Below, in pieces: positions 1 through 64,000 of a DNA stretch of 64,000 nt (position 1 is the stretch's first letter; every line of letters starts with the position of its first letter). Position numbers and translations under genes: made by a program. Source of the DNA: Chloroflexota bacterium (GTDB lineage Bacteria; Chloroflexota; Dormibacteria; Dormibacterales; Dormibacteraceae). The notes beneath the pieces are model-generated. The model had not been told where the DNA came from. It saw only the letters and a list, made by a program, of their open reading frames with translations, and made no database searches. Location: the NCBI GenBank assembly GCA_005880695.1, contig VBGR01000043.1, positions 1 to 64,000 of the forward strand, written 5' to 3'.

Positions 1-21
1 TGGTCGGGCGCTCGAAGGTCG

Positions 22-1185
22 CTAGTTGAGGCGTTCGAAGATCATCGCCATCCCCTGCCCGCCGCCCACGCACATCGTCTCCAGGCCGATCGTCTTGTTC
101 TCGGTCTGAAGCCCGTTCAAGAGCGTGCACAAAATGCGGGCCCCGGTCATTCCAAAGGGGTGACCAAGCGCGATGGCCCCGCCGTGCTGGTTCAGCTTGT
201 CTCCGAACGGGTCGATGCCGAGGGCGCGCGCGGAGGGGATCACCTGCGCCGCGAACGCCTCGTTGATCTCGACCAGGTCGACGTCGTCGATCTTCATGCC
301 GGCGCGCTTCAGCGCTTCCTTGGAGGCGTCGATCGGGCCCAGGCCCATGAACTCGGGCTCCAGCGCCGAGAGTCCAGTCGAGACGACCCGGGCCAGCGGC
401 TTCAAGCCGAGCTCCTTGGCCCGCTTGTCGGACATCACAACCACGGCGGCCGCCCCGTCATTGAGGGGGCAAGAATTGCCGGCCGTCACCGCGCCGTCCT
501 CGCGGAAGGCGGGCTTCAGCTCGGCCAGAGCCTCCAGGCTGGTGTTGCGACGGGGACCGTCGTCCTTGGTGAAAAGGTCGCCGCTTGGCAGCGGCACCGG
601 GATGATTTCCCGTTCGAAAAATCCGTCGTCCTGGGAGTGCACAGCCCGCTGCTGGCTCTGCAGCGCGTAGCGGTCCATCTCCTCCCTGCCGATCTTCTCG
701 CGGATGCGGACGTTCTCCGCCGTCTGTCCCATCGTGATGTAAATGTCGGGATATTCCTCGGTGTTGCCCGCCACCAGCTTCGGGTTGTAGGTGTCCGGCG
801 CGTCAGGGTAGCCACTTCCATAGCGCGACACGCACTCGACTCCGGCGCTGACGAAGACGTCACCCTCCCCCGCCTTGATCGAGTGCACGGCCATGCGCGT
901 CGTCATCAACGACGACGAGCAGTACCGGTTCACAGTCACGCCCGGCACATCCAGCCGGGCCAGGATGCTGACGACCCGGCCGATGTTGTGGCCCTGCTCG
1001 CCGCCCGGCAGGCCGCAACCCATGATCAGGTCCTCGATCTCATCGTGATCGAGCTGCGGCACCTTTTCGAGCACCTTGGTCACCACGTGCGCGGCGAGGT
1101 CATCGGGACGCACCGGAACGAGGGAACCCTTCATGGCCCGGCCGATCGGCGAGCGGCCATAGGCGACGATCACAGCTTCAGTCAT
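22..1185 (-). CDS. Thiolase family acetyl-CoA acetyltransferase
   Basis: Cytosolic thiolase that condenses two acetyl-CoA or, in reverse, releases acetyl-CoA from 3-ketoacyl-CoA at the end of beta-oxidation. At 387 residues it has the family's normal length. The catalytic residues are visible: the acylated Cys89 in NRYCSSS, His342 in GHPFGMTG and Cys372 in CVGGGQG, plus the NEAFAAQ motif. The ATG lies 9 bp downstream of the stop of the preceding minus-strand gene, so the two may share a transcript. Biosynthetic and degradative thiolases cannot be told apart from sequence alone. The acyl-CoA ligases elsewhere in the window make a fatty-acid role plausible. Confidence 0.93.
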   Translation of the reverse strand: MTEAVIVAYGRSPIGRAMKGSLVPVRPDDLAAHVVTKVLEKVPQLDHDEIEDLIMGCGLPGGEQGHNIGRVVSILARLDVPGVTVNRYCSSSLMTTRMAVHSIKAGEGDVFVSAGVECVSRYGSGYPDAPDTYNPKLVAGNTEEYPDIYITMGQTAENVRIREKIGREEMDRYALQSQQRAVHSQDDGFFEREIIPVPLPSGDLFTKDDGPRRNTSLEALAELKPAFREDGAVTAGNSCPLNDGAAAVVVMSDKRAKELGLKPLARVVSTGLSALEPEFMGLGPIDASKEALKRAGMKIDDVDLVEINEAFAAQVIPSARALGIDPFGDKLNQHGGAIALGHPFGMTGARILCTLLNGLQTENKTIGLETMCVGGGQGMAMIFERLN

Positions 1186-1194
1186 GAGCTGAGT

Positions 1195-3573
1195 CTACGA
1201 GTCACCGGCGAGCCGCACGCTAAGTGACGTGCCCCAGCTCAGGCTCGGCTCCTTGACGCGGACCCGGATCAAGCCGTCATGGAGCTGGGACGGCGCAATC
1301 GTCGCCGTCTGGTAGGTGCCGAGCTGGTCGAAGGGGCCTATCGCCGGGACCCAGCCGCGTGCGGACCAGTCATAGATCTGGAGGTCCTCGTGGATCTTCG
1401 GGTTCCAGCGGATCGTGAGCGGCTTGGTGACTGCCGGCAGCTCCAGGTCGTAGACGTCCACGAAGCCGGATGGAGGGTCGCCGGCGGAGCTGGCCAAGCG
1501 GGTGGCGATCAGGTTGGCGACGTTGCCCTCGGCCGCCTCGACCGGAACGACTGCCGAAAAGGCGGCAAAGGCCTGCGTTGCCGGGGTTGAGCCGTCCACC
1601 GTGAGGCCGTCGGAAAGCGGCGCTGAGAAGCCCACGACGGCGACCGTGCCCGGCCGGTTGAGCGTCTGCAGGGCGAGCACTCCCGAGATCAGCTGCCCTG
1701 CGCCGATCGGCGCCGGCCGGGATCCCGGCGCGCCCGGCGTCCCGGTCAGGTTGGCGAGTCCCAGGTTGACATCGAAGGCGACCAGCTGCCCCGGCGGCAG
1801 CGAGTCCGCCAGGTAGGCGGACCTCAGCGTCCCCGCGTTGTGGCTGAAGATGCGAACCGCGCTGAGCGGCCTGAAGCCCGTGTTGGCGACGGTTCCGGTG
1901 ACGTGCTCGCCGTTGGCGGTCACATGCGTGGTGACGCTCTGCGGCTGGCTGCCGGTGCGCGCGGTGCCCACCACGCGCACGCTGCCGTATACGACACCAC
2001 GCTCCTCGACGGTCGAAGCGTCTTCGGGCAGGACGTGCTCTTCGAGGCCGACTTGCGCGCCGCCGACTGGCAGCAGGCAGTTGGCGCAGGCCGGCGTCAC
2101 GGCCGGATAGTCCATCGAAAGCGGCGCCACGAGCGTCTGGCTCTGGACCCCAATCCGGTGGTCTCCGCGCCCCGGAAAGACCATACCGTGGTAGGTCACG
2201 GCCGAGATCGCCCCCGAAGGAGCCAGCTTGGCGAGCTGGATCTCGCGGTCCCTGATGCCGCCCTGAAGCTCCTGGCCGAGGCCGTAGGAGAAGTACGCAA
2301 AGAGCACCGCCAACAGCGGCGCCGTGACCCAGAACAGAGGCCGGCGCCGGAGCCGGCTCAGCACCAGGTAGTTGACCGGCGCGACCAGCAACAGGTAAAC
2401 GCTGAGCAGGCCGGCGACCAGCCAGACCGGGGGCAGCGGCGCGTCAGATGAGGTCGGAAAGAGGCCCGCGGGCAGCGTGACGGTGTCCAGGAGAGTCTGG
2501 CCGGTGGGCGGGTGCGCCGGATCCCGGTCATTGCTCCTGGAGATCGCCTGCGACCAGGCCAGGGCACCCAGCCGAGCGGTGACCGCGGCGTCTCCATCGG
2601 GGTCGAAGGCCAGCTCGACGACCCGTCCCGCACCATACCTCGACTCCACAGCGAGCGGTGTCCCCTCGGGCGACGTCAGGACCACTCGAGCCCCGGGGAC
2701 GAGCGTGCCGGTGGCGACCTGCCCGAGCGGGTTTGCGGTGAGACCGGCCAGCTCGCCCACCGGTCCCAGTCCAGCCACGGTGGTCGAGCCGCCCGGCGCG
2801 AGCGGGACCAGCTCGGGCGGCAGGGCCCGCGCGACCGTCCCGAGGTCAGGTCCGCCGGCGATGACGAGGGAGCCGCCGAAGCCCACGAAGTCGCGCAGCG
2901 CATGGATCTGCTCCGGACTCAGTCGGGCGGACTGGAAATGGGCCATCACGATCGTGAGCAATCCGCTCAGATAGACAGGTCGCCGGGGAAAGCTGGCGTC
3001 GTCGAACCGCGTCGCCCTGGCGGGCAGGTCGCCGATGCGGACCGTCCCGAGCTCCTGCTCCAACGCGTCCGAGTCCGAAAGCAGCCCCAGCAGGTAGCTC
3101 CCGTGAGCGTCGACCGGCACCGGGCCCGCCACGAGATTCCCCAGCTCATCGAATACCTCCGCGTGGGTGTAGGCGCTCGGGGCATAGAAGGACACCGTCC
3201 GCTTATGACGCGCGTCGAGCTGCAGGCTTACCTCGTACGCAGAGTCGGGCGGCGGCGCGCTGCTCGGACCGCTCAAGGTGGGCGCGGACGGCAGGCTGCC
3301 TGCCTGGATGACGCTCGCCGCGGAGGGCAGGAGACCTGGCCGGTTGACGAGCAGGACCTCGCCGGTGAACGGCTGGGTGCCGAGGTTGCGGACCGTGATC
3401 AGGTAGGGCACCCAGGTGCCGCTTCCGGCCTGCGTGACGGCCACGTTGATCGTTCCGTCCTCGGGATTGATCAGCGTTGGGCCCTTACCGGAGGCGCCAA
3501 GTCCGAAGGTCCAGAGGGCGAGGCCCGCCAGGACGACGCCGACGAGCACGACAGCGAGGTGCCGGACCCTCAT
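1195..3573 (-). CDS. Large membrane-anchored protein with a GATase1-like middle region
   Basis: Function unknown. The 792-residue protein begins with a signal anchor (about residues 5-25). A beta-rich extracytoplasmic region follows, then a segment around residues 215-245 (SPEQIHALRDFVGFGGSLVI) that resembles the glutamine-amidotransferase-like fold found in large bacterial membrane proteins such as DUF4350 types. Near residues 380-435 there are two strong transmembrane helices, followed by a long Ser/Thr/Gly-rich beta region. No catalytic Cys-His pair can be identified, so a scaffold or binding role is more likely than catalysis. The gene is divergent from the thioredoxin-type genes at 3683, with about 110 bp between the starts. 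Confidence 0.7.
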   Translation of the reverse strand: MRVRHLAVVLVGVVLAGLALWTFGLGASGKGPTLINPEDGTINVAVTQAGSGTWVPYLITVRNLGTQPFTGEVLLVNRPGLLPSAASVIQAGSLPSAPTLSGPSSAPPPDSAYEVSLQLDARHKRTVSFYAPSAYTHAEVFDELGNLVAGPVPVDAHGSYLLGLLSDSDALEQELGTVRIGDLPARATRFDDASFPRRPVYLSGLLTIVMAHFQSARLSPEQIHALRDFVGFGGSLVIAGGPDLGTVARALPPELVPLAPGGSTTVAGLGPVGELAGLTANPLGQVATGTLVPGARVVLTSPEGTPLAVESRYGAGRVVELAFDPDGDAAVTARLGALAWSQAISRSNDRDPAHPPTGQTLLDTVTLPAGLFPTSSDAPLPPVWLVAGLLSVYLLLVAPVNYLVLSRLRRRPLFWVTAPLLAVLFAYFSYGLGQELQGGIRDREIQLAKLAPSGAISAVTYHGMVFPGRGDHRIGVQSQTLVAPLSMDYPAVTPACANCLLPVGGAQVGLEEHVLPEDASTVEERGVVYGSVRVVGTARTGSQPQSVTTHVTANGEHVTGTVANTGFRPLSAVRIFSHNAGTLRSAYLADSLPPGQLVAFDVNLGLANLTGTPGAPGSRPAPIGAGQLISGVLALQTLNRPGTVAVVGFSAPLSDGLTVDGSTPATQAFAAFSAVVPVEAAEGNVANLIATRLASSAGDPPSGFVDVYDLELPAVTKPLTIRWNPKIHEDLQIYDWSARGWVPAIGPFDQLGTYQTATIAPSQLHDGLIRVRVKEPSLSWGTSLSVRLAGDS

Positions 3574-3682
3574 CTCGACTGGTAATCGTGCGCCCGTTTC
3601 GGCCGCGGCGGCGCGGATCGGGTTCGGTCGCGGCCGCTCGAGATCCAGGCGGCTGCCTCCCCCGAGTTACCCTCGGCTCGAA

Positions 3683-4198
3683 ATGACGCCCGCCCGCCTC
3701 GCGGCGTGGTCGGCCGGCGGCCTGGTTGCTGGCCTGGCGCTCGCCCTCCTCGCCTGGGGTCTGATCCACCCCCAGCAGCCGGTCGCGCCGGCAGTAGTGG
3801 GCCGCGCGGCCCCCGATCTGACCGTCCACTCCTTCGACGGCCAGGTCGTTTCCCTGGCGGCGCTACGGGGGTCCCCGGTCGTCCTCAACTTCTACGCCTC
3901 CTGGTGCGCGAGCTGCCGGCAGGAGGCGGCCGCCCTTTCGGAGGCCGCGACGGCCCACGCATCGGTGCGCTTCCTGGGCGCCGACATCCAGGACTCGGAC
4001 GCCGCCGGGCTTGACTTCGAGGCGCAGGTGCACCATCGCTATCCGGCCGGCCCGGTGACGGCCGGCACCTACCTCGACTTTGGCGTGACGGGTCCACCGG
4101 AGACTTACTTCATCGACTCCGCCGGCGTGATCCGGGCTCATCACATCGGGCCGCTCGACGCCCAGCTGCTCGAGTTCTACCTGAAGGACCTGCGGTGA
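3683..4198 (+). CDS. TlpA/ResA-type membrane-anchored thioredoxin
   Basis: Extracytoplasmic thiol-disulfide oxidoreductase of the TlpA/ResA type, usually involved in reducing apocytochrome c or cytochrome oxidase copper sites. The 171-residue protein has one N-terminal membrane anchor (about residues 8-28) and a redox motif C75-A-S-C78 in the context NFYASWCASC. The ATG at 3683 is preferred because upstream in-frame codons run into the divergent gene and lack family sequence. Its stop overlaps the GTG of the next gene by 4 bp (GTGA), so the two are translationally coupled and probably act on the same substrate. Confidence 0.85.
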   Translation: MTPARLAAWSAGGLVAGLALALLAWGLIHPQQPVAPAVVGRAAPDLTVHSFDGQVVSLAALRGSPVVLNFYASWCASCRQEAAALSEAATAHASVRFLGADIQDSDAAGLDFEAQVHHRYPAGPVTAGTYLDFGVTGPPETYFIDSAGVIRAHHIGPLDAQLLEFYLKDLR

Positions 4199-5574
4199 GG
4201 CGCCGGCTCACTTGGCTCGCGGTTTCCACCGGCGTCCTGCTCTTCGTCGGCTGGGCCTGGCTGGCGCCGAGCCTCGGCGGCGGGGGCGGCGAGGTGCTGG
4301 TCATGGCCAGCGCCAGGGGCGCTGAGTCGCTGCCCGGCGGCTCGCTCGACCTCCACTCCCGAGCCGGCGGCTGGAGCACGCTGACGACGCTCGGGCGAGC
4401 CAGCGTGCCCGCCGCGCCCGAGACCCGGAACCTGACCTCGATCCGGGTCGCGCTGGGCGACTACGACTCCGTGCGGATTGGCAACCAGGTTCTGGTCGCC
4501 AACCTGAAGGTGAGCGGCAGCGGCCTGGAGCCGCTCTTGCTGGCCATCGCGGACGGCCGCCCCGTCGCCGTCTACGCCGGCAACGACCAGGTCACTCTCG
4601 GCCTCGGCGAGCTCTCCGGCCGCTTCCAGCCGCTGCCCGATTTCGACCTCATCGACCAGGCCGGCCGGCCTCTGAAGCGAGCCGACCTGGCCGGCCGGCA
4701 GGCAGTGGTGGCGGCTTTCCACACCACCTGCCGGGAGACCTGTCCGCTCTACACGGGCCTCCTTTTCCAGCTCCGCCGCAAGCTGCCCGCGGCCGTCGGC
4801 CTTTATGAGGTCTCGACCGACCCCGCTAACGATTCGGTCGCGGCCCTCCAGGCCTACGCTCGGGTCACCGGTCTCGATTGGAAGCTGCTGACCGGGGACA
4901 GCGGCCGGCTGCAGGCGTTCTGGACGCCGCTTGGCGTCCAGCTCTCAGGCGCCCAGTCGCACAGCGACTTCGTCGGCGTCGTCGACGCCCACGGCTACCT
5001 GCTCCAGACCTGGACCGGGGTCCCGGACGTGGGCGGCAGCCTGCCGGCGCCGCTGCAGGGACTGCTGGACCAGGAGGGTCGACGCGAGCTCCAGCATCCT
5101 CAGGGCTGGGGCCCCGCACAGGTCCTCGATGCCGTCCGGGCGGCCGGGTTGAGCCAGGGATCGGAGGTTGGAGGAGGCCAAGCCGCCGCTTTCAGCGCGC
5201 CCACCCTGGACGGCCGCGGCTTCTCGCTGGCGAGCGCGGCGGGCTCGCCCGTGCTGGTCAACTTCTGGGCCACCTACTGCGAGCCGTGCAAGCGCGAGAT
5301 GCCGCTCATCGAGGCCGTGGCGCGCGGTAACCCGACGCTGAAAGTTGTCCTCGTCGACGAACGCGATGACACGGCCCGCGCGCGCGCCTTTGTGAAGCAG
5401 CTCCGCTTGAGCTCGACTGTCGTGCTCGACCCGGACGGCCAGATCGGCGGCGTCTACGGCGTCGCCTCCTACCCGGTCACGGTCTTCATCCGGGCCGACG
5501 GCACCATCGAGGGCCGCTACATCGGAGAGACCAACCAGCAAATCCTCTCCGACCACATCGCGGCAATCGGCTAG
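4195..5574 (+). CDS. SCO1-like and TlpA-like thioredoxin fusion protein
   Basis: Membrane-anchored 459-residue protein with two thioredoxin-fold modules. An anchor at about residues 6-25 and a spacer are followed by a SCO1/SenC-like module with the copper-type motif C179-R-E-T-C183 and a downstream His256 in QSHSDFVGVVD, where SCO proteins carry their copper-ligand histidine. A second module (about 325-459) has the thioredoxin motif C362-E-P-C365. SCO proteins deliver copper to the CuA site of cytochrome oxidase and TlpA-type proteins reduce the cysteines, so the fusion may join both jobs. It starts with GTG inside the stop of the upstream thioredoxin gene. Confidence 0.8.
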   Translation: MRRRLTWLAVSTGVLLFVGWAWLAPSLGGGGGEVLVMASARGAESLPGGSLDLHSRAGGWSTLTTLGRASVPAAPETRNLTSIRVALGDYDSVRIGNQVLVANLKVSGSGLEPLLLAIADGRPVAVYAGNDQVTLGLGELSGRFQPLPDFDLIDQAGRPLKRADLAGRQAVVAAFHTTCRETCPLYTGLLFQLRRKLPAAVGLYEVSTDPANDSVAALQAYARVTGLDWKLLTGDSGRLQAFWTPLGVQLSGAQSHSDFVGVVDAHGYLLQTWTGVPDVGGSLPAPLQGLLDQEGRRELQHPQGWGPAQVLDAVRAAGLSQGSEVGGGQAAAFSAPTLDGRGFSLASAAGSPVLVNFWATYCEPCKREMPLIEAVARGNPTLKVVLVDERDDTARARAFVKQLRLSSTVVLDPDGQIGGVYGVASYPVTVFIRADGTIEGRYIGETNQQILSDHIAAIG

Positions 5575-5584
5575 CGACGGACGG

Positions 5585-5620
5585 CCCCCCTCCTGCCTCC
5601 CGCCTCTGAGGGGGGAGGTT
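5585..5620. terminator. Probable convergent terminator hairpin
   Basis: An 8-bp perfect stem CCCCCCTC (5585-5592) / GAGGGGGG (5608-5615) with a 15-nt loop sits in the 51 bp between two convergent genes. A short T-rich stretch follows on the plus strand. Placement and stem strength suggest a terminator for the SCO/TlpA operon. The T-tract is weak, so the call is moderate. Confidence 0.45.
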
Positions 5621-5625
5621 TCTGC

Positions 5626-6474
5626 TCAGATCGCTTCGATTCGGTGCAGGGGTTTTCGCGGCCCGCGCCGCGGCGCCTGCACCCCGGCCAGCTCGAGGAG
5701 CCGGATCGCCCGACCGCGCTGGCCGCGGTAGGGCTCCAGCAGCTCCAGCATGCGGTCGTCGCTGCCGCGCGGCTCGCCCGCGAGGGCCCAGCTGACGACG
5801 TGCTTCAGGTGATAGTCGCCGGTTGACACGGCGTCCGCGTCGCCGAGGGCGACCGCGGCGATCTCTGCGGCCGACCATTCACCGAGACCCGGCACCGCGG
5901 TAAGCCGCCGCCGTGCCGCGTCAGGCGCCATCGCAGTCGCCTCCTCGAGGCGCCTGGCGTGGCGAGCGGCCGTCCGGATCACATCAGCCCGGCGCCGCTC
6001 GACGCCGAACTTGTGAAACGCCCAGTAGGGCATCGCCGCCAGGCGTTCGGGCGCCGGCGGCAGGCGGAGCCCGCCCGGCCCGGGAGCCGGCTCACCCAGC
6101 TCGGCGACGATCCGGCGGTAGGACGAGCGAGCCTGGACTCCGGGCACCTGCTGCTCCAGGATCGTGGGTAGCGCGGCCTCGAAGACCGCCTCTGTACGAG
6201 CGAACCGGAGGCCGGCGAAGAGGCGGTGCAGGTCCCGCAGGAGCGGGTGCCTGGGGACGAAATCCTGGGGCCGGTCACGCCCACCGAGGAGCGTCGCCAG
6301 GTGTGCGACCGCCCAAGCGGAGCCCGGCCCCCACTCCTCGGAGCGCACCTGGCCGGCCTCAACCCAGATCCGCTGCGTGACAGCACCCTCCGGTGTGCGT
6401 GTCGCCCGCCAGACGCCATCGGGTCCGACCCGCGCCGGCCGCGTCACTCGCAGAATCAGGGCCAGGTCGATCAA
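5626..6474 (-). CDS. HhH-GPD DNA glycosylase (AlkA-like)
   Basis: Base-excision repair glycosylase of the helix-hairpin-helix superfamily, expected to remove alkylated purines from DNA. In the 282-residue protein the HhH segment LTAVPGLGEWSAAEIA precedes the catalytic aspartate, Asp220 in STGDYHLKH. The N-terminal third fits the AlkA beta-domain position. No iron-sulphur cysteines are present, which argues against MutY or endonuclease III. The TTG start overlaps the TGA of the upstream oxidase gene (TTGA), so it is the last gene of a coupled operon. AlkA versus another alkylbase glycosylase is not settled. Confidence 0.8.
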   Translation of the reverse strand: MIDLALILRVTRPARVGPDGVWRATRTPEGAVTQRIWVEAGQVRSEEWGPGSAWAVAHLATLLGGRDRPQDFVPRHPLLRDLHRLFAGLRFARTEAVFEAALPTILEQQVPGVQARSSYRRIVAELGEPAPGPGGLRLPPAPERLAAMPYWAFHKFGVERRRADVIRTAARHARRLEEATAMAPDAARRRLTAVPGLGEWSAAEIAAVALGDADAVSTGDYHLKHVVSWALAGEPRGSDDRMLELLEPYRGQRGRAIRLLELAGVQAPRRGPRKPLHRIEAI

Positions 6475-7619
6475 GTCACCCAGGTCGGGTCGAGTTCGCG
6501 CACCGACCGGGCGCCGATCAGCGACAGGGTGACGTCGATGTCGGCGCTCAGGATTCGAATGACGCGCTCGACACCGGCCTGGCCGCCGACCGCCAGACCG
6601 TACATGTAGGGCCGGCCGAGCAGCACTGCGTTCGCTCCCAGGGCGAGCGCCTTCAGAACGTCGGCGCCGCGCCTGATTCCGGAGTCCAGGAGCACTGGCA
6701 GGCCCGCGCCGACCGCGGCGCGAACCTCGACCAGCGCGTCGAGGCTGGCGATCCCCCCGTCCACCTGGCGCCCGCCGTGGTTGGAGACGATGACTCCATC
6801 GAGCCCGATCTCGACGGCGCGCTTGGCGTCCTCGCCCCGGAGGATCCCCTTGGCCAGGATCGGCAGCTTGGTCTGTTCCCGCAGCCAGGCGAAATCCTTC
6901 CAGCCAAGGCCCAGGTTGGTGAACAGCGAGAGGGCGAGCGGTCCGGCTTCCTTGGGAACGTCGGCGGAATCGCCGGCCAGCTCGCGGAAGACGGGGTCGG
7001 TCGTGTACTGGCCGATGCCCTCGCCCCAGAGGAAGGGCAGGTAGCCGTTGCGGAGGTCGCGGTCCCGCCAGCCCAGCCGCAGCGTATCCAGGGTGACAAC
7101 GATGGCGCCATGGCCGGCCGCCTCCGCCCGGCGGACCAGGCTGGCGACCAGATCGCGGTTGCTCACCCAGTAGAGCTGGTACCAGTGCGGCGACTCGCCG
7201 AGCGCGCTGGCTACCTCCTCGATCGAGTGCGTGGCGGCAGAGCTGTAGACGAAGGGCACGCCGGTCGCGGCGGCGGCGCGCGCCGATGCCAGCTCACCTT
7301 CGGCGTGGACGATGGACTGGACGCCGATCGGGGCCAAGAAGAAGGGCACCGGCGAGCGCAGGCCGAGGACCTCGATGGAGAGATCCCGTTGCGAGTTCTC
7401 CCCAAGCATCCGCGGACGCAGGCGGCGGCGCCGGAACGCTTCCAGGTTGGCGGCCATCGTCGACTCGCCCCCCGCCCCGCCGGCGACGTACTCGAAGTTC
7501 GGCTTGTCGAGCAGCTCGGCGGCCTTCGCCTCCCATTCCTCGGGCGACCAGGGCCACTCGGCGTTCTGCCCCGTGTACGCCTCCAGCATCAGGGGCGTGC
7601 CGAAGTCTTCGGCGCTCAT
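6471..7619 (-). CDS. FMN-dependent alpha-hydroxy-acid oxidase (lactate 2-monooxygenase-like)
   Basis: Member of the lactate oxidase / lactate 2-monooxygenase / glycolate oxidase family, which uses FMN to oxidise L-2-hydroxy acids. The 382-residue protein shows the catalytic base His281 in SNHGGRQ, the FMN-binding APIGVQSIVH segment near the N-terminus, the GGAGGE motif, and GANAVLLGRPYMYGL at the phosphate-binding end. An extended loop (residues about 165-185, YLPFLWGEG) recalls the monooxygenase subgroup. Substrate cannot be fixed from sequence. Its start overlaps the stop of the MFS gene (ATGA), so the transporter may import the hydroxy acid. Confidence 0.85.
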   Translation of the reverse strand: MSAEDFGTPLMLEAYTGQNAEWPWSPEEWEAKAAELLDKPNFEYVAGGAGGESTMAANLEAFRRRRLRPRMLGENSQRDLSIEVLGLRSPVPFFLAPIGVQSIVHAEGELASARAAAATGVPFVYSSAATHSIEEVASALGESPHWYQLYWVSNRDLVASLVRRAEAAGHGAIVVTLDTLRLGWRDRDLRNGYLPFLWGEGIGQYTTDPVFRELAGDSADVPKEAGPLALSLFTNLGLGWKDFAWLREQTKLPILAKGILRGEDAKRAVEIGLDGVIVSNHGGRQVDGGIASLDALVEVRAAVGAGLPVLLDSGIRRGADVLKALALGANAVLLGRPYMYGLAVGGQAGVERVIRILSADIDVTLSLIGARSVRELDPTWVT

Positions 7620-8863
7620 CGCACGGACTTTATCCGGCTCACGAAGAAGGCGCCGCCGAAGTTGAGGCAGATGGCGGCGATGAAGATCGCCCGGTAGCCG
7701 GCCAGCGGTGCTGCCGCGTTGAAAGTGTCCAGGAGGGCGCCCGCGAAGAGCGGAATCATCACGCGGGGAAGGGCGTCCGCCACGTGGAAAAGGCCCATGT
7801 CCTTGGCAGGATTCTCCTTGTCGGGAAGGGTGTCCAGCGCCAGGGCCCAGTCCACGGCGGTGTAAGCGCCGAAGCCGACACCGTAGAGCATCCCGAGCAC
7901 GAGAACGACCGGCTGCGGGAGGCTTTGAAAGATCGCGAAAGAGGCCAGGACGAAGATCGAGACCGCCCCTGACGCGTATACGAAGCGCTTGCGGCCGAAC
8001 CGGTCCGACAGATAGCCGCAGATCATCGCCACGGGAATCGCAACGCCAGTCAGGCAGAGCTCGAAGAGCGTCGTGAAACCGGCCGGCCGGCGAAGGTGGA
8101 GCAGGTCTCGGAAGGCGAAAAGCAGGAAGGGCAGGATCGTGTAGAGACCGGAGATGGTGAGGAAACGGGTGAAGAAGGCCCAGGCGAAGTCTCCGGTCCA
8201 GAGCGGGCTCAGGAATGAGCGCAGGCTGCCGGGCGCGCGCGCGACAGGCCGTTTGGTCTCGCTGCCGCCCATCGCCCAGAGGCTCGGAACCAGCGTCAGG
8301 AGCATCACCGCGATGAGGACCAGGTAGGTGAGCCGGAGGTGCCCGATCCGGATGAAGAAGAGCGTCGTCAGCAGGGAGAGGACGCTCCCGGCCTGGACCA
8401 TCAGGCCGAGCACCCCGCTGGCCCGCCCGCTCTCACCTGGATGGACCGTGTCGGGGATCACGGCCACGTACGCGGCCCCCGCCGTGTTGAGGAACGCCAC
8501 GGCCAGAATGAAGCCGAGCAGTACCGTCGGGTAGCTGCGTGCGCCCATCAGGACCAGGAGCGCCACGGCGATCCCGGCCGCGCCGGCGACGATGATCGGC
8601 TTGCGCCGTCCCCAGGGGGAATGCAGGCGATCGGAGACGAAGCCGACCAGCGGCGGCAGCACCATCGCGAAAAGGCCGGCGAGCCCGGTCGCCAGCCCGG
8701 TGGCGGTGCTCTGGATGGGCCGCGCGACGGTCTGGCTGACCTGCACCTGCAGAAAGATCGTGTAGACGGGAGTGATGACGAAGTAGGTGCCCAGCCAGAA
8801 GGCTCCCAGGCTCAGGTGGCGGAGGGCGCCCAGGCGCGCCGGAGTCACAGCCGCGTCTGTCAT
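7616..8863 (-). CDS. MFS transporter
   Basis: Twelve-helix major facilitator, 415 residues from the ATG at 8863. An upstream in-frame ATG at 8953 would add 30 non-family residues and run into the VOC gene. The loop 2-3 signature appears as GFVSDRLHSPWGRRKP and a second copy as GYLSDRFGRKRF. It is a clear paralogue of the MFS gene at 22318: both share DWALA.DTLP, PAKDMGLFHVA and the C-terminus FVSRIKSVR. Closest known types are GPH/sucrose-like cation symporters, but the substrate is unknown. It overlaps the oxidase gene by 4 bp. Confidence 0.85.
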   Translation of the reverse strand: MTDAAVTPARLGALRHLSLGAFWLGTYFVITPVYTIFLQVQVSQTVARPIQSTATGLATGLAGLFAMVLPPLVGFVSDRLHSPWGRRKPIIVAGAAGIAVALLVLMGARSYPTVLLGFILAVAFLNTAGAAYVAVIPDTVHPGESGRASGVLGLMVQAGSVLSLLTTLFFIRIGHLRLTYLVLIAVMLLTLVPSLWAMGGSETKRPVARAPGSLRSFLSPLWTGDFAWAFFTRFLTISGLYTILPFLLFAFRDLLHLRRPAGFTTLFELCLTGVAIPVAMICGYLSDRFGRKRFVYASGAVSIFVLASFAIFQSLPQPVVLVLGMLYGVGFGAYTAVDWALALDTLPDKENPAKDMGLFHVADALPRVMIPLFAGALLDTFNAAAPLAGYRAIFIAAICLNFGGAFFVSRIKSVR

Positions 8864-8879
8864 TCGACGCTGATCAAGA

Positions 8880-9305
8880 TCAGAGAAAGAGCTTGGCTTC
8901 GGGGCTGCCGCCCAGGCGGACGGGGGCACCCACGACAGTCGAGTCGACCTCACGGCCGTCCACCTCGACCAGGTTTCCGGCCGGGTCCCGGATGTACATC
9001 TGGAAGCCGCCGCCCGGGAACTCGCGGACCTCTTCTCGGTCGAGGATGCCGGCTTCCCGCGCCTTCGCGTAGAAGGCGCTCAGGTCGTCGACCGTGACGG
9101 CGAAGTGGTGGTTTTTTGGAGCCTCCACATCGAGATGAAAAAGGTGGAGCTGGCGGTCACCGGCCCGGAGCCAGACAACCGGATAGCCGAAGTCGGGCGT
9201 CGGCAGGCGGTCCATGCCGAACCACTCCTCGTAGAAGCGGGCCGAAACCTCCAGGTCTTCGGCGTGCACGCTCACGTGGTTCAGGGCGATCTCTCGCGGC
9301 GCCAT
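8880..9305 (-). CDS. VOC family (glyoxalase/dioxygenase-fold) protein
   Basis: Small vicinal-oxygen-chelate fold protein of 141 residues. Metal-ligand candidates are the His in LNHVSVHAED near the N-terminus, the His in QLHLFHLD and the Glu in NLVEVDG near the C-terminus, matching the betaalphabetabetabeta pairs of the family. The ATG at 9305 gives the usual family start; a TTG at 9317 would add four residues. The stop lies 16 bp before the MFS start, so it probably heads the MFS-oxidase-glycosylase operon. The substrate is not predictable. Confidence 0.75.
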   Translation of the reverse strand: MAPREIALNHVSVHAEDLEVSARFYEEWFGMDRLPTPDFGYPVVWLRAGDRQLHLFHLDVEAPKNHHFAVTVDDLSAFYAKAREAGILDREEVREFPGGGFQMYIRDPAGNLVEVDGREVDSTVVGAPVRLGGSPEAKLFL

Positions 9306-9330
9306 CCCGGGAGACAATGTTGACGCAGTC

Positions 9331-10716
9331 GTGAAGACGTGGTTCGAACCGCTGGGGGCCCGGGACGCCTGGTTCCTCTATGCCGAGCGCCCGGACACGC
9401 CGCTCGACCTGGCCACGGTCTACGTCTTCGAGGGCGCCTCCCAGGTGCCGGGAGGACGGGGCGCGCAGGGCATCGAAGAGACCATCGCCGAGCGCCTCCA
9501 CCTGGTGCCGCGCTACCGGCAGCGGGTGAAGCGGGTCCCCTTCCATCTCGAGCACCCGGTTTGGGTTGACGACGCCAATTTCGACCTCGGCTCGCACGTG
9601 CGCCGCGAGGTCCTGCCGCCGCCGGGCACCGGCGCCCAGTTCCGGGCCGTGGCGATGCGGATCATGGCCCGGCCGCTCGACAAGCGCCGGCCGCTCTGGG
9701 AGATCACGGTGGTAAGCGGCCTCCAGGACGGCCGCGTCGGCATCGTCAACCGGGCCCACCACGCGATGATCGACGGGGCATCGTCACTTGATATCGCGAC
9801 GCTCCTCTTGGACGCCACGCCCGAGCCGTACACTCCCCCTCCCCCGGCCGAGCCCTGGCGGCCGCGCCCGGCACCGAGTGGCTGGGACCTGGCCAGGCGC
9901 TTCTTCTGGGATCCGCTCTCCAGGACCGGCGGGGGAGTCGGACTCCGCGGCCTCAGGACTGCCTGGCGGCAACCCTGGCGGGGCTGGTATGGGCTGGGCC
10001 GATCGATGGTCGCCCAGGACCGCGAGCTCTTCTGGAACCGCGCCATCGGACCGCAGCGCACGGGCCGCGGCCTGAAGCTGCCGCTAGCCGGGTTCAAGGC
10101 GCTCAAGGAGCGCTACAAGTGCACGGTGAACGACGCCATCCTGGCGGTGATCGCGGAGAGCCTCCACCACTGGCTCAAGGCCCGCGGAGACAGGCCGCCC
10201 GAGAAGATCCGCGTCTTCTGCCCGGTCTCGGTCCGCGAAGCCGGAGATCGCGGGCAGCTTGGCAACCGCATCAGCGGCATGGTGGTCGAGATGCCGACCG
10301 GGGCGATCCCCATCGAGGAGAGACTGCGCCGGATCCAGTACACGACCGGCGACTTGAAGCGCACGCGGCAGGCGGTCGCCGCCGACAAGCTGGCGGGCCT
10401 GGCCGAGTGGGCGCCGCCCACCCTGCTGGTGCTCGCCGGCCGGGTTATGTCGACGCCCCAGGCGGGAGCCAAGCTGAACGTAACCAACATCCCTGGCCCA
10501 CAGGTGCCGCTCTACAGCGGCGGGGCAGAGCTGCTCGAGGTCTGGCCTTTCGCGCCTCTCTACCCGTCGATGGGCCTGGGCGTGGCGATCGTCTCTTACA
10601 ACGGGTTCGTCCACTTCGGCCTCACAGCCGATCCCGGCCTGGTTCCAGACGTGGAGGACTTCGCCAGGCACATCCGGACGGCGGCAGAAAGTTGCCTGGC
10701 GCTGGCCTCGAGTTAA
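9331..10716 (+). CDS. WS/DGAT family wax ester synthase / diacylglycerol acyltransferase
   Basis: Bifunctional acyltransferase that uses acyl-CoA to esterify diacylglycerol or long-chain alcohols, producing storage triacylglycerol or wax esters at the membrane. The active-site motif HHxxxDG is present as H143-H144-A-M-I-D148-G149. Conserved C-terminal elements NVTNIPGPQVPLY and the middle PLWEITVV segment support the family. At 461 residues it has full length. It starts with GTG and is divergent from the VOC gene, with only 25 bp between starts. Presence of this family implies neutral-lipid storage. Confidence 0.9.
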   Translation: MKTWFEPLGARDAWFLYAERPDTPLDLATVYVFEGASQVPGGRGAQGIEETIAERLHLVPRYRQRVKRVPFHLEHPVWVDDANFDLGSHVRREVLPPPGTGAQFRAVAMRIMARPLDKRRPLWEITVVSGLQDGRVGIVNRAHHAMIDGASSLDIATLLLDATPEPYTPPPPAEPWRPRPAPSGWDLARRFFWDPLSRTGGGVGLRGLRTAWRQPWRGWYGLGRSMVAQDRELFWNRAIGPQRTGRGLKLPLAGFKALKERYKCTVNDAILAVIAESLHHWLKARGDRPPEKIRVFCPVSVREAGDRGQLGNRISGMVVEMPTGAIPIEERLRRIQYTTGDLKRTRQAVAADKLAGLAEWAPPTLLVLAGRVMSTPQAGAKLNVTNIPGPQVPLYSGGAELLEVWPFAPLYPSMGLGVAIVSYNGFVHFGLTADPGLVPDVEDFARHIRTAAESCLALASS

Positions 10717-10749
10717 AAAGAAAACCCCGCCCGAGAAACTCGGACGGGG
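10716..10749 (-). terminator. Rho-independent terminator of the cold-shock gene
   Basis: On the minus strand, downstream of the cold-shock gene, there is an 11-bp stem with one mismatch (10725-10735 / 10739-10749) closed by a 3-nt loop and followed by the T-rich run TTTTCTTTTTAA. It is a strong intrinsic terminator. It also sits just after the acyltransferase stop and may end that convergent transcript too. Confidence 0.8.
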
Positions 10750-10773
10750 CTCTGTGGTTGGTCTGGAAGCGGG

Positions 10774-10968
10774 TTAGGCCGCGACCTTCACGCGATTCGC
10801 GCGCGGGCCCTTCGGGCTCGGCTCGATATCGAATTCCACCTTCTCTCCGCCGTTGAGCGTGTCGAATTCATCGGTGGAGCTGCGGTGGAAGAAATACTCC
10901 TTGCCATCCTCAGCCGCAATGAATCCAAAGCCACGGTCGGACACCAGCTTTTTGATCGTTCCTGTCAC
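10774..10968 (-). CDS. CspA-family cold-shock protein
   Basis: Single-stranded nucleic acid chaperone of the cold-shock domain family, 64 residues from a GTG at 10968. It has the RNP1-like motif DRGFGFI and RNP2-like YFFHRSS, spaced as in CspA. The GTG is chosen because it gives the standard family N-terminus (MTGTIKKL) and a GAGG lies 11 nt upstream. Longer in-frame extensions add a basic, non-homologous stretch. About 165 bp separate its start from the divergent hydrolase gene, so a long 5-prime leader of the kind used for cold-shock control is possible. Confidence 0.92.
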   Translation of the reverse strand: MTGTIKKLVSDRGFGFIAAEDGKEYFFHRSSTDEFDTLNGGEKVEFDIEPSPKGPRANRVKVAA

Positions 10969-11133
10969 TGTCGCGTCTACCTCTTTCTTCTCGAACGAAC
11001 TTCTGACAAACGCGCTGGGCCTGTTCGAGAAGAAGATTCTCCGACGACCGCGGCGAGCTGCCGGCCCATGTGGACGGCAGAGGAAGTGTACCCGAAACCC
11101 CACAAGTCAATCGCGTGTAACAAAATCTGCGTG

Positions 11134-12219
11134 ATGAAGCTGCTTGGCGCGAGGCGGCTGCTGGCCGGCCTCACGCTTCTGCTTCTCCTGCCGTCCCCCG
11201 CTCCGAGCCCGGCGCCGACCCTCTCCGGACCCGAGCTGATCGGCTTTTCGTTTTCCCCTTCCGCTCTGGCGGCCGGCGGGCCCTCCGCCGAGTCCACCCT
11301 GGCGAAGCTGATGGCGCGCTTGCATCCGGACCTGGTGCGGCTGCCCGTCTACTGGGACGCGGTGGCCCCCGCCTCCAACGCCTTCGACTTCAGCCCTGTC
11401 GACGGCCTGCTCACCACAATCAGCGATTACAACCTCCACCACCGCCGGAGCGCGCACGTGCTCCTCGTCGTAGGCGCCCGCAACATCGCCTTCCCGGAGG
11501 TCTACCTGCCCAACTGGCTGCCACTCGCCGCCGCGACCGACATCCGCCAGGCCGTCGCCATGCCGGAGTACACCGCTTACCTTGAGACCACCTTCCAGCG
11601 CTACAGCTCGTCGCCGCTTCTCTACGGGTGGCAGATCGAGAACGAACCGCTCGACAACGTGACCGCCGAGGCCGACGGAGACAACAGCCTGGCGTCGGCG
11701 ACGATCTCCGACGAGATGACGCTGCTCCGCTCGATCGACGCCGGCCACCCCGTCGTCGTGACGACCTACAACTCGGCTGCCGTCGACCTCGACGAGCAGG
11801 CGGAGAGCCCGCTCAGCTGGCTGTACGAGTTTCTCCCGCTCCCCCAAGCGGTCGGCCACCCGTCGCAGGCGCTCACCCTTGGCGACATACTCGGGCTGGA
11901 CGTCTACGCGGTCACCGACCGGACGTCGCTGGAGGACGCCAGCGCAGCGCGCCGGATCGCCTGGAAGTCGGAGACGGTGGCCTACTGGGCGATCCGGGCC
12001 GCTCAGGTCGGCAAGCCGCTCTGGATCACTGAGATGCAGGCGGCACCCTGGAAAGACGGGGCCAGCTTTGGAACCTCCGACCTCCAGGCGAGTGCTCTCG
12101 CCTACCGGGACCGGGGCGCCAAAGTGGTGTTGCTCTGGGGCGTCGAAAGCTGGATCGACTCACCCGACTGGATGGCCGCGGGCGTCACGGCCGTCCGGAC
12201 CCTCCGCCACCAAGCCTAG
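11134..12219 (+). CDS. Secreted glycoside hydrolase-like protein (clan GH-A type)
   Basis: Exported 361-residue protein. A signal peptide (residues 1-28, Leu-rich core then a Pro/Ala/Ser tail) leads into a TIM-barrel-like domain. The putative acid/base is Glu171 in GWQIENEP and the putative nucleophile is Glu300 in PLWITEMQ, the strand 4 and strand 7 glutamates of clan GH-A. The family number cannot be given. The ATG follows an in-frame GTG directly; either could start. A 7-bp inverted repeat (TTCAGCG 12256-12262 / CGCTGAA 12282-12288) lies downstream. Polysaccharide or glycan cleavage outside the cell is the likely role. Confidence 0.7.
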   Translation: MKLLGARRLLAGLTLLLLLPSPAPSPAPTLSGPELIGFSFSPSALAAGGPSAESTLAKLMARLHPDLVRLPVYWDAVAPASNAFDFSPVDGLLTTISDYNLHHRRSAHVLLVVGARNIAFPEVYLPNWLPLAAATDIRQAVAMPEYTAYLETTFQRYSSSPLLYGWQIENEPLDNVTAEADGDNSLASATISDEMTLLRSIDAGHPVVVTTYNSAAVDLDEQAESPLSWLYEFLPLPQAVGHPSQALTLGDILGLDVYAVTDRTSLEDASAARRIAWKSETVAYWAIRAAQVGKPLWITEMQAAPWKDGASFGTSDLQASALAYRDRGAKVVLLWGVESWIDSPDWMAAGVTAVRTLRHQA

Positions 12220-12339
12220 CCGCGCTTCCGCACGCCTGACACCAAACGCTCGTTATTCAGCGTCGGGTAGCGCGCGGTTGGCGCTGAAAGTGCGGAATCG
12301 CGCGGACAGCGCCAGAGCGGTGCGCGTAGCTGAAGGCGG

Positions 12340-12415
12340 TGGCTGGGGAGGTAGGATTCGAACCTACGATTACCTGATCCAGAATCAGGCGCCTTACCAG
12401 CTTGGCCACTCCCCA
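12340..12415 (-). tRNA. tRNA-Gln (anticodon CTG)
   Basis: Full cloverleaf on the minus strand. The acceptor stem is TGGGGAG/CTCCCCA with discriminator G and an encoded CCA at 12340-12342. The anticodon stem CCTGA/TCAGG encloses loop TTCTGGA, giving anticodon CTG, and the T-arm has GGTTCGAATCC. It reads CAG codons. It stands alone in a non-coding stretch of about 390 bp between the hydrolase and the DUF5808-type gene. The rest of that stretch holds a 7-bp hairpin (12490-12508) and no gene. Confidence 0.96.
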
Positions 12416-12606
12416 GTGGAAGGTCGAGACCGATTCTACCCGCGGCCTCCGCCCGCGCCTGACGCCAGAGACGGCTCTAAAGACGGACCGCCAACCGGTC
12501 AGGTTGGCCACAGCTCCGCCTCATTTATCCACAAGGTTTCGCACACACTTGGGAGAAGTAGCCTGGCGACGGCTGGGCTTTCAGCCGTTCAAGGAGGGCG
12601 CTCCGG

Positions 12607-12996
12607 TTATTCGGAGGAGGCTTTCTTGGACGGACTGGAGGCGGAGGAGGAGCCACCTGAGGTGCGCGCCTCCCAGCGTTTGTAAGCGGGCGGCGCGACC
12701 GGGCCCATGAGCGCTTCGAAGGAGTCCTGGAGGAGCTGGCGGGCCCGGTAGAAGTTGATCGCCCAGCCGATGCCGAACGGGCGGTCGGTGAACAGCCGCG
12801 GGTCCTCCGGGTTCCAGTAGGCCTCCTCGAGCCGCTTCCAGGTCGGCGGCCGGAAGTCGTATGGGACCAGGCCGAGGACCTTGCCGTTCCAGGTCCGCTC
12901 GGCCTCTGGCTTGCTCATCTCCTGCGTGATGGCGGCGATGAAAAGCCCAAACCCTGCGATCTTGGCCAAACGCCTCATCCGTCGCATCAATTTCAT
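12607..12996 (-). CDS. DUF5808-type small membrane-associated protein
   Basis: Function unknown. The 129-residue protein starts with a basic stretch and a hydrophobic segment (about residues 8-24). It then shows a block resembling the DUF5808 motif, YWNPEDPRLFTDRPFGIGW, and ends in a low-complexity Ser/Lys tail. The ATG at 12996 is preferred because sequence upstream is not family-like and a GATAAT hexamer lies 9 nt before it. The gene is divergent from yvcK, with 77 bp between starts. Confidence 0.6.
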   Translation of the reverse strand: MKLMRRMRRLAKIAGFGLFIAAITQEMSKPEAERTWNGKVLGLVPYDFRPPTWKRLEEAYWNPEDPRLFTDRPFGIGWAINFYRARQLLQDSFEALMGPVAPPAYKRWEARTSGGSSSASSPSKKASSE

Positions 12997-13005
12997 TACA
13001 GCACC

Positions 13006-13011
13006 ATTATC
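13006..13011 (-). promoter_or_regulatory. Putative -10 element (GATAAT)
   Basis: GATAAT on the minus strand lies 9 nt before the ATG at 12996. At this distance transcription would begin only a few bases before the start codon. No convincing -35 element or Shine-Dalgarno was seen. Functional promoter activity is inference. Confidence 0.35.
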
Positions 13012-13073
13012 CAATCCACGGTCGCCAGACCGAAACCAAGGCAGCGGGGCCACGTTTCAGGTCCATACTCTAG

Positions 13074-14360
13074 ATGCCCCTTATGCTGCGCACCCCGGCG
13101 CGATGGCTGCGCTGGTTGACCCCTGGACTCTACGTCAAGCGGTGGCTGCTGCTGCTGATGTTCAGCATCCTGATGGTCGACCTTGGCATCGCCTACTTCC
13201 TGAAGGACATCTACGCCGAGACGCGGATCACCGGCAGCCCTGGCGTCCTGGCGTATTACGGCACGCTCCAGTTCCTGCCCCGACCCGTCCGGGCGTTCCT
13301 CTTCGGCGGGCTGGGTGTCGGCCTCCTGGTGTTCAGCTTCTACATGCTCCAGCGCTCGATCCTGGGCCCATTCATCCCGGGCGGCGACCGCAGTGTCGCC
13401 GAGCTTCTCTACTCGAGCCGCGTCCGCAGCCGTGGTCCGCGCATCGTCAGCATCGGCGGCGGCCACGGGCTGAGCACGCTGCTGCGTGGGCTGAAGGAGT
13501 TCACGGGCAACCTCCACGCGATCGTGACCGTCGCCGACGACGGCGGGTCGAGCGGCCGACTGCGGGACGAGTACCGGATCTTGCCTCCCGGTGATATCCG
13601 CCAGTGCCTGGTGGCGCTTGCCGACGCCGAGCCGTTGGTGAAGGAGCTCTTCGACCACCGCTTCAAGGACGGCACGCTCGAAGGCCACTCCTTCGGGAAC
13701 CTTTTCATCATGGCCATGGCCGAGGTGACCGGCGACATCGAGCATGCGGTGCGCGAGTCGGGCCGGGTGCTGGCGGTGCGCGGCGAGGTCCTGCCGAGCA
13801 CGCTCCAGGACGTCGTGCTCTGCGCCAGCGTCAACGGCGGCACGGTGGTCGGCGAGTCGAAAATCCCCATGCAAGAGCACCCGATCACCAGGGTCTTCCT
13901 GCGGCCCGACAACGTCGAGATCAACCCGGAAGCGGCGCTCGCGATCCTCAACGCCGACATCGTCACGGTCGGGCCGGGCAGCCTCTATACGAGCATCCTG
14001 CCGAACCTGCTCGTGCACGGCATGGTCGAGGCGATCAAAGCCTCCCCCGCGCTCAAGGTTTTCGTCTGCAACGTCGCCTCAGAGAAAGGCGAGACCGACA
14101 ACTTCGGAGTCTCCGACTTTTTGCGGGTGCTGGAGGACCACGTCGGTTCCAACATCTTCGACTTCGTGATCGTGAACTCCAACCACAACTACACGCCGAC
14201 GGGCGGCCAGTCCAAGGTCCTCTTCGACATGCAGCGGATGACGCTGGGCCGCGAAGGACCGCACTTCATCCTGACCGACGTCGTCAACCGCCGGATCCCC
14301 TCGCACCACGACACCGACAAGCTGGCGCGGACGATCATGAAGAAGGTCTGGCGCGCCTGA
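13074..14360 (+). CDS. yvcK: YvcK / CofD-like gluconeogenesis factor with N-terminal membrane helices
   Basis: Member of the YvcK (UPF0052) family, which binds UDP-sugars and is needed for growth on gluconeogenic carbon sources and for cell shape in Firmicutes. The core begins near residue 121 with the nucleotide-binding motif SIGGGHGLSTLLRG and continues with VADDGGSSGRLR and PPGDIRQCL. The 428-residue length is about 100 longer than B. subtilis YvcK because two transmembrane helices (about 22-42 and 73-93) precede the core, a known variant. The ATG at 13074 or one 9 nt downstream may be used. Its 3-prime end overlaps the convergent PAP2 gene by 26 bp. Confidence 0.9.
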   Translation: MPLMLRTPARWLRWLTPGLYVKRWLLLLMFSILMVDLGIAYFLKDIYAETRITGSPGVLAYYGTLQFLPRPVRAFLFGGLGVGLLVFSFYMLQRSILGPFIPGGDRSVAELLYSSRVRSRGPRIVSIGGGHGLSTLLRGLKEFTGNLHAIVTVADDGGSSGRLRDEYRILPPGDIRQCLVALADAEPLVKELFDHRFKDGTLEGHSFGNLFIMAMAEVTGDIEHAVRESGRVLAVRGEVLPSTLQDVVLCASVNGGTVVGESKIPMQEHPITRVFLRPDNVEINPEAALAILNADIVTVGPGSLYTSILPNLLVHGMVEAIKASPALKVFVCNVASEKGETDNFGVSDFLRVLEDHVGSNIFDFVIVNSNHNYTPTGGQSKVLFDMQRMTLGREGPHFILTDVVNRRIPSHHDTDKLARTIMKKVWRA

Positions 14361-15216
14361 CAAAGGCCTCCACCAGGAGCGTGGCGACCACCGCGTAAAC
14401 CAGCCCCGCCAGCGCGTCAATGAAGTAGTGCTCGCCCAGGTAGACGATCGCGATCCAGACGCACGCGGTGTACGGGATCAGGATCAGCGCCAGCCAGCGG
14501 TAGCGGCTCCACGCGTACATCGCGCCGAGCGCGGGAAAGGCCGCGTGCAGTGAAGGAAAGGCGGCGAACTTGTTCGGGTTCAAGTTCGTGTAGACGGGCG
14601 AGACGAAGTACTGCACGCCCCACTTCCGGATCGTCTCGTCGATGATCTTGACGACGCCGTCCTGCTTATTGATGTACCAGGGTGGGTCGCTCGGCCAGAA
14701 GAGGTAGGTGATGAAAGCCAGGAAGCACATCAGGAGCAGCGCCGCCACGAACCGCCAGTAGTGCTCGCGGCGGTTCCACCAGAACACGAATCCGACGAGC
14801 AGCGGAACCGGGAAGTGCAGGAAGTAGAGGACCATCGCCGCCCAGTCCTGGACGCCGATCAGGTTCGGGTTGTAGAACCAGTGCTGCAGCGTCACGGTCG
14901 GTAGCGAGCCGAAGAAGAGGAAGCGCTCCAGGCCGGTGATGTCGTGCGCCGCGAAGCCCGTCTTGGCGGCAAAGCCGCGCATGACTTCGTAGGCGAAGAA
15001 GAGGACCAGGAAAGGCAGCCAGTCGAAGATGAAAGCCTTGCCGCGGCCGAGCGCGACGGCGACCAGGAGGAGCGCCAGCGCCACCCACTGCGGCTCGATC
15101 GAGACGCCGCGCCAGAGCATCACCGCGAAGATGACGGCGAGGTAGACCGCCACCCCGATCGGCAGCAGCCGCCGCCGGTTCAGAGCCGCCCGGTCAACCT
15201 CAGGTGCGGACGACAA
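14335..15216 (-). CDS. PAP2-superfamily phosphatase/phosphotransferase (Aur1/IPC synthase-like)
   Basis: Polytopic membrane protein of about 293 residues. The PAP2 catalytic motifs are visible as FPSLHAAFP (core His) and YLGEHYFIDALAG (second His and Asp), in the arrangement of the PAP2_3 / inositol-phosphoceramide-synthase-like branch. Several N-terminal helices precede them. It may dephosphorylate a lipid phosphate or transfer a phospho-headgroup; the substrate is unknown. No ATG fits: a TTG at 15216, 17 bp inside the RidA gene, is the likeliest start. The 3-prime end overlaps yvcK by 26 bp. Confidence 0.75.
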   Translation of the reverse strand: MSSAPEVDRAALNRRRLLPIGVAVYLAVIFAVMLWRGVSIEPQWVALALLLVAVALGRGKAFIFDWLPFLVLFFAYEVMRGFAAKTGFAAHDITGLERFLFFGSLPTVTLQHWFYNPNLIGVQDWAAMVLYFLHFPVPLLVGFVFWWNRREHYWRFVAALLLMCFLAFITYLFWPSDPPWYINKQDGVVKIIDETIRKWGVQYFVSPVYTNLNPNKFAAFPSLHAAFPALGAMYAWSRYRWLALILIPYTACVWIAIVYLGEHYFIDALAGLVYAVVATLLVEAFVRRARPSS

Positions 15217-15676
15217 ATACCGCCGCGATCTCAACCGAGACGCCGCGCGGGAGCTCGCTGACGCCGACCGCGGCGCGCGAGTGACGACCGGCGTCGCCCA
15301 AGACGTCAGCGAGGAGGTCGGACGCGGCATTGATGACCTGCGGCTGTTCGCCGAAGCCCTCGGCGGAGCGCACGAAACCGGTCACCGAAGCAACCACGTC
15401 GACCTTGTCGAGCCCGGCGGCCGCCTCGACCTGGGCCAGGATGTTGAGGGCGCAGAGCCGGGCCGCCGCCTGCGCGTCCTCCAGGGACACCTCGGTGGGC
15501 ACCCGCCCGATGAAGCGCAGCTGACCGTCTTCCAGGGGGACCTGGCCGGCCACGAAGACCAGCGCCTTGCCGCCACCCATCGGGACGGTCCTGGTGGGCA
15601 CGTAAGAGGCGAGCGGCGCGGGCGGCGTCGGCAGCTGGAGACCCAGCTGGCGCAACCGCTCCCTTGGTTGGGCCAC
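15200..15676 (-). CDS. RidA family enamine/imine deaminase
   Basis: RidA/YjgF/YER057c family protein that hydrolyses reactive enamine/imine intermediates, protecting PLP enzymes. The 158-residue protein has the family signature RAAVGVSELPRGVSVEIA near the C-terminus and the FVAGQVPLEDG segment near the N-terminus. It carries about 25 extra N-terminal residues compared with short RidA forms, typical of one RidA subgroup. The GTG start follows a TAAACT hexamer by 8 nt. It overlaps the downstream PAP2 gene by 17 bp, suggesting co-transcription. Confidence 0.88.
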   Translation of the reverse strand: MAQPRERLRQLGLQLPTPPAPLASYVPTRTVPMGGGKALVFVAGQVPLEDGQLRFIGRVPTEVSLEDAQAAARLCALNILAQVEAAAGLDKVDVVASVTGFVRSAEGFGEQPQVINAASDLLADVLGDAGRHSRAAVGVSELPRGVSVEIAAVFVVRT

Positions 15677-15684
15677 GAACGGGC

Positions 15685-15690
15685 AGTTTA
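15685..15690 (-). promoter_or_regulatory. Putative -10 element (TAAACT) before the RidA gene
   Basis: TAAACT on the minus strand ends 8 nt before the GTG at 15676, a distance that places transcription start at or near the start codon. The gene is divergent from the one at 15728, so it needs its own promoter here. No Shine-Dalgarno is present. Inference from spacing only. Confidence 0.4.
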
Positions 15691-15727
15691 GCGCGCCCGA
15701 TTTCTCCTACATTGGCCCTATAGCCAG

Positions 15728-16420
15728 ATGCTGAAGTTCTACCCGGACCGCCGGCTGCCGCAGCTGCGCCGGATCGTGCAGGACACACTCGCTATCGTCT
15801 GGATCGCGTTCTGGGCCTTCGCTGGCTGGATCACCTACCAGACGGTGATGGCGCTGGAAGTGATCGCTGACGGGCTCCGCGACACCGGCCGCACCTTCAA
15901 CGACTGGCTCGCCGCCTTCCGCAACAGCGTCCCTCGCAACGTGCCTTACCTGTCCGACTGGCTGCTGCGCACCGCCGGCGATCTCCAGCGGCACACAGGC
16001 GACTCGCTCATCAGCTTGAGCGCCACGGTGCGCCAGGACATCTTCGAGCTGGCGATCGCGCTCGCCCTTTTCGTAGCCCTGCCCCCCATCCTCTATGTCG
16101 TCCTAACCTATGGCGTCTGGCGCTACAAAGACGCCCGTGAGATGGGTTCAGCCTTGGCTTTCGTCCGCGTGGCGCAGCGGTCGGGGCGGGTCCAGGAGGC
16201 CAAGGCCCTGCTGGCCTACCGGGCGCTGGCCACCCTGAACTTCACGCAGCTCATGAAGGCCAGCAAGGACCCGGTCGGCGACATCGCGAACCGCGACTAC
16301 GACCGGCTGTCCAAGGCGATGCTCGAACGGGCCGGGCTCGACCCCTGGCGGCTGGCCCCACCGGCGGATCCGAGCCGCAAGCTCCTGGCCAGCGAATCGG
16401 GCCAGGCTCCGGTGAGGTAG
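15728..16420 (+). CDS. Hypothetical two-helix membrane protein
   Basis: Not recognised. The 230-residue protein has a hydrophobic helix near residues 20-42 and a second near 112-135, separated by an amphipathic stretch rich in Asp, Arg and Trp that is probably outside the cell. A basic cytoplasmic C-terminal half contains helical segments such as ARLGRVQEAKALLAYRAL-like sequence (about 155-175). Start ATG; a CTATAG lies 4 nt upstream. It stands divergent from the RidA gene and convergent with the BNR-repeat gene. No catalytic motif was seen. Confidence 0.6.
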   Translation: MLKFYPDRRLPQLRRIVQDTLAIVWIAFWAFAGWITYQTVMALEVIADGLRDTGRTFNDWLAAFRNSVPRNVPYLSDWLLRTAGDLQRHTGDSLISLSATVRQDIFELAIALALFVALPPILYVVLTYGVWRYKDAREMGSALAFVRVAQRSGRVQEAKALLAYRALATLNFTQLMKASKDPVGDIANRDYDRLSKAMLERAGLDPWRLAPPADPSRKLLASESGQAPVR

Positions 16421-16439
16421 CCGTTACAGTTCGCTCGGC

Positions 16440-17675
16440 CTAGCGCTCTTTCCCGCTCCGCAGGTAGAAGACGACAGCCAGGAAGAGCACCGCGAGCGCC
16501 AGCACCGAGAGTGCGACATAGGGAACCGCCGGGTCGCTCAACCAGCCGCTCCCGGTGACGCGGACGGCTTTGGGAGCGACTGAACGCGCCGGCGCGGGCA
16601 GGGCGGCGCTGACAGCCGGTGGCCCGCCGGCGTCGCGGTAGGTCCAGAGGTGGACCGCATGGTCGATCGGCCTGAACGTCGCCACGTAGAGGGTCGGTGT
16701 GTCTTCGGCGGAGAGCGCCAGGGCGGTCACGCTGGGCACTGGAGGCTGCAGTGTGCGGAAAGTCTGGCCCGCGTCGGCCGTGGACCAGAGCCCTCCAGAT
16801 ACCGAGCCGCCCCCGTCGCTGGCCAGGTAGAACCGCTCCGGGTGGTTGCTGACAAAGCCGACGGCGTTGTAGTCGACCGCAGGTAAGCCGGCGGCCTGCG
16901 TCCAGGTGGCGCCGTTGTCTACCGAGAGGTAGGCGCCCACGTTGGTCCCCACCACCAGCGGCCGGACGTCACCCTTCGCCGGCAGCGGGCCGGCCGCGGC
17001 CGCGGCCACCATCGAGCTGGAGCCGAGCCCGGCCTTGAGCAGGGTCCAGGTCGATCCTCCGTCCTGGCTCTGGTAGAGCGGTAGCGCCTCGACCCCCCGG
17101 CTGGCGTCACCGCCGGCCAGGAAGCGGGCCGGGTCGTTCACCGCCGGCGCGGCCAGGGCCACCAGGCTCAGGTCCTTGAGAGCCGGGATCGGAGCCCAGG
17201 CGATGCCGTCTCGCGAGGTGAAGAGGCCGGAGTCGCCGCCCGCCAGGCTCTGCGACTTGGCGAAGGCGAAGCTTCGGATTGTCATCGGTCCGGAGGGCTG
17301 CTGGCGCGCCCAGGTCGCGCCACTGTCGGTGCTCCGCCAGATGCCCTGCCCTCGCGTCCCGGCGAAAACCAGACCGGCCTTGAACGGGCTGAAGGCGAGC
17401 GAGACCACCCCGCGCCCCATGGCGTGGCCGGTGAGCGTCCAGGTGACGCCGGCGTCGCCGCTCCTGTAGACGCTGCCGGACCCGGTGCCGAGCAGGACCT
17501 GCAAAGGGTTGCTGGGACTGACCGCGATGGCCAGGACCGGCGCGTCGAGCTTCTCAGGCAGGGAGGTGAGCTGCGTCCAGGTGTTGTCAGCGGGCGCCGC
17601 CCAGGCGGGTGAGGCTATCAGCGCCATCGCGCTGAGCAAGGCTGCCGCAAGAAGACGTGAAAGGGGCCGCGACAC
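16440..17675 (-). CDS. Exported BNR-repeat (YCF48/sortilin-like) protein with C-terminal anchor
   Basis: Predicted beta-propeller on the outside of the cell. From a GTG at 17675 (411 residues) there is a classic signal peptide ending ASPAWA-A, then repeated Asp-box-like units: SPSNPLQVLLGTGSGSVYRS, KAGLVFAGTRGQGIWRSTDS and VGTNVGAYLSVDNGATW, as in photosystem II assembly factor YCF48 and VPS10 domains. One transmembrane helix near the C-terminus is followed by a basic tail. Upstream in-frame codons would run into the divergent gene. Binding of a partner protein or surface glycan is plausible; no enzymatic role is evident. Confidence 0.75.
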   Translation of the reverse strand: MSRPLSRLLAAALLSAMALIASPAWAAPADNTWTQLTSLPEKLDAPVLAIAVSPSNPLQVLLGTGSGSVYRSGDAGVTWTLTGHAMGRGVVSLAFSPFKAGLVFAGTRGQGIWRSTDSGATWARQQPSGPMTIRSFAFAKSQSLAGGDSGLFTSRDGIAWAPIPALKDLSLVALAAPAVNDPARFLAGGDASRGVEALPLYQSQDGGSTWTLLKAGLGSSSMVAAAAAGPLPAKGDVRPLVVGTNVGAYLSVDNGATWTQAAGLPAVDYNAVGFVSNHPERFYLASDGGGSVSGGLWSTADAGQTFRTLQPPVPSVTALALSAEDTPTLYVATFRPIDHAVHLWTYRDAGGPPAVSAALPAPARSVAPKAVRVTGSGWLSDPAVPYVALSVLALAVLFLAVVFYLRSGKER

Positions 17676-17687
17676 CGCCAGCGGCGA

Positions 17688-17730
17688 ATTATCGCCCTTT
17701 GGGCGGGCCTGTGCGGCGCTGAAATAGAAT
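17688..17730. promoter_or_regulatory. Divergent promoter region with two -10-like hexamers
   Basis: The 61 bp between divergent starts hold TAGAAT (17725-17730, plus strand), 6 nt before the GTG at 17737, and GATAAT (17688-17693, minus strand), 12 nt before the GTG at 17675. Both positions imply very short or absent 5-prime leaders. Inferred from motif and spacing. Confidence 0.45.
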
Positions 17731-17736
17731 CGCTCG

Positions 17737-18693
17737 GTGTTCGGCAAGCTGGGCCGGGCCCTCGACCGGGCGGCGTTCAGGCCCTACTCCCTGCCCGCCG
17801 ACATGGCGCTGGGCATCGCCCTCATACCGCCGCTTGTGGCGGGCCTGACCCTCTACGGCCTGATCGCCTTCGTGTCGGCGGTCCTGGCCCTCGCCATGGG
17901 GGGCGCCTTCCACCTCCTGGCGCGGCGGGCCAAGATCCCACTGCGCTCCAGCCCGGCGATCACCGCCTTCATTGGGGTGGCCCTGGTCGGCGCCGGCGCG
18001 CACATCGTCTGGTCGCTCCTGATCGCGGTCCTGGCCAGCTTGCTGGAGCTGCTGAGAGGCCGCTTCTGGCCTCGAGCCGGCATCCATACGGGCCTCATCG
18101 CTTATGCGTTCGCCTACTGGACATCGAGCGGAACAGTCGCCACCTACCTGAAACCGGTGGTCCTGGTCCCGTTTCCGGAGCCAATCCAGCAGTGGTCACG
18201 CTTCTACGGCGGGGATGCGCGCTTCATCGACCCGACCACGCTCTACGTCGGGAACGTCGCCGGACCAATCCTCTGCACGAGCCTCCTGGCGGTCGTGATC
18301 TCGATCGCCTGGCTCTGGTACGCGCGCCGCGTCAGCCTGGCGGCGCTGATCGGCTTCTTACTGGGCGGCTTGCTGATCTCGGTCATGCTCCGCTGGGACC
18401 CGGTCTTCCAGCTGGACAGCGGGCCCACCTGGTTTGTCGCCGCGCTCGCCCTGGCTGACCGCAGGCTGCTACCCGAGGAGCCTGTCCTGCGGCCCACGCT
18501 GGCGTTCGCCGCCGGAGTTTTCGCGGTCGGGGTGCGAGCTGTGCCCCTCTACATCGAAGGCGTGTTCTTGAGCGTCGCCGCGCTGCAGGTGGCGTTCGCC
18601 CTGCTGGAGCTGGGCACCCGCTGGCTGACGCCCCGGTTGCCCCGCCTCTTCAAGCGCGGGCAGTCTCGGCGAAGAGAACCTGCTTCCGCATGA
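17737..18693 (+). CDS. RnfD/NqrB-like polytopic membrane protein
   Basis: Predicted 8-10 helix membrane protein, 318 residues. Its order of elements follows RnfD/NqrB, the quinone/flavin-linked membrane subunits of ion-pumping oxidoreductases: RSSPAITAFIGVALV, then a conserved loop RFWPRAGIHTGLIAYAFAYW, a WLWYARRVSLAAL segment, and near the end a loop followed by AAGVFAVGVRAVPLYIEGV, matching the FGALAGLL..GYPDGV region of RnfD. The covalent-FMN Thr motif of true RnfD is not evident, and no other rnf/nqr genes are nearby. So it is a lone homologue of uncertain function. The 3-prime end overlaps purA by 44 bp. Confidence 0.55.
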   Translation: MFGKLGRALDRAAFRPYSLPADMALGIALIPPLVAGLTLYGLIAFVSAVLALAMGGAFHLLARRAKIPLRSSPAITAFIGVALVGAGAHIVWSLLIAVLASLLELLRGRFWPRAGIHTGLIAYAFAYWTSSGTVATYLKPVVLVPFPEPIQQWSRFYGGDARFIDPTTLYVGNVAGPILCTSLLAVVISIAWLWYARRVSLAALIGFLLGGLLISVMLRWDPVFQLDSGPTWFVAALALADRRLLPEEPVLRPTLAFAAGVFAVGVRAVPLYIEGVFLSVAALQVAFALLELGTRWLTPRLPRLFKRGQSRRREPASA

Positions 18694-19954
18694 CGTACTG
18701 GTCCCGCCGCGGACCGACGCCGACGATGTCGACCGGCGCGCCGCAGAGCTCCCCCAGCCGCTCGACGTAGTCCCGGCATTCGCGAGGCAGGTCCTCCCAG
18801 CGCCGGGCCGAGCTGATGTCCGCGCGCCAGCCCGGCATCTCTTCGTAGACCGGGGTGCAGTGCTTCAGATGCGAGATGTTGGCCATCGGGTGGCCGTGCA
18901 CCACCCCGCGGAACTCGTACCCGGTGCAGACCTTGACTGTGTCGACCTCGTTGAGGACGTCGATCTTCATCAGGGCGATCGAGCCTGCGCCGTTGAGCCG
19001 GGTCGAATAGCGGCCGACGCAGGCGTCGAACCAGCCGACGCGACGGGGCCGGCCGGTGACCGTGCCGTACTCGACGCCGCGCTCTCGGATCCGCTCGCCG
19101 AGGGAGTCGAAAAGCTCGGTCGGGAAGGGCCCGTAGCCGACGCGCGTCGTATAGGCCTTGAAGACCGCGATCGTGAGGTCGACCGAGGTTGGTGCGATGC
19201 CGGAGCCCGTCAGGGCGCCGCCCGCCGTCGGGTTGGAGCTGGTGACGTACGGGTAGGTGCCGAAGTCGAGATCGAGCATCGTCGCCTGGGCGCCCTCCAG
19301 AAGGATGTTGTCGCCCCGATCGAGAGCTGCCTGCACGAGCGGGAAGGTGTCCTTGATGTAGGGGTCGAGGGTGCGGGCGTAGCCGAGGTACTCCTCCAGG
19401 AGCGCCTCCCACTTGAAGGGCTCTGCGTCGTAGAGCCGGGTCATGACCTGGTTCTTGATCTGGCCCACGACGAAGCCCAGCTTCTTGCGCATGAAGGCCT
19501 CCTTCTGGAGGTCGCCGACGCGGAAGCCGATCCGCCGGATCTTGTCGGCGTAGGCGGGGCCGATGCCGCGCCAGGTGGTGCCCAGCCGGTCGTCACCCCG
19601 GGCTTCCTCTTCGAGCTGGTCGAAGACTGGGTGGTAGCTCATGACCATGTGGGCTCGCTCGCTGACCACCAGGTTCTTCGGCTCGATGCCGCGCTCGCGG
19701 AGCTGCTCGATCTCCTTGATCAGGACGCGTGGATCGACCACGACGCCGTTGCCGATGACGCAGGTGCACTCGGGGTAGAGCACGCCGGAAGGGATGAGCT
19801 GGAACTTGTACTCGCCGTGCTCGGTGACCACGGTGTGGCCGGCGTTGTTGCCGCCCTGAGAGCGGATGACCAGGTTGGCGCGCTCGGCGAGGAGGTCGAT
19901 GACCTTGCCCTTGCCCTCGTCGCCCCACTGCCCACCGACCAGGATGATGACCAT
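18650..19954 (-). CDS. purA: Adenylosuccinate synthase
   Basis: Catalyses GTP-dependent formation of adenylosuccinate from IMP and aspartate, the first committed step to AMP. The 434-residue protein has the N-terminal loop GGQWGDEGKGK with the catalytic Asp, the NNAGHT motif with the catalytic His, and the GTP-base-recognition region near the C-terminus. Start ATG, 13 bp after the dnaB stop, so it is probably transcribed with rplI and dnaB. The 3-prime end overlaps the convergent RnfD-like gene by 44 bp. Confidence 0.97.
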   Translation of the reverse strand: MVIILVGGQWGDEGKGKVIDLLAERANLVIRSQGGNNAGHTVVTEHGEYKFQLIPSGVLYPECTCVIGNGVVVDPRVLIKEIEQLRERGIEPKNLVVSERAHMVMSYHPVFDQLEEEARGDDRLGTTWRGIGPAYADKIRRIGFRVGDLQKEAFMRKKLGFVVGQIKNQVMTRLYDAEPFKWEALLEEYLGYARTLDPYIKDTFPLVQAALDRGDNILLEGAQATMLDLDFGTYPYVTSSNPTAGGALTGSGIAPTSVDLTIAVFKAYTTRVGYGPFPTELFDSLGERIRERGVEYGTVTGRPRRVGWFDACVGRYSTRLNGAGSIALMKIDVLNEVDTVKVCTGYEFRGVVHGHPMANISHLKHCTPVYEEMPGWRADISSARRWEDLPRECRDYVERLGELCGAPVDIVGVGPRRDQYVMRKQVLFAETARA

Positions 19955-19967
19955 CGGGAGTGGACTG

Positions 19968-21359
19968 TTAGCTGGGCTCGGGGGCGGGCGGCTCGTCGGG
20001 CCCGCGGCGCCGCGCCTCCAGGTTCTCGAAGCGCGTCAGCTCGGGGCGGAACCGGAGGTTGATGGTGCCGGTCGGGCCGTTCCGGTTCTTGGCCACGATG
20101 ATCTCGGAGAGGCCGGTCGTGTCGGTCTTGTTGTAGTAGCCCTCCCTATAAAGAAAGATTACAACGTCGGCATCCTGTTCGATGCTACCGCTCTCTCTCA
20201 AATCGGAGAGCATCGGGCGCTTGTCGGTTCGCTGCTCGGGAGCCCTGGACAGCTGCGAGAGCGCCATCACCGGCACGTTCAGCTCCCGGGCCAGACCCTT
20301 CATCGAGCGGGAGATCGAGGACACCTCCTGCACCCGGTTGTCGTCGGCCCCCCCGTGGCGGCTCCGCATGAGCTGCAGGTAGTCGACCACCACGAGCCCG
20401 ATCCCCGCCTGGAGCTTGATCCGCCGCGCCTTGGTCATCAGCATCAGCTCGTCGAGCATCGGCGAATCGTCGATGTAAATTGGCGCGTCACCGAGCGGAC
20501 CGAGGGCGCGGGCCAGCCGCTCGTGCTCGGACTCGCCGAGGAGGCCTCGATGCAGGCGCTGGGCGTCCACTCGCGCGTACTCGCAAAGCAGGCGCTCGGC
20601 GAGCTGGTCCTTCGACATCTCGAGCGAGAAGATGGCTACCGGGACCCGATGCTCGACCGCCGCCTCAAGTGAGATGTTGAGCGCGAGCGAGGTCTTCCCG
20701 ATGCCCGGGCGGCCCGCCACGATCGTGAGCTCGGACGCCTTGAAGCCGTTGGTCTTGGAGTCGAGGTCGTAGAAGCCGGAGGGGACTCCGATCACCCGCC
20801 CCCCGGACGCCTGCAGCGCGTCGACCCGGTCCATCGTCGAACGCAGCAGCGGGAAGAGGTGCTCGAAGTCGGACATCGACCGCGACTCGGAGATCGCGAA
20901 CACGCGGGCCTGGGCCTGGTTGAGCGCGTCGCCCGAGTCGACCGCTTCGTCGTAGCCGAGGCCGGCGATCTCGCCGCCCGTCGTGATCAGCGAGCGTTTG
21001 GTCGCCTTCTCCTTGACGATCCGGCCGTAGTACTCGACGTTGGCCGCCGTCGGCACCGACTGCTCCAGCTGGGCCAGATAGGTGCGGCCGCCCACGCGCT
21101 CCAGGACGCCCATCTTCTCCAGCTCCGAGCCGACGGTGACGATGTCGATGGGCTCGCCGTGCTGGAGCAGCTCGAGCGACGCCTGATAGACGTCGGCGTG
21201 GTTCTTGCGATAGAAGTCCTTCGGCTCCAGGAACTCGGAGACCTTGACGACCGCCAGCTCGTCGAGAAGGATCGCCCCCAGGACCGACTGCTCGGCCTCG
21301 AGGTCGTGCGGTGGAACCCGGCCGGCGGTCCTGCCGTCGATCGGTGGCGCCTGCGCCAC
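19968..21359 (-). CDS. dnaB: Replicative DNA helicase DnaB
   Basis: Hexameric replication-fork helicase. The 463-residue protein has an N-terminal helical domain beginning PHDLEAEQSVLGAIL (about 17-110) and a RecA-like C-terminal domain with Walker A GRPGIGKTS, Walker B VVVDYLQLM and the H4 motif SRAPEQRTDKRP. No intein interrupts it. It starts with GTG, directly after three 12-bp repeats that fill the gap to rplI. The order rplI-dnaB-purA is a common arrangement in Gram-positive-type genomes. Confidence 0.96.
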   Translation of the reverse strand: MAQAPPIDGRTAGRVPPHDLEAEQSVLGAILLDELAVVKVSEFLEPKDFYRKNHADVYQASLELLQHGEPIDIVTVGSELEKMGVLERVGGRTYLAQLEQSVPTAANVEYYGRIVKEKATKRSLITTGGEIAGLGYDEAVDSGDALNQAQARVFAISESRSMSDFEHLFPLLRSTMDRVDALQASGGRVIGVPSGFYDLDSKTNGFKASELTIVAGRPGIGKTSLALNISLEAAVEHRVPVAIFSLEMSKDQLAERLLCEYARVDAQRLHRGLLGESEHERLARALGPLGDAPIYIDDSPMLDELMLMTKARRIKLQAGIGLVVVDYLQLMRSRHGGADDNRVQEVSSISRSMKGLARELNVPVMALSQLSRAPEQRTDKRPMLSDLRESGSIEQDADVVIFLYREGYYNKTDTTGLSEIIVAKNRNGPTGTINLRFRPELTRFENLEARRRGPDEPPAPEPS

Positions 21360-21360
21360 C

Positions 21361-21396
21361 TAGGACATCACCTAGGGCATCACCAAGGACATCACC
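21361..21396. repeat. Three 12-bp tandem repeats between rplI and dnaB
   Basis: On the minus strand the unit reads GGTGATGYCCTW three times in a row, filling nearly all of the 32 bp between the rplI stop and the dnaB GTG. The first copy includes the rplI stop codon. The function is unknown; it could be replication slippage or an RNA-level signal. Confidence 0.75.
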
Positions 21397-21841
21397 GGTC
21401 CTGCGTCACCACCACGTTGATGGTCGCCTCGACGTCACGGTGGAGATGGAGCGAGACCTGGTGCTCACCAAGGGTCTTGATCGGCTCTTTCAAGTCGATC
21501 CGGTGCCGGTCGACCTCGACCTTGTGCTGGGCACGAAGAGCCTCGGCGATGTCGGCGTTGGTAATCGCGCCGAAGGCCTTTCCCTCCTCGCCCACCCGGA
21601 GCCGGACGACCACCGTCTTGTTTCCGATCTCCTCCGCCAGCTCGCGCGCCTCGTCGATGTCCTTGGCCTCGCGCTTGGCGGTGGCGGCCCTGACGCGCCT
21701 GGCCTCCTCCTCGACCCCCTTGCGGGCCAGCACGGCCAGCTTGCGGGGGATCAGGAAGTTGCGGCCGAACCCATCAGCCACCTCCTTCACCTCGCCGGCC
21801 TGGCCGACGTCCTTGACGTCCTTCGTCAGCATCACTTTCAC
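21392..21841 (-). CDS. rplI: 50S ribosomal protein L9
   Basis: Large-subunit ribosomal protein L9, which binds 23S rRNA near the L1 stalk. The 149-residue protein has the N-terminal RNA-binding domain (VKDVGQAGEVKEVADGFGRN, FLIPRKLA), the long connecting helix rich in Ala/Glu/Arg, and the C-terminal domain with FGAITNADIAEAL. The GTG start is given by the family N-terminus MKVMLTKDV. It is the first gene of the rplI-dnaB-purA cluster. The usual rpsF, ssb and rpsR neighbours are not upstream here. Confidence 0.97.
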   Translation of the reverse strand: MKVMLTKDVKDVGQAGEVKEVADGFGRNFLIPRKLAVLARKGVEEEARRVRAATAKREAKDIDEARELAEEIGNKTVVVRLRVGEEGKAFGAITNADIAEALRAQHKVEVDRHRIDLKEPIKTLGEHQVSLHLHRDVEATINVVVTQDR

Positions 21842-21864
21842 GGCAAGCAGCAGCTCCCCTTGAA

Positions 21865-22251
21865 CTAACCGGCTTTTGGCAGCCGCGCCCGCCAGCTTCC
21901 TACAGTCCGCGACACCTGGCGACGCGCCGTCCCCACGAGCAGCCGGCGATCGTCATCCCAGACGCTCTCCCGCCGCTCGAGCGCGGCCCGGTGCTCGGCC
22001 TGGAGCTCGTCGGGACAGGCGTCGATGAAGACCTTCACCGCCAGGATGCCGAGCGCCAGCACGTCGAGCTCGCCCACGACCGGGATCCAGGCCGGGAGGT
22101 CGACGGGGCTCACGATCAGCCCGAGCGCGGTCAACAGGGCCGCCTTCGGCGCCGTGGGCACCCGCGGGTCGCGCAGCAGGCAGTAAGCCAGCTTGGCGTT
22201 GCGCGGCACCTCGGTCAGGATCCTCCGGGCGTGGCTGAACGAGAGCTTCAT
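21865..22251 (-). CDS. YkvA/DUF1232 family protein
   Basis: Small probable membrane-associated protein (128 residues) of the DUF1232 family, whose function is unknown. The family hallmark SPVDLPAWIPVVGELDVLALG lies near residues 48-68, written here in part: SPVDLPAWIPVVGELD. A hydrophobic stretch (ALLTALGLIV) precedes it and a charged C-terminal tail follows. Start ATG. The gap to rplI is 23 bp, so it probably heads that operon. Confidence 0.8.
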   Translation of the reverse strand: MKLSFSHARRILTEVPRNAKLAYCLLRDPRVPTAPKAALLTALGLIVSPVDLPAWIPVVGELDVLALGILAVKVFIDACPDELQAEHRAALERRESVWDDDRRLLVGTARRQVSRTVGSWRARLPKAG

Positions 22252-22317
22252 CTTTAGGCCGGTACAGCCTACCGGTTTTGACGGCCGCCCGGAAGCGCCT
22301 TAACCTGCCTCCAGCAC

Positions 22318-23589
22318 ATGGCCACGGCTGCGGCGGCAGGGGGGGTGAAGCAGGCCTTTGGCCTGCGTCGCCACATCGCCCTGGCCGCCTTCTGGTTCGG
22401 CGGCAACTACCACTGGGGCGTGATCCTGCCGGTGCTGATTCCTTACCAGATCAGCCATCTGGTCCCCAGCGAACAGCGAGGCAGCGCCCTCGGGATCGCA
22501 CTCGGCGCAGGCGCCTTCTTTGCGATGGTCCTACCGCCCCTGGTCGGCTACTGGTCTGACAGCCTCAGCACGCGTTGGGGGAGGCGCCGCCCGATCATGC
22601 TGGTCGGGACCGTCCTCAATGCGGGCGCGCTCCTCCTTCTGATGGTGGCGCCGAACTACGGCTGGCTTCTGGTCGCCTACCTGCTGGTCCAGATCACCAA
22701 CAATGTGGCGGGCGCTGCGTTCAACGGCATCGTGCCGGACATCGTCCCCGGCGATGAGTTCGGCAAGCAGAGCGGAATTCTGGGCGCAATGGTCCAGCTA
22801 GGCGTCGTGACCAGCCTGGCCAGCTACTTCTACCTCTTCTCGGCGATCGGTCGGCCCCTGCTCACGTACGCCGGGATCTCAGTCGTGCTCCTGCTCACCC
22901 TGGTTCCGACGTTGCTGGCTGCAAAGGGTGAGGGCATGACCCCCGTCGAACGGCGGCCGGCGAAGCCTCCGGTCGAGGCGATCAAGGACTTCTTGAGCCC
23001 CCTCGCGCATGGCGACTTCGCCTGGGTGATCTTCACCCGACTCATGATCACAGGCGGGATCTGGAGCGTGTTTCCTTTCCTCCAGTTCTTCTTCCACGAC
23101 GTCGCCCGCATACCGGGCGCAGACAAGTTCACCAGCCTCTACCTGCTGGTGGTGCTCCTGGCCGCCACCCCGTTCGGCCTCGCCGGCGGCTGGCTCTCCG
23201 ATCGCCTCGGACGGAAGATCTTCGTGTATCTGAGTGGCGCCGCGCAGGGACTGGTGGTGCTTGTCTTCGTCGTCTTCTACCCGTCCCAAACGAGCCTCTT
23301 CTTCTTGCTCGGGGTCATCTACGGGCTCGGGTACGGCCTCTATTACTCGGTCGATTGGGCGCTCGCCTGCGACACGCTACCGGACCGCGACCGGCCGGCG
23401 AAGGACATGGGGCTGTTCCATGTTGCCTACACCCTGCCGCAGGTGCTCCTCGGCTCTGTCCTCGGGTTCGTTCTCGACCTCTTCAACCGGCAGTCGCCCA
23501 ACTCCGGCTACCGGGTCGTCTTCTCGGTCGCCATCGTCTTCTACATCCTGGGGACGGTGTTCGTGAGCCGCATCAAGTCAGTGCGCTAA
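22318..23589 (+). CDS. MFS transporter (paralogue of the 7616 gene)
   Basis: Twelve-helix major facilitator, 423 residues. The loop 2-3 motif is YWSDSLSTRWGRRRP and the loop 8-9 repeat is GWLSDRLGRKIF. It shares DWALACDTLPDR, PAKDMGLFHVA and the C-terminal FVSRIKSVR with the MFS protein encoded at 7616-8863, indicating a paralogous pair, perhaps for related substrates. GPH-type sugar symporters are the nearest familiar group. The gene stands alone on the plus strand, and its stop overlaps that of modC by 4 bp. Confidence 0.85.
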   Translation: MATAAAAGGVKQAFGLRRHIALAAFWFGGNYHWGVILPVLIPYQISHLVPSEQRGSALGIALGAGAFFAMVLPPLVGYWSDSLSTRWGRRRPIMLVGTVLNAGALLLLMVAPNYGWLLVAYLLVQITNNVAGAAFNGIVPDIVPGDEFGKQSGILGAMVQLGVVTSLASYFYLFSAIGRPLLTYAGISVVLLLTLVPTLLAAKGEGMTPVERRPAKPPVEAIKDFLSPLAHGDFAWVIFTRLMITGGIWSVFPFLQFFFHDVARIPGADKFTSLYLLVVLLAATPFGLAGGWLSDRLGRKIFVYLSGAAQGLVVLVFVVFYPSQTSLFFLLGVIYGLGYGLYYSVDWALACDTLPDRDRPAKDMGLFHVAYTLPQVLLGSVLGFVLDLFNRQSPNSGYRVVFSVAIVFYILGTVFVSRIKSVR

Positions 23590-24638
23590 GCCGGGTAGAC
23601 GGCGACCTCGGTCGCCTTGACCGAGATCCAGACCTCGCCGCCCGCCGCCAGCGCCAGCTCGGCCACGGCCGCGGGGGTGACCTCCGCCACCAGGGAGATC
23701 TCGCCGCTGACGCGCACTCGTGCCCGGTCTCCGGCCAGCTCCACACCCTCAGCCCGGCCGCGCCAGACGTTGCGGGGACTGCCTTCGGGACGCTGGCGGT
23801 GCACCGCCACTGCCCGTGGATGGACCACCGCGAAGACGTCGCCGGCGGCCGCGTCCGCAACGGCCAGTAGACCTCCCCCAGCCAGGCTGAGGACGCCGCC
23901 CGCCGCGGCGCCACGGAAGAGGTTCACGCCGACCAGGTCGGCCACGTACTGGGAACGGGGCCTGGCGGTCACCTCGGCCGGAGTGCCGGACTGCGTGACG
24001 GTGCCGCTTTCGAGTACCACCAGGCGATCGGCGAGGGCGATCGCCTCCAGCGGGTCGTGGGTGACCAGCAGGCGGATGCCCTCAAAGGAGGCCAGGTGCC
24101 GTTTCAGGTCACGCCGCACCTCGGCGCGGGTGCTGGCGTCGAGCGCGGCGAGCGGCTCGTCCAGCAGCAGCAGGCGGGGGTCCGTGGCCAGCGCCCGGGC
24201 CAGCGCGACCCGCTGCCGCTGGCCGCCCGAAAGCGAGTCCGGCCGGGCCGTGGCGTAAGCGGCGAGGTCGAGGCGTTCCAACCAATCCCGAGCCCGCCCG
24301 TCGGCGGTTTTCCGCCCGGTCCCCCGGGAGCGCAGCCCGAAAGCCACGTTGTCCAGCACGCTCAGGTGCGGGAAGAGCAGGTAGTCCTGAAAGACGACGC
24401 CGATCGGCCGCCGCTCGGTCGGGACGAACACCCGTCGCACCGGGTCCTCGAAGGTGACGCCGTCGAGCTCCACCCGCCCGGCGTCGAGGGGGACCAGCCC
24501 TGCCAGGGCTCGGAGGAACGTCGTCTTGCCGGCGCCGTTGGGCCCGAGCAGCGCCACGACTTCGGCACCGCCGGCTGCCAGCGACACATCGAGCCGCAGC
24601 CGGCCGAGCTGGAGGCCGACCTCGGCCGCAAGGCTCAT
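23586..24638 (-). CDS. modC: Molybdate ABC transporter ATP-binding protein
   Basis: ATPase subunit that powers molybdate import with ModB. The 350-residue protein has Walker A LLGPNGAGKTT (31-41), the Q-loop in VVFQDYLLFP, the signature SLSGGQRQR (about 135-143), Walker B LLLLDEP and the switch His in VTHDP. A C-terminal TOBE/Mop-like regulatory domain (about 285-350) is typical of ModC. The ATG at 24638 overlaps the modB stop (ATGA). The open frame continues far upstream, but that extension is the shadow of modB. Confidence 0.9.
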   Translation of the reverse strand: MSLAAEVGLQLGRLRLDVSLAAGGAEVVALLGPNGAGKTTFLRALAGLVPLDAGRVELDGVTFEDPVRRVFVPTERRPIGVVFQDYLLFPHLSVLDNVAFGLRSRGTGRKTADGRARDWLERLDLAAYATARPDSLSGGQRQRVALARALATDPRLLLLDEPLAALDASTRAEVRRDLKRHLASFEGIRLLVTHDPLEAIALADRLVVLESGTVTQSGTPAEVTARPRSQYVADLVGVNLFRGAAAGGVLSLAGGGLLAVADAAAGDVFAVVHPRAVAVHRQRPEGSPRNVWRGRAEGVELAGDRARVRVSGEISLVAEVTPAAVAELALAAGGEVWISVKATEVAVYPA

Positions 24639-25429
24639 GGCGAGCCCAGCCAGCGGTCGCGCAGGCCGACCAGCACGGCCAGCGAGACCGCCAGTAGCAC
24701 CAAGCTCAGGATGAAGGAGGCCTCCGGCCGCGACTCGAGGAGGAGGTAGACCGCCAGCGGCATGGTCTGCGTGCGGCCGGGGAAGTTGCCGGCGAAGGTG
24801 ATGGTGGCGCCGAACTCGCCCAGCGCGCGAGCCCAGGAGAGGACGGCGCCTGCGAAGAGCGACGGAGCGATGAGCGGCAGGGTCACCCGGCCGAGCACAG
24901 TCCAGCGGCCGGCGCCCAGCGTGCGCGCCGCCTCCTCGTACCGCGAGTCCAGCGAGCGCAGGCCTGCCTCGACCGTGAGCACCAGGAACGGCATCGACAC
25001 GAAGGTCTCGGCCATCACCACCCCGGCCGTGGTGAAAGGCAGCGTGATCCCGAAGCCTCTCTCCAACAGCATCCCGAGGAGGCCCCGGCGGCCGAAAGCG
25101 AGGAGGAGGGCGATGCCGCCCACGACCGGTGGCAGAACCATGGGGAGCGTTGTCAGGGCGCGGAGCAGGTTTCGGCCCGGGAACTCGACGCGCGCGTAAA
25201 CCCAGGCCAGGGGCACGCCAAGTAGTAGCGAGACGGCGGTCGCCGTGAGCGAGGCGACCAGCGACAGCCTCAGGGCCTCGAGAGTCTCGGGCGCGCTGAG
25301 GGCAGTCAGCGCATCGCCCCAGGGCGCCCGCGCCAGGAGGCCGGCCAGGGGCAGGATGAAGAAAGCGGCGCCCAGCCCGGCCAGCAAGCCGAGGGCGGCA
25401 GGCACCCGCTCCCGGCGAGGCCGCGTCAT
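24635..25429 (-). CDS. modB: Molybdate ABC transporter permease
   Basis: Membrane permease of the molybdate importer, 264 residues with five to six helices. The ATPase-coupling EAA loop reads EEAARTLGAGRWTVLGRVTLP, here around residues 165-185, and ALGEFGATITFAGN is characteristic of ModB/CysT-type permeases. The ATG at 25429 overlaps the modA stop by 4 bp, and the stop overlaps the modC start by 4 bp, so translation of the three is coupled. Confidence 0.92.
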   Translation of the reverse strand: MTRPRRERVPAALGLLAGLGAAFFILPLAGLLARAPWGDALTALSAPETLEALRLSLVASLTATAVSLLLGVPLAWVYARVEFPGRNLLRALTTLPMVLPPVVGGIALLLAFGRRGLLGMLLERGFGITLPFTTAGVVMAETFVSMPFLVLTVEAGLRSLDSRYEEAARTLGAGRWTVLGRVTLPLIAPSLFAGAVLSWARALGEFGATITFAGNFPGRTQTMPLAVYLLLESRPEASFILSLVLLAVSLAVLVGLRDRWLGSP

Positions 25430-26181
25430 GGCGGTGTGAAGCCGAAGCCCTGGAGCGCCTGCTGGCCGCCTGCCGAAAGCAAGTAGTCGATGAATGCCCG
25501 GGCCGCGTAAGGATTGTGCGCCGCCCGCACCTCCGCGACCAGATAGCCGGCACGCGGGTTCTGGGCATCGGGAATCGCGACGCCGCTGACCCTGCCGCGG
25601 GCCGCGCGAACATCCGTCACGTAGACGATGCCCGCGTCGGCCTCGCCCAGCGCAACCTTGCTGACGACCCCCTTCACATCCGCCTCCAGGCTGCGCGGCG
25701 CGGGCTTGACGCCCGCCGCCGCGAGCGCCTGCGCTGCGTACTTCGCAGCCGGGACGTCCGGCGCCTCGGTGATATAGAGGACGTCGGCGCGGGCCAGGTC
25801 GGCCAGCCCGCTGATGTGCTTGGGGTTGCCGGCCCCGACCACGATCTCCAGCTTGTTGGTGGCGAAAACCCGCGGCGCCCCGGCAACCAGCTTGGCGTCG
25901 ACCGCCTTCTGCATGTTGGGCTGGTCGGCGGAGGCGAACACGTCGGCGCCCGCGCCCTGCAGGAGCTGCGTCAGCAGAGTCGGCGTGCCCGCGAAGTTGA
26001 AGGTCGGATTGCTGCCCGGGTGAGCCGCTTTGAACCCAGTTCCGGCCGCTTTGAAAGCCTCTGTGAGCGAGGCGGCGGCGAAGACGCTGAGGTCTCCTCC
26101 GGCCTTGTCTGGCGATACGGGCGCGGGGACCGACCCACACGCGCTGACTGCGGCCAGGGCGAGAAGGAAGAACCGCCTCAC
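25426..26181 (-). CDS. modA: Molybdate-binding lipoprotein
   Basis: Substrate-binding component of the molybdate ABC transporter, 251 residues, tethered outside the membrane. The signal peptide ends in a lipobox with Cys15 (AVSAC). Family motifs follow: VFAAASLTEAF at the mature N-terminus with the oxyanion-binding Ser, GADVFASAD, and GEADAGIVYVTD toward the C-terminus. It starts with GTG inside the regulator stop (GTGA). Molybdate rather than tungstate is assumed from the ModA-type motifs; the two cannot be separated by eye. Confidence 0.93.
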   Translation of the reverse strand: MRRFFLLALAAVSACGSVPAPVSPDKAGGDLSVFAAASLTEAFKAAGTGFKAAHPGSNPTFNFAGTPTLLTQLLQGAGADVFASADQPNMQKAVDAKLVAGAPRVFATNKLEIVVGAGNPKHISGLADLARADVLYITEAPDVPAAKYAAQALAAAGVKPAPRSLEADVKGVVSKVALGEADAGIVYVTDVRAARGRVSGVAIPDAQNPRAGYLVAEVRAAHNPYAARAFIDYLLSAGGQQALQGFGFTPP

Positions 26182-26588
26182 CGCTCGCCCGGCAGCTCCA
26201 CAACCACGTTGGTCGCCTTGACCGCGGCGACCGCGCGGACGCCGGGCGCCAGGCCGAGCTCGTCAGCGGCCTCGCGCGACATCAAGGACACGACCCGGAA
26301 GGGGCCGGCCTGCATCTCTACCTGCGCCATCACCGTGTCCTTCAGGACGCGCGTGACGATGCCGGGGAAGCGGTTGCGAGCCGACTGGCCGACGATCGGC
26401 GGTGGCTCGGCCGGCGGTGGCTGGGCCGCCAGGTAGCGGGCCAGATCAGCGGCGTCGATGTGACGGTGGCCGCCGGCCGAACGCACCGTCTTGAGCCGGC
26501 CCGCGTCAGCGAGGCGCCGCACCGAGTCGACGCTCGTGCCGAGCAGCTCGGCCGCCTGGCCCATTCGGTAAGATGCGCCAGCTTTCAC
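26178..26588 (-). CDS. Molybdate-responsive regulator: excisionase/MerR-type HTH plus Mop domain
   Basis: Putative DNA-binding regulator of the molybdate operon, 136 residues. The N-terminal part (YRMGQAAELLGTSVDSVRR) is an excisionase/MerR-like helix-turn-helix, and residues about 68-136 form a single Mop/TOBE domain that binds oxyanions (ARNRFPGIVTRVLKDTVMAQVE). It is much shorter than E. coli ModE, which has a winged helix and two Mop repeats, but resembles short regulators of actinobacterial mod operons. The GTG start has a TAGGCT hexamer 7 nt upstream, overlapped by an inverted repeat, suggesting autoregulation. Confidence 0.8.
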   Translation of the reverse strand: MKAGASYRMGQAAELLGTSVDSVRRLADAGRLKTVRSAGGHRHIDAADLARYLAAQPPPAEPPPIVGQSARNRFPGIVTRVLKDTVMAQVEMQAGPFRVVSLMSREAADELGLAPGVRAVAAVKATNVVVELPGER

Positions 26589-26595
26589 TCTTGGA

Positions 26596-26638
26596 AGCCT
26601 AGCAGACGCTAGAAATCAGTCGAGAGTATCTGGCTAGC
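26596..26638 (-). promoter_or_regulatory. Candidate promoter/operator of the mod operon
   Basis: On the minus strand TAGGCT (26596-26601) lies 7 nt before the GTG of the regulator gene. It is overlapped by the inverted repeat CTAGC-N4-GCTAG (26599-26612), and a further palindrome GCTAGC lies at 26633-26638. Repeated GCTAG half-sites at a -10 element fit binding by the operon's own HTH-Mop protein. This is inference; no footprint is available. Confidence 0.45.
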
Positions 26639-26641
26639 GCC

Positions 26642-26679
26642 AATAAAAACGAGGCGGCGCCCAGAACGGCACCGCCTCG
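26642..26679 (-). terminator. Strong minus-strand intrinsic terminator upstream of the mod operon
   Basis: On the minus strand an 8-bp perfect stem CGAGGCGG / CCGCCTCG (26650-26657 and 26672-26679), with further GCC/GGC pairing inside, is followed directly by TTTTTATTG. No protein gene on this strand ends here. It must therefore close a small RNA or a leader that starts further upstream, or act as an attenuator ahead of the mod genes. Confidence 0.75.
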
Positions 26680-26940
26680 GCCGCTCCGTCCGTCTCGCGC
26701 AACACAGGTCTTGACCGGCGCCCCTCAGGGCCGTCGCCTCTTATGGAGGCCCACCCTTGCGCGGCGTTTCGTTGAACGGATGCGGCAATCACGCTCGGTT
26801 ATGAAACGGGGACCTCTGGCTGGTCGCCGAGCTGGGACGCAAAGCGGGAACTTTTGATACGTCCGCTATAAGTTCTTGGCCACTACTTTAACCCTCTGCG
26901 GAGAAAGATCAAGGGCACACCAGAAGGTCCTCAGGGGGCG
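26680..26940. other. Non-coding stretch, possible small RNA or leader on the minus strand
   Basis: There is no convincing protein gene. On the minus strand several small helices can be drawn (CCTC-CATAA-GAGG, GGTC-AA-GACC, and GCTCGG/CCGAGC around 26793-26832) and the stretch runs straight into the terminator at 26642-26679. A TATAAG/CTTATAG sequence near 26866-26872 could be a promoter in either direction. tmRNA, RNase P RNA and SRP RNA signature sequences were looked for and not found. The identity is unknown. Confidence 0.3.
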
Positions 26941-27306
26941 GTGGAAAACCCCTGGAAAAAGCAATGACCCCAACCGACTTCGTCCCATCCGGACCTCGCC
27001 TTGCGGCGCTTTCCGAACGGCCCGCCGTCGATCGGAGCCGCCGCGAACTGTACTCGCGGGATAGCTAAAGTCGCAACTCCGAACTGTTGTGCGCTGCCAG
27101 GCTACGAATCGTTGCCACAACCACCGCGCCAGTGTGGAAAACCTGTTGAAAAGAAGTGACCCCAACCAACTTCGTACCATCCGGACCTCGCCTTGCGGCG
27201 CTTTCCGAACGGCCCGCCGTCGATCGGGGCCGCGGCAGACTTTACGGTTAGGGAATGGCCAGGCGCAAGTCCCAAACTGTTGTGCGCCGCCAGGCTACGA
27301 AATCCA
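26941..27306. repeat. Imperfect 193-bp tandem duplication
   Basis: Two copies start at 26941 and 27134, each beginning GTGGAAAACC. They share a 51-bp identical core (26985-27035 and 27177-27227) and a nearly identical right part ending GCCAGGCTACGA. The period is 193 bp, with a 1-bp slip inside. The right end of copy 2 contains the first codons of the methyltransferase gene (ATGGCCAGG). The equivalent place in copy 1 reads ATAGCTAAAG and cannot start a protein. It is probably a duplicated promoter and gene start with one decayed copy. Confidence 0.85.
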
Positions 27307-28094
27307 GCCGATCCACGCCGCTCAGGTGCTGGGTTTGTGGCTCGCAGCTCGCGCTCCGAGGGGACCGCCGGGACCGCCTGGAGTGCCCGCGAAGGGACAG
27401 CCGGGTGCTCGCCGCGGAGGGCATCTTCGACCTCTGGCCGCCCGAAGAGCGAGCGCCTCGGCTGGACGCCTACGCGACGCCCTTCGGGGCGGCGTACGAC
27501 TTCGGCGTGAACCGGCCGGCCCTCGCCCGCGTGGCGGCCAGGATCGAGTACGGAGCCGACGTCGCACGCATGTATGAATGGATGGCGGAGGTGCTCGACT
27601 GCCCGCCCGGACAGATCGTGCTCGACGTGCCGGCCGGCGGCGGGACGCTCTTCTCGCGCGGCGCGCCCAAGCTGGGCGGCCTGCTGGTCGGGATCGACCT
27701 GAGCCAGGCCATGCTGGCGCGGGCAGCTCGGCGCCGGCGGATCCTGGGCCTTGAGGAGCACGTCCTGCTCGCTCGCGGCGACGCCACGCGCCTGCCGCTG
27801 GTGGCGGGGGCCGTCGACCGGATCGCCTGCTTCAACGGCCTCCACGTCATCCCCGGCAAGAGCGCCGCCCTGGCCGAGTTCCGGCGGGTCCTGAAGCCCG
27901 GCGGAGAGCTGCTCGGCACGTCCCTCATCAGCGACCCGCCTGGCTTCCACCGCAGGGTGATCGGCCTTGCCCAACTGGCCGGCTTCTTTGTGCCCCCTGC
28001 GGCCGCCCAGCTTGCGGCCCTCGCCAAGCGCGCCGGCTTCGCGAAGTGGGAGCAGAAGCTGGACGGCGCCTTGCTGTACTTTCGAGGACAATAG
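27255..28094 (+). CDS. Class I SAM-dependent methyltransferase with N-terminal zinc-ribbon-like cysteines
   Basis: Methyltransferase of 279 residues. A short basic leader is followed by CWVCG and a downstream Cys in LECPRRD, resembling the half zinc ribbon seen in RlmA-type enzymes. The Rossmann domain starts near residue 115 with motif [13 protein letters not shown], then acidic motif [12 protein letters not shown] and motif IV region [12 protein letters not shown]. The acceptor is unknown; a small molecule or quinone-type substrate is as likely as RNA. The ATG and first 17 codons lie in the right end of a 193-bp duplication. A GTG at codon 10 is an alternative start. Confidence 0.75.
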
Positions 28095-28120
28095 CTCCGA
28101 TTCCGGAGGTGGGAATTCCG

Positions 28121-29761
28121 ATGGCCGTTCCTTCCTATTCGCACGGCGCCAGCTCGATCCCGCTCCTGGGCGAGACGATCGGCGAGAACCTCCGCCGGAC
28201 CGTTGAGAAGTTCGGTGACGGCGAAGCGTTGGTCGTGCGTCAACAGGGCTTTAGATGTACTTACAAAGAGCTCTGGGAGCTGAGCGGGCGCGCTGCTCGC
28301 GGGCTCTTGGGCCGCGGCGTGGGCAGGGGCGATCGGGTCGGCATCTGGGCTCCGAACCGATACGAGTGGGTCGTGGTCCAGTACGCGACGGCGCGGATCG
28401 GAGCCATCCTCGTCAACATCAATCCCAATTACCGGACCAGCGAGCTCGAGTACGCGCTCAACCAGTCGGGGACCGGTTTCCTGATCCTGGCCAAAGGGTT
28501 CCGGAACGCCGACTACATGGGGATGCTGGCGGAGGTGCGGGGCCGCTGTCCGAATCTCCGGGCAACGCTTGTGTTAGAGGACGATTGGGAGGCCCTGCTG
28601 CGCGACGGCGACAAGGTGGCCGAGTCGGACCTGGCCGAGCGCGAGTCACACCTCCAGTTCGATGACGCGATCAACATCCAGTACACGTCGGGCACGACCG
28701 GGTTTCCGAAGGGGGCCACGCTCTCGCACCACATGATCCTCAACAACGGCTATTTCATCGGCGAGGGAGTCCACTACACGGAGCACGACCGGGTCTGCAT
28801 CCCCGTTCCCTTTTATCACTGCTTTGGCATGGTCCTCGGCAACCTGGCCTGCACGAGTCACGGCTCCACGATGGTGATCCCGGCCGAGGCTTTCGACCCA
28901 GTGGCCGTGATGGAGTGCGTGCAGGAAGAAAAATGCACGTCGCTCTATGGCGTGCCGACGATGTTCATCGGCGAGCTCGACCACCCGCGTTTTAGCGAGT
29001 TCGACTTCTCCAGCCTGCGCACCGGCATCATGGCCGGCGCACCCTGCCCGGTCGAGGTCATGAAGAAGGTCAAGTCGACGATGCACATGCCCGAGGTCAC
29101 GATCATGTACGGCATGACGGAGACCTCGCCGGTCTCCACCCAGAGCGCGATCGGCGACCCGCTCGAGAAGCAGGTCGGAACCGTCGGCCGCGTTTACCCG
29201 CACGTCGAGATCAAGATCGTCGACCAGGCGAGCGGCGAGATCCTGCCGCGCGGCGAGCCGGGTGAGCTCTGCACGCGGGGGTACTCGGTGATGCTCGGGT
29301 ACTGGAACAACGAGGAGGCGACGCGCCAGGCGATCGACGCCGCCCGCTGGATGCACACGGGCGACCTGGCGGAGATGGATGAGGAAGGCTACGTGAAGAT
29401 CGTCGGCCGCTTGAAGGACATGATCATCCGGGGCGGCGAGAACATCTATCCGCGCGAGATCGAAGAGTTCCTGTACACGCACGCCGATGTCTCCGACGCC
29501 CAGGTGATCGGCATTCCGAGCGAGAAGTACGGCGAGGAGGTCATGGCCTGGGTCAAGCTCAAGCCCGGAGCCAGCCTGACCGGCGACGACCTGGCCGCTT
29601 TCTGCAAGGGAAAGATCGCGAGCTACAAGGTCCCTCGCCACTGGAAGTTCGTCGACGAGTTCCCGATGACCGTGACCGGCAAGGTCCGCAAAGTCGAGAT
29701 GCGGGACGTGTCCGTGAAAGAGCTCGGCCTGGAGGCGGCGGCCGCGATCTCCACCGCTTGA
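28121..29761 (+). CDS. Acyl-CoA ligase (AMP-dependent synthetase)
   Basis: Activates a carboxylic acid to its CoA thioester through an acyl-AMP intermediate; sequence type is closest to medium/long-chain fatty acid ligases. The 546-residue protein has the P-loop [11 protein letters not shown] (about 188-198), the adenylate motif YGMTETSP, the hinge region [20 protein letters not shown] and the C-terminal Lys in TVTGKVRK. A good Shine-Dalgarno GGAGGT at 28105-28110 sets the ATG. The gap to the methyltransferase is 26 bp, so they may be co-transcribed. Confidence 0.9.
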
Positions 29762-29908
29762 TCGGAGGCTCTTCTGGGGCCCCGGCCGCAGGCCAGGGGC
29801 GGGCCGTCTCCCCCGCAAGCGGGGACCCGTGCAGTGGCGCCGAAGGGGGATCGGCGTGTTGACACACGCCGACTCGACGGGGTTGCGCGGGGCGGAGCCC
29901 CCAGAAGG
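29762..29908. other. Hairpin-rich spacer
   Basis: A GC-rich spacer of 147 bp with no gene. It has three strong hairpins: CCCCGCAAGCGGGG (29811-29824), GGCGTGT-TGAC-ACACGCC (29853-29870) and GGGGC-GGA-GCCCC (29889-29901). One may end the acyl-CoA ligase transcript, though no T-tract is present. The cluster resembles a small palindromic intergenic repeat, which only a genome-wide search could show. Confidence 0.5.
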
Positions 29909-30376
29909 TTGATCCGGACCGCCGAGGCTGATGACGTCCTCGGCATGGTCCAGCTTTCGGAGCGTAAGCGCCGCGAGTACGAGCGGGTCCGTCCCCAGTT
30001 CTGGCGCATGGGCGTCGACTCGCGCACTGTCCAGAAGGCGTACTTCGAATCCATCATCGCGAGCACGTTGAAGATCTGCCTGGTGCACGAAGACGGGGGC
30101 CGCATCGATGGCTTCCTGGTCGCCGACCTGCGCCCGCCGCCTCCCGTCTACGACCCGGGCGGGCTCATCTGCGTCATCGACGACTTCGCCGTCGCCCAGC
30201 CGGAGCTGTGGAACGGGATCGGCCGGAACCTCCTCACCGAGGTCATGGCGCTCGCCCGCGAACGCGGCGCCGTCCAGGCAGTCGTCGTCTGCGGCCACCA
30301 TGACGAGCCGAAGCGGCGGATGCTGGAGGCCACCGGTTTTCCCCTTGTCTCGGAGTGGCGGATCCGGGCCCTTTAG
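29909..30376 (+). CDS. GNAT family N-acetyltransferase
   Basis: Predicted acetyl-CoA-dependent N-acyltransferase, about 155 residues. The start MIRTAEADDVLGMVQL from a TTG at 29909 is typical of the fold. The acetyl-CoA loop is weak (WNGIGRNLLTEVMALARERG around residues 100-119), and RMLEATGF marks the C-terminal helix-strand. The substrate is unknown. Codons upstream of the TTG encode a low-complexity stretch lying over hairpins and are unlikely to be translated. The stop overlaps that of the convergent SRPBCC gene by 4 bp. Confidence 0.65.
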   Translation: MIRTAEADDVLGMVQLSERKRREYERVRPQFWRMGVDSRTVQKAYFESIIASTLKICLVHEDGGRIDGFLVADLRPPPPVYDPGGLICVIDDFAVAQPELWNGIGRNLLTEVMALARERGAVQAVVVCGHHDEPKRRMLEATGFPLVSEWRIRAL

Positions 30377-30840
30377 CGGGATGCAACCGGTCGGGGGGAT
30401 TCCTCCAGCTGCTGCTTCAAGGCAGGCAGATCCCGGCGGCTCCAGGTCCTGGCCAGGTGGCCCAGGAAGAGCGGCTCCAGAAGCCGGAGCGGGCCGCGTG
30501 CGGCGAACCGGCAGCGCAGGACCACGCGAGTGCCGGCCGGCACCTCCTTCAGCATGAGGTCGAGCTCGGTCGAGCCGAGGCGCCGCTGCGAGGTGGCCTC
30601 GTAGGAGATCAAGCTGTCCCGTTCCCAGCCGGAAACTCGCCATTCAACCCAGAGCCTGCCACCCCAGGGCGCCCGGACCATCTCCCGGCTGGTCGAACCG
30701 AGGCCTTTCGGACCTTTGGAAGTGCGGTGGTGCTCGATCGAGGCTGAAACCCAGGTCGGGTCGTTCTCGGGGTTCGAAAGGAAGGTGAACACCGCCGCCG
30801 GAGGCCGGTGGATGGTGATGCTCCGGGTGACCTCCCCCAA
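30373..30840 (-). CDS. SRPBCC (START/polyketide-cyclase-like) protein
   Basis: Small hydrophobic-ligand-binding fold protein, 155 residues. The family pattern is seen in ITIHRPPAAVFTFLSNPENDPTWVSA at the start, here about residues 8-33, and a C-terminal long helix after RCRFAARGPLRLLEPLF. The ligand is unknown; many relatives have no known catalytic role. The TTG at 30840 is the only plausible start. It lies 20 bp downstream of glpX, so it is probably the last gene of that transcript. Confidence 0.7.
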   Translation of the reverse strand: MGEVTRSITIHRPPAAVFTFLSNPENDPTWVSASIEHHRTSKGPKGLGSTSREMVRAPWGGRLWVEWRVSGWERDSLISYEATSQRRLGSTELDLMLKEVPAGTRVVLRCRFAARGPLRLLEPLFLGHLARTWSRRDLPALKQQLEESPRPVASR

Positions 30841-30860
30841 CTGCCGGCGCTAGCTCCTGT

Positions 30861-31850
30861 TCACTTGAACCCGTTCAGCTGCTCCGGCAGCAGTCCCTGG
30901 GCCCGCAGCTTCGACATCTCGTGATAGGCCTCCACGTAGCGCATGGTGCCGGTGGCCGAACGCAGCACCATCGAGTGCGTGTACGCGTAGAACTCCTCGT
31001 AGCGCACGCCTTTCAGAACGTCGCCTGATGTGATCCCGGTCGCCGCGAAGAAGATGTTCTCGGCCGAGCAGAGGTCGTCGATCGCCAGCACGCGGCCTTC
31101 TTTGTAGCCCTCCTTGCGGGCGAGCGCGAGCTCCTCGTCATCGCGGAAATAGAGCTTGGCCTGCATGTCGCCGTGCAGGCACTTGACCGCGCAGGCCGCC
31201 AGCACGCCTTCGGTGGCGCCGCCGCTGCCCATCAGCACGTGCTTGCCGCTGATCTGCTCGGACGCGGCGGTTATCGCGCCGGCGACGTCACCACCCGAGA
31301 TGAGCGAGATGCGCGGCCCCACGTCGCGGACCTGGTCGATGATCTCGCGGTTGCGCGGCCGGTCCAGCACGATGACCGTGAGGTCGCGCGGGTGCAGGCC
31401 TTCCGCCTTGCCGATCCGGCGCAGGTTCCACTCCACCGGCATGTCGATGTCGATGACGCCGCGCGCTCGGCGGCCGACAACGAGCTTCTCCATGTAGTGG
31501 ACGTGGGTCGTGAACATGCTCCCGCGCTCCGCCAGCGCCACCACCGACATCGCGCCCGGCAGCATGTTGGCGGTGAACTCGGTGCCGTCGATGGGATCGA
31601 CGGCGACGTCCACCTCCGGCTCGAGCCCGTTGCCGATCTGCTCGCCGAAATAGAGCATCGGCGCCTGGTCCTTCTCCCCCTCGCCGATCACGATCGTGCC
31701 TTTCATGTCGACCGAGGCGAGCCGCTCGCGCATGGCGTCGACCGCGCGCTGGTCTGCCGCCTCCTTGTTGCCACGGCCCTGGAGCGGCGCGGCGGCGAGC
31801 GCGGCCCCCTCGGTAACTCGTAGCAGCTCGAGGGCCAGGTTGCGGTTCAT
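30861..31850 (-). CDS. glpX: Class II fructose-1,6-bisphosphatase
   Basis: Hydrolyses fructose-1,6-bisphosphate to fructose-6-phosphate in gluconeogenesis. From the ATG at 31850 the protein has 329 residues and the standard N-terminus MNRNLALELLRVTE. Metal-site motifs are GEGEKD and DPIDGTEFT, with GSGGATEGVLAAC and the Lys/Arg substrate loop further on. A GTG at 31919, overlapping the stop of the 98-residue gene upstream, would add 23 non-conserved residues; an ATG at 31868 is also possible. Together with the YvcK-like gene it points to growth on non-sugar carbon. Confidence 0.93.
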   Translation of the reverse strand: MNRNLALELLRVTEGAALAAAPLQGRGNKEAADQRAVDAMRERLASVDMKGTIVIGEGEKDQAPMLYFGEQIGNGLEPEVDVAVDPIDGTEFTANMLPGAMSVVALAERGSMFTTHVHYMEKLVVGRRARGVIDIDMPVEWNLRRIGKAEGLHPRDLTVIVLDRPRNREIIDQVRDVGPRISLISGGDVAGAITAASEQISGKHVLMGSGGATEGVLAACAVKCLHGDMQAKLYFRDDEELALARKEGYKEGRVLAIDDLCSAENIFFAATGITSGDVLKGVRYEEFYAYTHSMVLRSATGTMRYVEAYHEMSKLRAQGLLPEQLNGFK

Positions 31851-31915
31851 CGACGTCGCTCGCGGCATCGCCTGAGAAGTTAACCCACGCGGGGTCGAGG
31901 CGGCGACCTCGCCGC

Positions 31916-32212
31916 TCACGAGTTCACGGAGTCTTCGGCTGCCTTAGCCTTGGCGCCCGCCCGGCGGCCTTTGCCGGCCGCCCCAGGGGGCCCGGTCAGC
32001 TTCCGCCGGCGGATCGGAACCTGGCCACGCTCGACGATCACCTGGTCCTTGGGCACGAGGCGCCGCTCCAGGTCCGGGGTCTCGTAGACGCAGGTGCGCT
32101 CGAGCACCGCGGTCACCCAGACCTTCATCCCGCTCACCAGCTCGGCCTGGAAGCCCTCGACGATCATCTCGTCCTCGTCGAGGTCGATCTTGCTTAAGGG
32201 AACCCTCGCCAT
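31916..32212 (-). CDS. Hypothetical protein with basic C-terminal tail
   Basis: Not recognised. The 98-residue protein has a compact N-terminal two-thirds with alternating beta-type sequence (MIVEGFQAELVSGMKVWVTAV, residues about 16-36) and a Lys/Arg/Ala/Gly-rich tail from about residue 68 that suggests nucleic acid contact. The ATG at 32212 has GGAG 4 nt upstream and a TATATT hexamer 44 nt upstream, so this gene probably starts the transcript that continues into glpX. The stop overlaps a possible glpX GTG. Confidence 0.55.
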   Translation of the reverse strand: MARVPLSKIDLDEDEMIVEGFQAELVSGMKVWVTAVLERTCVYETPDLERRLVPKDQVIVERGQVPIRRRKLTGPPGAAGKGRRAGAKAKAAEDSVNS

Positions 32213-32256
32213 TCCGCTCCACTAAGCCTCTGCGCGAGGCCCGGTTATTGAAGGCG

Positions 32257-32262
32257 AATATA
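32257..32262 (-). promoter_or_regulatory. Putative -10 element (TATATT) for the glpX transcript
   Basis: TATATT on the minus strand, 44 nt before the ATG at 32212. A 5-bp hairpin (GCCTC-GCGCA-GAGGC) and a GGAG lie in the predicted leader. No clear -35 element was seen. Confidence 0.4.
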
Positions 32263-32295
32263 CCCCCTTTGTTGATAGCCGACCAGGGGGTTTTT
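32263..32295 (+). terminator. Terminator-like hairpin in plus orientation
   Basis: Stem CCCCCT (32263-32268) / AGGGGG (32285-32290) with a 16-nt loop, followed by TTTTT on the plus strand. Genes on both sides are on the minus strand, so on that strand it lies just after the bactofilin gene without a T-tract. It may terminate antisense transcription or form a folded end for the upstream operon. Confidence 0.4.
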
Positions 32296-32305
32296 GGGTA
32301 GCCTG

Positions 32306-32824
32306 CTAAAAAAACTCGCCCCAGAACCTGCGGACCCGATCAACGCGGGTCGGGACGGGCCCCCGCGGGGCCCCCGCGACCTCCACGGGCGGCGCCGGTT
32401 CCTGCTCGTCGGGCACGCCCTCTGGAAAAACGCGGGTCGTCCCATGGTGCACGCCGCCCTCCTGGACGATCAGCGCGGCGGCCGTGGCGTCGCCCTCCAG
32501 GCGACCGCTGGACGTGATCTTGAGACGGCCGAACGCGGTCACGTTGCCGTGCACAGCACCGGAGATGGTGATGTCGTTGCCTTTAATGGTCGCATTGACC
32601 TGTGACCCGACGCCGATCAAAAGGTCGCCGGCGCATTCGATCCGACCTTCGAAATCACCCAGGACCTGGCCCTCCCCAGTGATGATCCAGCGCCCGCTGA
32701 AGGAGTCGTCCCGCGCCAGAACACTGACGCTCGGGTCGATGTCTAAAAGGCGAGGACCGAGACCCTCTTGGACGTCCGCCGCCGATTGCACGCGCAGTTT
32801 TGACGCATCAGTTCCGGTGCTCAT
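32306..32824 (-). CDS. Bactofilin-type polymer-forming cytoskeletal protein
   Basis: Bactofilin domain protein of 172 residues. Bactofilins form beta-helical filaments at the membrane and guide cell-shape and envelope enzymes. The domain (about residues 42-135) shows regular repeats such as GQVLGDFEGRIECAGDLLIG and ISGAVHGNVTAFGRLKIT, flanked by disordered Pro/Glu/Arg-rich ends. Its ATG overlaps the stop of the second transporter permease gene (ATGA), so it is translated as the last gene of a BmpA-type ABC transporter operon, an unexpected partner. Confidence 0.85.
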   Translation of the reverse strand: MSTGTDASKLRVQSAADVQEGLGPRLLDIDPSVSVLARDDSFSGRWIITGEGQVLGDFEGRIECAGDLLIGVGSQVNATIKGNDITISGAVHGNVTAFGRLKITSSGRLEGDATAAALIVQEGGVHHGTTRVFPEGVPDEQEPAPPVEVAGAPRGPVPTRVDRVRRFWGEFF

Positions 32825-33756
32825 GTTTTCTTGTACGGCCTCCCCACCGCGGCCGGCGCAATCGCCCGCCCCATAGCCCCAGCGACGACGACGATGGTAA
32901 GAACATACGGCAACATGCCGAGAAATTGAAGAGGTACGTGCACCTGGAAGACACTTTGCAGCCTGCTGCCGAGCTGATCCGACCCCGTGAAAAGCAATGA
33001 CGCGAGGAACGCGCCGCCGGGTGTCCACTTGCCAAAGATCATCGCGGCAAGCGCGATGAAGCCGCGTCCACCTGTCATGTTCGGCAGGAAAGTTCCGATC
33101 TGCTGGAGGCTGAAATAGGCACCACCGAGGCCGGCCAGGGCGCCTGACGCGATGACGTTCACGTAGCGCACGAAGTAGACGTTGATACCTGCGGTCTCGG
33201 CCGCGCGCGGGTTCTCGCCGCAGGCTCGCGTGCGCAGCCCCCAGACGGTGTTGAAGAGGACGAAATGCACCACGAAGATGAGGACGAGCATGGCGTAGGT
33301 CACGAGCTGGTTCTGGAACAGGATCGGACCCAGAACCGGGATGCTCGAGAGCAGCGGCAGGTTCCAGTGCGGCAGCGTGCCTGGCCCGGCGGTGGTAGCG
33401 GTCTCCAGATAGGTCCGGTAGAAGACGCCGGTTACCCCCACCGCCAGGATGTTGATGACCGTCCCGCTCACGATCTGGTCCACCAGAAAGGAGACGGAGA
33501 GGACCGCGTGGAGGGTGGCGATCAGCATCCCGGAAACGATCGCGGCGAGCAGACCGAGCCAGAGGTTCTGCGTCAAGAAGGCCACGAAATAACCAATGAA
33601 GGCGCCCGTCAGCATGATGCCCTCGAGGGCTATGTTCACCACACCCGAGCGCTCGCACATCATGCCGCCGAGCGCGGCGAGCACGAGTGGCGTGGCCGTG
33701 ATCAGCATGATGCTGACCAGGCTGACCGGGTCCAGCTGTTGCAGGAAGGCGGTCAT
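32821..33756 (-). CDS. BmpA-type nucleoside/sugar ABC transporter permease 2
   Basis: Second integral membrane subunit of an ABC importer of the BmpA (purine nucleoside) or simple-sugar type, 311 residues with 8-9 helices. Family motifs include ERSGVVNIALEGIMLTGAF near the N-terminus (residues 35-53) and TRACGENPRAAETAGI (about 176-191), the cytoplasmic coupling region. The ATG at 33756 overlaps the stop of permease 1 by 4 bp. The frame is open further upstream, but that is a shadow of permease 1. Confidence 0.9.
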   Translation of the reverse strand: MTAFLQQLDPVSLVSIMLITATPLVLAALGGMMCERSGVVNIALEGIMLTGAFIGYFVAFLTQNLWLGLLAAIVSGMLIATLHAVLSVSFLVDQIVSGTVINILAVGVTGVFYRTYLETATTAGPGTLPHWNLPLLSSIPVLGPILFQNQLVTYAMLVLIFVVHFVLFNTVWGLRTRACGENPRAAETAGINVYFVRYVNVIASGALAGLGGAYFSLQQIGTFLPNMTGGRGFIALAAMIFGKWTPGGAFLASLLFTGSDQLGSRLQSVFQVHVPLQFLGMLPYVLTIVVVAGAMGRAIAPAAVGRPYKKT

Positions 33757-34865
33757 CCGACCGGTGTTTCGACCTCTCGCTGAGTGATCTGCACGGTCTC
33801 GACCGGCTGCTCTCGGAGCCGCAGCAGCCAGCGCACGATCGCCGGCGCCGCCACGAAGATGATCAGCGAGGCCTGCACTATCGAGATCAGGTCGGAGGAG
33901 ACCTGCGTCTCCAGCTGCATGAAGCCCGCCCCGTTGTGAAGCGCCCCAAAGAGCAGAGCGGCGGGGAGCACGCCCCACGGATTGCTGCGCGCCAGCAGCG
34001 CGATGGCGATGGCGTCGAACCCGTAGCCGGCCGCCACCGTATCGGTCATGTGGTGGCTCAACCCGAGCACTTGCACGATTCCCGCCGCGCCCGCCAGCGC
34101 TCCCGAGATACCCATCGTCAACACGATGGTTTGGGCCACCGAGATGCCCGCCGCACGCGCCGTGCCCTGGTTGAATCCGACCGCACGGAGGCGGAAGCCG
34201 ACGGTCGTCCGCTCGATCAGGAACCAGACCAGCGGCACCGCGATGAGCGCCAGCAAGAGGCCCAGATGGAGGCGGCTGCCGGGCACGATGATGGGCAGCA
34301 TCGCGCCCAGATCGACGTCGGGCGTGCGCGGCGTGGAGACGTTGGGCGCGACCATCACACCGGGCTTGCCGTTGGCGCCATCGATCAGGTAATTGGCGAC
34401 CAGGAACGCGACGTAGTTGAGCATGATGCTGGTGATCACCTCGTGTGCCCCGGTCCACGCTTTCAAGAACCCGGCGATCGCGGCCCAGGCAAACCCACCT
34501 GCCATGCCTGCGAGCAGCGCCGCCGGAATTTCGATGAACAAGGGCAAGCCGTGGATGCTGTAACCGACAAAGACACCGGTGAGGGCGCCGATGTAGAACT
34601 GCCCTTCGGCGCCGATGTTGAAGAGACCGGCCCGAAATCCGAGCGCCAGGCCCAGGCCGAGCAGCACGTAGGGGACGGTGCTGACAAGGGTTTCGGCAAA
34701 CGCGTTGCGGTTGGTGAAAGCTCCCGCAAAGAGCGCGCCGTAAGCCTGCAAGGGGTCGGCTCCGGCCGCGACTATCGCGAGTGCGCCGACGAGAAAACCG
34801 GCAACCACCGAGGCCAGCGGGACGAGGAGCGAGGAGACCAGCCAGCCGGCGCGAAACCGGCGCAT
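33753..34865 (-). CDS. BmpA-type nucleoside/sugar ABC transporter permease 1
   Basis: First permease subunit of the importer, 370 residues, about ten helices. It has FRAGLFNIGAEGQFYIGALTG in its usual place (about residues 77-97) and RAVGFNQGTARAAGIS as coupling loop, matching YufP/NupP-type proteins. It pairs with the second permease as a heterodimer. The ATG shares one base with the stop of the ATPase gene (TGATG), and its own stop overlaps the next start. Confidence 0.9.
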   Translation of the reverse strand: MRRFRAGWLVSSLLVPLASVVAGFLVGALAIVAAGADPLQAYGALFAGAFTNRNAFAETLVSTVPYVLLGLGLALGFRAGLFNIGAEGQFYIGALTGVFVGYSIHGLPLFIEIPAALLAGMAGGFAWAAIAGFLKAWTGAHEVITSIMLNYVAFLVANYLIDGANGKPGVMVAPNVSTPRTPDVDLGAMLPIIVPGSRLHLGLLLALIAVPLVWFLIERTTVGFRLRAVGFNQGTARAAGISVAQTIVLTMGISGALAGAAGIVQVLGLSHHMTDTVAAGYGFDAIAIALLARSNPWGVLPAALLFGALHNGAGFMQLETQVSSDLISIVQASLIIFVAAPAIVRWLLRLREQPVETVQITQREVETPVG

Positions 34866-36382
34866 CAGGCGGCGGCGCCGGCCATCAGAAGTCCGATGTG
34901 CTCGCGCTCGGCTTCGGCCGCATCCAGGACCGCTACGATCCGGCCCCGGTAGAGAACCGCAACGCGGTCCGCCAAGGAGAGAATCTCGTCGAGCTCCGAG
35001 GAGACCAGGAGCACCGCCAGGCCGGCGTCGCGCTCGGTGACGAGGCGCCGGTGGATGAACTCGATCGACCCGACGTCGACGCCGCGGGTCGGCTGGCTCG
35101 CCACCAAGACCTTGGGCGCCGTGCCCAGCTCACGCGCGACCACCAGCTTCTGCTGGTTGCCGCCGGAGAGCGAGCCGGCCGGATCGTCGACGCTCCGGAT
35201 TCGAATGTCGAAGGTCTCGACCAGCCGCTCCGCCGCTGACCGAATCGTGTTGAACTGCCGCACGAGCCAGCGCTCGTAAGGCGGCCGGTCGTAGTCACTG
35301 AGGATCAGGTTGTCGGCGATAGGGAGCTCGAGGATGATGCCCTGCCGCTGGCGGTCCGCCGGGATCAGCCCGACTCCGCGCCGCAGCCGGTCGCGGGTGG
35401 GCCGTCTGGTGATGTCCTTGCCTTCGAGCAGCACCTTGCCCGACCGCGCTGGTCGGAGCCCCACGATCGCCTCCACCAGCTCGTTCTGGCCATTTCCTTC
35501 GACGCCGGCGATCCCGAGGATCTCGCCCGCACGCACCGCGAGACCGACGTGGTCGACGGCGAGCTGGCGGCGATCGTCGTGTACGACCAGGTCGTCGACC
35601 CGCAACACCTCGGAGCCGGGCTTTGCGGGCTGCTTCTCGACTCGCAGCAGGACCGGCCGGCCGACCATCATCCTGGCCAGGTCGGCCGGCTTGGACTCCG
35701 CGGGTGTCGTCACACCGACAACCTGGCCGCGCCGCATGACGGTGATCTGGTCGGCGATCTCCATCACTTCGGCGAGCTTGTGGGTGATGAAAATGACCGC
35801 GTTGCCGGCCGCGGTCAGCGTGCGGACGATCTCGAACAGGCCCTCGATCTCCTGCGGCGTCAGCACCGCCGTGGGCTCGTCGAGGATGAGCAGGCGGGCG
35901 CCGCGGTAGAGGGCTTTCAGGATCTCCACGCGCTGCTGGACGCCAACCGAGAGGTCCTGGACCCGCTGCCGGGGATCGACCTCGAGCCCGTAGCGTGCCG
36001 AGAGGTCGTTCACCGTCCGATAGGAGCGGTCGAGGTTCACCACGCCCGCGCTGGCGATCTCGCGTCCCAGCACTATGTTCTCGGCGACGGTGAGCGGCGG
36101 GATCAGCATGAAGTGCTGGTGCACCATGCCGATGCCGAGCCGGATCGCGTCCTGAGGGCCGCCGATCTTGACCGGGTTGCCGTCGAAGTCGATCTCGCCA
36201 GAGTCTGGGCTGACGAGGCCGTAGACGACGTTCATGAGGGTCGACTTGCCGGCCCCGTTCTCGCCCAGCAGGGCGTGGACCTGGCCCCACTCGACGGCCA
36301 GGTCCACACCATCGTTGGCCCTCACATTTCCGAAGGCCTTGACGATGCCCCGGAGGTGAAGGGCCGTGCCCGAGGCGGTTAC
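34865..36382 (-). CDS. BmpA-type ABC transporter double ATPase subunit
   Basis: Fused two-domain ATPase (RbsA/NupO-like) that drives the importer, about 505 residues. Domain 1 has Walker [12 protein letters not shown] and signature [10 protein letters not shown]; domain 2 has a degenerate A-loop (GVEGNGQNE) and SLSGGNQQK, the usual asymmetric pattern. The expected N-terminus ([17 protein letters not shown]) has no ATG, GTG or TTG in reach: the first ordinary start, GTG at 36325, would remove the first strand. The coordinate given begins at the in-frame GTA abutting the bmpA stop and is a guess. Confidence 0.85.
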
Positions 36383-37413
36383 GCGGTGACTCCAGTGCTC
36401 AGAGAACCGTCCTTGAGCTTGGTCATGATGTCCTTGATCTTGGCCTTCGAGCTGGCCGAAATCTTGGAGTCGAAGTCGTGATAGGGCCCCAACGCGACTC
36501 CGTTGTTCTTGAGGTTGTAGGAGACCGTCCCGGAAACCCAGGTGCCCTTGACGAGGTTCGTGATCGCCGTCTTCACGCCGTTGTGCACGAGCTTTTCCGC
36601 GCTGGTGATGAAGCAGCGCCGGAGCTCTGGGAAGAAGAGGTACTGGTCGACGTCGACGCCGACGCACATCTTGCCCTGCTCATTGGCCCCGATCAGCCCG
36701 CCGTTGCCGGTGTTGCCGCCAACGCCGAAGATGATGTCGGCGCCCTGGCCGATGAACGTGAGGGCCTGCTGCTTGCCCCAATCCGGGTCGTTGAAGTCCT
36801 TGGCCCCGCTCTCGGGTTGGTAGATGTGCAGGGGATGGACCTTGGGGTTCGTGAACTTGGCACCGTTCTCAAAGCCCTGCACGTAGTGGACCACTGGTGG
36901 AACCGACTCCAGCCCGGCGACTTCTCCGATCACGTTGGTCTTCGTCAGCAGCCCGGCCAGCGCGCCGGCCAGGAACCCAGGCTGGTCTTCGCTGAAGACC
37001 AACCCGGCGAGATTTGACGGGTAGGTCTTGTAGGTGTAGTCGACGATGGCGAACTTCACGCCAGGGTTGTCCTGGGCCGCCTTCAGCGTCGCGTCGCCCA
37101 GCTTGAAGCCGACGGTGACGATCATGTCGTACTTCTGGTCGAGGAAGGTCTGGATGTTCTTCGCGTAGTCGTCCTCGGAAGTCGATTCGATGACCGCGCC
37201 CTTGACGCAAAGGCTGGGGTCAGACTGAGCCGCCTTGAGACCGACATTGGCGTCGAAGTTGAACGACTTGTCGGACAGCTTGCCGATGTCGGTCACCTGG
37301 CCGACCTTGAAAGTTTTGGAGCAGCTGCTGCTGGTGCCACCGGTGGTCCCGCCGCAGGCCGCCACCATCAAAGCGGCCGCGACGAGGCCGCTTACGAATC
37401 GGATCCTTCCCAT
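36379..37413 (-). CDS. BmpA/Med family substrate-binding lipoprotein
   Basis: Periplasmic-type binding protein for purine nucleosides or related compounds, anchored as a lipoprotein (lipobox Cys20 in LMVAACGG). The 344-residue protein shows the family start FKVGQVTDIGKLSDKSFN (residues about 36-53) and VGGNTGNGGLIGANE. GGAGG at 37422-37426 lies 8 nt before the ATG, a clear Shine-Dalgarno. It heads the transporter operon, 40 bp after the PrpD-like gene. Its ligand could be nucleosides, autoinducer-like sugars or another small molecule. Confidence 0.9.
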   Translation of the reverse strand: MGRIRFVSGLVAAALMVAACGGTTGGTSSSCSKTFKVGQVTDIGKLSDKSFNFDANVGLKAAQSDPSLCVKGAVIESTSEDDYAKNIQTFLDQKYDMIVTVGFKLGDATLKAAQDNPGVKFAIVDYTYKTYPSNLAGLVFSEDQPGFLAGALAGLLTKTNVIGEVAGLESVPPVVHYVQGFENGAKFTNPKVHPLHIYQPESGAKDFNDPDWGKQQALTFIGQGADIIFGVGGNTGNGGLIGANEQGKMCVGVDVDQYLFFPELRRCFITSAEKLVHNGVKTAITNLVKGTWVSGTVSYNLKNNGVALGPYHDFDSKISASSKAKIKDIMTKLKDGSLSTGVTA

Positions 37414-37453
37414 GCTTTCTTCCTCCCGAGTGAACGTTTGATTGCCCCGGAGT

Positions 37454-38650
37454 CTAAGGCCCCACGGGCAGCACCCGGCGCAGGAATCCGGCCGCTTCCG
37501 GCCAGTCGAGCGCGAGCACCTCTTCGGCCAGCTCCCCGCAGCAGTCGGCCACCTTCGCTTTCAGATCGTCGCCTGTCGCGGGCCGGCCGGGAGCGCCCGG
37601 CGGGAGGTCGACCCGAGCCACTCGCGTCGCCACGGGAGTCTTGATCTCGACCTCACAGTGGCCGTCCAGGAGGCCCGAGCCGCCAGGCCGGGCCTCGGCC
37701 TCGACCAGCTCCAGGAGCCGCTGGGCCTGAGGCCGGGCGACGCAGTCGTCGCTGAAGCTCGCAAAGCCGACCGGGTGGTCGAGCAGAGCGGCCGCCAGGC
37801 CGTATTCGAGGCTGAACTTCCCCTCCAGGCCGGTCTTCGGGCGGTGCCGGTTGAGCGGCTGCAGGCTGGCCTCAGGCGTGCGCACCTTGATCGCCTCGAC
37901 CGTCTCCGGATCCACTCTCAGGGTGGCCGCCGCGGCGATCGGCCGCTGCAGCGCGTAGCAGCACGGGTAGAGCTTGACAGCCAAACCGCCGGGCACAGCC
38001 GGTCCGGCAGCCTCGGTCTCGACCCGGCGGAGGCTGCCCCCGAGGAGTTCGATCCAGTCGTCCAAGGCGGCCGGGTCGGCGGTCGCCCCGGCCCGCGCGA
38101 GCCGCGCCGCCCGGACGCCTGCGGAAACGGCGAAGCCGACCTGGAGCGGCTTCGCCATCGTGCCGAAGGCCCGCTGCACCCCGCCTGCCGCCGGCACGGC
38201 CAGAGCTAGCGCCCGCGCCAGCGCTTGGGCATCCAGGCCGAAGGCGAGGCCGGCCGCCACCGCCGCCGCCGGTGCGCCCGCCGCACAGGTCGCGTGCCAG
38301 CCCCGCCGGTAGTGCTCCCAGCCAAGGGCAGTGCCCAGCCTCGCCATCACCCCGGCGCCGGCCAGATAGGCCTCGGCGCCACCGCCGGCGGTGAGGGCAG
38401 CCACGAGGCAGACAACCGAGATATGCGCGGTCGATTCCAGGTGGAGGTCGTCGTAGTCGAGTGCGTGGCCGGCGGCCGCCCAGTGAGTGGCCTCACCGTC
38501 AGCTGCCGCGATGCGCGTCACGGCTTCGCCCCGACCGGCCACTGCGACCGCCACCGTGTCGACGAGGGAGCGGTGCGCCAGAGCCAGGTCGTCCTCGGTT
38601 GGTTCGAACCCGGCTGCCCAGGCCGCCAGCCGGTCAGCGCTCGTTCGGAT
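37454..38650 (-). CDS. MmgE/PrpD family protein
   Basis: Member of the 2-methylcitrate dehydratase / cis-aconitate decarboxylase fold family. About 398 residues. Conserved elements are the N-terminal helix ADRLAAWAAGFEP followed by SLVDTVAVAVAG, the HALDYDDLH segment, the GWHATCAAGAPAAAVAAG region and KLYPCCYALQRPI. The substrate is undetermined. The conserved N-terminus begins inside the 3-prime end of the upstream nucleotidyltransferase gene, yet no ATG, GTG or TTG is found there; an ATC at 38650 or a GTG at 38554 are the nearest options. The 5-prime coordinate is therefore uncertain. Confidence 0.75.
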   Translation of the reverse strand: MRTSADRLAAWAAGFEPTEDDLALAHRSLVDTVAVAVAGRGEAVTRIAAADGEATHWAAAGHALDYDDLHLESTAHISVVCLVAALTAGGGAEAYLAGAGVMARLGTALGWEHYRRGWHATCAAGAPAAAVAAGLAFGLDAQALARALALAVPAAGGVQRAFGTMAKPLQVGFAVSAGVRAARLARAGATADPAALDDWIELLGGSLRRVETEAAGPAVPGGLAVKLYPCCYALQRPIAAAATLRVDPETVEAIKVRTPEASLQPLNRHRPKTGLEGKFSLEYGLAAALLDHPVGFASFSDDCVARPQAQRLLELVEAEARPGGSGLLDGHCEVEIKTPVATRVARVDLPPGAPGRPATGDDLKAKVADCCGELAEEVLALDWPEAAGFLRRVLPVGP

Positions 38651-39992
38651 GGGCCCTAAGGTACTCCAGCAGTGCCTCTCGTTCGGGAGGCAGCTGGCCG
38701 TCCAGCACCAGCTCCTGGAGCCGGCTCTTGACGCGGCCCACGTCCTTGCCGGGCGGCAGCTTGAGCTCATGCATGATGTCCTCGCCGCTTATCGGCAGGC
38801 TGAAACGGCTCGGCTTCTCGGCCAGGACCTCGCGCAGCCGGTTTTCCAGCTCGTCGATCTTCGCGGGGTCCGGGAAGGCCGAAGCCCTGATATCGGCCCG
38901 GGCCAGGTCGAGCAGTCGCCAGACGTCGTCGCCGGCATCGCGAGCGAGCTTGCGGACGGCTCCGTCGCCCCACTCCTCACGCTGGTAGAACGCCGGGCGG
39001 AGGTGCAGCTCGACCAGGCGGGCTACCCGATCCCCCACCTCCTTCGAGAAACGGAGCCGCGCCAGTGCCTCGCGGGCGAGCCCAGCGCCTACCTTGTCGT
39101 GGCCGAGGAAGTAGCCGTCGGGCGTGGCGGTGACCGGCTTGCCCACGTCGTGGAAGAGCGCGGCGAGCCGGGTCAGCAGGTCGGGCGGCGCCAGCGCCAA
39201 GGCCTCCAGCGTGTGCTCGTAGACGTCGAACCGGTGCCAGCCGCCCTGCTGCACACCGTGGCACCTCCAGACCTCGGGCAGCACCATCTCGAGGAGGCCC
39301 CCCTCGTCCAAGAGCTGGAGGGCGAGCTTCGGCCGTTCCGAGAGCAGCATCTTGCGCAGCTCGTCAGCGGTCCGCTCAACGGAGAGGACAGGCGGCCGCA
39401 GGCGCTCGCGCGCCTTGCGCATGGCGGGCAGCAGGTCAGGGGCCAGCTCGAAACCGAGCTGGGCCGCCAGCCGTGCGGCGCGGAGCATGCGCAAGGGATC
39501 GTCTGCGAAGGTGGCTTCGGGTTCGCGCGGGGTTCGCAGCACTCTGGCCTCGAGGTCACGAAGCCCCGTCCCAAGCCGGTCTTCGACCTGGCCCTGGAAG
39601 TCCATCAGCAGCGTGTTGACGGTGAAATCCCGGCGGCGGAGGTCCTCGTCGAGAGTCGCCGGCGTCACGTCAGGCTTGCGGGAGTCGGGCGCGTAGCTCT
39701 CGGCGCGAGTCGAGGCGAACTCGATCAGCCGACCCTGCCAGTTCACCTGGGCGGTGCCGAAGCGCTCGAAGAGCACTGGCGGCGGGGCTCCCGCCAGCTC
39801 CGCGAACGCCTGGGCGAGCTCGGTTCCCTTCTCGCCGGCGACCACGATGTCGAGGTCCGGGTGGTCACGCCCGAGGAGGCGGTCGCGGACGTAACCGCCC
39901 ACGGCCCAGGCCTGGGCGCCGACCTTGCCGGCGGCCTGCTCGAGAAGTGGAAAGGCGGGATCGAGCTCGTCTAGAGGTTTTCGCGCGCCCAC
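38634..39992 (-). CDS. CCA tRNA nucleotidyltransferase / poly(A) polymerase family protein with HD domain
   Basis: Class II nucleotidyltransferase that adds or repairs the 3-prime CCA of tRNAs. 452 residues from a GTG at 39992. The head domain has VGGYVRDRLLG (31-41) and the metal-binding pair in DLDIVV (Asp46, Asp48), then the RRRDFTVN motif and neck motif DPLRMLRAARLAAQLGF (about residues 160-176). An HD domain follows (LFHDVGKP). It overlaps the ROK gene stop by 22 bp. At least one tRNA here, tRNA-Arg at 61142, lacks an encoded CCA and would need this enzyme. Confidence 0.88.
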   Translation of the reverse strand: MGARKPLDELDPAFPLLEQAAGKVGAQAWAVGGYVRDRLLGRDHPDLDIVVAGEKGTELAQAFAELAGAPPPVLFERFGTAQVNWQGRLIEFASTRAESYAPDSRKPDVTPATLDEDLRRRDFTVNTLLMDFQGQVEDRLGTGLRDLEARVLRTPREPEATFADDPLRMLRAARLAAQLGFELAPDLLPAMRKARERLRPPVLSVERTADELRKMLLSERPKLALQLLDEGGLLEMVLPEVWRCHGVQQGGWHRFDVYEHTLEALALAPPDLLTRLAALFHDVGKPVTATPDGYFLGHDKVGAGLAREALARLRFSKEVGDRVARLVELHLRPAFYQREEWGDGAVRKLARDAGDDVWRLLDLARADIRASAFPDPAKIDELENRLREVLAEKPSRFSLPISGEDIMHELKLPPGKDVGRVKSRLQELVLDGQLPPEREALLEYLRAHPNER

Positions 39993-40849
39993 TCGACCGC
40001 CCCCACCAGGCCGACCCGCTGGCCCAGGCGGGCGCGAACTACTTTTGGCCGCCGGTAGGGCTTGACAAATGGCGACTCCTTGAGCGGGGCGACAAGATCC
40101 GGCAGCACCAAGCGCCAGCTCTTGGTCAGGCCTCCGCCGATCACGATCACGTCCGGGTCGAGGAGATTGGCCAGGTTGACGAGCGCCACACCCATCGTCC
40201 GGGCGGCTCCGGCGACCTGAGCCCGGGCTTGACGGTCGCCCTGCGCCGCGGCCTGGAAAACCTCGACTGCCGGCCGGCCCGTCGTCCGCTCGATCCCCGA
40301 ACCGGCGGCCACCGCCTCCAGGCAGCCGTGCTGCCCGCAGCCGCAGAGGGGCCCGTCCGGGACCACTATCGTGTGGCCGAGCTCGCCGGCTGTCCCGTGG
40401 CTGCCGCTGTAGAGCCGGCCCTCGATGATGATCCCGCTGCCGATCCCGGTGCTCCAGGTGATGTAGACCAGGTTGCGGACCCCCCGCCCGGCGCCCCGGC
40501 GATGTTCGCCGAGCGCCGCCAGGTTGGCGTCGTTCTCGAGGTACACCGGCGCTTCGATGCGGGCCGCCAGCATCGGCCCGAGCGGCAGGTTCTCCTTCCA
40601 GAACCCGAGGTTGGGCGGATTCAGCAGCATGCCGCGGGTCGGATCGCACGGCCCGGGAGCGCCGATCCCGACCCCGTCGAGGCGCCGCCCGTGGGTCAGG
40701 CGGTCGAACGCGCGGGCGCACCATTCCACGAATTCCTCAGGTCGCTTGAAGTTGTGCGTCTGCGTGCGCAGGCCGGCTTCGATCCGGCAGTCGGAACGTG
40801 CCACCGCCACCCGCACCTGGGTGCCGCCAAGGTCGATGCCGCCAAGCAT
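39971..40849 (-). CDS. ROK family sugar kinase (glucokinase-like)
   Basis: ATP-dependent sugar kinase of the ROK family, 292 residues, cytosolic. It has the phosphate-1 motif GGIDLGGTQVRVAV, the sugar-contact ENDANLAALGE with the catalytic Asp, the ROK signature ending GHTIV, and the zinc site CGCGQHGCLE. Glucose is the commonest substrate for such proteins, but N-acetyl sugars are possible. It lies 12 bp after ftsH and overlaps the nucleotidyltransferase gene. Confidence 0.88.
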   Translation of the reverse strand: MLGGIDLGGTQVRVAVARSDCRIEAGLRTQTHNFKRPEEFVEWCARAFDRLTHGRRLDGVGIGAPGPCDPTRGMLLNPPNLGFWKENLPLGPMLAARIEAPVYLENDANLAALGEHRRGAGRGVRNLVYITWSTGIGSGIIIEGRLYSGSHGTAGELGHTIVVPDGPLCGCGQHGCLEAVAAGSGIERTTGRPAVEVFQAAAQGDRQARAQVAGAARTMGVALVNLANLLDPDVIVIGGGLTKSWRLVLPDLVAPLKESPFVKPYRRPKVVRARLGQRVGLVGAVEWARENL

Positions 40850-40861
40850 GGCGGGCTAAGG

Positions 40862-42832
40862 CTACGGCTTGACGGTCGTCGTCGAGGTCGCGGCGGCGGT
40901 CTGCGCTCCATCTCGTGCGTTGTTCGATCGCAAGCCGGTCACCTCCAGGATCTCCGGCTCGTCCAGGCTGTCGTGCTCGAGGAGCGCCTTGGCCAGGGTG
41001 TCGAGCTTGGCCCGGTTAGCCGTCAGCAGCCCGACAGCTTGTTCGAAACACTCCTGCGCGATCCGCTTCACCTCGTCGTCGATCTGCTTCGCGGTCGCCT
41101 CGCTGTATGGCCGCTGCGTCACGAACGCGCCCTCCGAACCGTTCTGCGAGTAGTTGAGCGGTCCGACCTTATCGCTCATCCCCCAGCGCACCACCATTTC
41201 GTGGGCGATCCGGGTGACCTGCTGGAGATCGTTCTCAGCGCCCGTCGTGACCACGCCGTAGACGATCGACTCCGCGGCGCGCCCGCCCAGAGCGCCCGTG
41301 ATGCGCGCCCGCAGGTAGTCCTCTCCGTAGTTGAAGCGGTCGTCGACCGGACTCTGAACGGTGACGCCCAGCGACTGGCCGCGAGGGATGATCGTGACGC
41401 GCCGGACCGGGTCGGCGCCCGGGACGATCAGTCCCAAGATGGCGTGGCCCGACTCGTGGTAGGCGATGCGCTCGCGGTCGACCGGGCTCAACATGATGTT
41501 GCGCTCGCTGCCCAGGAGGATCTTCTCGAGCGCATCGGAAAAGTCGGTCATCGAGACCTTCTCCTCGCTCCTGCGAGCGGCTAAGAGAGCCGCTTCGTTG
41601 ACCAGGTTACGGAGGTCGGCCCCCACCAGGCCGGGCGTCTGACCCGCCACCGCGTCAAGGTCGACGTCTGGCGCGAGGGGGACACCCTTCGTGTGGATTC
41701 TGAGAATTGCCGCGCGGCCGCGCCGGTCGGGCGGCTGCACCGTGACGCGGCGGTCGAATCGCCCTGGACGCAGCAGCGCTGCGTCAAGAACGTCTGCCCG
41801 GTTGGTGGCCGACAGCACGATCACACCCTCCCGCGAGTCGAACCCGTCCATCTCGGTCAGGATCTGGTTCAACGTCTGCTCCTGCTCGTCGTTGCCGCCG
41901 ACGCGAAGCGCGGCGCTGCGGCTGCGGCCGATGGCGTCGAGCTCGTCGATGAAGATGATCGCGGGAGCCGCCGCCCGGGCCTTGGCGAAGAGGTCGCGCA
42001 CCCGCGCCGCGCCGACACCGACGATCGCCTCCACGAACTCGGAAGCGGACTGGCTGAAGAAGGGCACCCCGGCCTCCCCCGCGACGGCCCGGGCCAGCAG
42101 CGTCTTGCCCGTTCCGGGCGGTCCGATCAGGAGAACGCCTTTGGGCACGGTGCCGCCCAGGCGCTGGTACTTCTCGGGCTGTTTCAAGAAGTCGACCACC
42201 TCCTGCAGATCCTGCTTGGCGTCGTCGATTCCGGCCACGTCGGCGAAGGTGGTCTGCGGCCGCTCGGCGTCGTACACGCGTGCCCGGCTCTGGCCGAAGG
42301 CGCCGAGGATTCCGCCCGCTCCGCCGCCGGCGTTCATCGCCAGCCGCCGGCTGAAGTAGAGGACGCCCAGGATGATGAGGATCGTCGGGCCAAAGCTCAG
42401 GATCGCCTGCTCCCAGAACGGCAGGCCGGGGTTGTCGGGCTTGGCGTTGATGGTGACGTTGTGCTGCTCCAGAAGCGCCTCGAGGTCGCTGTCGGCGAAG
42501 GCGGGTCGCTGCGTGAAAAAGTGCGTCCCCTTCTCGGAGCCGACCTGGACGGGCGTCTTGGTCGTCCCGGTGATGGAGTCGCCCGTGCTGGTGATGCTGA
42601 GGACGTTGCCCGCCACGACCTGCTGCTTGAAGACGTTGTAAGGGAGCGTCAGCGTGGGCGGCTGAGCCGGGGCGAAGAGGAGGTTCGTGATCCAGATGTT
42701 GAAGGCGAGGAGGACCAGCAGCCAGATCCAGAAGCGGGCGCTGCGGAACTGGGCCCAGGGGCTGGGCGGCTGGGGCGGCGGTTTGGAGCCCGTCCGCTGT
42801 GACGGGCCAGTTGGATTCGGGGTGGAGGCCAT
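40862..42832 (-). CDS. ftsH: ATP-dependent zinc metalloprotease FtsH
   Basis: Membrane-bound AAA+ protease that degrades misfolded membrane proteins and short-lived regulators. The 656-residue protein has two N-terminal helices (about 32-52 and 127-145) enclosing an extracytoplasmic domain, Walker A GPPGTGKT, the second region of homology with R-fingers (RPGRFDRRV) and the zinc-protease motif HESGH at 459-463. The Pro/Gly-rich N-terminus of about 28 residues is unusual but common in related lineages. It lies 27 bp downstream of selB. Confidence 0.97.
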
Positions 42833-42859
42833 GGCGGCCCCCCCATTCTGCGCGCGTGT

Positions 42860-44692
42860 CTAGCGGAGGGTTCTGGTGTCCCCCTGGCGGCGCGTGATCT
42901 TCTGGGTGTCGAGGTACTCGAGCAGCGCCAGCACCGGCCGGCGGCTCGCCGCCATCTGATCGCGGAGCCGCGCCACCGTTACCTCGCCCTCCGCAGCGAT
43001 GATCTCCCGCACCATAGCCAGTGCCTGCTCATAGGCCAACTTCGTGAAAGCGACGTCCGGCGAAAGCCGGACCAAGTCGCCGCTGCGCACGAGCGACCGG
43101 AGCACCTCTGGCCCGGCGCCGGCCTGCTTCATGGCCTCGGGCAGTGAGGGCGGCGAAAAGGGCTCCGCGGCCACCACCTCGAGCAGAGCCCGCGCCGGGG
43201 CGCCGCCATCGAGGCTGGCGTTGTGCTCGGGGAGCGCGAGGTCGCCCCCGCGCTCGGCCACCCCGCCCTCCCGCACCAGCTCGGCCAGGACCGGGCCAAA
43301 GGTGGCCGTGGGCAGGCCGAGCTTGCTCTTCAGCTCCTCGCGCGGCATTCCAGCTCGGAGCGGGTGGGCCTGGTGATAGCCGGCCAGATGGCCGGCTGTG
43401 CGCTCGGCCAGCGTCCGCCAGGCGCCGGGGGCAAAGAGCCAGGTGCCGGCCCGCCTCGCCTCGAGCTTGGCGAGGCCGGCTGGCGAGGCCAGCGTCGCTT
43501 TCAGGAGCGCCGCCTCGGTGACGCCGCGGGGGTACTTGGCCAGCTCCTCCTGGAGCACGCCGCCCTGGAGTCGCCGCTCGAGTGAGGCCGGCACCTGGGC
43601 GTCGTGGCGCGGGTGCCGGCGCGGGGTCACGTCGGCGAACCGGCCGCCAGCCAGCGTGAGTGAGGGCGACGGCATGCGCAGCACGTAGCGATCCCCGGCC
43701 GCCGCGGCGATCGGCGCCGCCAGGTAGAGCTGCACCCAACCCTCCTCGCCGGCGGCGATCTGGTCCGACTCGAGGACGATCGCTCGGGCGGCGACCTCGG
43801 CTGTCCCGGTGTGGAGCTGGAGGCGGGAGCCATGACGCAGGGGCCTACCCGCGCCGGCCAGAACGCTGACCCGGGCGTCGACCCGACGGGTGGCGGCGAG
43901 GGTTCCAGGCCGGACGATCACGTCGCCCCGGTGCAGGTCGTCTTTCTCCACCCCGGCCAGGTTGGCGGCCACCCGGCTGCCCGGCGCGGCGACCTCGACC
44001 TTCTGGTTGTGCTGCTGGAGGCCCCGCACTCGCACCTTGCGCCCGCCCGGGACAACCTCCAGCTCCTCGCCAACGCGGAGCGGCCCGTCGACCAGGGTGC
44101 CGGTCACGACTGTGCCAAACCCGCCGATGGTGAAAACCCGATCGATCGGCAGCCGCGGGCGGCCCAGATCGGGCCGGGCCGGCGTCGTGTCCAGCAGGGC
44201 GTCGAGCCTGTCTGGCAGGAGGTCGAGCCCCGCGCCGGTCTGGGCGGAGACCGGCACGATCTCGGCTCCTCCGAGCGAGGTGCCCGCGAGACGGTCCGAG
44301 ACTTCGGCGCTGACGAGCTCCAGCCAGTCCGGCTCGACCAGGTCGGTCTTGGTCAGCACGACGAGTCCGCGGGCGACCTCGAGGAGGTGAACGATCTCCA
44401 GGTGCTCGACCGTCTGCGGCCTGACGCCCTCGTCGGCCGCGACCACGAGCAGCACCGCGTCGAGCCCGTGCACCCCGGCGAGCATGTTGCGGATGAAGCG
44501 CGCGTGGCCGGGCACGTCGACGATGCCGACCAGCCGTCCGCTGGGAAGGGTGAGGTAGGCGAAGCCGAGGTCGATGGTCATCCCGCGTCGCTTCTCCTCC
44601 GCCAGGCGGTCGGGGTCGATGCCGGTCAATGCGCGGATCAGGGTCGACTTCCCGTGGTCGATGTGGCCGGCGGTGCCAACGACGAAATTCAT
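42860..44692 (-). CDS. selB: Selenocysteine-specific translation elongation factor SelB
   Basis: GTPase that brings selenocysteyl-tRNA to UGA codons marked by a SECIS element. 610 residues from the ATG at 44692. The G1 motif is [12 protein letters not shown], switch II reads DVPGHARFI and NKxD appears as TKTD. The C-terminal third (about 380-610) holds the winged-helix repeats that read SECIS RNA. The ATG follows the selA stop by one base; an upstream in-frame ATG at 44755 lies within selA and gives non-family sequence. Confidence 0.95.
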
Positions 44693-44693
44693 G

Positions 44694-46034
44694 TCAAGAG
44701 GATGGCAGTGTTCGGAAGGCGCGCTCGACTGCGTCGAAGAGAGGCTCGTCCTCACCCGTCAGGACCGTGCGGGGGTCGATGCAGCAGAAGTCCCGGTCGA
44801 TCCGGGCGATGACCGGCGGATCGCCCCGCCGGAGGGCCTCGGCCAGCCGTGAAGCCGGCCCCTCGATCGCCAGGAGCACGGTCGGCAACCCGCGTCCGGG
44901 TCGGCTGCCGCCACCGGCCGCCGACTCCGCCTCCAGGAGCCGGCTCCGGATCTCCCGGTCGCCGAGCTTGACCGTCCACCAGGCGGCCCGCCGCCGCAGC
45001 TCGGCCGGCGTCTGCTGCAGCATCCGGTCGACTGGGAGCTCGCGGTCGAGGAGACGGTCGCGAAGCGTGCCCTCGAGCGCGGCCAAGGTCAGCTTGTCGG
45101 CCCGCAGGGCCCTGGCAAGCGGGTGCCGGGCCAGCTTCCTGACGAGCTCCTCGCGGCCGAGCAGGACGCCGGCCTGGGGGCCGCCCAGGAGCTTGTCGCC
45201 GGAGAAGCAGCTCACTGCGGCCAGCTGCACCGATTCGCGAACCGAAGGCTCGCCCGCCTCCTCCAGCAGGGCGCCGGACCCGAGGTCGTCGATCAGCAGC
45301 AGCTGGTGGCGGTGGGCGACCTCGGCCAGCTCCACCAGGGGAGCCGACTCGGTGAATCCGGTGACCAGGAAGTTGGAGGTGTGGACCCGGAGGAGGGCGG
45401 CGGTCCGGGCGGTCACAGCCTCCTCATAGTCGGCCGCGCGCGTGCGGTTGGTGGTGCCGACTTCGACCATCCTGGCACCTGAGAGCCGCATCACGTCGGG
45501 CATCCGGAAGGACCCGCCGATCTCGACCTGCTGGCCGCGCGACACGATGACCTCGCGTCCTTTGCAGAGCGCGCTGAGGGCGAGCAGCACCGCGCCGGCG
45601 TTGTTGTTGACGACGAGGGCCGACTCCGCCCCGGTCAGTCGCGTGAGGAGCTCCTTGACGTGCGCCGCGCGCTCGCCCCGCTTCCCGCCGGCCAGGTCCA
45701 GCTCCAGGTTCGAGTACCCGCCGGCGACGGCGGCGACGGCCGCCCGGGCGGTGGCTGAGAGGGGCGCCCGGCCGAGGTTCGTGTGGAGGACGACGCCGGT
45801 TCCGTTGATCACCCGCTGGAGCCGGGGGGCGACCAGCTCGCGCAGCTTGGCCTCGACCTGGGCGAGGCGCTCCTCAGCTCCCGCCGCGCGGGTCGCCCGC
45901 TCAGCGGCAAGCTGCTCGCGCAGAGCGACTGCAACGAGCTCGTGCGAGTAGCGCTCCTTGAGCCGGGCGTACCCCGGCTCGTTCAGGAGCCGCCCAACTG
46001 CGGGCAGGGGCTGAGCCCGGGATACGCGACGCAC
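44694..46034 (-). CDS. selA: L-seryl-tRNA(Sec) selenium transferase
   Basis: PLP enzyme that converts seryl-tRNA(Sec) to selenocysteyl-tRNA(Sec) using selenophosphate. The 446-residue protein has the SelA N-terminal domain (LPAVGRLLNEP), INGTGVVLHTNLGRAPLS and the PLP-lysine motif SGDKLLGGPQAG. It starts with GTG and overlaps the end of the upstream site-2 protease gene by 52 bp. Together with selB it shows that the organism decodes UGA as selenocysteine. selD and selC are not in the window. Confidence 0.95.
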   Translation of the reverse strand: MRRVSRAQPLPAVGRLLNEPGYARLKERYSHELVAVALREQLAAERATRAAGAEERLAQVEAKLRELVAPRLQRVINGTGVVLHTNLGRAPLSATARAAVAAVAGGYSNLELDLAGGKRGERAAHVKELLTRLTGAESALVVNNNAGAVLLALSALCKGREVIVSRGQQVEIGGSFRMPDVMRLSGARMVEVGTTNRTRAADYEEAVTARTAALLRVHTSNFLVTGFTESAPLVELAEVAHRHQLLLIDDLGSGALLEEAGEPSVRESVQLAAVSCFSGDKLLGGPQAGVLLGREELVRKLARHPLARALRADKLTLAALEGTLRDRLLDRELPVDRMLQQTPAELRRRAAWWTVKLGDREIRSRLLEAESAAGGGSRPGRGLPTVLLAIEGPASRLAEALRRGDPPVIARIDRDFCCIDPRTVLTGEDEPLFDAVERAFRTLPSS

Positions 46035-46711
46035 TGGCCAAGAATGAGGTATGAGGCGGGCGCGTAGATGGGCAACAGCGCGACATTGAGGAGGTTGATG
46101 CCCGGTACGAAGGAGATGATCACGAAGCCGATGATCACGAACTGGACGATGCGGTAGCGGTTCATATCGGCTTCGAAGAAGAAGCGCGGACTGCGACGCC
46201 TGAAGAGAGCGTCGATGATGCGCCAGCCATCCAGGCCCGGGATCGGCAGTAGGTTGAAGGCGAACATCGCCAGGTTTACGAAGAAGGCTGCCCAGACCAC
46301 GACACCAAGCAGATCGATCGGGGGCTGAACGAGCTTGATCGGACTGGGCTGGGATCCGCTCGCCACCAGGGTTCGCAGCGCAAGTCCGAAGACCACAGCC
46401 AGAGCCAGGTTGGCGATTGGGCCCGCGAGCGCGTAGATGACCTTCTGGCCGAGGCTATTGAGGCGTGACTCGTTGATCGGGACGGATTGGCCCCAGCCGA
46501 CGCGCCAGAAGAGCAGCGCCAAGGTGCCGTAGAGGCTGAAGAACTTGCGGGGCTCGGTCGGGCTCAAGAACCCCCGGTTGCGCGGCGTGGCGTCGCCCAT
46601 CCGCAAGGCGGCGAAACCGTGAGCCAGCTCGTGGACGGGGACCGCGATCAGAGCACCCGGGATCAAGAAGAGAGTCGAGACCAGGAAGGCGAACGGATCG
46701 CTGAGGATCAC
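45983..46711 (-). CDS. M50 family site-2 protease
   Basis: Intramembrane or membrane metalloprotease, 242 residues with about six helices. The zinc site is H27-E28-L-A-H31 in helix 2, and the third-ligand motif is NLLPIPGLDG. No PDZ domain is present, as in the short YwhC-type group, whose substrates are unknown. It starts with GTG, 29 bp after the stop of the 92-residue gene, and its last 52 bp overlap selA, which may couple their translation. Confidence 0.85.
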   Translation of the reverse strand: MILSDPFAFLVSTLFLIPGALIAVPVHELAHGFAALRMGDATPRNRGFLSPTEPRKFFSLYGTLALLFWRVGWGQSVPINESRLNSLGQKVIYALAGPIANLALAVVFGLALRTLVASGSQPSPIKLVQPPIDLLGVVVWAAFFVNLAMFAFNLLPIPGLDGWRIIDALFRRRSPRFFFEADMNRYRIVQFVIIGFVIISFVPGINLLNVALLPIYAPASYLILGQCVAYPGLSPCPQLGGS

Positions 46712-46740
46712 TCGGTCGGGTTAGTGGCCATCCCGGTCCA

Positions 46741-47019
46741 CTAGTCGACCCGGATCCTGGTCGTGCGGGCGCGCCGAGACTGCGCGGCCTTGCGGCTGCC
46801 GCCGCGGGCGCCGTTGCCGTCTCGCGCCGCGCGACGTCGCATGCCTGCCTGCTGCTCATACATGATCACGAGCGCCGTGATCAGCTCGCGCTGAGCGTTC
46901 AGAAGGTGGCTCTTGGCGTCGTCCGGGATGCGCTCGCCCAGCGCATGCGAGAGACGGCCGCCGACGTCGATCGCGAAGTGGATCAGCCGCTCGGTGTCAG
47001 AGGCTGGACGCCGGCTCAA
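46741..47019 (-). CDS. Small hypothetical protein
   Basis: Not recognised. The 92-residue protein is helical in its first 60 residues (TERLIHFAIDVGGRLSHALG and LLNAQRELITALVIMYEQQ) and ends in an Arg/Ala/Gly-rich basic tail. The TTG start overlaps the stop of the ArsA-type ATPase gene (TTGA), so the pair is co-translated. It may be a partner of that ATPase or bind nucleic acid through its tail. No enzymatic motif. Confidence 0.5.
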   Translation of the reverse strand: MSRRPASDTERLIHFAIDVGGRLSHALGERIPDDAKSHLLNAQRELITALVIMYEQQAGMRRRAARDGNGARGGSRKAAQSRRARTTRIRVD

Positions 47020-48188
47020 CCGCCCGCCTTTCCGAACCGGACCTTGAGCTCGTCGCCATCCATCGTCGCCCCGATCGTAGGCCGGTTGACGAGCACGCGC
47101 GGCAGCGCGACTTCCCGCCGGTAGTTGCCGACAGTTACGAGCAGCTCGCCGTCCTGGCGCGCGAGGTCGATGTCAGCTTTGTCAAGGAACGGAATCTTCA
47201 GCGCGAGGATGTACTCGGCGCCGGACTTCTCGACGCGCTGCGGGCTGCCGAGGTAAAGGCGATCGGCGGGGTCGATGTCGCCGTAGATGGCCTTCGCCAT
47301 CTTCGTCAGCATGCGGGTCCCGACCACTTCTGTGTCGAAGAGCGGGACCGTCAGGATTGGAAGCGGCTCGAACGACTTCTCGACCTCCGCCTGGTAGCGC
47401 TCATGGATGCGATGCCAGTTCTTGAAGAAGTCGTCGTGGAGGCCTTCGGGCAGTACCCGGTTGACGATCACGGCGTCAGTCAGGTAGCCGAAGAGGTTCA
47501 GGTAGGTGAACGCGCGCTTGGCTTCTTTGATGACCATCTTCTCGAGGTTCAGCACGATGCGCACGCTGGTGACCTGGGGATCCGTGAGCAGCTTCTTCAT
47601 CCCTTCCAGGTCGAGGAGCAGGTCCTTCAAAGAGGCGTAGACCTCGTCGCTCGGCAGCGGCACCTTGATCAGCGGCTGCAGCATCGGCCGCGCCACCTTC
47701 ATCGCCTTGCGCTCCCACGGATAGATCTTGTCCAGCCACCATTTGGCGGCGTCAGGGAAGGTGAGCAGCTGGAGGGTCTCGCCGGTCGGCGCGCAGTCGA
47801 CGATGAGGACGTCGTGCTCGGCTCGCTCGGCGTGGTGACGGATCCACATCAGCGAGGCGACCTCATCCATTCCGGGCGGCGTAGCGACCTCCTCGGCCAT
47901 GACTTCGTCGAGCCCTTGCGTCGCGAAGACGTCGGCCACGTAGTCGTGGATGCGTTTCCAGTGGCTCTCCAGCTCGTGCAGCGCCGACACTTCGTGGGCC
48001 CAGAGGTTGTCGGCCACCTTGGCCGGCCGCGGCCCCAGCTCGACGTCGAAGGAATCGCCGAGCGAGTGGGCAGGGTCGGTGCTCATGACGAGCGTCTTGT
48101 ATCCGCGCTGGGCACAGAGCAATGCGCTGGCGGCGGCTACCGAGGTCTTCCCGACGCCCCCCTTGCCCGTGTAGAGAACGACCCTCAC
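47016..48188 (-). CDS. ArsA/Get3-family ATPase with C-terminal HSP20-like domain
   Basis: P-loop ATPase of the ArsA/TRC40 superfamily, 390 residues. The deviant Walker A is YTGKGGVGKTS at the N-terminus, followed by the switch I segment STDPAHSLGDSF and DCAPTGETLQLL. A C-terminal domain from about residue 315 (LKIPFLDKADIDLARQDGEL) has the alpha-crystallin-like fold found in ArsA homologues of Chloroflexota and cyanobacteria. There are no arsenite-binding cysteine pairs or ars genes nearby, so membrane-protein targeting or another client role is more likely than arsenic export. GTG start. Confidence 0.85.
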   Translation of the reverse strand: MRVVLYTGKGGVGKTSVAAASALLCAQRGYKTLVMSTDPAHSLGDSFDVELGPRPAKVADNLWAHEVSALHELESHWKRIHDYVADVFATQGLDEVMAEEVATPPGMDEVASLMWIRHHAERAEHDVLIVDCAPTGETLQLLTFPDAAKWWLDKIYPWERKAMKVARPMLQPLIKVPLPSDEVYASLKDLLLDLEGMKKLLTDPQVTSVRIVLNLEKMVIKEAKRAFTYLNLFGYLTDAVIVNRVLPEGLHDDFFKNWHRIHERYQAEVEKSFEPLPILTVPLFDTEVVGTRMLTKMAKAIYGDIDPADRLYLGSPQRVEKSGAEYILALKIPFLDKADIDLARQDGELLVTVGNYRREVALPRVLVNRPTIGATMDGDELKVRFGKAGG

Positions 48189-48212
48189 CGGGTGAGTATA
48201 AGGACGCCCGTC

Positions 48213-48758
48213 TCAGGCGCCGGGGTGCTGCTCCTTGGCCATCTGCTCGTGCACGGCCGCCATCCGCTGGTGCGTCTCGACGATGGTGGACTGCTGCTCC
48301 TGCAGGTGGGTCAGGATCTTGACGGTGATCTCGGTGTTGTCCTGGATCTCTTTCAGAATCGTGAGCGTTCGCTGCTCGGTCGTCTCGGCCTCGTCAGCGG
48401 CGTGCTCGAGCGTCAGGCGGTCCTTCTGCGCCTGGCGGTTTCCAGCCAGCAATAGCACAGGTCCTGTGTATGCGGCCTGAACACTGAAAAGCAAATTCAA
48501 GAGCACGAAAGGATAGATGTCCCAGTGCTTGACAAGACCGACGACGTTGAGCGTTACCCAGACCGTGACTGCAATGCTCTGGACGATCAGGAAGGTCCAT
48601 GACCCGATGCTCGCTGCAATCTGGTCGGCAAGGCGCTCGCCGAACGACGCCTCGTCGTGGTGGAGGACATTCACCGGATGTCCGTGCGTGATGCCGCGGG
48701 CGGTCCTGGCCTTCTTCTGTCGGAGTGAAGCTGACGGATTTATCGCGTCGGTTGCCAT
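48213..48758 (-). CDS. DUF1003 family membrane protein
   Basis: Membrane protein of unknown function, 181 residues. The DUF1003 core shows GSWTFLIVQSIAVTVW and then WDIYPFVLLNLLFSVQAAYT with two helices, and the conserved NRQAQKDRL motif. A long C-terminal coiled coil (about 125-178) follows. It lies between the DUF4446 gene (12 bp) and the ArsA gene (24 bp) on the same strand, so a shared transcript is likely. Confidence 0.85.
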   Translation of the reverse strand: MATDAINPSASLRQKKARTARGITHGHPVNVLHHDEASFGERLADQIAASIGSWTFLIVQSIAVTVWVTLNVVGLVKHWDIYPFVLLNLLFSVQAAYTGPVLLLAGNRQAQKDRLTLEHAADEAETTEQRTLTILKEIQDNTEITVKILTHLQEQQSTIVETHQRMAAVHEQMAKEQHPGA

Positions 48759-48770
48759 AGCCGCGCCAAT

Positions 48771-49172
48771 TTAGACGCCGCCAGGCGCCATGTCTACAGC
48801 GCGGTCGTCCTCCCGGGCGCGTTTGATCGCCTCCGTCTCCTCGTCGGTCACCTGAAGCGACGACTGCCACTGCTCGACCGGCTTCGCATAAACGCGGCAG
48901 CGCTCCCGGTGGTAGAGGCTCGTCACGACCACCCCGGATCCATTCGAGTCGAGTAAGGCGAGTGCGAAGGAATGGTCGCCGCCTGTGTCATGGAAGGCCT
49001 GGAACCGCACCAGGCCCACGTGCTGCAGGGCACCGGATCCAGGCTCCTCCACGGTCGGGAGTGCCGGCCGGCGCTCGAGACGCCGGCCGAGCGACCGCAC
49101 CTGCTGGAAGGTGAGGATGGCGACGACCAGCGCCAGCAGTCCGAGGGCCACCGCCCCGTCGACGACGCTCAC
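48771..49172 (-). CDS. DUF4446 family protein
   Basis: Single-pass membrane protein of unknown function, 133 residues. One N-terminal helix (about 6-26) is followed by the family block QHVGLVRFQAFHDTGGD, then LLDSNGSGVVVTSLYHRE and YAKPVEQW. In Firmicutes this family is often found near chromosome-partition genes, which are absent here. GTG start, 4 bp after the stop of the small proline-rich membrane protein gene. Confidence 0.85.
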   Translation of the reverse strand: MSVVDGAVALGLLALVVAILTFQQVRSLGRRLERRPALPTVEEPGSGALQHVGLVRFQAFHDTGGDHSFALALLDSNGSGVVVTSLYHRERCRVYAKPVEQWQSSLQVTDEETEAIKRAREDDRAVDMAPGGV

Positions 49173-49176
49173 GGGA

Positions 49177-49539
49177 CTACTTCAGGACTTGCGGGATGAC
49201 GAAGTAGGCGGCCACCACGAGCAGGACGACCATCAGGGCCCCCACGATGGCGATCTGCCGGAGGTCGGTCAGGAAGTAAGGCACGCGGTCGAGCGGGATG
49301 CCGGGATCGCCGCCGTCGATCACGAAGCGGCCTCGTCCCTTGCCGCCCATCCGGGCCGAGCCGCCGAGCGACATCTCGACGGCGCGGACCAGCGCCTGGT
49401 CGCCGCCCACCCGGGCGCTTGGCGACGCCGGCCGCGACGAGGTCGCGGGGATGGCTGTGCGCGGCGCGGCCGCGGTCCCCGCGGGAGGCTGAGGTGCGCG
49501 CGCGGGTCGCTGCTTGCGACGCTTCTGCTTTCGAGCCAC
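49177..49539 (-). CDS. Small tail-anchored membrane protein
   Basis: Not recognised. About 120 residues from a GTG at 49539: a very basic start (MARKQKRRKQ), a disordered Pro/Ala/Ser/Thr linker, a short conserved-looking block (GRFVIDGGDPGIPLDRVPYF) and one helix close to the C-terminus. This is a tail-anchored layout, of possible interest beside an ArsA/Get3-type ATPase. The GTG is preferred over a TTG at 49548 because TAGACT ends 8 nt before it. It heads the long minus-strand gene run. Confidence 0.55.
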   Translation of the reverse strand: MARKQKRRKQRPARAPQPPAGTAAAPRTAIPATSSRPASPSARVGGDQALVRAVEMSLGGSARMGGKGRGRFVIDGGDPGIPLDRVPYFLTDLRQIAIVGALMVVLLVVAAYFVIPQVLK

Positions 49540-49547
49540 GAACGGCA

Positions 49548-49553
49548 AGTCTA
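49548..49553 (-). promoter_or_regulatory. Putative -10 element (TAGACT)
   Basis: TAGACT on the minus strand, 8 nt before the GTG at 49539, at the head of the long minus-strand run. Spacing fits leaderless transcription. Confidence 0.4.
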
Positions 49554-49570
49554 GCGCGGGGTCGAAACGG

Positions 49571-49752
49571 AGCAGGCAGGCGCTTGAGGGGCTCGGGGTG
49601 GGGCGTGAGGGGGGACGTTTTGGGGATTGTTCGCCTGCCTGCTACCGGATGGGCCTGGGACTCAACGTGCTGGGTCGTCTGCTACGAAATGTTGTGTCCC
49701 AGGTAATTTGTACCTCAGGATGTTGGGCCTGTCAAGCCCAATTCGTATAAGT
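49571..49752. promoter_or_regulatory. Divergent intergenic region with inverted repeats
   Basis: Between divergent genes. A perfect 12-bp inverted repeat, AGCAGGCAGGCG (49571-49582) / CGCCTGCCTGCT (49632-49643), encloses 49 nt. Further right there is a hairpin TTGGGC-CTGTCAA-GCCCAA and then TATAAG near 49747, about 17 nt before the ATG at 49769, a candidate -10 for the zinc-ribbon gene. Regulatory function is inferred from position. Confidence 0.4.
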
Positions 49753-49768
49753 ACCCATCGTCTTTACA

Positions 49769-50293
49769 ATGTCCTTCCATCTGAGCTACTGCAGCCGCTG
49801 TGGGAGCCGCCTCGAGGAGCACCACGCGTTCTGCTGGAACTGCGGAGCGCCCCGCCAGCTCCCCGCCCGGCCTCCGCAGCAACCGGAGCGCCCACCGGCC
49901 AACCCCGAAGTCGTCAAGCAGCGGATCAGTCTGGTCGCCTTCACCAGCGCCGCCGGAGCGGTGTTCTGGCTGATCGTCGTGACCCAGACCGCGGCGGTGT
50001 TCCTGAACCCGGTCGGCCGGGGCCAGATGCGGCAGGTGATCGCCACCTCGCCGGGCGTCACGAAGGGGATGATCGACCCGCTCCTGGTCACCTACGCGGT
50101 ACTTCTGACGGTGGTCCTGCTGCTGGCCGCCGCGCTGCACGCGCTGGCCTTCTACGGCCTCCGGCGCCGCCGCCGGGCGGGCTGGGCGGTCGCGGTGATC
50201 CTGGCCGGCGGCTGGTCCCTGCTCGTGATCGGCATCCCATTCCTCGTCCTCCTGCTGCGCCGTGACACGCGGCAGGCGTTCGGGTTTTCTTAG
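49769..50293 (+). CDS. Zinc-ribbon membrane protein
   Basis: Function unknown. The 174-residue protein begins with a zinc ribbon of two CxxC pairs (YCSRCGS and FCWNCGA). A Pro-rich linker and three transmembrane helices follow (about 56-78, 102-125 and 136-160). A basic cluster LRRRRRAGW sits between helices 2 and 3, placing that loop in the cytoplasm. It stands alone on the plus strand. Such zinc-ribbon membrane proteins are common and mostly uncharacterised. Confidence 0.65.
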   Translation: MSFHLSYCSRCGSRLEEHHAFCWNCGAPRQLPARPPQQPERPPANPEVVKQRISLVAFTSAAGAVFWLIVVTQTAAVFLNPVGRGQMRQVIATSPGVTKGMIDPLLVTYAVLLTVVLLLAAALHALAFYGLRRRRRAGWAVAVILAGGWSLLVIGIPFLVLLLRRDTRQAFGFS

Positions 50294-50297
50294 CGGA

Positions 50298-50765
50298 CTA
50301 GGACGCGCCGCGCGCCCGGCGGATCTGCTCGGCGTGGTCGTGGCAGTGGGCGGCGTAGATCTCCAGCCAGCCTTCGACCGTGTAGCGACCGCTCTCGGAG
50401 TGCGTCCCCTCACGTCCCCACTCTTCCGGCGTCAGCCGCTCGAGCAGAGCTGCGCTCGCGGCCCGGGCGCCGCGGACAGCGGCCAGCGAGCCCTCGATCG
50501 GCCGGTCGTAATGAAGCCGGCGGGCGAACTCCTGCTCGTCGTAGCCCTGGATCTGGGCGCCGTCCTCGGCCAGCAGCTTGCGCAGCCGGATGGCCGAGGT
50601 CATCTCGCTGTCGGCGGTGTGGTGAACCACCTCGCGCGCAGTCCAATCCTGCGGGCCAGGGCGGTGGTCGAGCTCCGCCTCCGAGGCGCCCGCGAGCGCC
50701 TCTGCGAGCACGTCCGGGCCGGCCTTGTACTTCTCGATCAGCTGCCGTCTCAGCTCAGAATCCAT
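50298..50765 (-). CDS. DinB family protein
   Basis: Four-helix DinB/YfiT-fold protein of 155 residues. The metal-binding histidines of this fold are visible in EVVHHTAD and in IYAAHCHDHAEQI near the C-terminus. Relatives include bacillithiol or mycothiol transferases and damage-inducible proteins of unknown role. Thiol transfer or chelation is possible but unproven. It lies 39 bp downstream of the YchF gene on the same strand. Confidence 0.8.
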   Translation of the reverse strand: MDSELRRQLIEKYKAGPDVLAEALAGASEAELDHRPGPQDWTAREVVHHTADSEMTSAIRLRKLLAEDGAQIQGYDEQEFARRLHYDRPIEGSLAAVRGARAASAALLERLTPEEWGREGTHSESGRYTVEGWLEIYAAHCHDHAEQIRRARGAS

Positions 50766-50804
50766 GGCGAGTAATGTCGCTCAAAGAGTGCGCTTCGTGC
50801 TCAG

Positions 50805-51800
50805 TCAGGAGCCGACCCTGAAGAGCACCACGTCGCCGTCTTTGACGCGGTAGTCGCGGCCTTCGACGCGGAGCTTGCCCGCCGCGCGCAGCGCATCCAT
50901 CGACCCTGCTGCGACCAGCTCGTCGACCGAGGTGACCTCGGCGCGGATGAACTTCTTCTCGAAGTCCGAATGGATCTTGCCGGCCGCCACCGGCGCCGGG
51001 GCCCCCTCCTCGCAGTGCCAGGCTCGCGCCTCCGGCTCGCCCGCCGTGAAGAAGGTGATCAGCCCGCCGGCGCGCCAGACCGCGCGCACGATCTCGTCGA
51101 GCCCGGAGGACTCCAGCCCGTAGCTGCGCCGGTACTCCCGTGCCTCGGCGGGGTCCAGCTCCGCCAGCTCCGCCTCCAGGGCGGCGGCAACGATCGCGGC
51201 AGCGGTCCCTTCCTCGCGGGCTGCCCGCACTACCGGCTCGCCGGCCGCGGGGTTGTCCGCGACGTTGGCGACCCAGACGACCGGCTTCAGCGTGACCGGG
51301 AAAAGGGGCGCCAGGGCGGCACGGTCGGCGCCGTCAAGCTCCAGCTTGCGCAGCGGCGCGCCCGCGTCCAGCTGAGCCCGTGCGCGCTCCAAAACCTCCA
51401 GCTCCCCGGCGGACGCCCGGCCGGTTTGCGCCTCCTTGGCCGCGATCTCGAGCCTCCTCTCGACTGTCGCCAGGTCGGCCAGGACCATGTCGAGCGTGGT
51501 ACCCGTGATGTCCGCCAGCGGGTCGGGCTCGGGCCCGAAGCAGCGGGCGACCTGCAGCACGACGTCCGCCTCCCGGGCGGCGGCAACCTGCTGGGCCCGG
51601 CTGCCGGGCGGGGCGTCAGCGATGCGGACCTGGGCGTGAACGACCTTCTTCGGGCGGACGGCGGCAACCAGGCGGTCGAGCCGCTCATCGGGAACGTCCA
51701 CCATCCCCACCCCGCCGGAGCCGCGCCCGCCGGTGAGGGCGTTGAAAAGGGTCGTCTTGCCCACGCCAGGCGGGCCGACGATGGCTACTGAAACAGGCAC
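50805..51800 (-). CDS. Divergent YchF-type P-loop NTPase with TGS domain
   Basis: YchF/OLA1-related ribosome-associated NTPase, 331 residues against about 363 for E. coli YchF. P-loop GPPGVGKTTLFNALTG is intact. The switch II region, DIAGL in YchF, is replaced by DAPPGSRAQQ and shortened by about ten residues, and switch I is not recognisable. The C-terminal TGS-type part is well kept (LITFFTAGEPEARAW, GKIHSDFEKKFIRAEV). This is a diverged paralogue that may bind but not hydrolyse nucleotide normally. It starts with GTG directly after the hydrolase stop. Confidence 0.8.
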   Translation of the reverse strand: MPVSVAIVGPPGVGKTTLFNALTGGRGSGGVGMVDVPDERLDRLVAAVRPKKVVHAQVRIADAPPGSRAQQVAAAREADVVLQVARCFGPEPDPLADITGTTLDMVLADLATVERRLEIAAKEAQTGRASAGELEVLERARAQLDAGAPLRKLELDGADRAALAPLFPVTLKPVVWVANVADNPAAGEPVVRAAREEGTAAAIVAAALEAELAELDPAEAREYRRSYGLESSGLDEIVRAVWRAGGLITFFTAGEPEARAWHCEEGAPAPVAAGKIHSDFEKKFIRAEVTSVDELVAAGSMDALRAAGKLRVEGRDYRVKDGDVVLFRVGS

Positions 51801-52580
51801 TTAGCGAAGGAATGAATCGACTAGCTGGTTGAAAAGCGAAGCCCGCTCGAAGTACGGCGAGTGCCCGCTCTCCGCGACCATCTGGAGCCGGGTCTTCGGG
51901 AAGTGCTTCTTGACGAGCGCCGCCGCCCGGTCGCCAGGGATCCCGGGAGCCACGATGATGTCCTCGGTCCCGAAGATCCAGAAGATCGGAACCTCGAGCT
52001 CCGCGACTTCCTCCACCGAGGGGCGCACCGAGGGCAGGCTCGCCAGCACAGCCTGCTTGTCCAGGTCCACGCTGAGCCGGTCCAGCCCGCCGTATAGGTA
52101 GTAGAGGGCGGGCTGCTCCTCCGCCATCCGCTCGCCCGCCGCCAGGTGGATGCCCTTCTTCATGAACTCGGTCGCCAGGGGCACGGTCTCCCGCCTGACC
52201 TGCTCCAGGTCCTCGCCGAAGTCGATCCAGCCCGTGGTCCCGCTCATCACCAGCGCCCGCACCCGTTCGGGGTGGCGGAGCGTGTACTGCAGGCAGGTCA
52301 GGCCGCCCAGCGACTGGGCGACCAGGGCCACATCTTCCAGCTCCAGATGGTCGACGAGGTCGGCCAGGTCTTCCGCGAAGCGGTCCTTGTCCGGCTCCCC
52401 GCTGGACGGGGCGAACCCGCGGTGCGCGAAGGTGACGCACGTGAATCTCTCGGAGAAGTACGGGACCTGCTGCCACCAGGAGAGGTGGTTGCCGCCCAGT
52501 CCGTGGGCGAAGAGCAGGGCCGGCCCGCTACCGGCGACCTCGTAATAGAGCCGGCCGGCGGGAAGCGCCAGGAAGGGCAC
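51801..52580 (-). CDS. Alpha/beta hydrolase
   Basis: Serine hydrolase of the alpha/beta fold, 259 residues, no signal peptide. The triad is assignable: Ser in VAQSLGG (nucleophile elbow), Asp in FGTEDIIV and His in ESGHSPYFE. The oxyanion region is FAHGLGGNHLSW. The substrate is unknown; esterase or lactonase activity is typical. GTG start, 3 bp downstream of the lysC stop, and its stop abuts the YchF start, so it travels with the threonine operon. Confidence 0.82.
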   Translation of the reverse strand: MPFLALPAGRLYYEVAGSGPALLFAHGLGGNHLSWWQQVPYFSERFTCVTFAHRGFAPSSGEPDKDRFAEDLADLVDHLELEDVALVAQSLGGLTCLQYTLRHPERVRALVMSGTTGWIDFGEDLEQVRRETVPLATEFMKKGIHLAAGERMAEEQPALYYLYGGLDRLSVDLDKQAVLASLPSVRPSVEEVAELEVPIFWIFGTEDIIVAPGIPGDRAAALVKKHFPKTRLQMVAESGHSPYFERASLFNQLVDSFLR

Positions 52581-52583
52581 GGG

Positions 52584-53813
52584 CTAGCGCTTTCCGCGAG
52601 TGATCAGGGAATCCAGCTCGAAGGCGGTGTGGAGGGCCCGCACGCCGGCCTCCGCCTGCGCGTTCGACACGAGGCAGGTGATCCGGATCTCGGAGGTGCT
52701 GATCCCCTCGATGTTGATGCCACCCTCAGCGAGGGTCCGGAACATGCGGCCGGCCACTCCTGGGGTGCCAAGCATCCCGGTGCCGACAATGGAGAGCTTG
52801 GCCAGCCCGCCCGAGGCCTTGACATCCTTGGCGCCCACCGTCTCGGCCGCGCGCCGGACCAGCGGTACGGCCTGCTTCAGGTCGGATTCGGCGATCGTGA
52901 AGGTGATGTCGGTCTCCCGCGTTTCAGAGACGCTTTGGACGATCACGTCCACCGAGATGGCCGCCTCGCCGAGCGGCTCGAAGATGGTGGCGGCTACGCC
53001 AGGCCGGTCGGGCACGCCGACGATGGTCACCTTGGCGATGTCGGTCTCGTGGGCCACGCCGCGGACCCGGCTGCGTTCCTCCATGGGTAGCTCGGCGACG
53101 ATCATCGTACCGGGGCGCTTCTTGAACGAGCTCCGGACATGAATCGGGATCGAGTAGAGCTGGCCGATCTCGACCGCGCGGGGATGGAGGACCCGGGCGC
53201 CGACCGCTGCCATCTCCAGCATCTCCTCATAGGAGATGTGCTCGATCCGCCGTGCCCTCTTGACCACTCGTGGGTCGGCGCTGTAGATGGCATCGACGTC
53301 GGTGTATATCTCGCAGACGCTGGCGTTGAGTGCTGCCGCCAGGGCGACCGCGGTCGTGTCGGAGCCGCCCCGCCCGAGCGTCGTAATCTCCAGGTCTTCG
53401 GTGACGCCCTGAAAGCCGGCGACCACGCAGACCCGGCCCGCCTCGAGCTCGGCCCGGAGCCGGTCGGTCTCCACGGCGCGGATGCGCGCCTTCGAGTGAT
53501 GGCCGCTCGTGCGGACCCCTGCCTGGAGGCCGGTCAATGAGATGGCGGGAACGCCCAGGGCGGCGAGGCACATCGCCAGCAGCGGCGCGCTGATCGTCTC
53601 GCCGTTGGCCACGAGCATGTCCAGCTCGCGGGCCGGTGGTGACGCGGTGACCCGGTGGGCGAGGGCGATCAGCTGATCCGTCGTCTGGCCCATGGCCGAG
53701 ACGACCACGACCACGCGCTCCCCTTCCCGCACGGTCTCGGCGATACGAGCCGCCACCTTCCTGATCCGCGCCGGCGTGCCCACCGAGGTGCCGCCGTACT
53801 TCTGGATGATCAC
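52584..53813 (-). CDS. lysC: Aspartate kinase
   Basis: Phosphorylates aspartate, the first step to lysine, threonine and methionine. 409 residues from a GTG at 53813, full length. The kinase domain has [21 protein letters not shown] and [16 protein letters not shown]. Two C-terminal ACT domains (from about residue 265: [12 protein letters not shown] and [13 protein letters not shown]) imply feedback control by an end product. A longer open frame reaches into thrB but is its shadow. Together with hom, thrC and thrB it makes a complete aspartate-to-threonine cluster except for asd. Confidence 0.95.
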
Positions 53814-53821
53814 CCGCGCGG

Positions 53822-54604
53822 TCACGAAACGATTCGGGTGACCAGGGGTCGACCCGGAGCGCCGGCCGCGGCGGTCATCGCCTCGGCCACCTGCTTGCCC
53901 GCTCCGGGCGGCGCGAACGCGAAGACGCTCGGGCCGGCGCCCGCCAAGGCTGCGCCGTGAGCGCCCGCGGCTCGGGCGGCCGCGATGGTCTCCGGCAGCC
54001 ACGGATAAATGGACGAGCGGGCGGGCTGGTGGAGCCGGTCCTCCATCGCGATGCCGAGCAGGCTCCAGTCGCGAGCGTGGAGGGCGTGGACCAGGAGCGC
54101 ATTGCGCCCTGCGTTGTAGACGGCGTCGGCGCGGGAGACTGTCGCAGGCAGGATGGCCCGCGCCTGCTCGGTCGGCGACGGCTCCGCCGCCACGAAGAGC
54201 GCGACCTCGAGGTCGTCCGGAACCGGCAGCCGCAGCACACGGTCGGCGACGCAGGCCACGACACCGTGATGGATGGCGGCGGCGACGTTGTCCGGGTGGC
54301 CCTCCACCTTCACCGCCCGCGCGAACAGCTCCCCCGCCGGCACTCCTTCGAGCGCGAGCACCGCCACCCTGGCCGCGGCGCTGCTTCCGAGGCCGACCCC
54401 GAGCGGGATCTCGCTGCGCACCTGTCCGCGCATCCGGAGGCCCTCGAAAGGGTGGCCGGGCGGCGGCTCGACGCCGACGAAGGTCCAGGCCGGCGCTTGC
54501 GCCGGTTCGGCCTCCGCCTCCAGCCAGAGGTCCACGGCCATCGCCAGCACGTCGAACCCCGGCCCGAGGTTGGCGATCGTGGCCGGCACCCGAATCGAGG
54601 TCAA
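53822..54604 (-). CDS. thrB: Homoserine kinase
   Basis: GHMP-family kinase that makes O-phosphohomoserine for threonine synthase. The 260-residue protein has the N-terminal [17 protein letters not shown], the ATP-binding [12 protein letters not shown] and the C-terminal [14 protein letters not shown]. It is about 40 residues shorter than E. coli ThrB, within the range of actinobacterial forms. The TTG start overlaps the thrC stop (TTGA), and lysC follows 8 bp after its stop. Confidence 0.93.
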
Positions 54605-55644
54605 AGCTTCAAGGCCTTGGCCAGGGAGCGAGCGTCGCCGTCGAGCTCGACCGGCGGCTCGACGTTGGCGATCGCGACGTCGGGGTCTTTGAGACCGGAT
54701 CCGGTCAGCACTACCACGGTGGTTGCGTCCTTCTCCAGCCGACCCTCGCGCACGAGTCGATAGAGGAGCGCCAGCGGCGCCACCGAGGCGGGCTCGGCGA
54801 AGAGGCCCTCGGTCGAGGCAAGCCGGATCTGGGCCTGCAGGATCTCCGTGTCGGAGACCGCCTCGATCAGCCCGCCCGACTCGTCGCGGGCGCTGGTGGC
54901 ACCCTCCCAGGACGCCGGGTTGCCGATCTTGATCGCGGTCGCGACGGTCTTCGGATTCTCGACCGGCCGCCCGAGCACGATCGGGGCCGCCCCCTCCGCC
55001 TGGGCGCCGACCATGCGCGGCAGGTTGGCCGACTTGCCGGCCTCGTGGTATTCGCGGAAACCCCTCCAGTACGCGGTGATGTTGCCGGCGTTGCCGACCG
55101 GCAGGAGGAGGTAGTCGGGCGCTTCGCCGAGGGCGTCCACGATCTCGAAGGCGGCGGTCTTCTGGCCTTCGATCCGGTAAGGGTTGACCGAGTTGACGAG
55201 CGCCACCGGGTAGGAGTCGGCCAGCTCGCGCACCGTGGCCAGGGCCCGGTCGAAGTTGCCCTTCAAGGCGACCACCTTGGCCCCATACATGAGGGCCTGC
55301 GAGAGCTTGTTGAGCGCGATCTCACCCGAGGGGATGAACACCACCGCCCGCATCCGGCAACGCGCGGCATAGGCCGCGGCGGACGCCGAGGTGTTGCCGG
55401 TCGAGGCGCAGACCAGCACCTTCGATCCCGCCTCCAGAGCTTTGGCCACCGCCACGCACATGCCGCGGTCCTTGAAAGATCCGGTCGGGTTCAAGCCTTC
55501 GTACTTGAAGAAGAGCCGTCGCAGGCCGAGCGAGGCGGCGATGTTCCGGCTCTCCACGAGCGGCGTCGAGCCTTCGTCGAGGTCGACCATCGGCGTGGCG
55601 TCGGTGACCGGGAGGCGCTCCCGGTAGCGCGCAATCACCCCCAT
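54601..55644 (-). CDS. thrC: Threonine synthase
   Basis: PLP enzyme that converts O-phosphohomoserine to threonine. The 347-residue protein is of the short class. The PLP lysine lies in NPTGSFKDRGM, the phosphate-binding loop is LPVGNAGNI, and ASTGNTSASAAAYA is present. The ATG is 7 bp downstream of the hom stop. The order hom-thrC-thrB matches many Gram-positive genomes. Confidence 0.95.
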   Translation of the reverse strand: MGVIARYRERLPVTDATPMVDLDEGSTPLVESRNIAASLGLRRLFFKYEGLNPTGSFKDRGMCVAVAKALEAGSKVLVCASTGNTSASAAAYAARCRMRAVVFIPSGEIALNKLSQALMYGAKVVALKGNFDRALATVRELADSYPVALVNSVNPYRIEGQKTAAFEIVDALGEAPDYLLLPVGNAGNITAYWRGFREYHEAGKSANLPRMVGAQAEGAAPIVLGRPVENPKTVATAIKIGNPASWEGATSARDESGGLIEAVSDTEILQAQIRLASTEGLFAEPASVAPLALLYRLVREGRLEKDATTVVVLTGSGLKDPDVAIANVEPPVELDGDARSLAKALKL

Positions 55645-55651
55645 GCGCGGC

Positions 55652-56926
55652 TTAGATGACCCTGAAGAAGGCGCCGACCCGGCGGATCGGCTCCAGCTCG
55701 GCGATCCGCTCCCGGGCTCGAGCCAGGGCAGCGTCGCGGGCTGGATGGGTGGTGAAGACGAGCTCGGCCGTGCCCTCCTCGATCGAATCCTTCTGGATCA
55801 TGCTGGCGATCGAGACGTCCTCCTCGCCGAAGACGCGGCCGACCTGCGCCAGCACGCCCGTGCGGTCCTCGGCGCGGAGGCGGTAGTAGGCCTTGGTCAC
55901 CACGTCCGCCATCGGCAGCATCGGCGGATCCGGGTCGAAAGTCATCAGCACCCGGTTGGCCGCCTTCTTCCGGATCGTGAAGACGAGGTCGAGAAGGTCG
56001 CCGACCACCGCCGAGGCGGTCGGCCGCCCGCCGGCGCCCTGGCCGCGGAGCAGCACCGGGCCCACCAGGTCGCCCTCGATATAGACGGCGTTGAAGGCGC
56101 CCTCGACCTGAGCCAGCGGGTGGCTCACAGGAACCAACGCAGGGTGGACCCGGGCCTCGATCTTGCCGTTGGGCCGGGCGGCGTAAGCGAGCAGCTTGAT
56201 CTCGTAGCCGAGCTCCTTCGCGTAGCGGAAATCGAGCGGGTCGATGCCTTCGATGCCTTCCCGGAAGACCTGGTCCGGGTGGACGCGGGCGCCGAAAGCG
56301 ATGGAGGCCAGGATGGACAGCTTGTAGACGGCGTCGAAGCCGGCGACGTCCGCTGTCGGGTCCTCCTCGGCAAAGCCGGCGGCCTGAGCTTCGAGCAGCG
56401 CCGCCGCGTAGTCGAGCCCGTCCGCGCCCATCCGCCCGAGCATGTAGTTGGTCGTGCCGTTGATGACCGCGGCGATCCGCTCGATGTCGTTGGCGATCAG
56501 GTCGACCTTGAAGGTGCTGATCAGCGGGATGCCGCCACCGACCGCGGCCTCGAAGTAGATGTCGACGTCCATCTCGCCGGCCAGCTCCAGCAGCTCGGGG
56601 CCGTGCTTGGCCATCACGACCTTGTTGGCGGTGACGACGTGCTTGCCCGCGCGGAGGCCGCGCTCGATGTAAGTTCGGGCGGGCTCCTCGCCCCCCATCA
56701 GCTCCACCAGGACCTGGATCTCGGGGTCGTTGAGCACCTCATCCGGCGCGTCTGTGATGAGCTCGCTCGGGATCGACCGGGGACGCTCCGCATCCCGGAC
56801 CAGGACCCGCCGCAGGTTGAGGACCACGCCGGTTCGCCGAGCCAGGCTGTCCCGCTTCTGGAGGAGGCGTTCGGCGACCTGGCTGCCCACCGTGCCGAGG
56901 CCCAGCAGCCCAACGTTGAGTTGCAC
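55652..56926 (-). CDS. hom: Homoserine dehydrogenase
   Basis: Reduces aspartate semialdehyde to homoserine. 424 residues from a GTG at 56926. The NAD(P) site is VGLLGLGTVG at the N-terminus, the catalytic region shows VTANKVVMAKHG, FEAAVGGGIPLI and GTTNYMLGRM, and a C-terminal ACT domain (about 350-424, YYRLRAEDRTGVLAQV) gives threonine feedback inhibition. It heads the thr operon. The start lies only 19 bp from that of the divergent gene at 56946. Confidence 0.95.
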   Translation of the reverse strand: MQLNVGLLGLGTVGSQVAERLLQKRDSLARRTGVVLNLRRVLVRDAERPRSIPSELITDAPDEVLNDPEIQVLVELMGGEEPARTYIERGLRAGKHVVTANKVVMAKHGPELLELAGEMDVDIYFEAAVGGGIPLISTFKVDLIANDIERIAAVINGTTNYMLGRMGADGLDYAAALLEAQAAGFAEEDPTADVAGFDAVYKLSILASIAFGARVHPDQVFREGIEGIDPLDFRYAKELGYEIKLLAYAARPNGKIEARVHPALVPVSHPLAQVEGAFNAVYIEGDLVGPVLLRGQGAGGRPTASAVVGDLLDLVFTIRKKAANRVLMTFDPDPPMLPMADVVTKAYYRLRAEDRTGVLAQVGRVFGEEDVSIASMIQKDSIEEGTAELVFTTHPARDAALARARERIAELEPIRRVGAFFRVI

Positions 56927-56931
56927 ACCGG

Positions 56932-56937
56932 TATTCT
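56932..56937 (+). promoter_or_regulatory. Putative -10 element (TATTCT)
   Basis: TATTCT on the plus strand, 8 nt before the GTG at 56946, within the 19 bp between divergent starts. Any -35 would lie inside hom. Spacing fits leaderless transcription. Confidence 0.4.
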
Positions 56938-56945
56938 CACGGTTC

Positions 56946-57923
56946 GTGGGTCTGCTCCTACGGGAGGAGGACGTCGAGCGGGTCATCGATATGGACGCAG
57001 TGATCGGCGCCGTGCGGGCGGCCATGATCGAGTTCGGCGAAGGCGTCGCCCAGAACCAGCCCCGGCGGCGCGTCTATCCGCCGGGCGGCGTCCTCAACGT
57101 GATGTTCGCCTCCCACCCGGGCTGCGGGCACTACGGGCTCAAGACCTACAGCATCGGCGGCGGCCGGGCTCGCTTTCTCGTGATCCTCTACTCAATCGAG
57201 GGAGATCGGCCCGGCAGCGTAGAGGCCCTGATCGAGGCGAACTTGCTCGGCGCTTACCGGACCGGCGCCGCCACCGGCGTGGCCGCCGCGGCCCTGGCGC
57301 CGCCCGGGCCGGTCGAGGTCGCCTTGATCGGCACCGGGTTCCAGGCCCGCACCCAGGCACTCGCCCTGTCGCGCGCGATCCCGGTCACCAAGTTCCGCGT
57401 GTTCAGTCGCAACGCCGACCACAAGGACGCCTTCGTCCAGGAGGTCGCGGAGCGCTTGAAAGTCCCGGCGGCGGCCGCCGAGACCGCCGAGGAGGCGGTC
57501 CGCGGCGCCCCGGTCGTGGTCTGCATGACCAACAGCGCCACGCCCGTGATCGAAGCCGGCTGGGTGGAGAAAGGCGCCCTCGTGGTCGGCGCGGGCATCA
57601 ACCTACCGAGCAAAGCCGAGCTGCCGCCCGACCTCGTCAACGCCTGCGAGGCGGTCGTGGTCGACCAGCTGGAGAGCGCCAAGCTGGAGAGCGGCGACCT
57701 GCTCAATGCCGAAGCCAGCGGAGGCTTCGACTGGGAGCAGGTGCAGGAGCTGGGGGCGGTCCTGGCCGGGAAGGCGCCCGGCCGCCGCTCGCCGGGCGGG
57801 ACCGTGCTCTTCGAGTCGCACGGCCTGGCACTCTGGGACGTTGCGGCGGGCGCCCTCGTATTGAAGCGCGCCCGCGAGGCTCGCCTCGGCCAGGTCGTGG
57901 ACCTTTTCGGGGACCACGTCTGA
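56946..57923 (+). CDS. Ornithine cyclodeaminase / mu-crystallin family protein
   Basis: NAD(P)-dependent enzyme of the OCD/mu-crystallin family, 325 residues. The family includes ornithine cyclodeaminase, alanine dehydrogenase (archaeal type) and ketimine reductases. The Rossmann motif is VALIGTGFQARTQ (about residues 120-132), with GLKTYSIGG and EANLLGAYRTGAATGVAA preceding it. Which reaction applies cannot be decided. Start GTG, divergent from hom with 19 bp between starts, which suggests linked amino-acid metabolism or only tight packing. Confidence 0.82.
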   Translation: MGLLLREEDVERVIDMDAVIGAVRAAMIEFGEGVAQNQPRRRVYPPGGVLNVMFASHPGCGHYGLKTYSIGGGRARFLVILYSIEGDRPGSVEALIEANLLGAYRTGAATGVAAAALAPPGPVEVALIGTGFQARTQALALSRAIPVTKFRVFSRNADHKDAFVQEVAERLKVPAAAAETAEEAVRGAPVVVCMTNSATPVIEAGWVEKGALVVGAGINLPSKAELPPDLVNACEAVVVDQLESAKLESGDLLNAEASGGFDWEQVQELGAVLAGKAPGRRSPGGTVLFESHGLALWDVAAGALVLKRAREARLGQVVDLFGDHV

Positions 57924-57934
57924 CCTGGCGAGAG

Positions 57935-57962
57935 CCCTACGCCCTACGCCCTACGCCCTACG
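57935..57962. repeat. Four exact tandem copies of CCCTACG
   Basis: A 28-bp run of the 7-mer CCCTACG, 4 exact copies, between two convergent genes, 11 bp after the stop of the OCD-family gene. A simple-sequence repeat of this kind in a non-coding gap could vary in copy number. No function is apparent. Confidence 0.85.
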
Positions 57963-57979
57963 TCTGGTCGCCGGCTGGG

Positions 57980-58252
57980 TCAGCGAGTGGCCGAGTTCGT
58001 GTGCTCCACGACCGTCTGCGTCGAGAGGCTGCCCAGGTCGAACGTCGCCATGACGAAGTAGGCGGCGGCGACAATCACGGTCAGGGTGGCAGCCGAGACG
58101 AGATAGACGCGGAGGCGCACGAAAGGCTCACGCACGACCCGAGCCTGGAGATCGGCCCAGTCTGGACCGCGGCCCGGGACCCACGACGACACCTCGGTTT
58201 GGATCGCCTGGACCTCGTGGTCCAAGGGATCACCTTTCCCGTACACCTTCAT
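57980..58252 (-). CDS. Small single-pass membrane protein, possible anti-sigma partner
   Basis: Not recognised by family. The 90-residue protein has a hydrophilic cytoplasmic N-terminal part (about 1-47), one transmembrane helix (about 48-68, VYLVSAATLTVIVAAAYFV) and a short outer tail. Its ATG overlaps the ECF sigma stop (ATGA). This layout is that of short anti-sigma factors, although no zinc-binding HxxxCxxC motif is present. The anti-sigma role is inferred from gene position. Confidence 0.6.
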   Translation of the reverse strand: MKVYGKGDPLDHEVQAIQTEVSSWVPGRGPDWADLQARVVREPFVRLRVYLVSAATLTVIVAAAYFVMATFDLGSLSTQTVVEHTNSATR

Positions 58253-58782
58253 CTCTCCGAACGCGCCGCCTCCAGCTTTTGCTCGCTCCCAACCAGCTCG
58301 ACCCGCATGACGGCCATGGCCTTTGCGATTCGCGAGGCCACCGTACCCGAGGGGATGCCGAGGGCCTTGGCCACCTCATCGCGCGTATAGCCGTGGTAGT
58401 AGTGGAGGACCACCGCCGCCCGCACCTTGGGGCTCAAACGGGCGAGCGCCCGTTCGAGAACCGTCTTCGCCTCCACCCGCCCGTAGTCCCCGAGGTAGGG
58501 GCCGGCGAGGAGCTTGGGAGCGATGATGCGGCTTAGCTTCTGGCGCCGCAGGTAAGAGATCGCGACGTTGACGGCGATCCGGTGCAGCCAGGCGCCGGGC
58601 GGCCCGCTCGGCCGGTACTTCTCGCGCGCCCGGTAGGCGCGCACGAACGCCTCCTGCGTCAGGTCTTCCGCGGTCGCCGAGTCGAGCACCATCGCCCGAA
58701 CGCTCCGGAAGACCGACGGGTACTCCCGGACGTATAGCTCGCGGAACTGGGTCTTCGGGTCGAGATCTGGGGCCTGCCCCAT
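58249..58782 (-). CDS. ECF-type RNA polymerase sigma factor
   Basis: Alternative sigma factor of 177 residues. Region 2 (about 18-85) shows EDLTQEAFVRAYRAREKY and WLHRIAVNVAISYLRR; region 4 (about 112-165) shows the HTH GYTRDEVAKALGIPSGTVAS. The linker between them (residues 85-112) is moderately long. It is coupled by a 4-bp overlap to a small membrane protein. The target promoters and inducing signal are unknown. No obvious autoregulated promoter was recognised. Confidence 0.9.
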   Translation of the reverse strand: MGQAPDLDPKTQFRELYVREYPSVFRSVRAMVLDSATAEDLTQEAFVRAYRAREKYRPSGPPGAWLHRIAVNVAISYLRRQKLSRIIAPKLLAGPYLGDYGRVEAKTVLERALARLSPKVRAAVVLHYYHGYTRDEVAKALGIPSGTVASRIAKAMAVMRVELVGSEQKLEAARSER

Positions 58783-58890
58783 TGTGAACCGCGTAAGTGT
58801 GAGGCCGCGCGGCCAACTCCGCTACGTCTCGATGTTTTTCATTCACCTGCAGCCGGGAAGTGCTATACCGGGCCGAGGAGGTGCTTGAAG

Positions 58891-59268
58891 ATGGCTCGGG
58901 TAGGCGAGTTGATGAGCACCAGGCTCGTGGTCATCGGTCCCGACGCTACGGTCGCCGAAGCGGCGACGGTGATGGCTCGGCGCAAGGTCGGGTCGGTTCT
59001 GGTCATGACCGGCGAGGAACTGGCCGGGATCTTTACCGAGCGTGACGTGGTGCGGGCGATCTCGTACGACATCCACGCACCCCAGGACGAGGTCTCGCAC
59101 TGGATGACAAGGGAGCCGACGACGATCGACGCGGACACGGCGCACGAAGCGGCGCTCGAGCTGATGCGGAGCGGCCACTTTCGCCACCTGCCGGTGGTAG
59201 CCGGCCGCAAGGTCGTCGGCATGCTCTCGATGCGGGACCTGATCAAGGCCGGCGCCGCCGTCGGCTGA
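58891..59268 (+). CDS. Two-CBS-domain protein
   Basis: A stand-alone pair of CBS domains, 125 residues, which typically binds AMP, ATP or related adenosyl ligands and senses energy state. CBS1 runs from about residue 8 to 58 (VIGPDATVAEAATVMARR, GIFTERDVVRAI) and CBS2 from about 72 to 122 (TIDADTAHEAALELM, GMLSMRDLIKA). Shine-Dalgarno GGAGG about 9 nt before the ATG at 58891 is the reason for choosing it over a TTG 6 nt upstream. The partner protein is unknown. Confidence 0.87.
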   Translation: MARVGELMSTRLVVIGPDATVAEAATVMARRKVGSVLVMTGEELAGIFTERDVVRAISYDIHAPQDEVSHWMTREPTTIDADTAHEAALELMRSGHFRHLPVVAGRKVVGMLSMRDLIKAGAAVG

Positions 59269-59295
59269 TCCAGTTCCGAGCGGAACGGCCGAGCT

Positions 59296-60204
59296 TTACG
59301 AAAGGGCCGCCCGCACCTGGGCGACAACGGAGTCCGGAGAGCGCAGGACGTCAGGGCCGGTGAAGCGCAGGAGCCTGAATCCCGCACTCAAGAGGCCGTT
59401 CTGGCGGCGGTTGTCCTCGATGAGGCTGTCGCGGTGGGTGCCGCCGTCGTACTCGATCGCCAAGCGAGGGCTTCGATAGAAGAGATCGACTCGACCGAGG
59501 AACTCGCCGCGCTTGCCGTACAACCGTGCTTGGGCCTCCGGACGTGGCAGACCCGCGAAGATGAGCAGTAAGCGCAGTCGGGTCTCCATAGGTGACTCGG
59601 CAGCCGGCTCCGCAAGCTCGGCCACTCGCCGGAAACTGACAATTCCCTTTGAGCCCTTCCGGGCGGCTATCCAGGAATTCAGCTGGGCCAGGGTGATCAG
59701 GTGCATCTGGAGCGCCCGGTCGACGGCCACCACCGCTTCGACGAGATCGAGACGGTGGCTCAGGTCTGCCAGGGTGCGTGGGATCGATGTGATTCGCAGC
59801 TCGTCTTTGACGAGGACGTCCCCCTCCGTGAGGTGAGACCTACGAACGGACACGCCGACGCGGGCTGAGACCCCGGAGGCGCTGGGGACGGTGACCTCGT
59901 ACGGGTCGTCTCCTGGAGATAGACCGAGGCCGTGGAGCCAGGCCGCGGTGCGGCCGGAGAAAGCCGCCGCGGCCGGAAGGCGGTGCTGAATCGCGGACAG
60001 TCTCAGCTGGGGAGTCTGAAGAAGCCCTGTCCACGCGTAGACTCCGGCGCCCAAGCGTCGCCAGCTGGCACCCTGAAGCTGCCTCCCGGACAGGCCTGAC
60101 CGGCGGGCCGCCTCAAGCGTGAAGGGACCTTTCGTCAGTTCCGGCGGAATGACCGGTCGGGGCGGCACGTCCGCGACGATGCCGCTCGGCCTGGCCGATG
60201 ACAA
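59296..60204 (-). CDS. DUF559 / AbiEi-like protein with endonuclease-fold C-terminus
   Basis: 302-residue protein of a type frequent in actinobacteria. The N-terminal part (about 20-180) resembles AbiEi-like transcription-regulator proteins (LTKGPFTLEAARRSGLSGRQ, SIPRTLADLSHR). The C-terminal part (about 210-300) is DUF559, a Vsr-like restriction-endonuclease fold with candidate catalytic residues in RVDLFY and AIEYDG. A DNA-related role is possible; an abortive-infection role is unproven, and no AbiEii partner is adjacent. TTG start; an 8-bp inverted repeat lies 20 bp upstream. Confidence 0.7.
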   Translation of the reverse strand: MSSARPSGIVADVPPRPVIPPELTKGPFTLEAARRSGLSGRQLQGASWRRLGAGVYAWTGLLQTPQLRLSAIQHRLPAAAAFSGRTAAWLHGLGLSPGDDPYEVTVPSASGVSARVGVSVRRSHLTEGDVLVKDELRITSIPRTLADLSHRLDLVEAVVAVDRALQMHLITLAQLNSWIAARKGSKGIVSFRRVAELAEPAAESPMETRLRLLLIFAGLPRPEAQARLYGKRGEFLGRVDLFYRSPRLAIEYDGGTHRDSLIEDNRRQNGLLSAGFRLLRFTGPDVLRSPDSVVAQVRAALS

Positions 60205-60224
60205 CTGAGCCGGTTAAGCAGTTC

Positions 60225-60256
60225 GAAAGGTGGATCCGCCCACGAAAGCACCTTTC
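60225..60256. repeat. Inverted repeat GAAAGGTG / CACCTTTC
   Basis: A perfect 8-bp inverted repeat (60225-60232 and 60249-60256) with a 16-nt spacer, in the 113-bp gap upstream of the DUF559 gene and downstream of the phosphopantetheinyl transferase gene. It may be an operator for the former; no T-tract supports a terminator. Confidence 0.4.
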
Positions 60257-60317
60257 AAAGCAAGGCTGATAGGTATGGTCGCCCGCAGATGCACCTAACA
60301 GGTTGCCCTGAGGAGGC

Positions 60318-60971
60318 TCAGCTGGCCTCGGCGGCGATTGCCGCCACGTAACCCTGCTGGGGAACCTGGATCGGCCGGACGACCCAGGCGCTGCCCTCCA
60401 GGCGCCCGACCTCCGGGACTGAGAAGCTGTCCAGCGGCAGCGTCAGCCCCCGGCCGCAGGCCTTGGTCACCGCCTCCTTCATCACCCAGCAGGTAAAAAA
60501 GGCACGGCGCCGCCTGGACTTCGGCATCTCTTCGATCGCCTCGACGTCGGCGCTGGAGAAAAAGCGACGAGCAAGCGCCTGCCAGTCCAGTGCGGTTCTC
60601 ACCTGCTGGAGATCGACCCCGACGCGGCGGCGGCCGACCGCGCAAAGGGCGACCGCACCAGAATGGGAGAGGCTGAAGGTGAGGTCCGTCCCTCGCGGCT
60701 CGGCCAGCTCCGGCTTTCCGTGCTGTCCATAGCGGAAGCGCACCTCGTTCGGTCGTCCGCCGATATAGCTGGCGAGGATCGTGCGCAGCTCCGCTCGTGC
60801 AACGACGAAATGGACGCGATCGACGCGGTTACGCATGCCGGCGGCGCGTGCCTGCTCGTCAGCCGAGAGCAGTCCCAGGAGGTCCCGATAGCTGGGGCCG
60901 GGCCGCCTGACCGTGGCGGTCCAGAAGTAGATCGCGTCTACCTCTGGCGGTGGCAGGACGTCGAGCCTCAT
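60318..60971 (-). CDS. 4-prime-phosphopantetheinyl transferase (Sfp type)
   Basis: Transfers phosphopantetheine from CoA to carrier-protein serines, activating fatty-acid, polyketide or peptide synthases. 217 residues from the ATG at 60971, normal for the Sfp group. Motifs are FSLSHSG, GVDLQQV with the metal-binding Asp120, and WVMKEAVTKACG with Lys165 and Glu166. The second acidic residue of the usual GxDxE is Gln122 here. No synthase genes are nearby, so it may serve the general acyl carrier protein. It lies 28 bp downstream of tRNA-Leu. Confidence 0.88.
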   Translation of the reverse strand: MRLDVLPPPEVDAIYFWTATVRRPGPSYRDLLGLLSADEQARAAGMRNRVDRVHFVVARAELRTILASYIGGRPNEVRFRYGQHGKPELAEPRGTDLTFSLSHSGAVALCAVGRRRVGVDLQQVRTALDWQALARRFFSSADVEAIEEMPKSRRRRAFFTCWVMKEAVTKACGRGLTLPLDSFSVPEVGRLEGSAWVVRPIQVPQQGYVAAIAAEAS

Positions 60972-60999
60972 TCGCCGGCAAAGATAAAGCGTCCTAATG

Positions 61000-61084
61000 T
61001 GGTGGGCGGCCCGGGACTCGAACCCGGATGGGTCACCCCACACGCCCCTCAAACGTGCGCGTCTACCTGTTCCGCCAGCCGCCC
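61000..61084 (-). tRNA. tRNA-Leu (anticodon GAG)
   Basis: Class II tRNA of 85 nt on the minus strand with encoded CCA. Acceptor GGGCGGC/GCCGCCC, D-arm with GGTAGACGCG, anticodon stem CACGT/GCGTG enclosing TTGAGGG (anticodon GAG), a variable arm GGGGTGACCC and T-arm GGGTTCGAGTCCC. Decodes CUC/CUU. Confidence 0.95.
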
Positions 61085-61141
61085 GGCTGGGTGCCCACGG
61101 ATCTTACCCAAAGATTCTCCGGCCAAGATCGTGGGGGCACC

Positions 61142-61214
61142 TGCCCGCTAGAGGATTCGAACCCCTAACCTCATGGTCCGAAGCCATGCGCTCTATCCGT
61201 TGAGCTAAGCGGGC
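61142..61214 (-). tRNA. tRNA-Arg (anticodon TCG)
   Basis: 73-nt tRNA on the minus strand. Acceptor GCCCGCT/AGCGGGC with discriminator A, anticodon stem CATGG/CCATG enclosing CTTCGGA (anticodon TCG), T-arm GGGGTTCGAATCCTC. The CCA end is not encoded (GGT follows), unlike the two other tRNAs here, so it depends on the CCA-adding enzyme. Confidence 0.93.
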
Positions 61215-61248
61215 GCAAGGCCATTTTAGGCGGCGGCCGGGCGCGGCT

Positions 61249-61962
61249 CTACTGGGCGGCCGCGAGCTCCCGAGGGCGCTCATGAAGCAGCCCCCAAGCC
61301 ATGTACCTGACCAGCCCGAGAGACGTGTAGCGCCGCTTCTCGGGCCGCGTCCGGCCGTTCAGGAGAGCCGTCATCAGCGCTCTCGGCGTGGTGCCCGGAA
61401 AGCTTGTCGCGCCTCGCCCGATGGCGTCCAGGATGTGCCCGTCCGAGCCGCCCACCTGGGTGATGCCGGTGGCTTCCGCGAGGCGCCTGGCGAGCAGGTT
61501 GGGGAGGGCCATCCCAGGTGTCGAGTTCTCGACCTCGATCGCGTCGAATTCGAGCTCGCCCGCCAGGTATCCCACGCCATGAACCACGCGCCGTCGCCGG
61601 CGCCGCGTCAAGCGCTGGGTCCGCCAGAAGGGATGGGCCGCGATGGCGACGCCGCCCTGGGCGTGGATGAGGTCGACGGTGTGCGCCGCGGTCAGGCCCG
61701 GCCGGATCCGGTTGGTGAGAAAGAGGCCGAGGATGTGCCCCTGCCGGCTGGAGACCTCTTCGCCGATCACCACCCTGAGGGCCGCGGTGCGGGCGGCGTA
61801 TTCGGCAGCGCGCAGCGCACCCTCGATGGTGTCGTGGTCGGTGATGGCGATAACGTCGAGCGCGGTCTCCGCGGCGGCGTGGTCGACCACGTCCCGGGGC
61901 GTCGGCCAGCCGTCGCTGTATGTGGTGTGGATGTGGAGGTCGGCCAGGCCGCGGCGGGACAT
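61249..61962 (-). CDS. PHP domain phosphoesterase
   Basis: Metal-dependent phosphoesterase of the PHP (polymerase and histidinol phosphatase) family, 237 residues. The four PHP motifs appear as LHIHTTYSDG, ITDHDTIEG, GVAIAAHPF and GSDGH. Stand-alone relatives (YciV/RNase AM type) act on 3-prime,5-prime nucleoside bisphosphates or short RNAs; this is family knowledge, not shown here. The ATG at 61962 is preferred over one at 62010; TAGACT lies 10 nt upstream. It is divergent from the acyl-CoA ligase gene. Confidence 0.85.
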   Translation of the reverse strand: MSRRGLADLHIHTTYSDGWPTPRDVVDHAAAETALDVIAITDHDTIEGALRAAEYAARTAALRVVIGEEVSSRQGHILGLFLTNRIRPGLTAAHTVDLIHAQGGVAIAAHPFWRTQRLTRRRRRRVVHGVGYLAGELEFDAIEVENSTPGMALPNLLARRLAEATGITQVGGSDGHILDAIGRGATSFPGTTPRALMTALLNGRTRPEKRRYTSLGLVRYMAWGLLHERPRELAAAQ

Positions 61963-61972
61963 TGGGCGGTCG

Positions 61973-61978
61973 AGTCTA
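61973..61978 (-). promoter_or_regulatory. Putative -10 element (TAGACT) before the PHP gene
   Basis: TAGACT on the minus strand, 10 nt before the ATG at 61962, giving a predicted leader of only a few bases. Inference from spacing; the divergent gene on the other side has a normal Shine-Dalgarno. Confidence 0.35.
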
Positions 61979-62054
61979 ATACGAAAAGCGGCGACTCTGG
62001 ACGCGCGCACCGGAAAATAGGAGGATTCGCGCGAATCCGAAGGAGGTGTCAGCA

Positions 62055-63695
62055 GTGGACGGTTTGATGCAGGACTACGACCTCACCCTCCAGCACGTCC
62101 TCTGGCGGATCGAAAAGCTCTTCCGCCGCAAGGAGGTCGTGACCAAGCGGGAGCAGGGAGTCCACCGCATCAGTTATGGGGACCTGGTGCCCCGCATCAA
62201 CCAGTTGGCCGGGGCTCTCAAGCGCCTCGGGGTCAAGCCCGGCGACCGCGTCGCGACGCTGGCCTGGAACAACTGGCGGCACCTGGAGCTCTACTACGCG
62301 ATCCCCTGCATGGGAGCGGTCCTGCACACGCTCAACCTGCGCCTCTTTCCGAAGGACCTGGAGTTCGTCATCAAGGACGCCGACGACACGATCCTGTTCG
62401 TCGACCGCACCCTCGTCCCGATCCTGAATCAGCTGGCGGGCAAGCTCCCGTCAGTCAAGCAAATCGTGCTGATGACCGACGGCGAGCCGGCGCCCGAGAA
62501 CCAGCTGGGCAAGATGCTCGACTACGAGGCGCTGCTGAAAGCCGAGTCACCCGAGTTCGCCTGGCCGGTGCTGGAGGAGCGGAATGCCGCAGCCATGTGC
62601 TACACGTCCGGGACGACCGGCAATCCGAAAGGGGTCGTCTACTCACACCGCTCGCAGTTCATCCACACGATGGGCGTGCTCCAGGTCGACAACCTGGCCC
62701 TGAGCGAACGCGACGTCGTCTTCCCGATCGTGCCCATGTTCCACGCCAACAGCTGGGGCCTGCCCTACGCCTGCGGCATGGTGGGATCCAAGGTCATCTT
62801 CCCGGACCGCTTCATGGGCGACGCCAAGTCGGTGGTCGAGCTGGCGCGGGACGAGGAGGCAACGATCCTGGCCGGCGTGCCGACCATCTGGACGACCACA
62901 GCCGCGTACTTGAAGGAGACGGGGATCCGGCTCCCGAAAGTCCACACCGTCATCTGCGGCGGTTCGGCCATCCCGCGGGCGCTCATGGTGGCGATGGACG
63001 AAGTCGGCCTCCGGATGCTTCACGCCTGGGGGATGACCGAGACCTCCCCCCTCGGCTCGACCGCACGGGTGCGCAGCTGGGTGCCGCCGGAGGAAGAGCT
63101 CGAGAAGCGCCTGACCCAGGGCCTGGTCGTGCCCGGCGTCGAGATCCGGATCGCCGACCCGGCGAGCGGAGTGGAGCTGCCCTGGGACGGAGTCGCTTTC
63201 GGCGAGATCCAGGTGCGCGGCTCCTGGATCGCCAGCGGTTACTACAACGGCTACGACCCGGGGAAGCTGACCGACGACGGCTGGTTCCGCACCGGGGACG
63301 TCGCCAAGATCGACCCCGACGGCCACATCCTGATCGTCGACCGCACAAAAGACGTCATCAAATCGGGCGGCGAATGGATATCCTCTGTCGACCTCGAGAA
63401 TGCGATCATGGGCCACCCAAAGGTGCTGGAAGCTGCCGTGATCGGTTTGCCGCACCCGAAATGGGACGAGCGGCCGGTCGCCTTCGTCGTGGCCAGGCCC
63501 GAGTTCAAAGGCAAGGTCAGCGAGGACGAGATCAAGGATTTCCTGAAGGACAAAGTCGCCAAATGGTGGTTGCCGGACGAGGTGCGCTTCATCGACGAGG
63601 TCCCCAAGACCTCGGTCGGAAAGTTCGACAAGAAGGTGCTGCGCGGGAACGCGGCCGCCATCGCCACCACAGCCGAGGCCCCGGCCAAGGGTTGA
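62055..63695 (+). CDS. Fatty acyl-CoA ligase (AMP-dependent synthetase)
   Basis: Forms acyl-CoA from a medium or long-chain fatty acid, ATP and CoA. About 546 residues. Motifs are [19 protein letters not shown] (about 181-199), the linker [32 protein letters not shown] and the C-terminal Lys in SVGKFDKK. The sequence type matches FadD3/FadD13-like and medium-chain ligases. Shine-Dalgarno AGGAGG at 62041-62046 places the start at the GTG at 62055, 8 nt away; a GTG at 62046 overlaps it and an ATG at 62067 is also possible. Confidence 0.9.
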
Positions 63696-63757
63696 TGCCG
63701 CTGATCCCCGACAACCTCTCCACAATCTCCAGCAGCGGGGACCGTTAGAGCCCAGAG

Positions 63758-64000
63758 ATGGACAGGCTGGGGAGATTCGTAGTCGAGTCGGAGCTCGGCC
63801 GAGGGGCCATGGGCGTCGTCTACAAGGGCTTTCACCCGGGCCTCGAGGTGCCGATCGCCATCAAGGTCCTTGGCGACACCTACTCCAAGGACGCCTCCTT
63901 CCGGCGGCGCTTCCAGCGCGAGGCGGCGGCGATCGCCGCCTTGAACCACCCGGGAATCGTCCGCGTCTACGACTTCGACGAGGACCAGGCGTCGCTGTTC
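63758..64000 (+). CDS. Serine/threonine protein kinase, N-terminal part
   Basis: Partial gene cut by the window end; 81 codons are visible. The Gly-rich loop is [13 protein letters not shown] (12-24), the ATP lysine is Lys36 in PIAIKVL, and the alpha-C glutamate is Glu55 in [13 protein letters not shown], followed by GIVRVYDF. This is the Hanks-type (PknB-like) kinase start. The catalytic loop and any membrane or sensor domain lie beyond 64000. The ATG at 63758 follows the ligase stop by 62 bp. Confidence 0.9.

Follow-up and report, generated by a model that had tools for sequence, protein, structure and literature searches.

Organization of the locus

Candidatus Dormibacterota occur widely in soils, and almost none have been cultured. 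The window, the 64,000-nucleotide stretch of DNA analysed here, belongs to a genome (G000) of one family of this group (f1); a second genome, G001, is of the same genus. On the minus strand, an intrinsic terminator lies between two plus-strand genes and the molybdate operon, and ends an RNA that is here named RNA-A.

28121-29761, plus strand: gene for an AMP-binding acyl-CoA ligase, upstream of RNA-A
27255-28094, plus strand: gene for a methyltransferase, the nearest real gene upstream of RNA-A
26645-26679, minus strand: intrinsic terminator of RNA-A with its T tract (stem 26679-26650; from a scan, the alignment and inspection)
26596-26604, minus strand: TGCTAGGCT, putative extended -10 of modE, 7 nt before the GTG start
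26588-26178, minus strand: modE, with a GTG start, downstream of RNA-A
26181-25426, minus strand: modA, downstream of modE

The terminator stem (26679-26650, minus strand) has 12 pairs, 10 of which are G-C, and a loop of 6 nt, followed by TTTTTATTGG / TTTTT; the tail directly 3' of this G+C-rich hairpin reads TTTTTATT. The first-pass annotation had recognized an intrinsic terminator here, which is confirmed and is conserved; its figure of 8 bp for the stem was an underestimate. A simple terminator scan found one, against a mean of 3.2 in shuffled sequences, a number not above chance, so that conservation was needed to decide. Across an alignment of 37 sequences, drawn from 36 genomes, the stem is conserved, with 99.3% of cells paired over 11 pairs.

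A mechanical minus-strand open reading frame of 104 aa (26866-27180) appears in the window's list of open reading frames. It was rejected as a gene because stops or frame changes interrupt it in G001 and because changes there fall on all three codon positions (9, 6 and 7). As had been noted from the sequence at first reading, no gene precedes the terminator on its own strand, and the nearest real upstream genes lie on the plus strand.

RNA-A is a conserved, non-coding structured RNA

The terminator ends a real, uncatalogued gene for a small structured RNA that is specific to one family. Its parts, all on the minus strand, are as follows.

26885-26912, minus strand: predicted promoter, TTGATC (26912-26907), 16 nt, TAAAGT (26890-26885), from box matches
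26645-26878, minus strand: predicted transcript, from a start about 7 nt past the -10 box to the T tract
26643-26787, minus strand: conserved core, a 98.8-bit match to covariance model R1, which was built from 29 sequences including the window's own
26774-26786, minus strand: 5' arm of closing helix P0/P1 (GCCGC 26786-26782, CCGTTC 26779-26774), pairing with 26691-26680
26680-26691, minus strand: 3' arm of closing helix P0/P1 (GGACGG 26691-26686, GCGGC 26684-26680; arm-swap test and fold)
26759-26763, minus strand: 5' arm of helix P2, CGCGC (alignment and helix model)
26696-26700, minus strand: 3' arm of helix P2, GCGCG (alignment and helix model)
26736-26750, minus strand: hairpin P3a, GCCTC-CATAA-GAGGC, with paired columns invariant in 37 sequences
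26720-26731, minus strand: hairpin P3b, GCCCTGAGGGGC (alignment and helix model)

RNA-A is non-coding, as had been claimed for the stretch before the terminator. No frame is open across all 37 sequences (the three frames are open in 15, 12 and 8 of them), the longest closed open reading frame is 18 aa and the length of the core varies modulo 3.

The predicted fold of 26643-26795 (minus strand) is more stable than those of shuffled sequences (z = -3.2, 1 of 200 as good), and that of one relative's RNA-A behaves similarly (z = -2.7, 4 of 200 as good). A six-helix model was drawn on one sequence and tested on 37 sequences, from 36 genomes, aligned without regard to structure. In these, 95.4% of cells are paired and 11 of the 38 pairs show changes on both sides. 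The first-pass annotation had noted that the stretch before the terminator can form several helices and had suggested seeking compensatory changes in relatives.

The covariation score was 0.135, against 0.076 after shuffling (0 of 500 reached 0.135) and 0.018 to 0.055 when partners were slid. As relatedness inflates this shuffle test, every 5' closing arm was also paired with every 3' closing arm. Among 34 distinct rows, the mean was -21.0 kcal/mol with cognate arms and -17.0 kcal/mol with mixed ones (0 of 5000 permutations), and among 15 hand-picked divergent rows -19.4 versus -14.2 kcal/mol (0 of 5000), a test that likewise leaves relatedness in. Counting against this reading, only 7 of the 15 divergent rows have the cognate 3' arm in first place. 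The closing helix P0/P1 covaries, and its fold is established. Hairpin P3a lies outside the covariation test since it never varies (7 of 7 pairs in 37 of 37 sequences); the same is true of the terminator stem, in which changes occur on one side only in the 37-sequence alignment.

Distribution of RNA-A

In a BLAST search with window positions 26640-26990 (minus strand), 35 of 61 genomes gave matches at E ≤ 0.01, many of which covered only positions ~227-346 of the query, its last 120 nt with the terminator. Thirty loci were returned. L021 and L030, whose matches covered just a short 3'-terminal segment, were left out of the alignment; the 29 sequences at the remaining 28 loci, aligned without regard to structure, gave model R1 (146 positions). 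Run over 110 genomes of the class with Infernal's stricter filters, at the loss of some weak matches, R1 matched 38 genomes at E ≤ 0.01. RNA-A was present in 36 of the 42 genomes of family f1 (28 had supplied R1 and eight were newly found by it). Outside the family, two of 68 genomes (G067 and G070) gave marginal matches (E 0.003, 68 nt against the 146-position model), which were set aside. An exact core pattern searched over 84,980 species matched 32 stretches, 31 of them in records titled Candidatus Dormibacterota/Dormibacteraeota or 'Chloroflexi bacterium' MAGs (judged by title). The other, from Microvirga, was rejected: the remainder of the RNA is absent there, and the stretch resembles the end of a coding sequence.

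The family genomes that gave no R1 match are G005 and G017 (one genus), G012 and G021 (one genus), G016 and G034; the last two are 71 and 78% complete. No RNA-A was found in the ~1.1 kb upstream of the ligase gene in G005, G017 and G012 (assembled), nor in G059 and G038, which represent two other families. R1 gave chance scores (best 9.1 bits) on the ligase-upstream loci of these five genomes and of G021, whose contig begins inside the ligase gene.

A single R1 match was obtained in 34 of the 36 carrier genomes. The second match in G105 is weak (E 0.009) and that in G031 (L015, 1650-1794) is a partial tandem copy, with neither its own promoter nor a pairing 5' arm of the closing helix. Its closing arm ranks 14 of 15, and it looks like a partial duplicate.

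Transcription signals

RNA-A is predicted to have its own sigma-70-type promoter at a near-constant distance. The boxes TTGACA and CANNNT, 17-18 nt apart, occur 71-81 nt before GGCCTC in every copy outside G000, G001, G006, G008 and G013, apart from the partial second copy of G031, which has none of its own. In G008 the boxes are TTGAGA-17-TATGGT at 76 nt. TTGATC in G000 and TTGACC in G001 each stand 16 nt from TAAAGT, and G006 and G013 have weaker related boxes, which score 6.5 points out of a maximum of 12.5 and do not exceed second choices elsewhere. The boxes of G000, G001, G006 and G013 all lie 154-161 nt before GGCCTC, giving a longer predicted transcript in these genomes.

A probable trans-acting small RNA

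RNA-A is most likely an independently transcribed structured sRNA gene of one Candidatus Dormibacterota family that acts in trans (probability about 0.72). A small RNA was among the readings offered at first sight of the sequence, and conservation, covariation, promoter and terminator all argue for it. RNA polymerase would start at the sigma-70-type promoter of RNA-A itself and stop at its own terminator, yielding an RNA of ~150 nt in most genomes and a predicted ~230 nt in the window. In the proposed fold, closing helix P0/P1 would abut the terminator hairpin and be followed by P2, opening into P3a and P3b. P0/P1 and P3b, which tolerate compensatory change, would serve as scaffold, while P3a, the stem of which never changes, would together with its flanks be the likely working face. 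Its action in trans may then consist in base-pairing with mRNAs or in binding to a protein. Judged from sequence, its transcription, its length and its action in trans are all probable.

Bacterial sRNAs that act in trans, are transcribed independently and end at an intrinsic terminator are a known kind. RNA-A resembles them in its sigma-70-type promoter, predicted length of 150-230 nt, lack of coding capacity and 3' terminator, and in staying in place while its downstream neighbours change. It differs in having a branched core with an invariant hairpin stem instead of an obvious single-stranded seed, and is unrelated to any catalogued family.

An anti-Shine-Dalgarno role for GGCCUCC of P3a was considered and rejected. 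The pattern TGGAGGCC-N1-9-ATG occurs at 11-45 sites per genome of the family versus 9-58 in other families, with no enrichment, and is not lower in two genomes without RNA-A (27 in G005, 45 in G012); it pointed to no target. GGCCUCC sites exceed the backward control in both groups of genomes (24 vs 9 in G000).

Comparison with known RNA families

Rfam models matched only tRNAs in the window at the gathering score. On 26500-27350, at E up to 10, the only matches were BcKCsr2 (17 bits, cut-off 40) and SNORD17 (12.8 bits, cut-off 45), with the best alignment at the terminator. The covariance-model search proposed in the first-pass annotation gave nothing relevant, and RNA-A is uncatalogued. At eight relatives' RNA-A loci, with E up to 5, a single miRNA match was found, outside RNA-A.

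RNA-A might instead be a protein-binding or housekeeping RNA, such as a 6S-like RNA or the core of a ribonucleoprotein, and not an antisense regulator. The invariance of the P3a stem columns in all 37 sequences and the occurrence of a single match in nearly every carrier are consistent with this, and like 6S RNA (RF00013) RNA-A is a stand-alone structured RNA with closed ends. Nevertheless, we regard it as possible but less likely. RNA-A does not match RF00013 and is branched and presumably shorter than 6S RNA. Across 110 genomes RF00013 gave matches at E ≤ 0.01 in 29, none above the cut-off, none at RNA-A and none in G000; in five carriers of RNA-A, though, weak 6S-like matches were found at other loci (in G001, for example, on C85 while RNA-A is on C105). 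Nor is RNA-A the small SRP RNA: RF00169 scored above its cut-off in 36 of 41 genomes, and the SRP RNA of G000 sits elsewhere, on C43.

The sub-threshold 6S matches (for example, G017 C35:66530-66643) reach up to 46.3 bits against a cut-off of 46.4. They are probably divergent 6S RNAs of Dormibacterota that the Rfam threshold just misses.

Neighbouring genes and the molybdate operon

The ligase gene lies divergently upstream of RNA-A in 32 of 36 loci. Downstream, a same-strand GT87 gene follows in 18; 12 others lack GT87 and have a convergent MFS gene, two have modE, and in four none of these three was found (one of the four, L026, is cut by the contig end). RNA-A is thus independent of its downstream neighbours, which vary while the RNA is kept.

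An improbable alternative to trans action is a leader acting in cis on the gene that follows, GT87 in the original arrangement, with an old attenuator kept after rearrangement. A cis effect is possible at the 18 loci with same-strand GT87. However, fold, promoter boxes and terminator are also kept at the 12 loci with convergent MFS. By inspection, moreover, no good antiterminator is visible, as only ~5 nt of the core are available for pairing with the terminator arm; pairing of this arm with P3a (~5 pairs against the 12-pair terminator) was rejected on the same basis.

The first-pass annotation had also proposed a leader or attenuator controlling modEABC, perhaps by sensing molybdenum cofactor (Moco) or molybdate. 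RNA-A does end ~50-60 nt before same-strand modE in the window and in G001. Elsewhere the two are apart, which leaves this explanation very little room. Of 41 genomes searched, 31 gave ModE homologues, including 21 of 25 in f1. RNA-A and ModE are both present in 18 f1 genomes and adjoin in only two, G000 and G001, of one genus. In 15 of the 18 they are on different contigs, with GT87 or MFS downstream of RNA-A in every case, and in G004 they are 46 kb apart. RNA-A is kept where other genes follow. In addition, a -10-like motif belonging to modE itself stands 7 nt ahead of the start codon. TGCTA, followed by G/A and A/G, stands close before the extrapolated ModE start in all eight readable loci of ten fetched (G000, G013, G006 and G003 in f1; G046, G040, G052 and G042 in another family), and because of this extended -10-like motif the mod operon looks independently transcribed, with almost no leader. 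Taken together, the rarity of adjoining ModE and the promoter-like motif of modE point to a stand-alone RNA-A rather than a molybdenum leader.

The search for the Moco RNA motif (RF01055) over 26500-27350, negative at E up to 10, likewise lends no support to sensing of Moco or molybdate. Like that motif, RNA-A is a structured RNA beside molybdenum genes, although in the window's genus only; unlike it, RNA-A has no model match and, in other genera, no linkage to modE. That the molybdate neighbour is confined to one genus is a caution that the next gene can be a poor guide to the ligand of a leader.

The idea that terminator and inverted repeats are fortuitous and without function, with which the terminator count in the simple scan would agree, has a negligible probability given family-wide conservation and compensatory changes.

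Two further observations concern modE. An inverted repeat, CGCTAG...CTAGCG, was seen by eye at 26607-26639 (minus strand), just upstream of the putative modE promoter motif; it is possibly an autoregulatory operator of the modE product, a MerR-HTH/TOBE regulator. In G001, the ModE match beside RNA-A (C105) runs off the contig end, and a second match at C35:15496-15852 (L127), aligned from residue 18, has different preceding sequence and one stop. The latter may be the continuation of the C105 copy or a second copy.

RNA-B, a multicopy hairpin RNA upstream of RNA-A

A tandem repeat of 192-193 bp upstream of RNA-A, outside the interval 26642-26940, holds two copies of a second RNA, RNA-B, so that RNA-B, RNA-B and RNA-A are clustered in that order.

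27145-27244, minus strand: RNA-B copy 1, -10 box TAAAGT (27244-27239), 75-nt hairpin (27231-27157) and U-rich tail, from models and read loci
26953-27052, minus strand: RNA-B copy 2, -10 box TACAGT (27052-27047), 75-nt hairpin (27039-26965) and U-rich tail, from models and read loci

The consensus fold is -57 kcal/mol for the minus strand versus -32 kcal/mol for the plus strand. A DNA search found close relatives besides those in G000 only in G001, G006 and G013. With E ≤ 0.01, model R2, built from six copies in these four genomes, reached 36 f1 genomes and, weakly, one of another family (G037, E 0.002), making 37 of the 110 in all. Model R3, built from 41 copies and used at E ≤ 1e-4, found 83 copies in 39 of 42 f1 genomes (one to four each) and none in the 68 others; the window carries two of the four copies of G000.

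Sixty-four copies found by R2 were read, the -10 box being the first six positions of the model match. The box is TAxxxT in 58 copies, and the first paired base follows it by 7 nt in 62 and by 8 nt in two, so that the whole transcript would be one hairpin. All 64 fold as closed hairpins of 63-83 nt, with T at 5-9 of the 12 bases that follow. The upper arms covary among 60 distinct hairpins (cognate -19.8 versus mixed -14.1; 0 of 5000 permutations). Rfam gave no match at 14 RNA-B loci with E up to 2. No exact match to the common form of the 5' end was found in viral contigs, a form that the window's own copies also fail.

This family of uncultured soil Candidatus Dormibacterota probably owns two new RNA families, the branched RNA-A and the multicopy hairpin RNA-B. 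Within the literature searched, no sRNA regulator or ribonucleoprotein RNA of the phylum would have been described before them. That search, which covered few subscription journals, found no paper on Dormibacterota small RNAs. It did return a soil coassembly (PMC10434106) and a survey of candidate structured RNAs (PMC2864571). With alignments, promoters and covariation-supported helices to hand, both families can be searched for in soil metatranscriptomes at once.

No common neighbour of RNA-B was found among 20 proteins at six loci. The neighbours include citrate synthase with TadE, a lipoyl acyltransferase with an SDR, glycosyltransferase 2 (at three loci) and a histidine kinase. Conserved blocks, GTAGCC-N-GGCTAC or GGTTGGCGGCGAACTGACTTTCGG, precede the RNA-B promoter in the window (~27079-27108 and ~27272-27301) and in L190-L245, and may be an operator or an upstream promoter element common to the copies.
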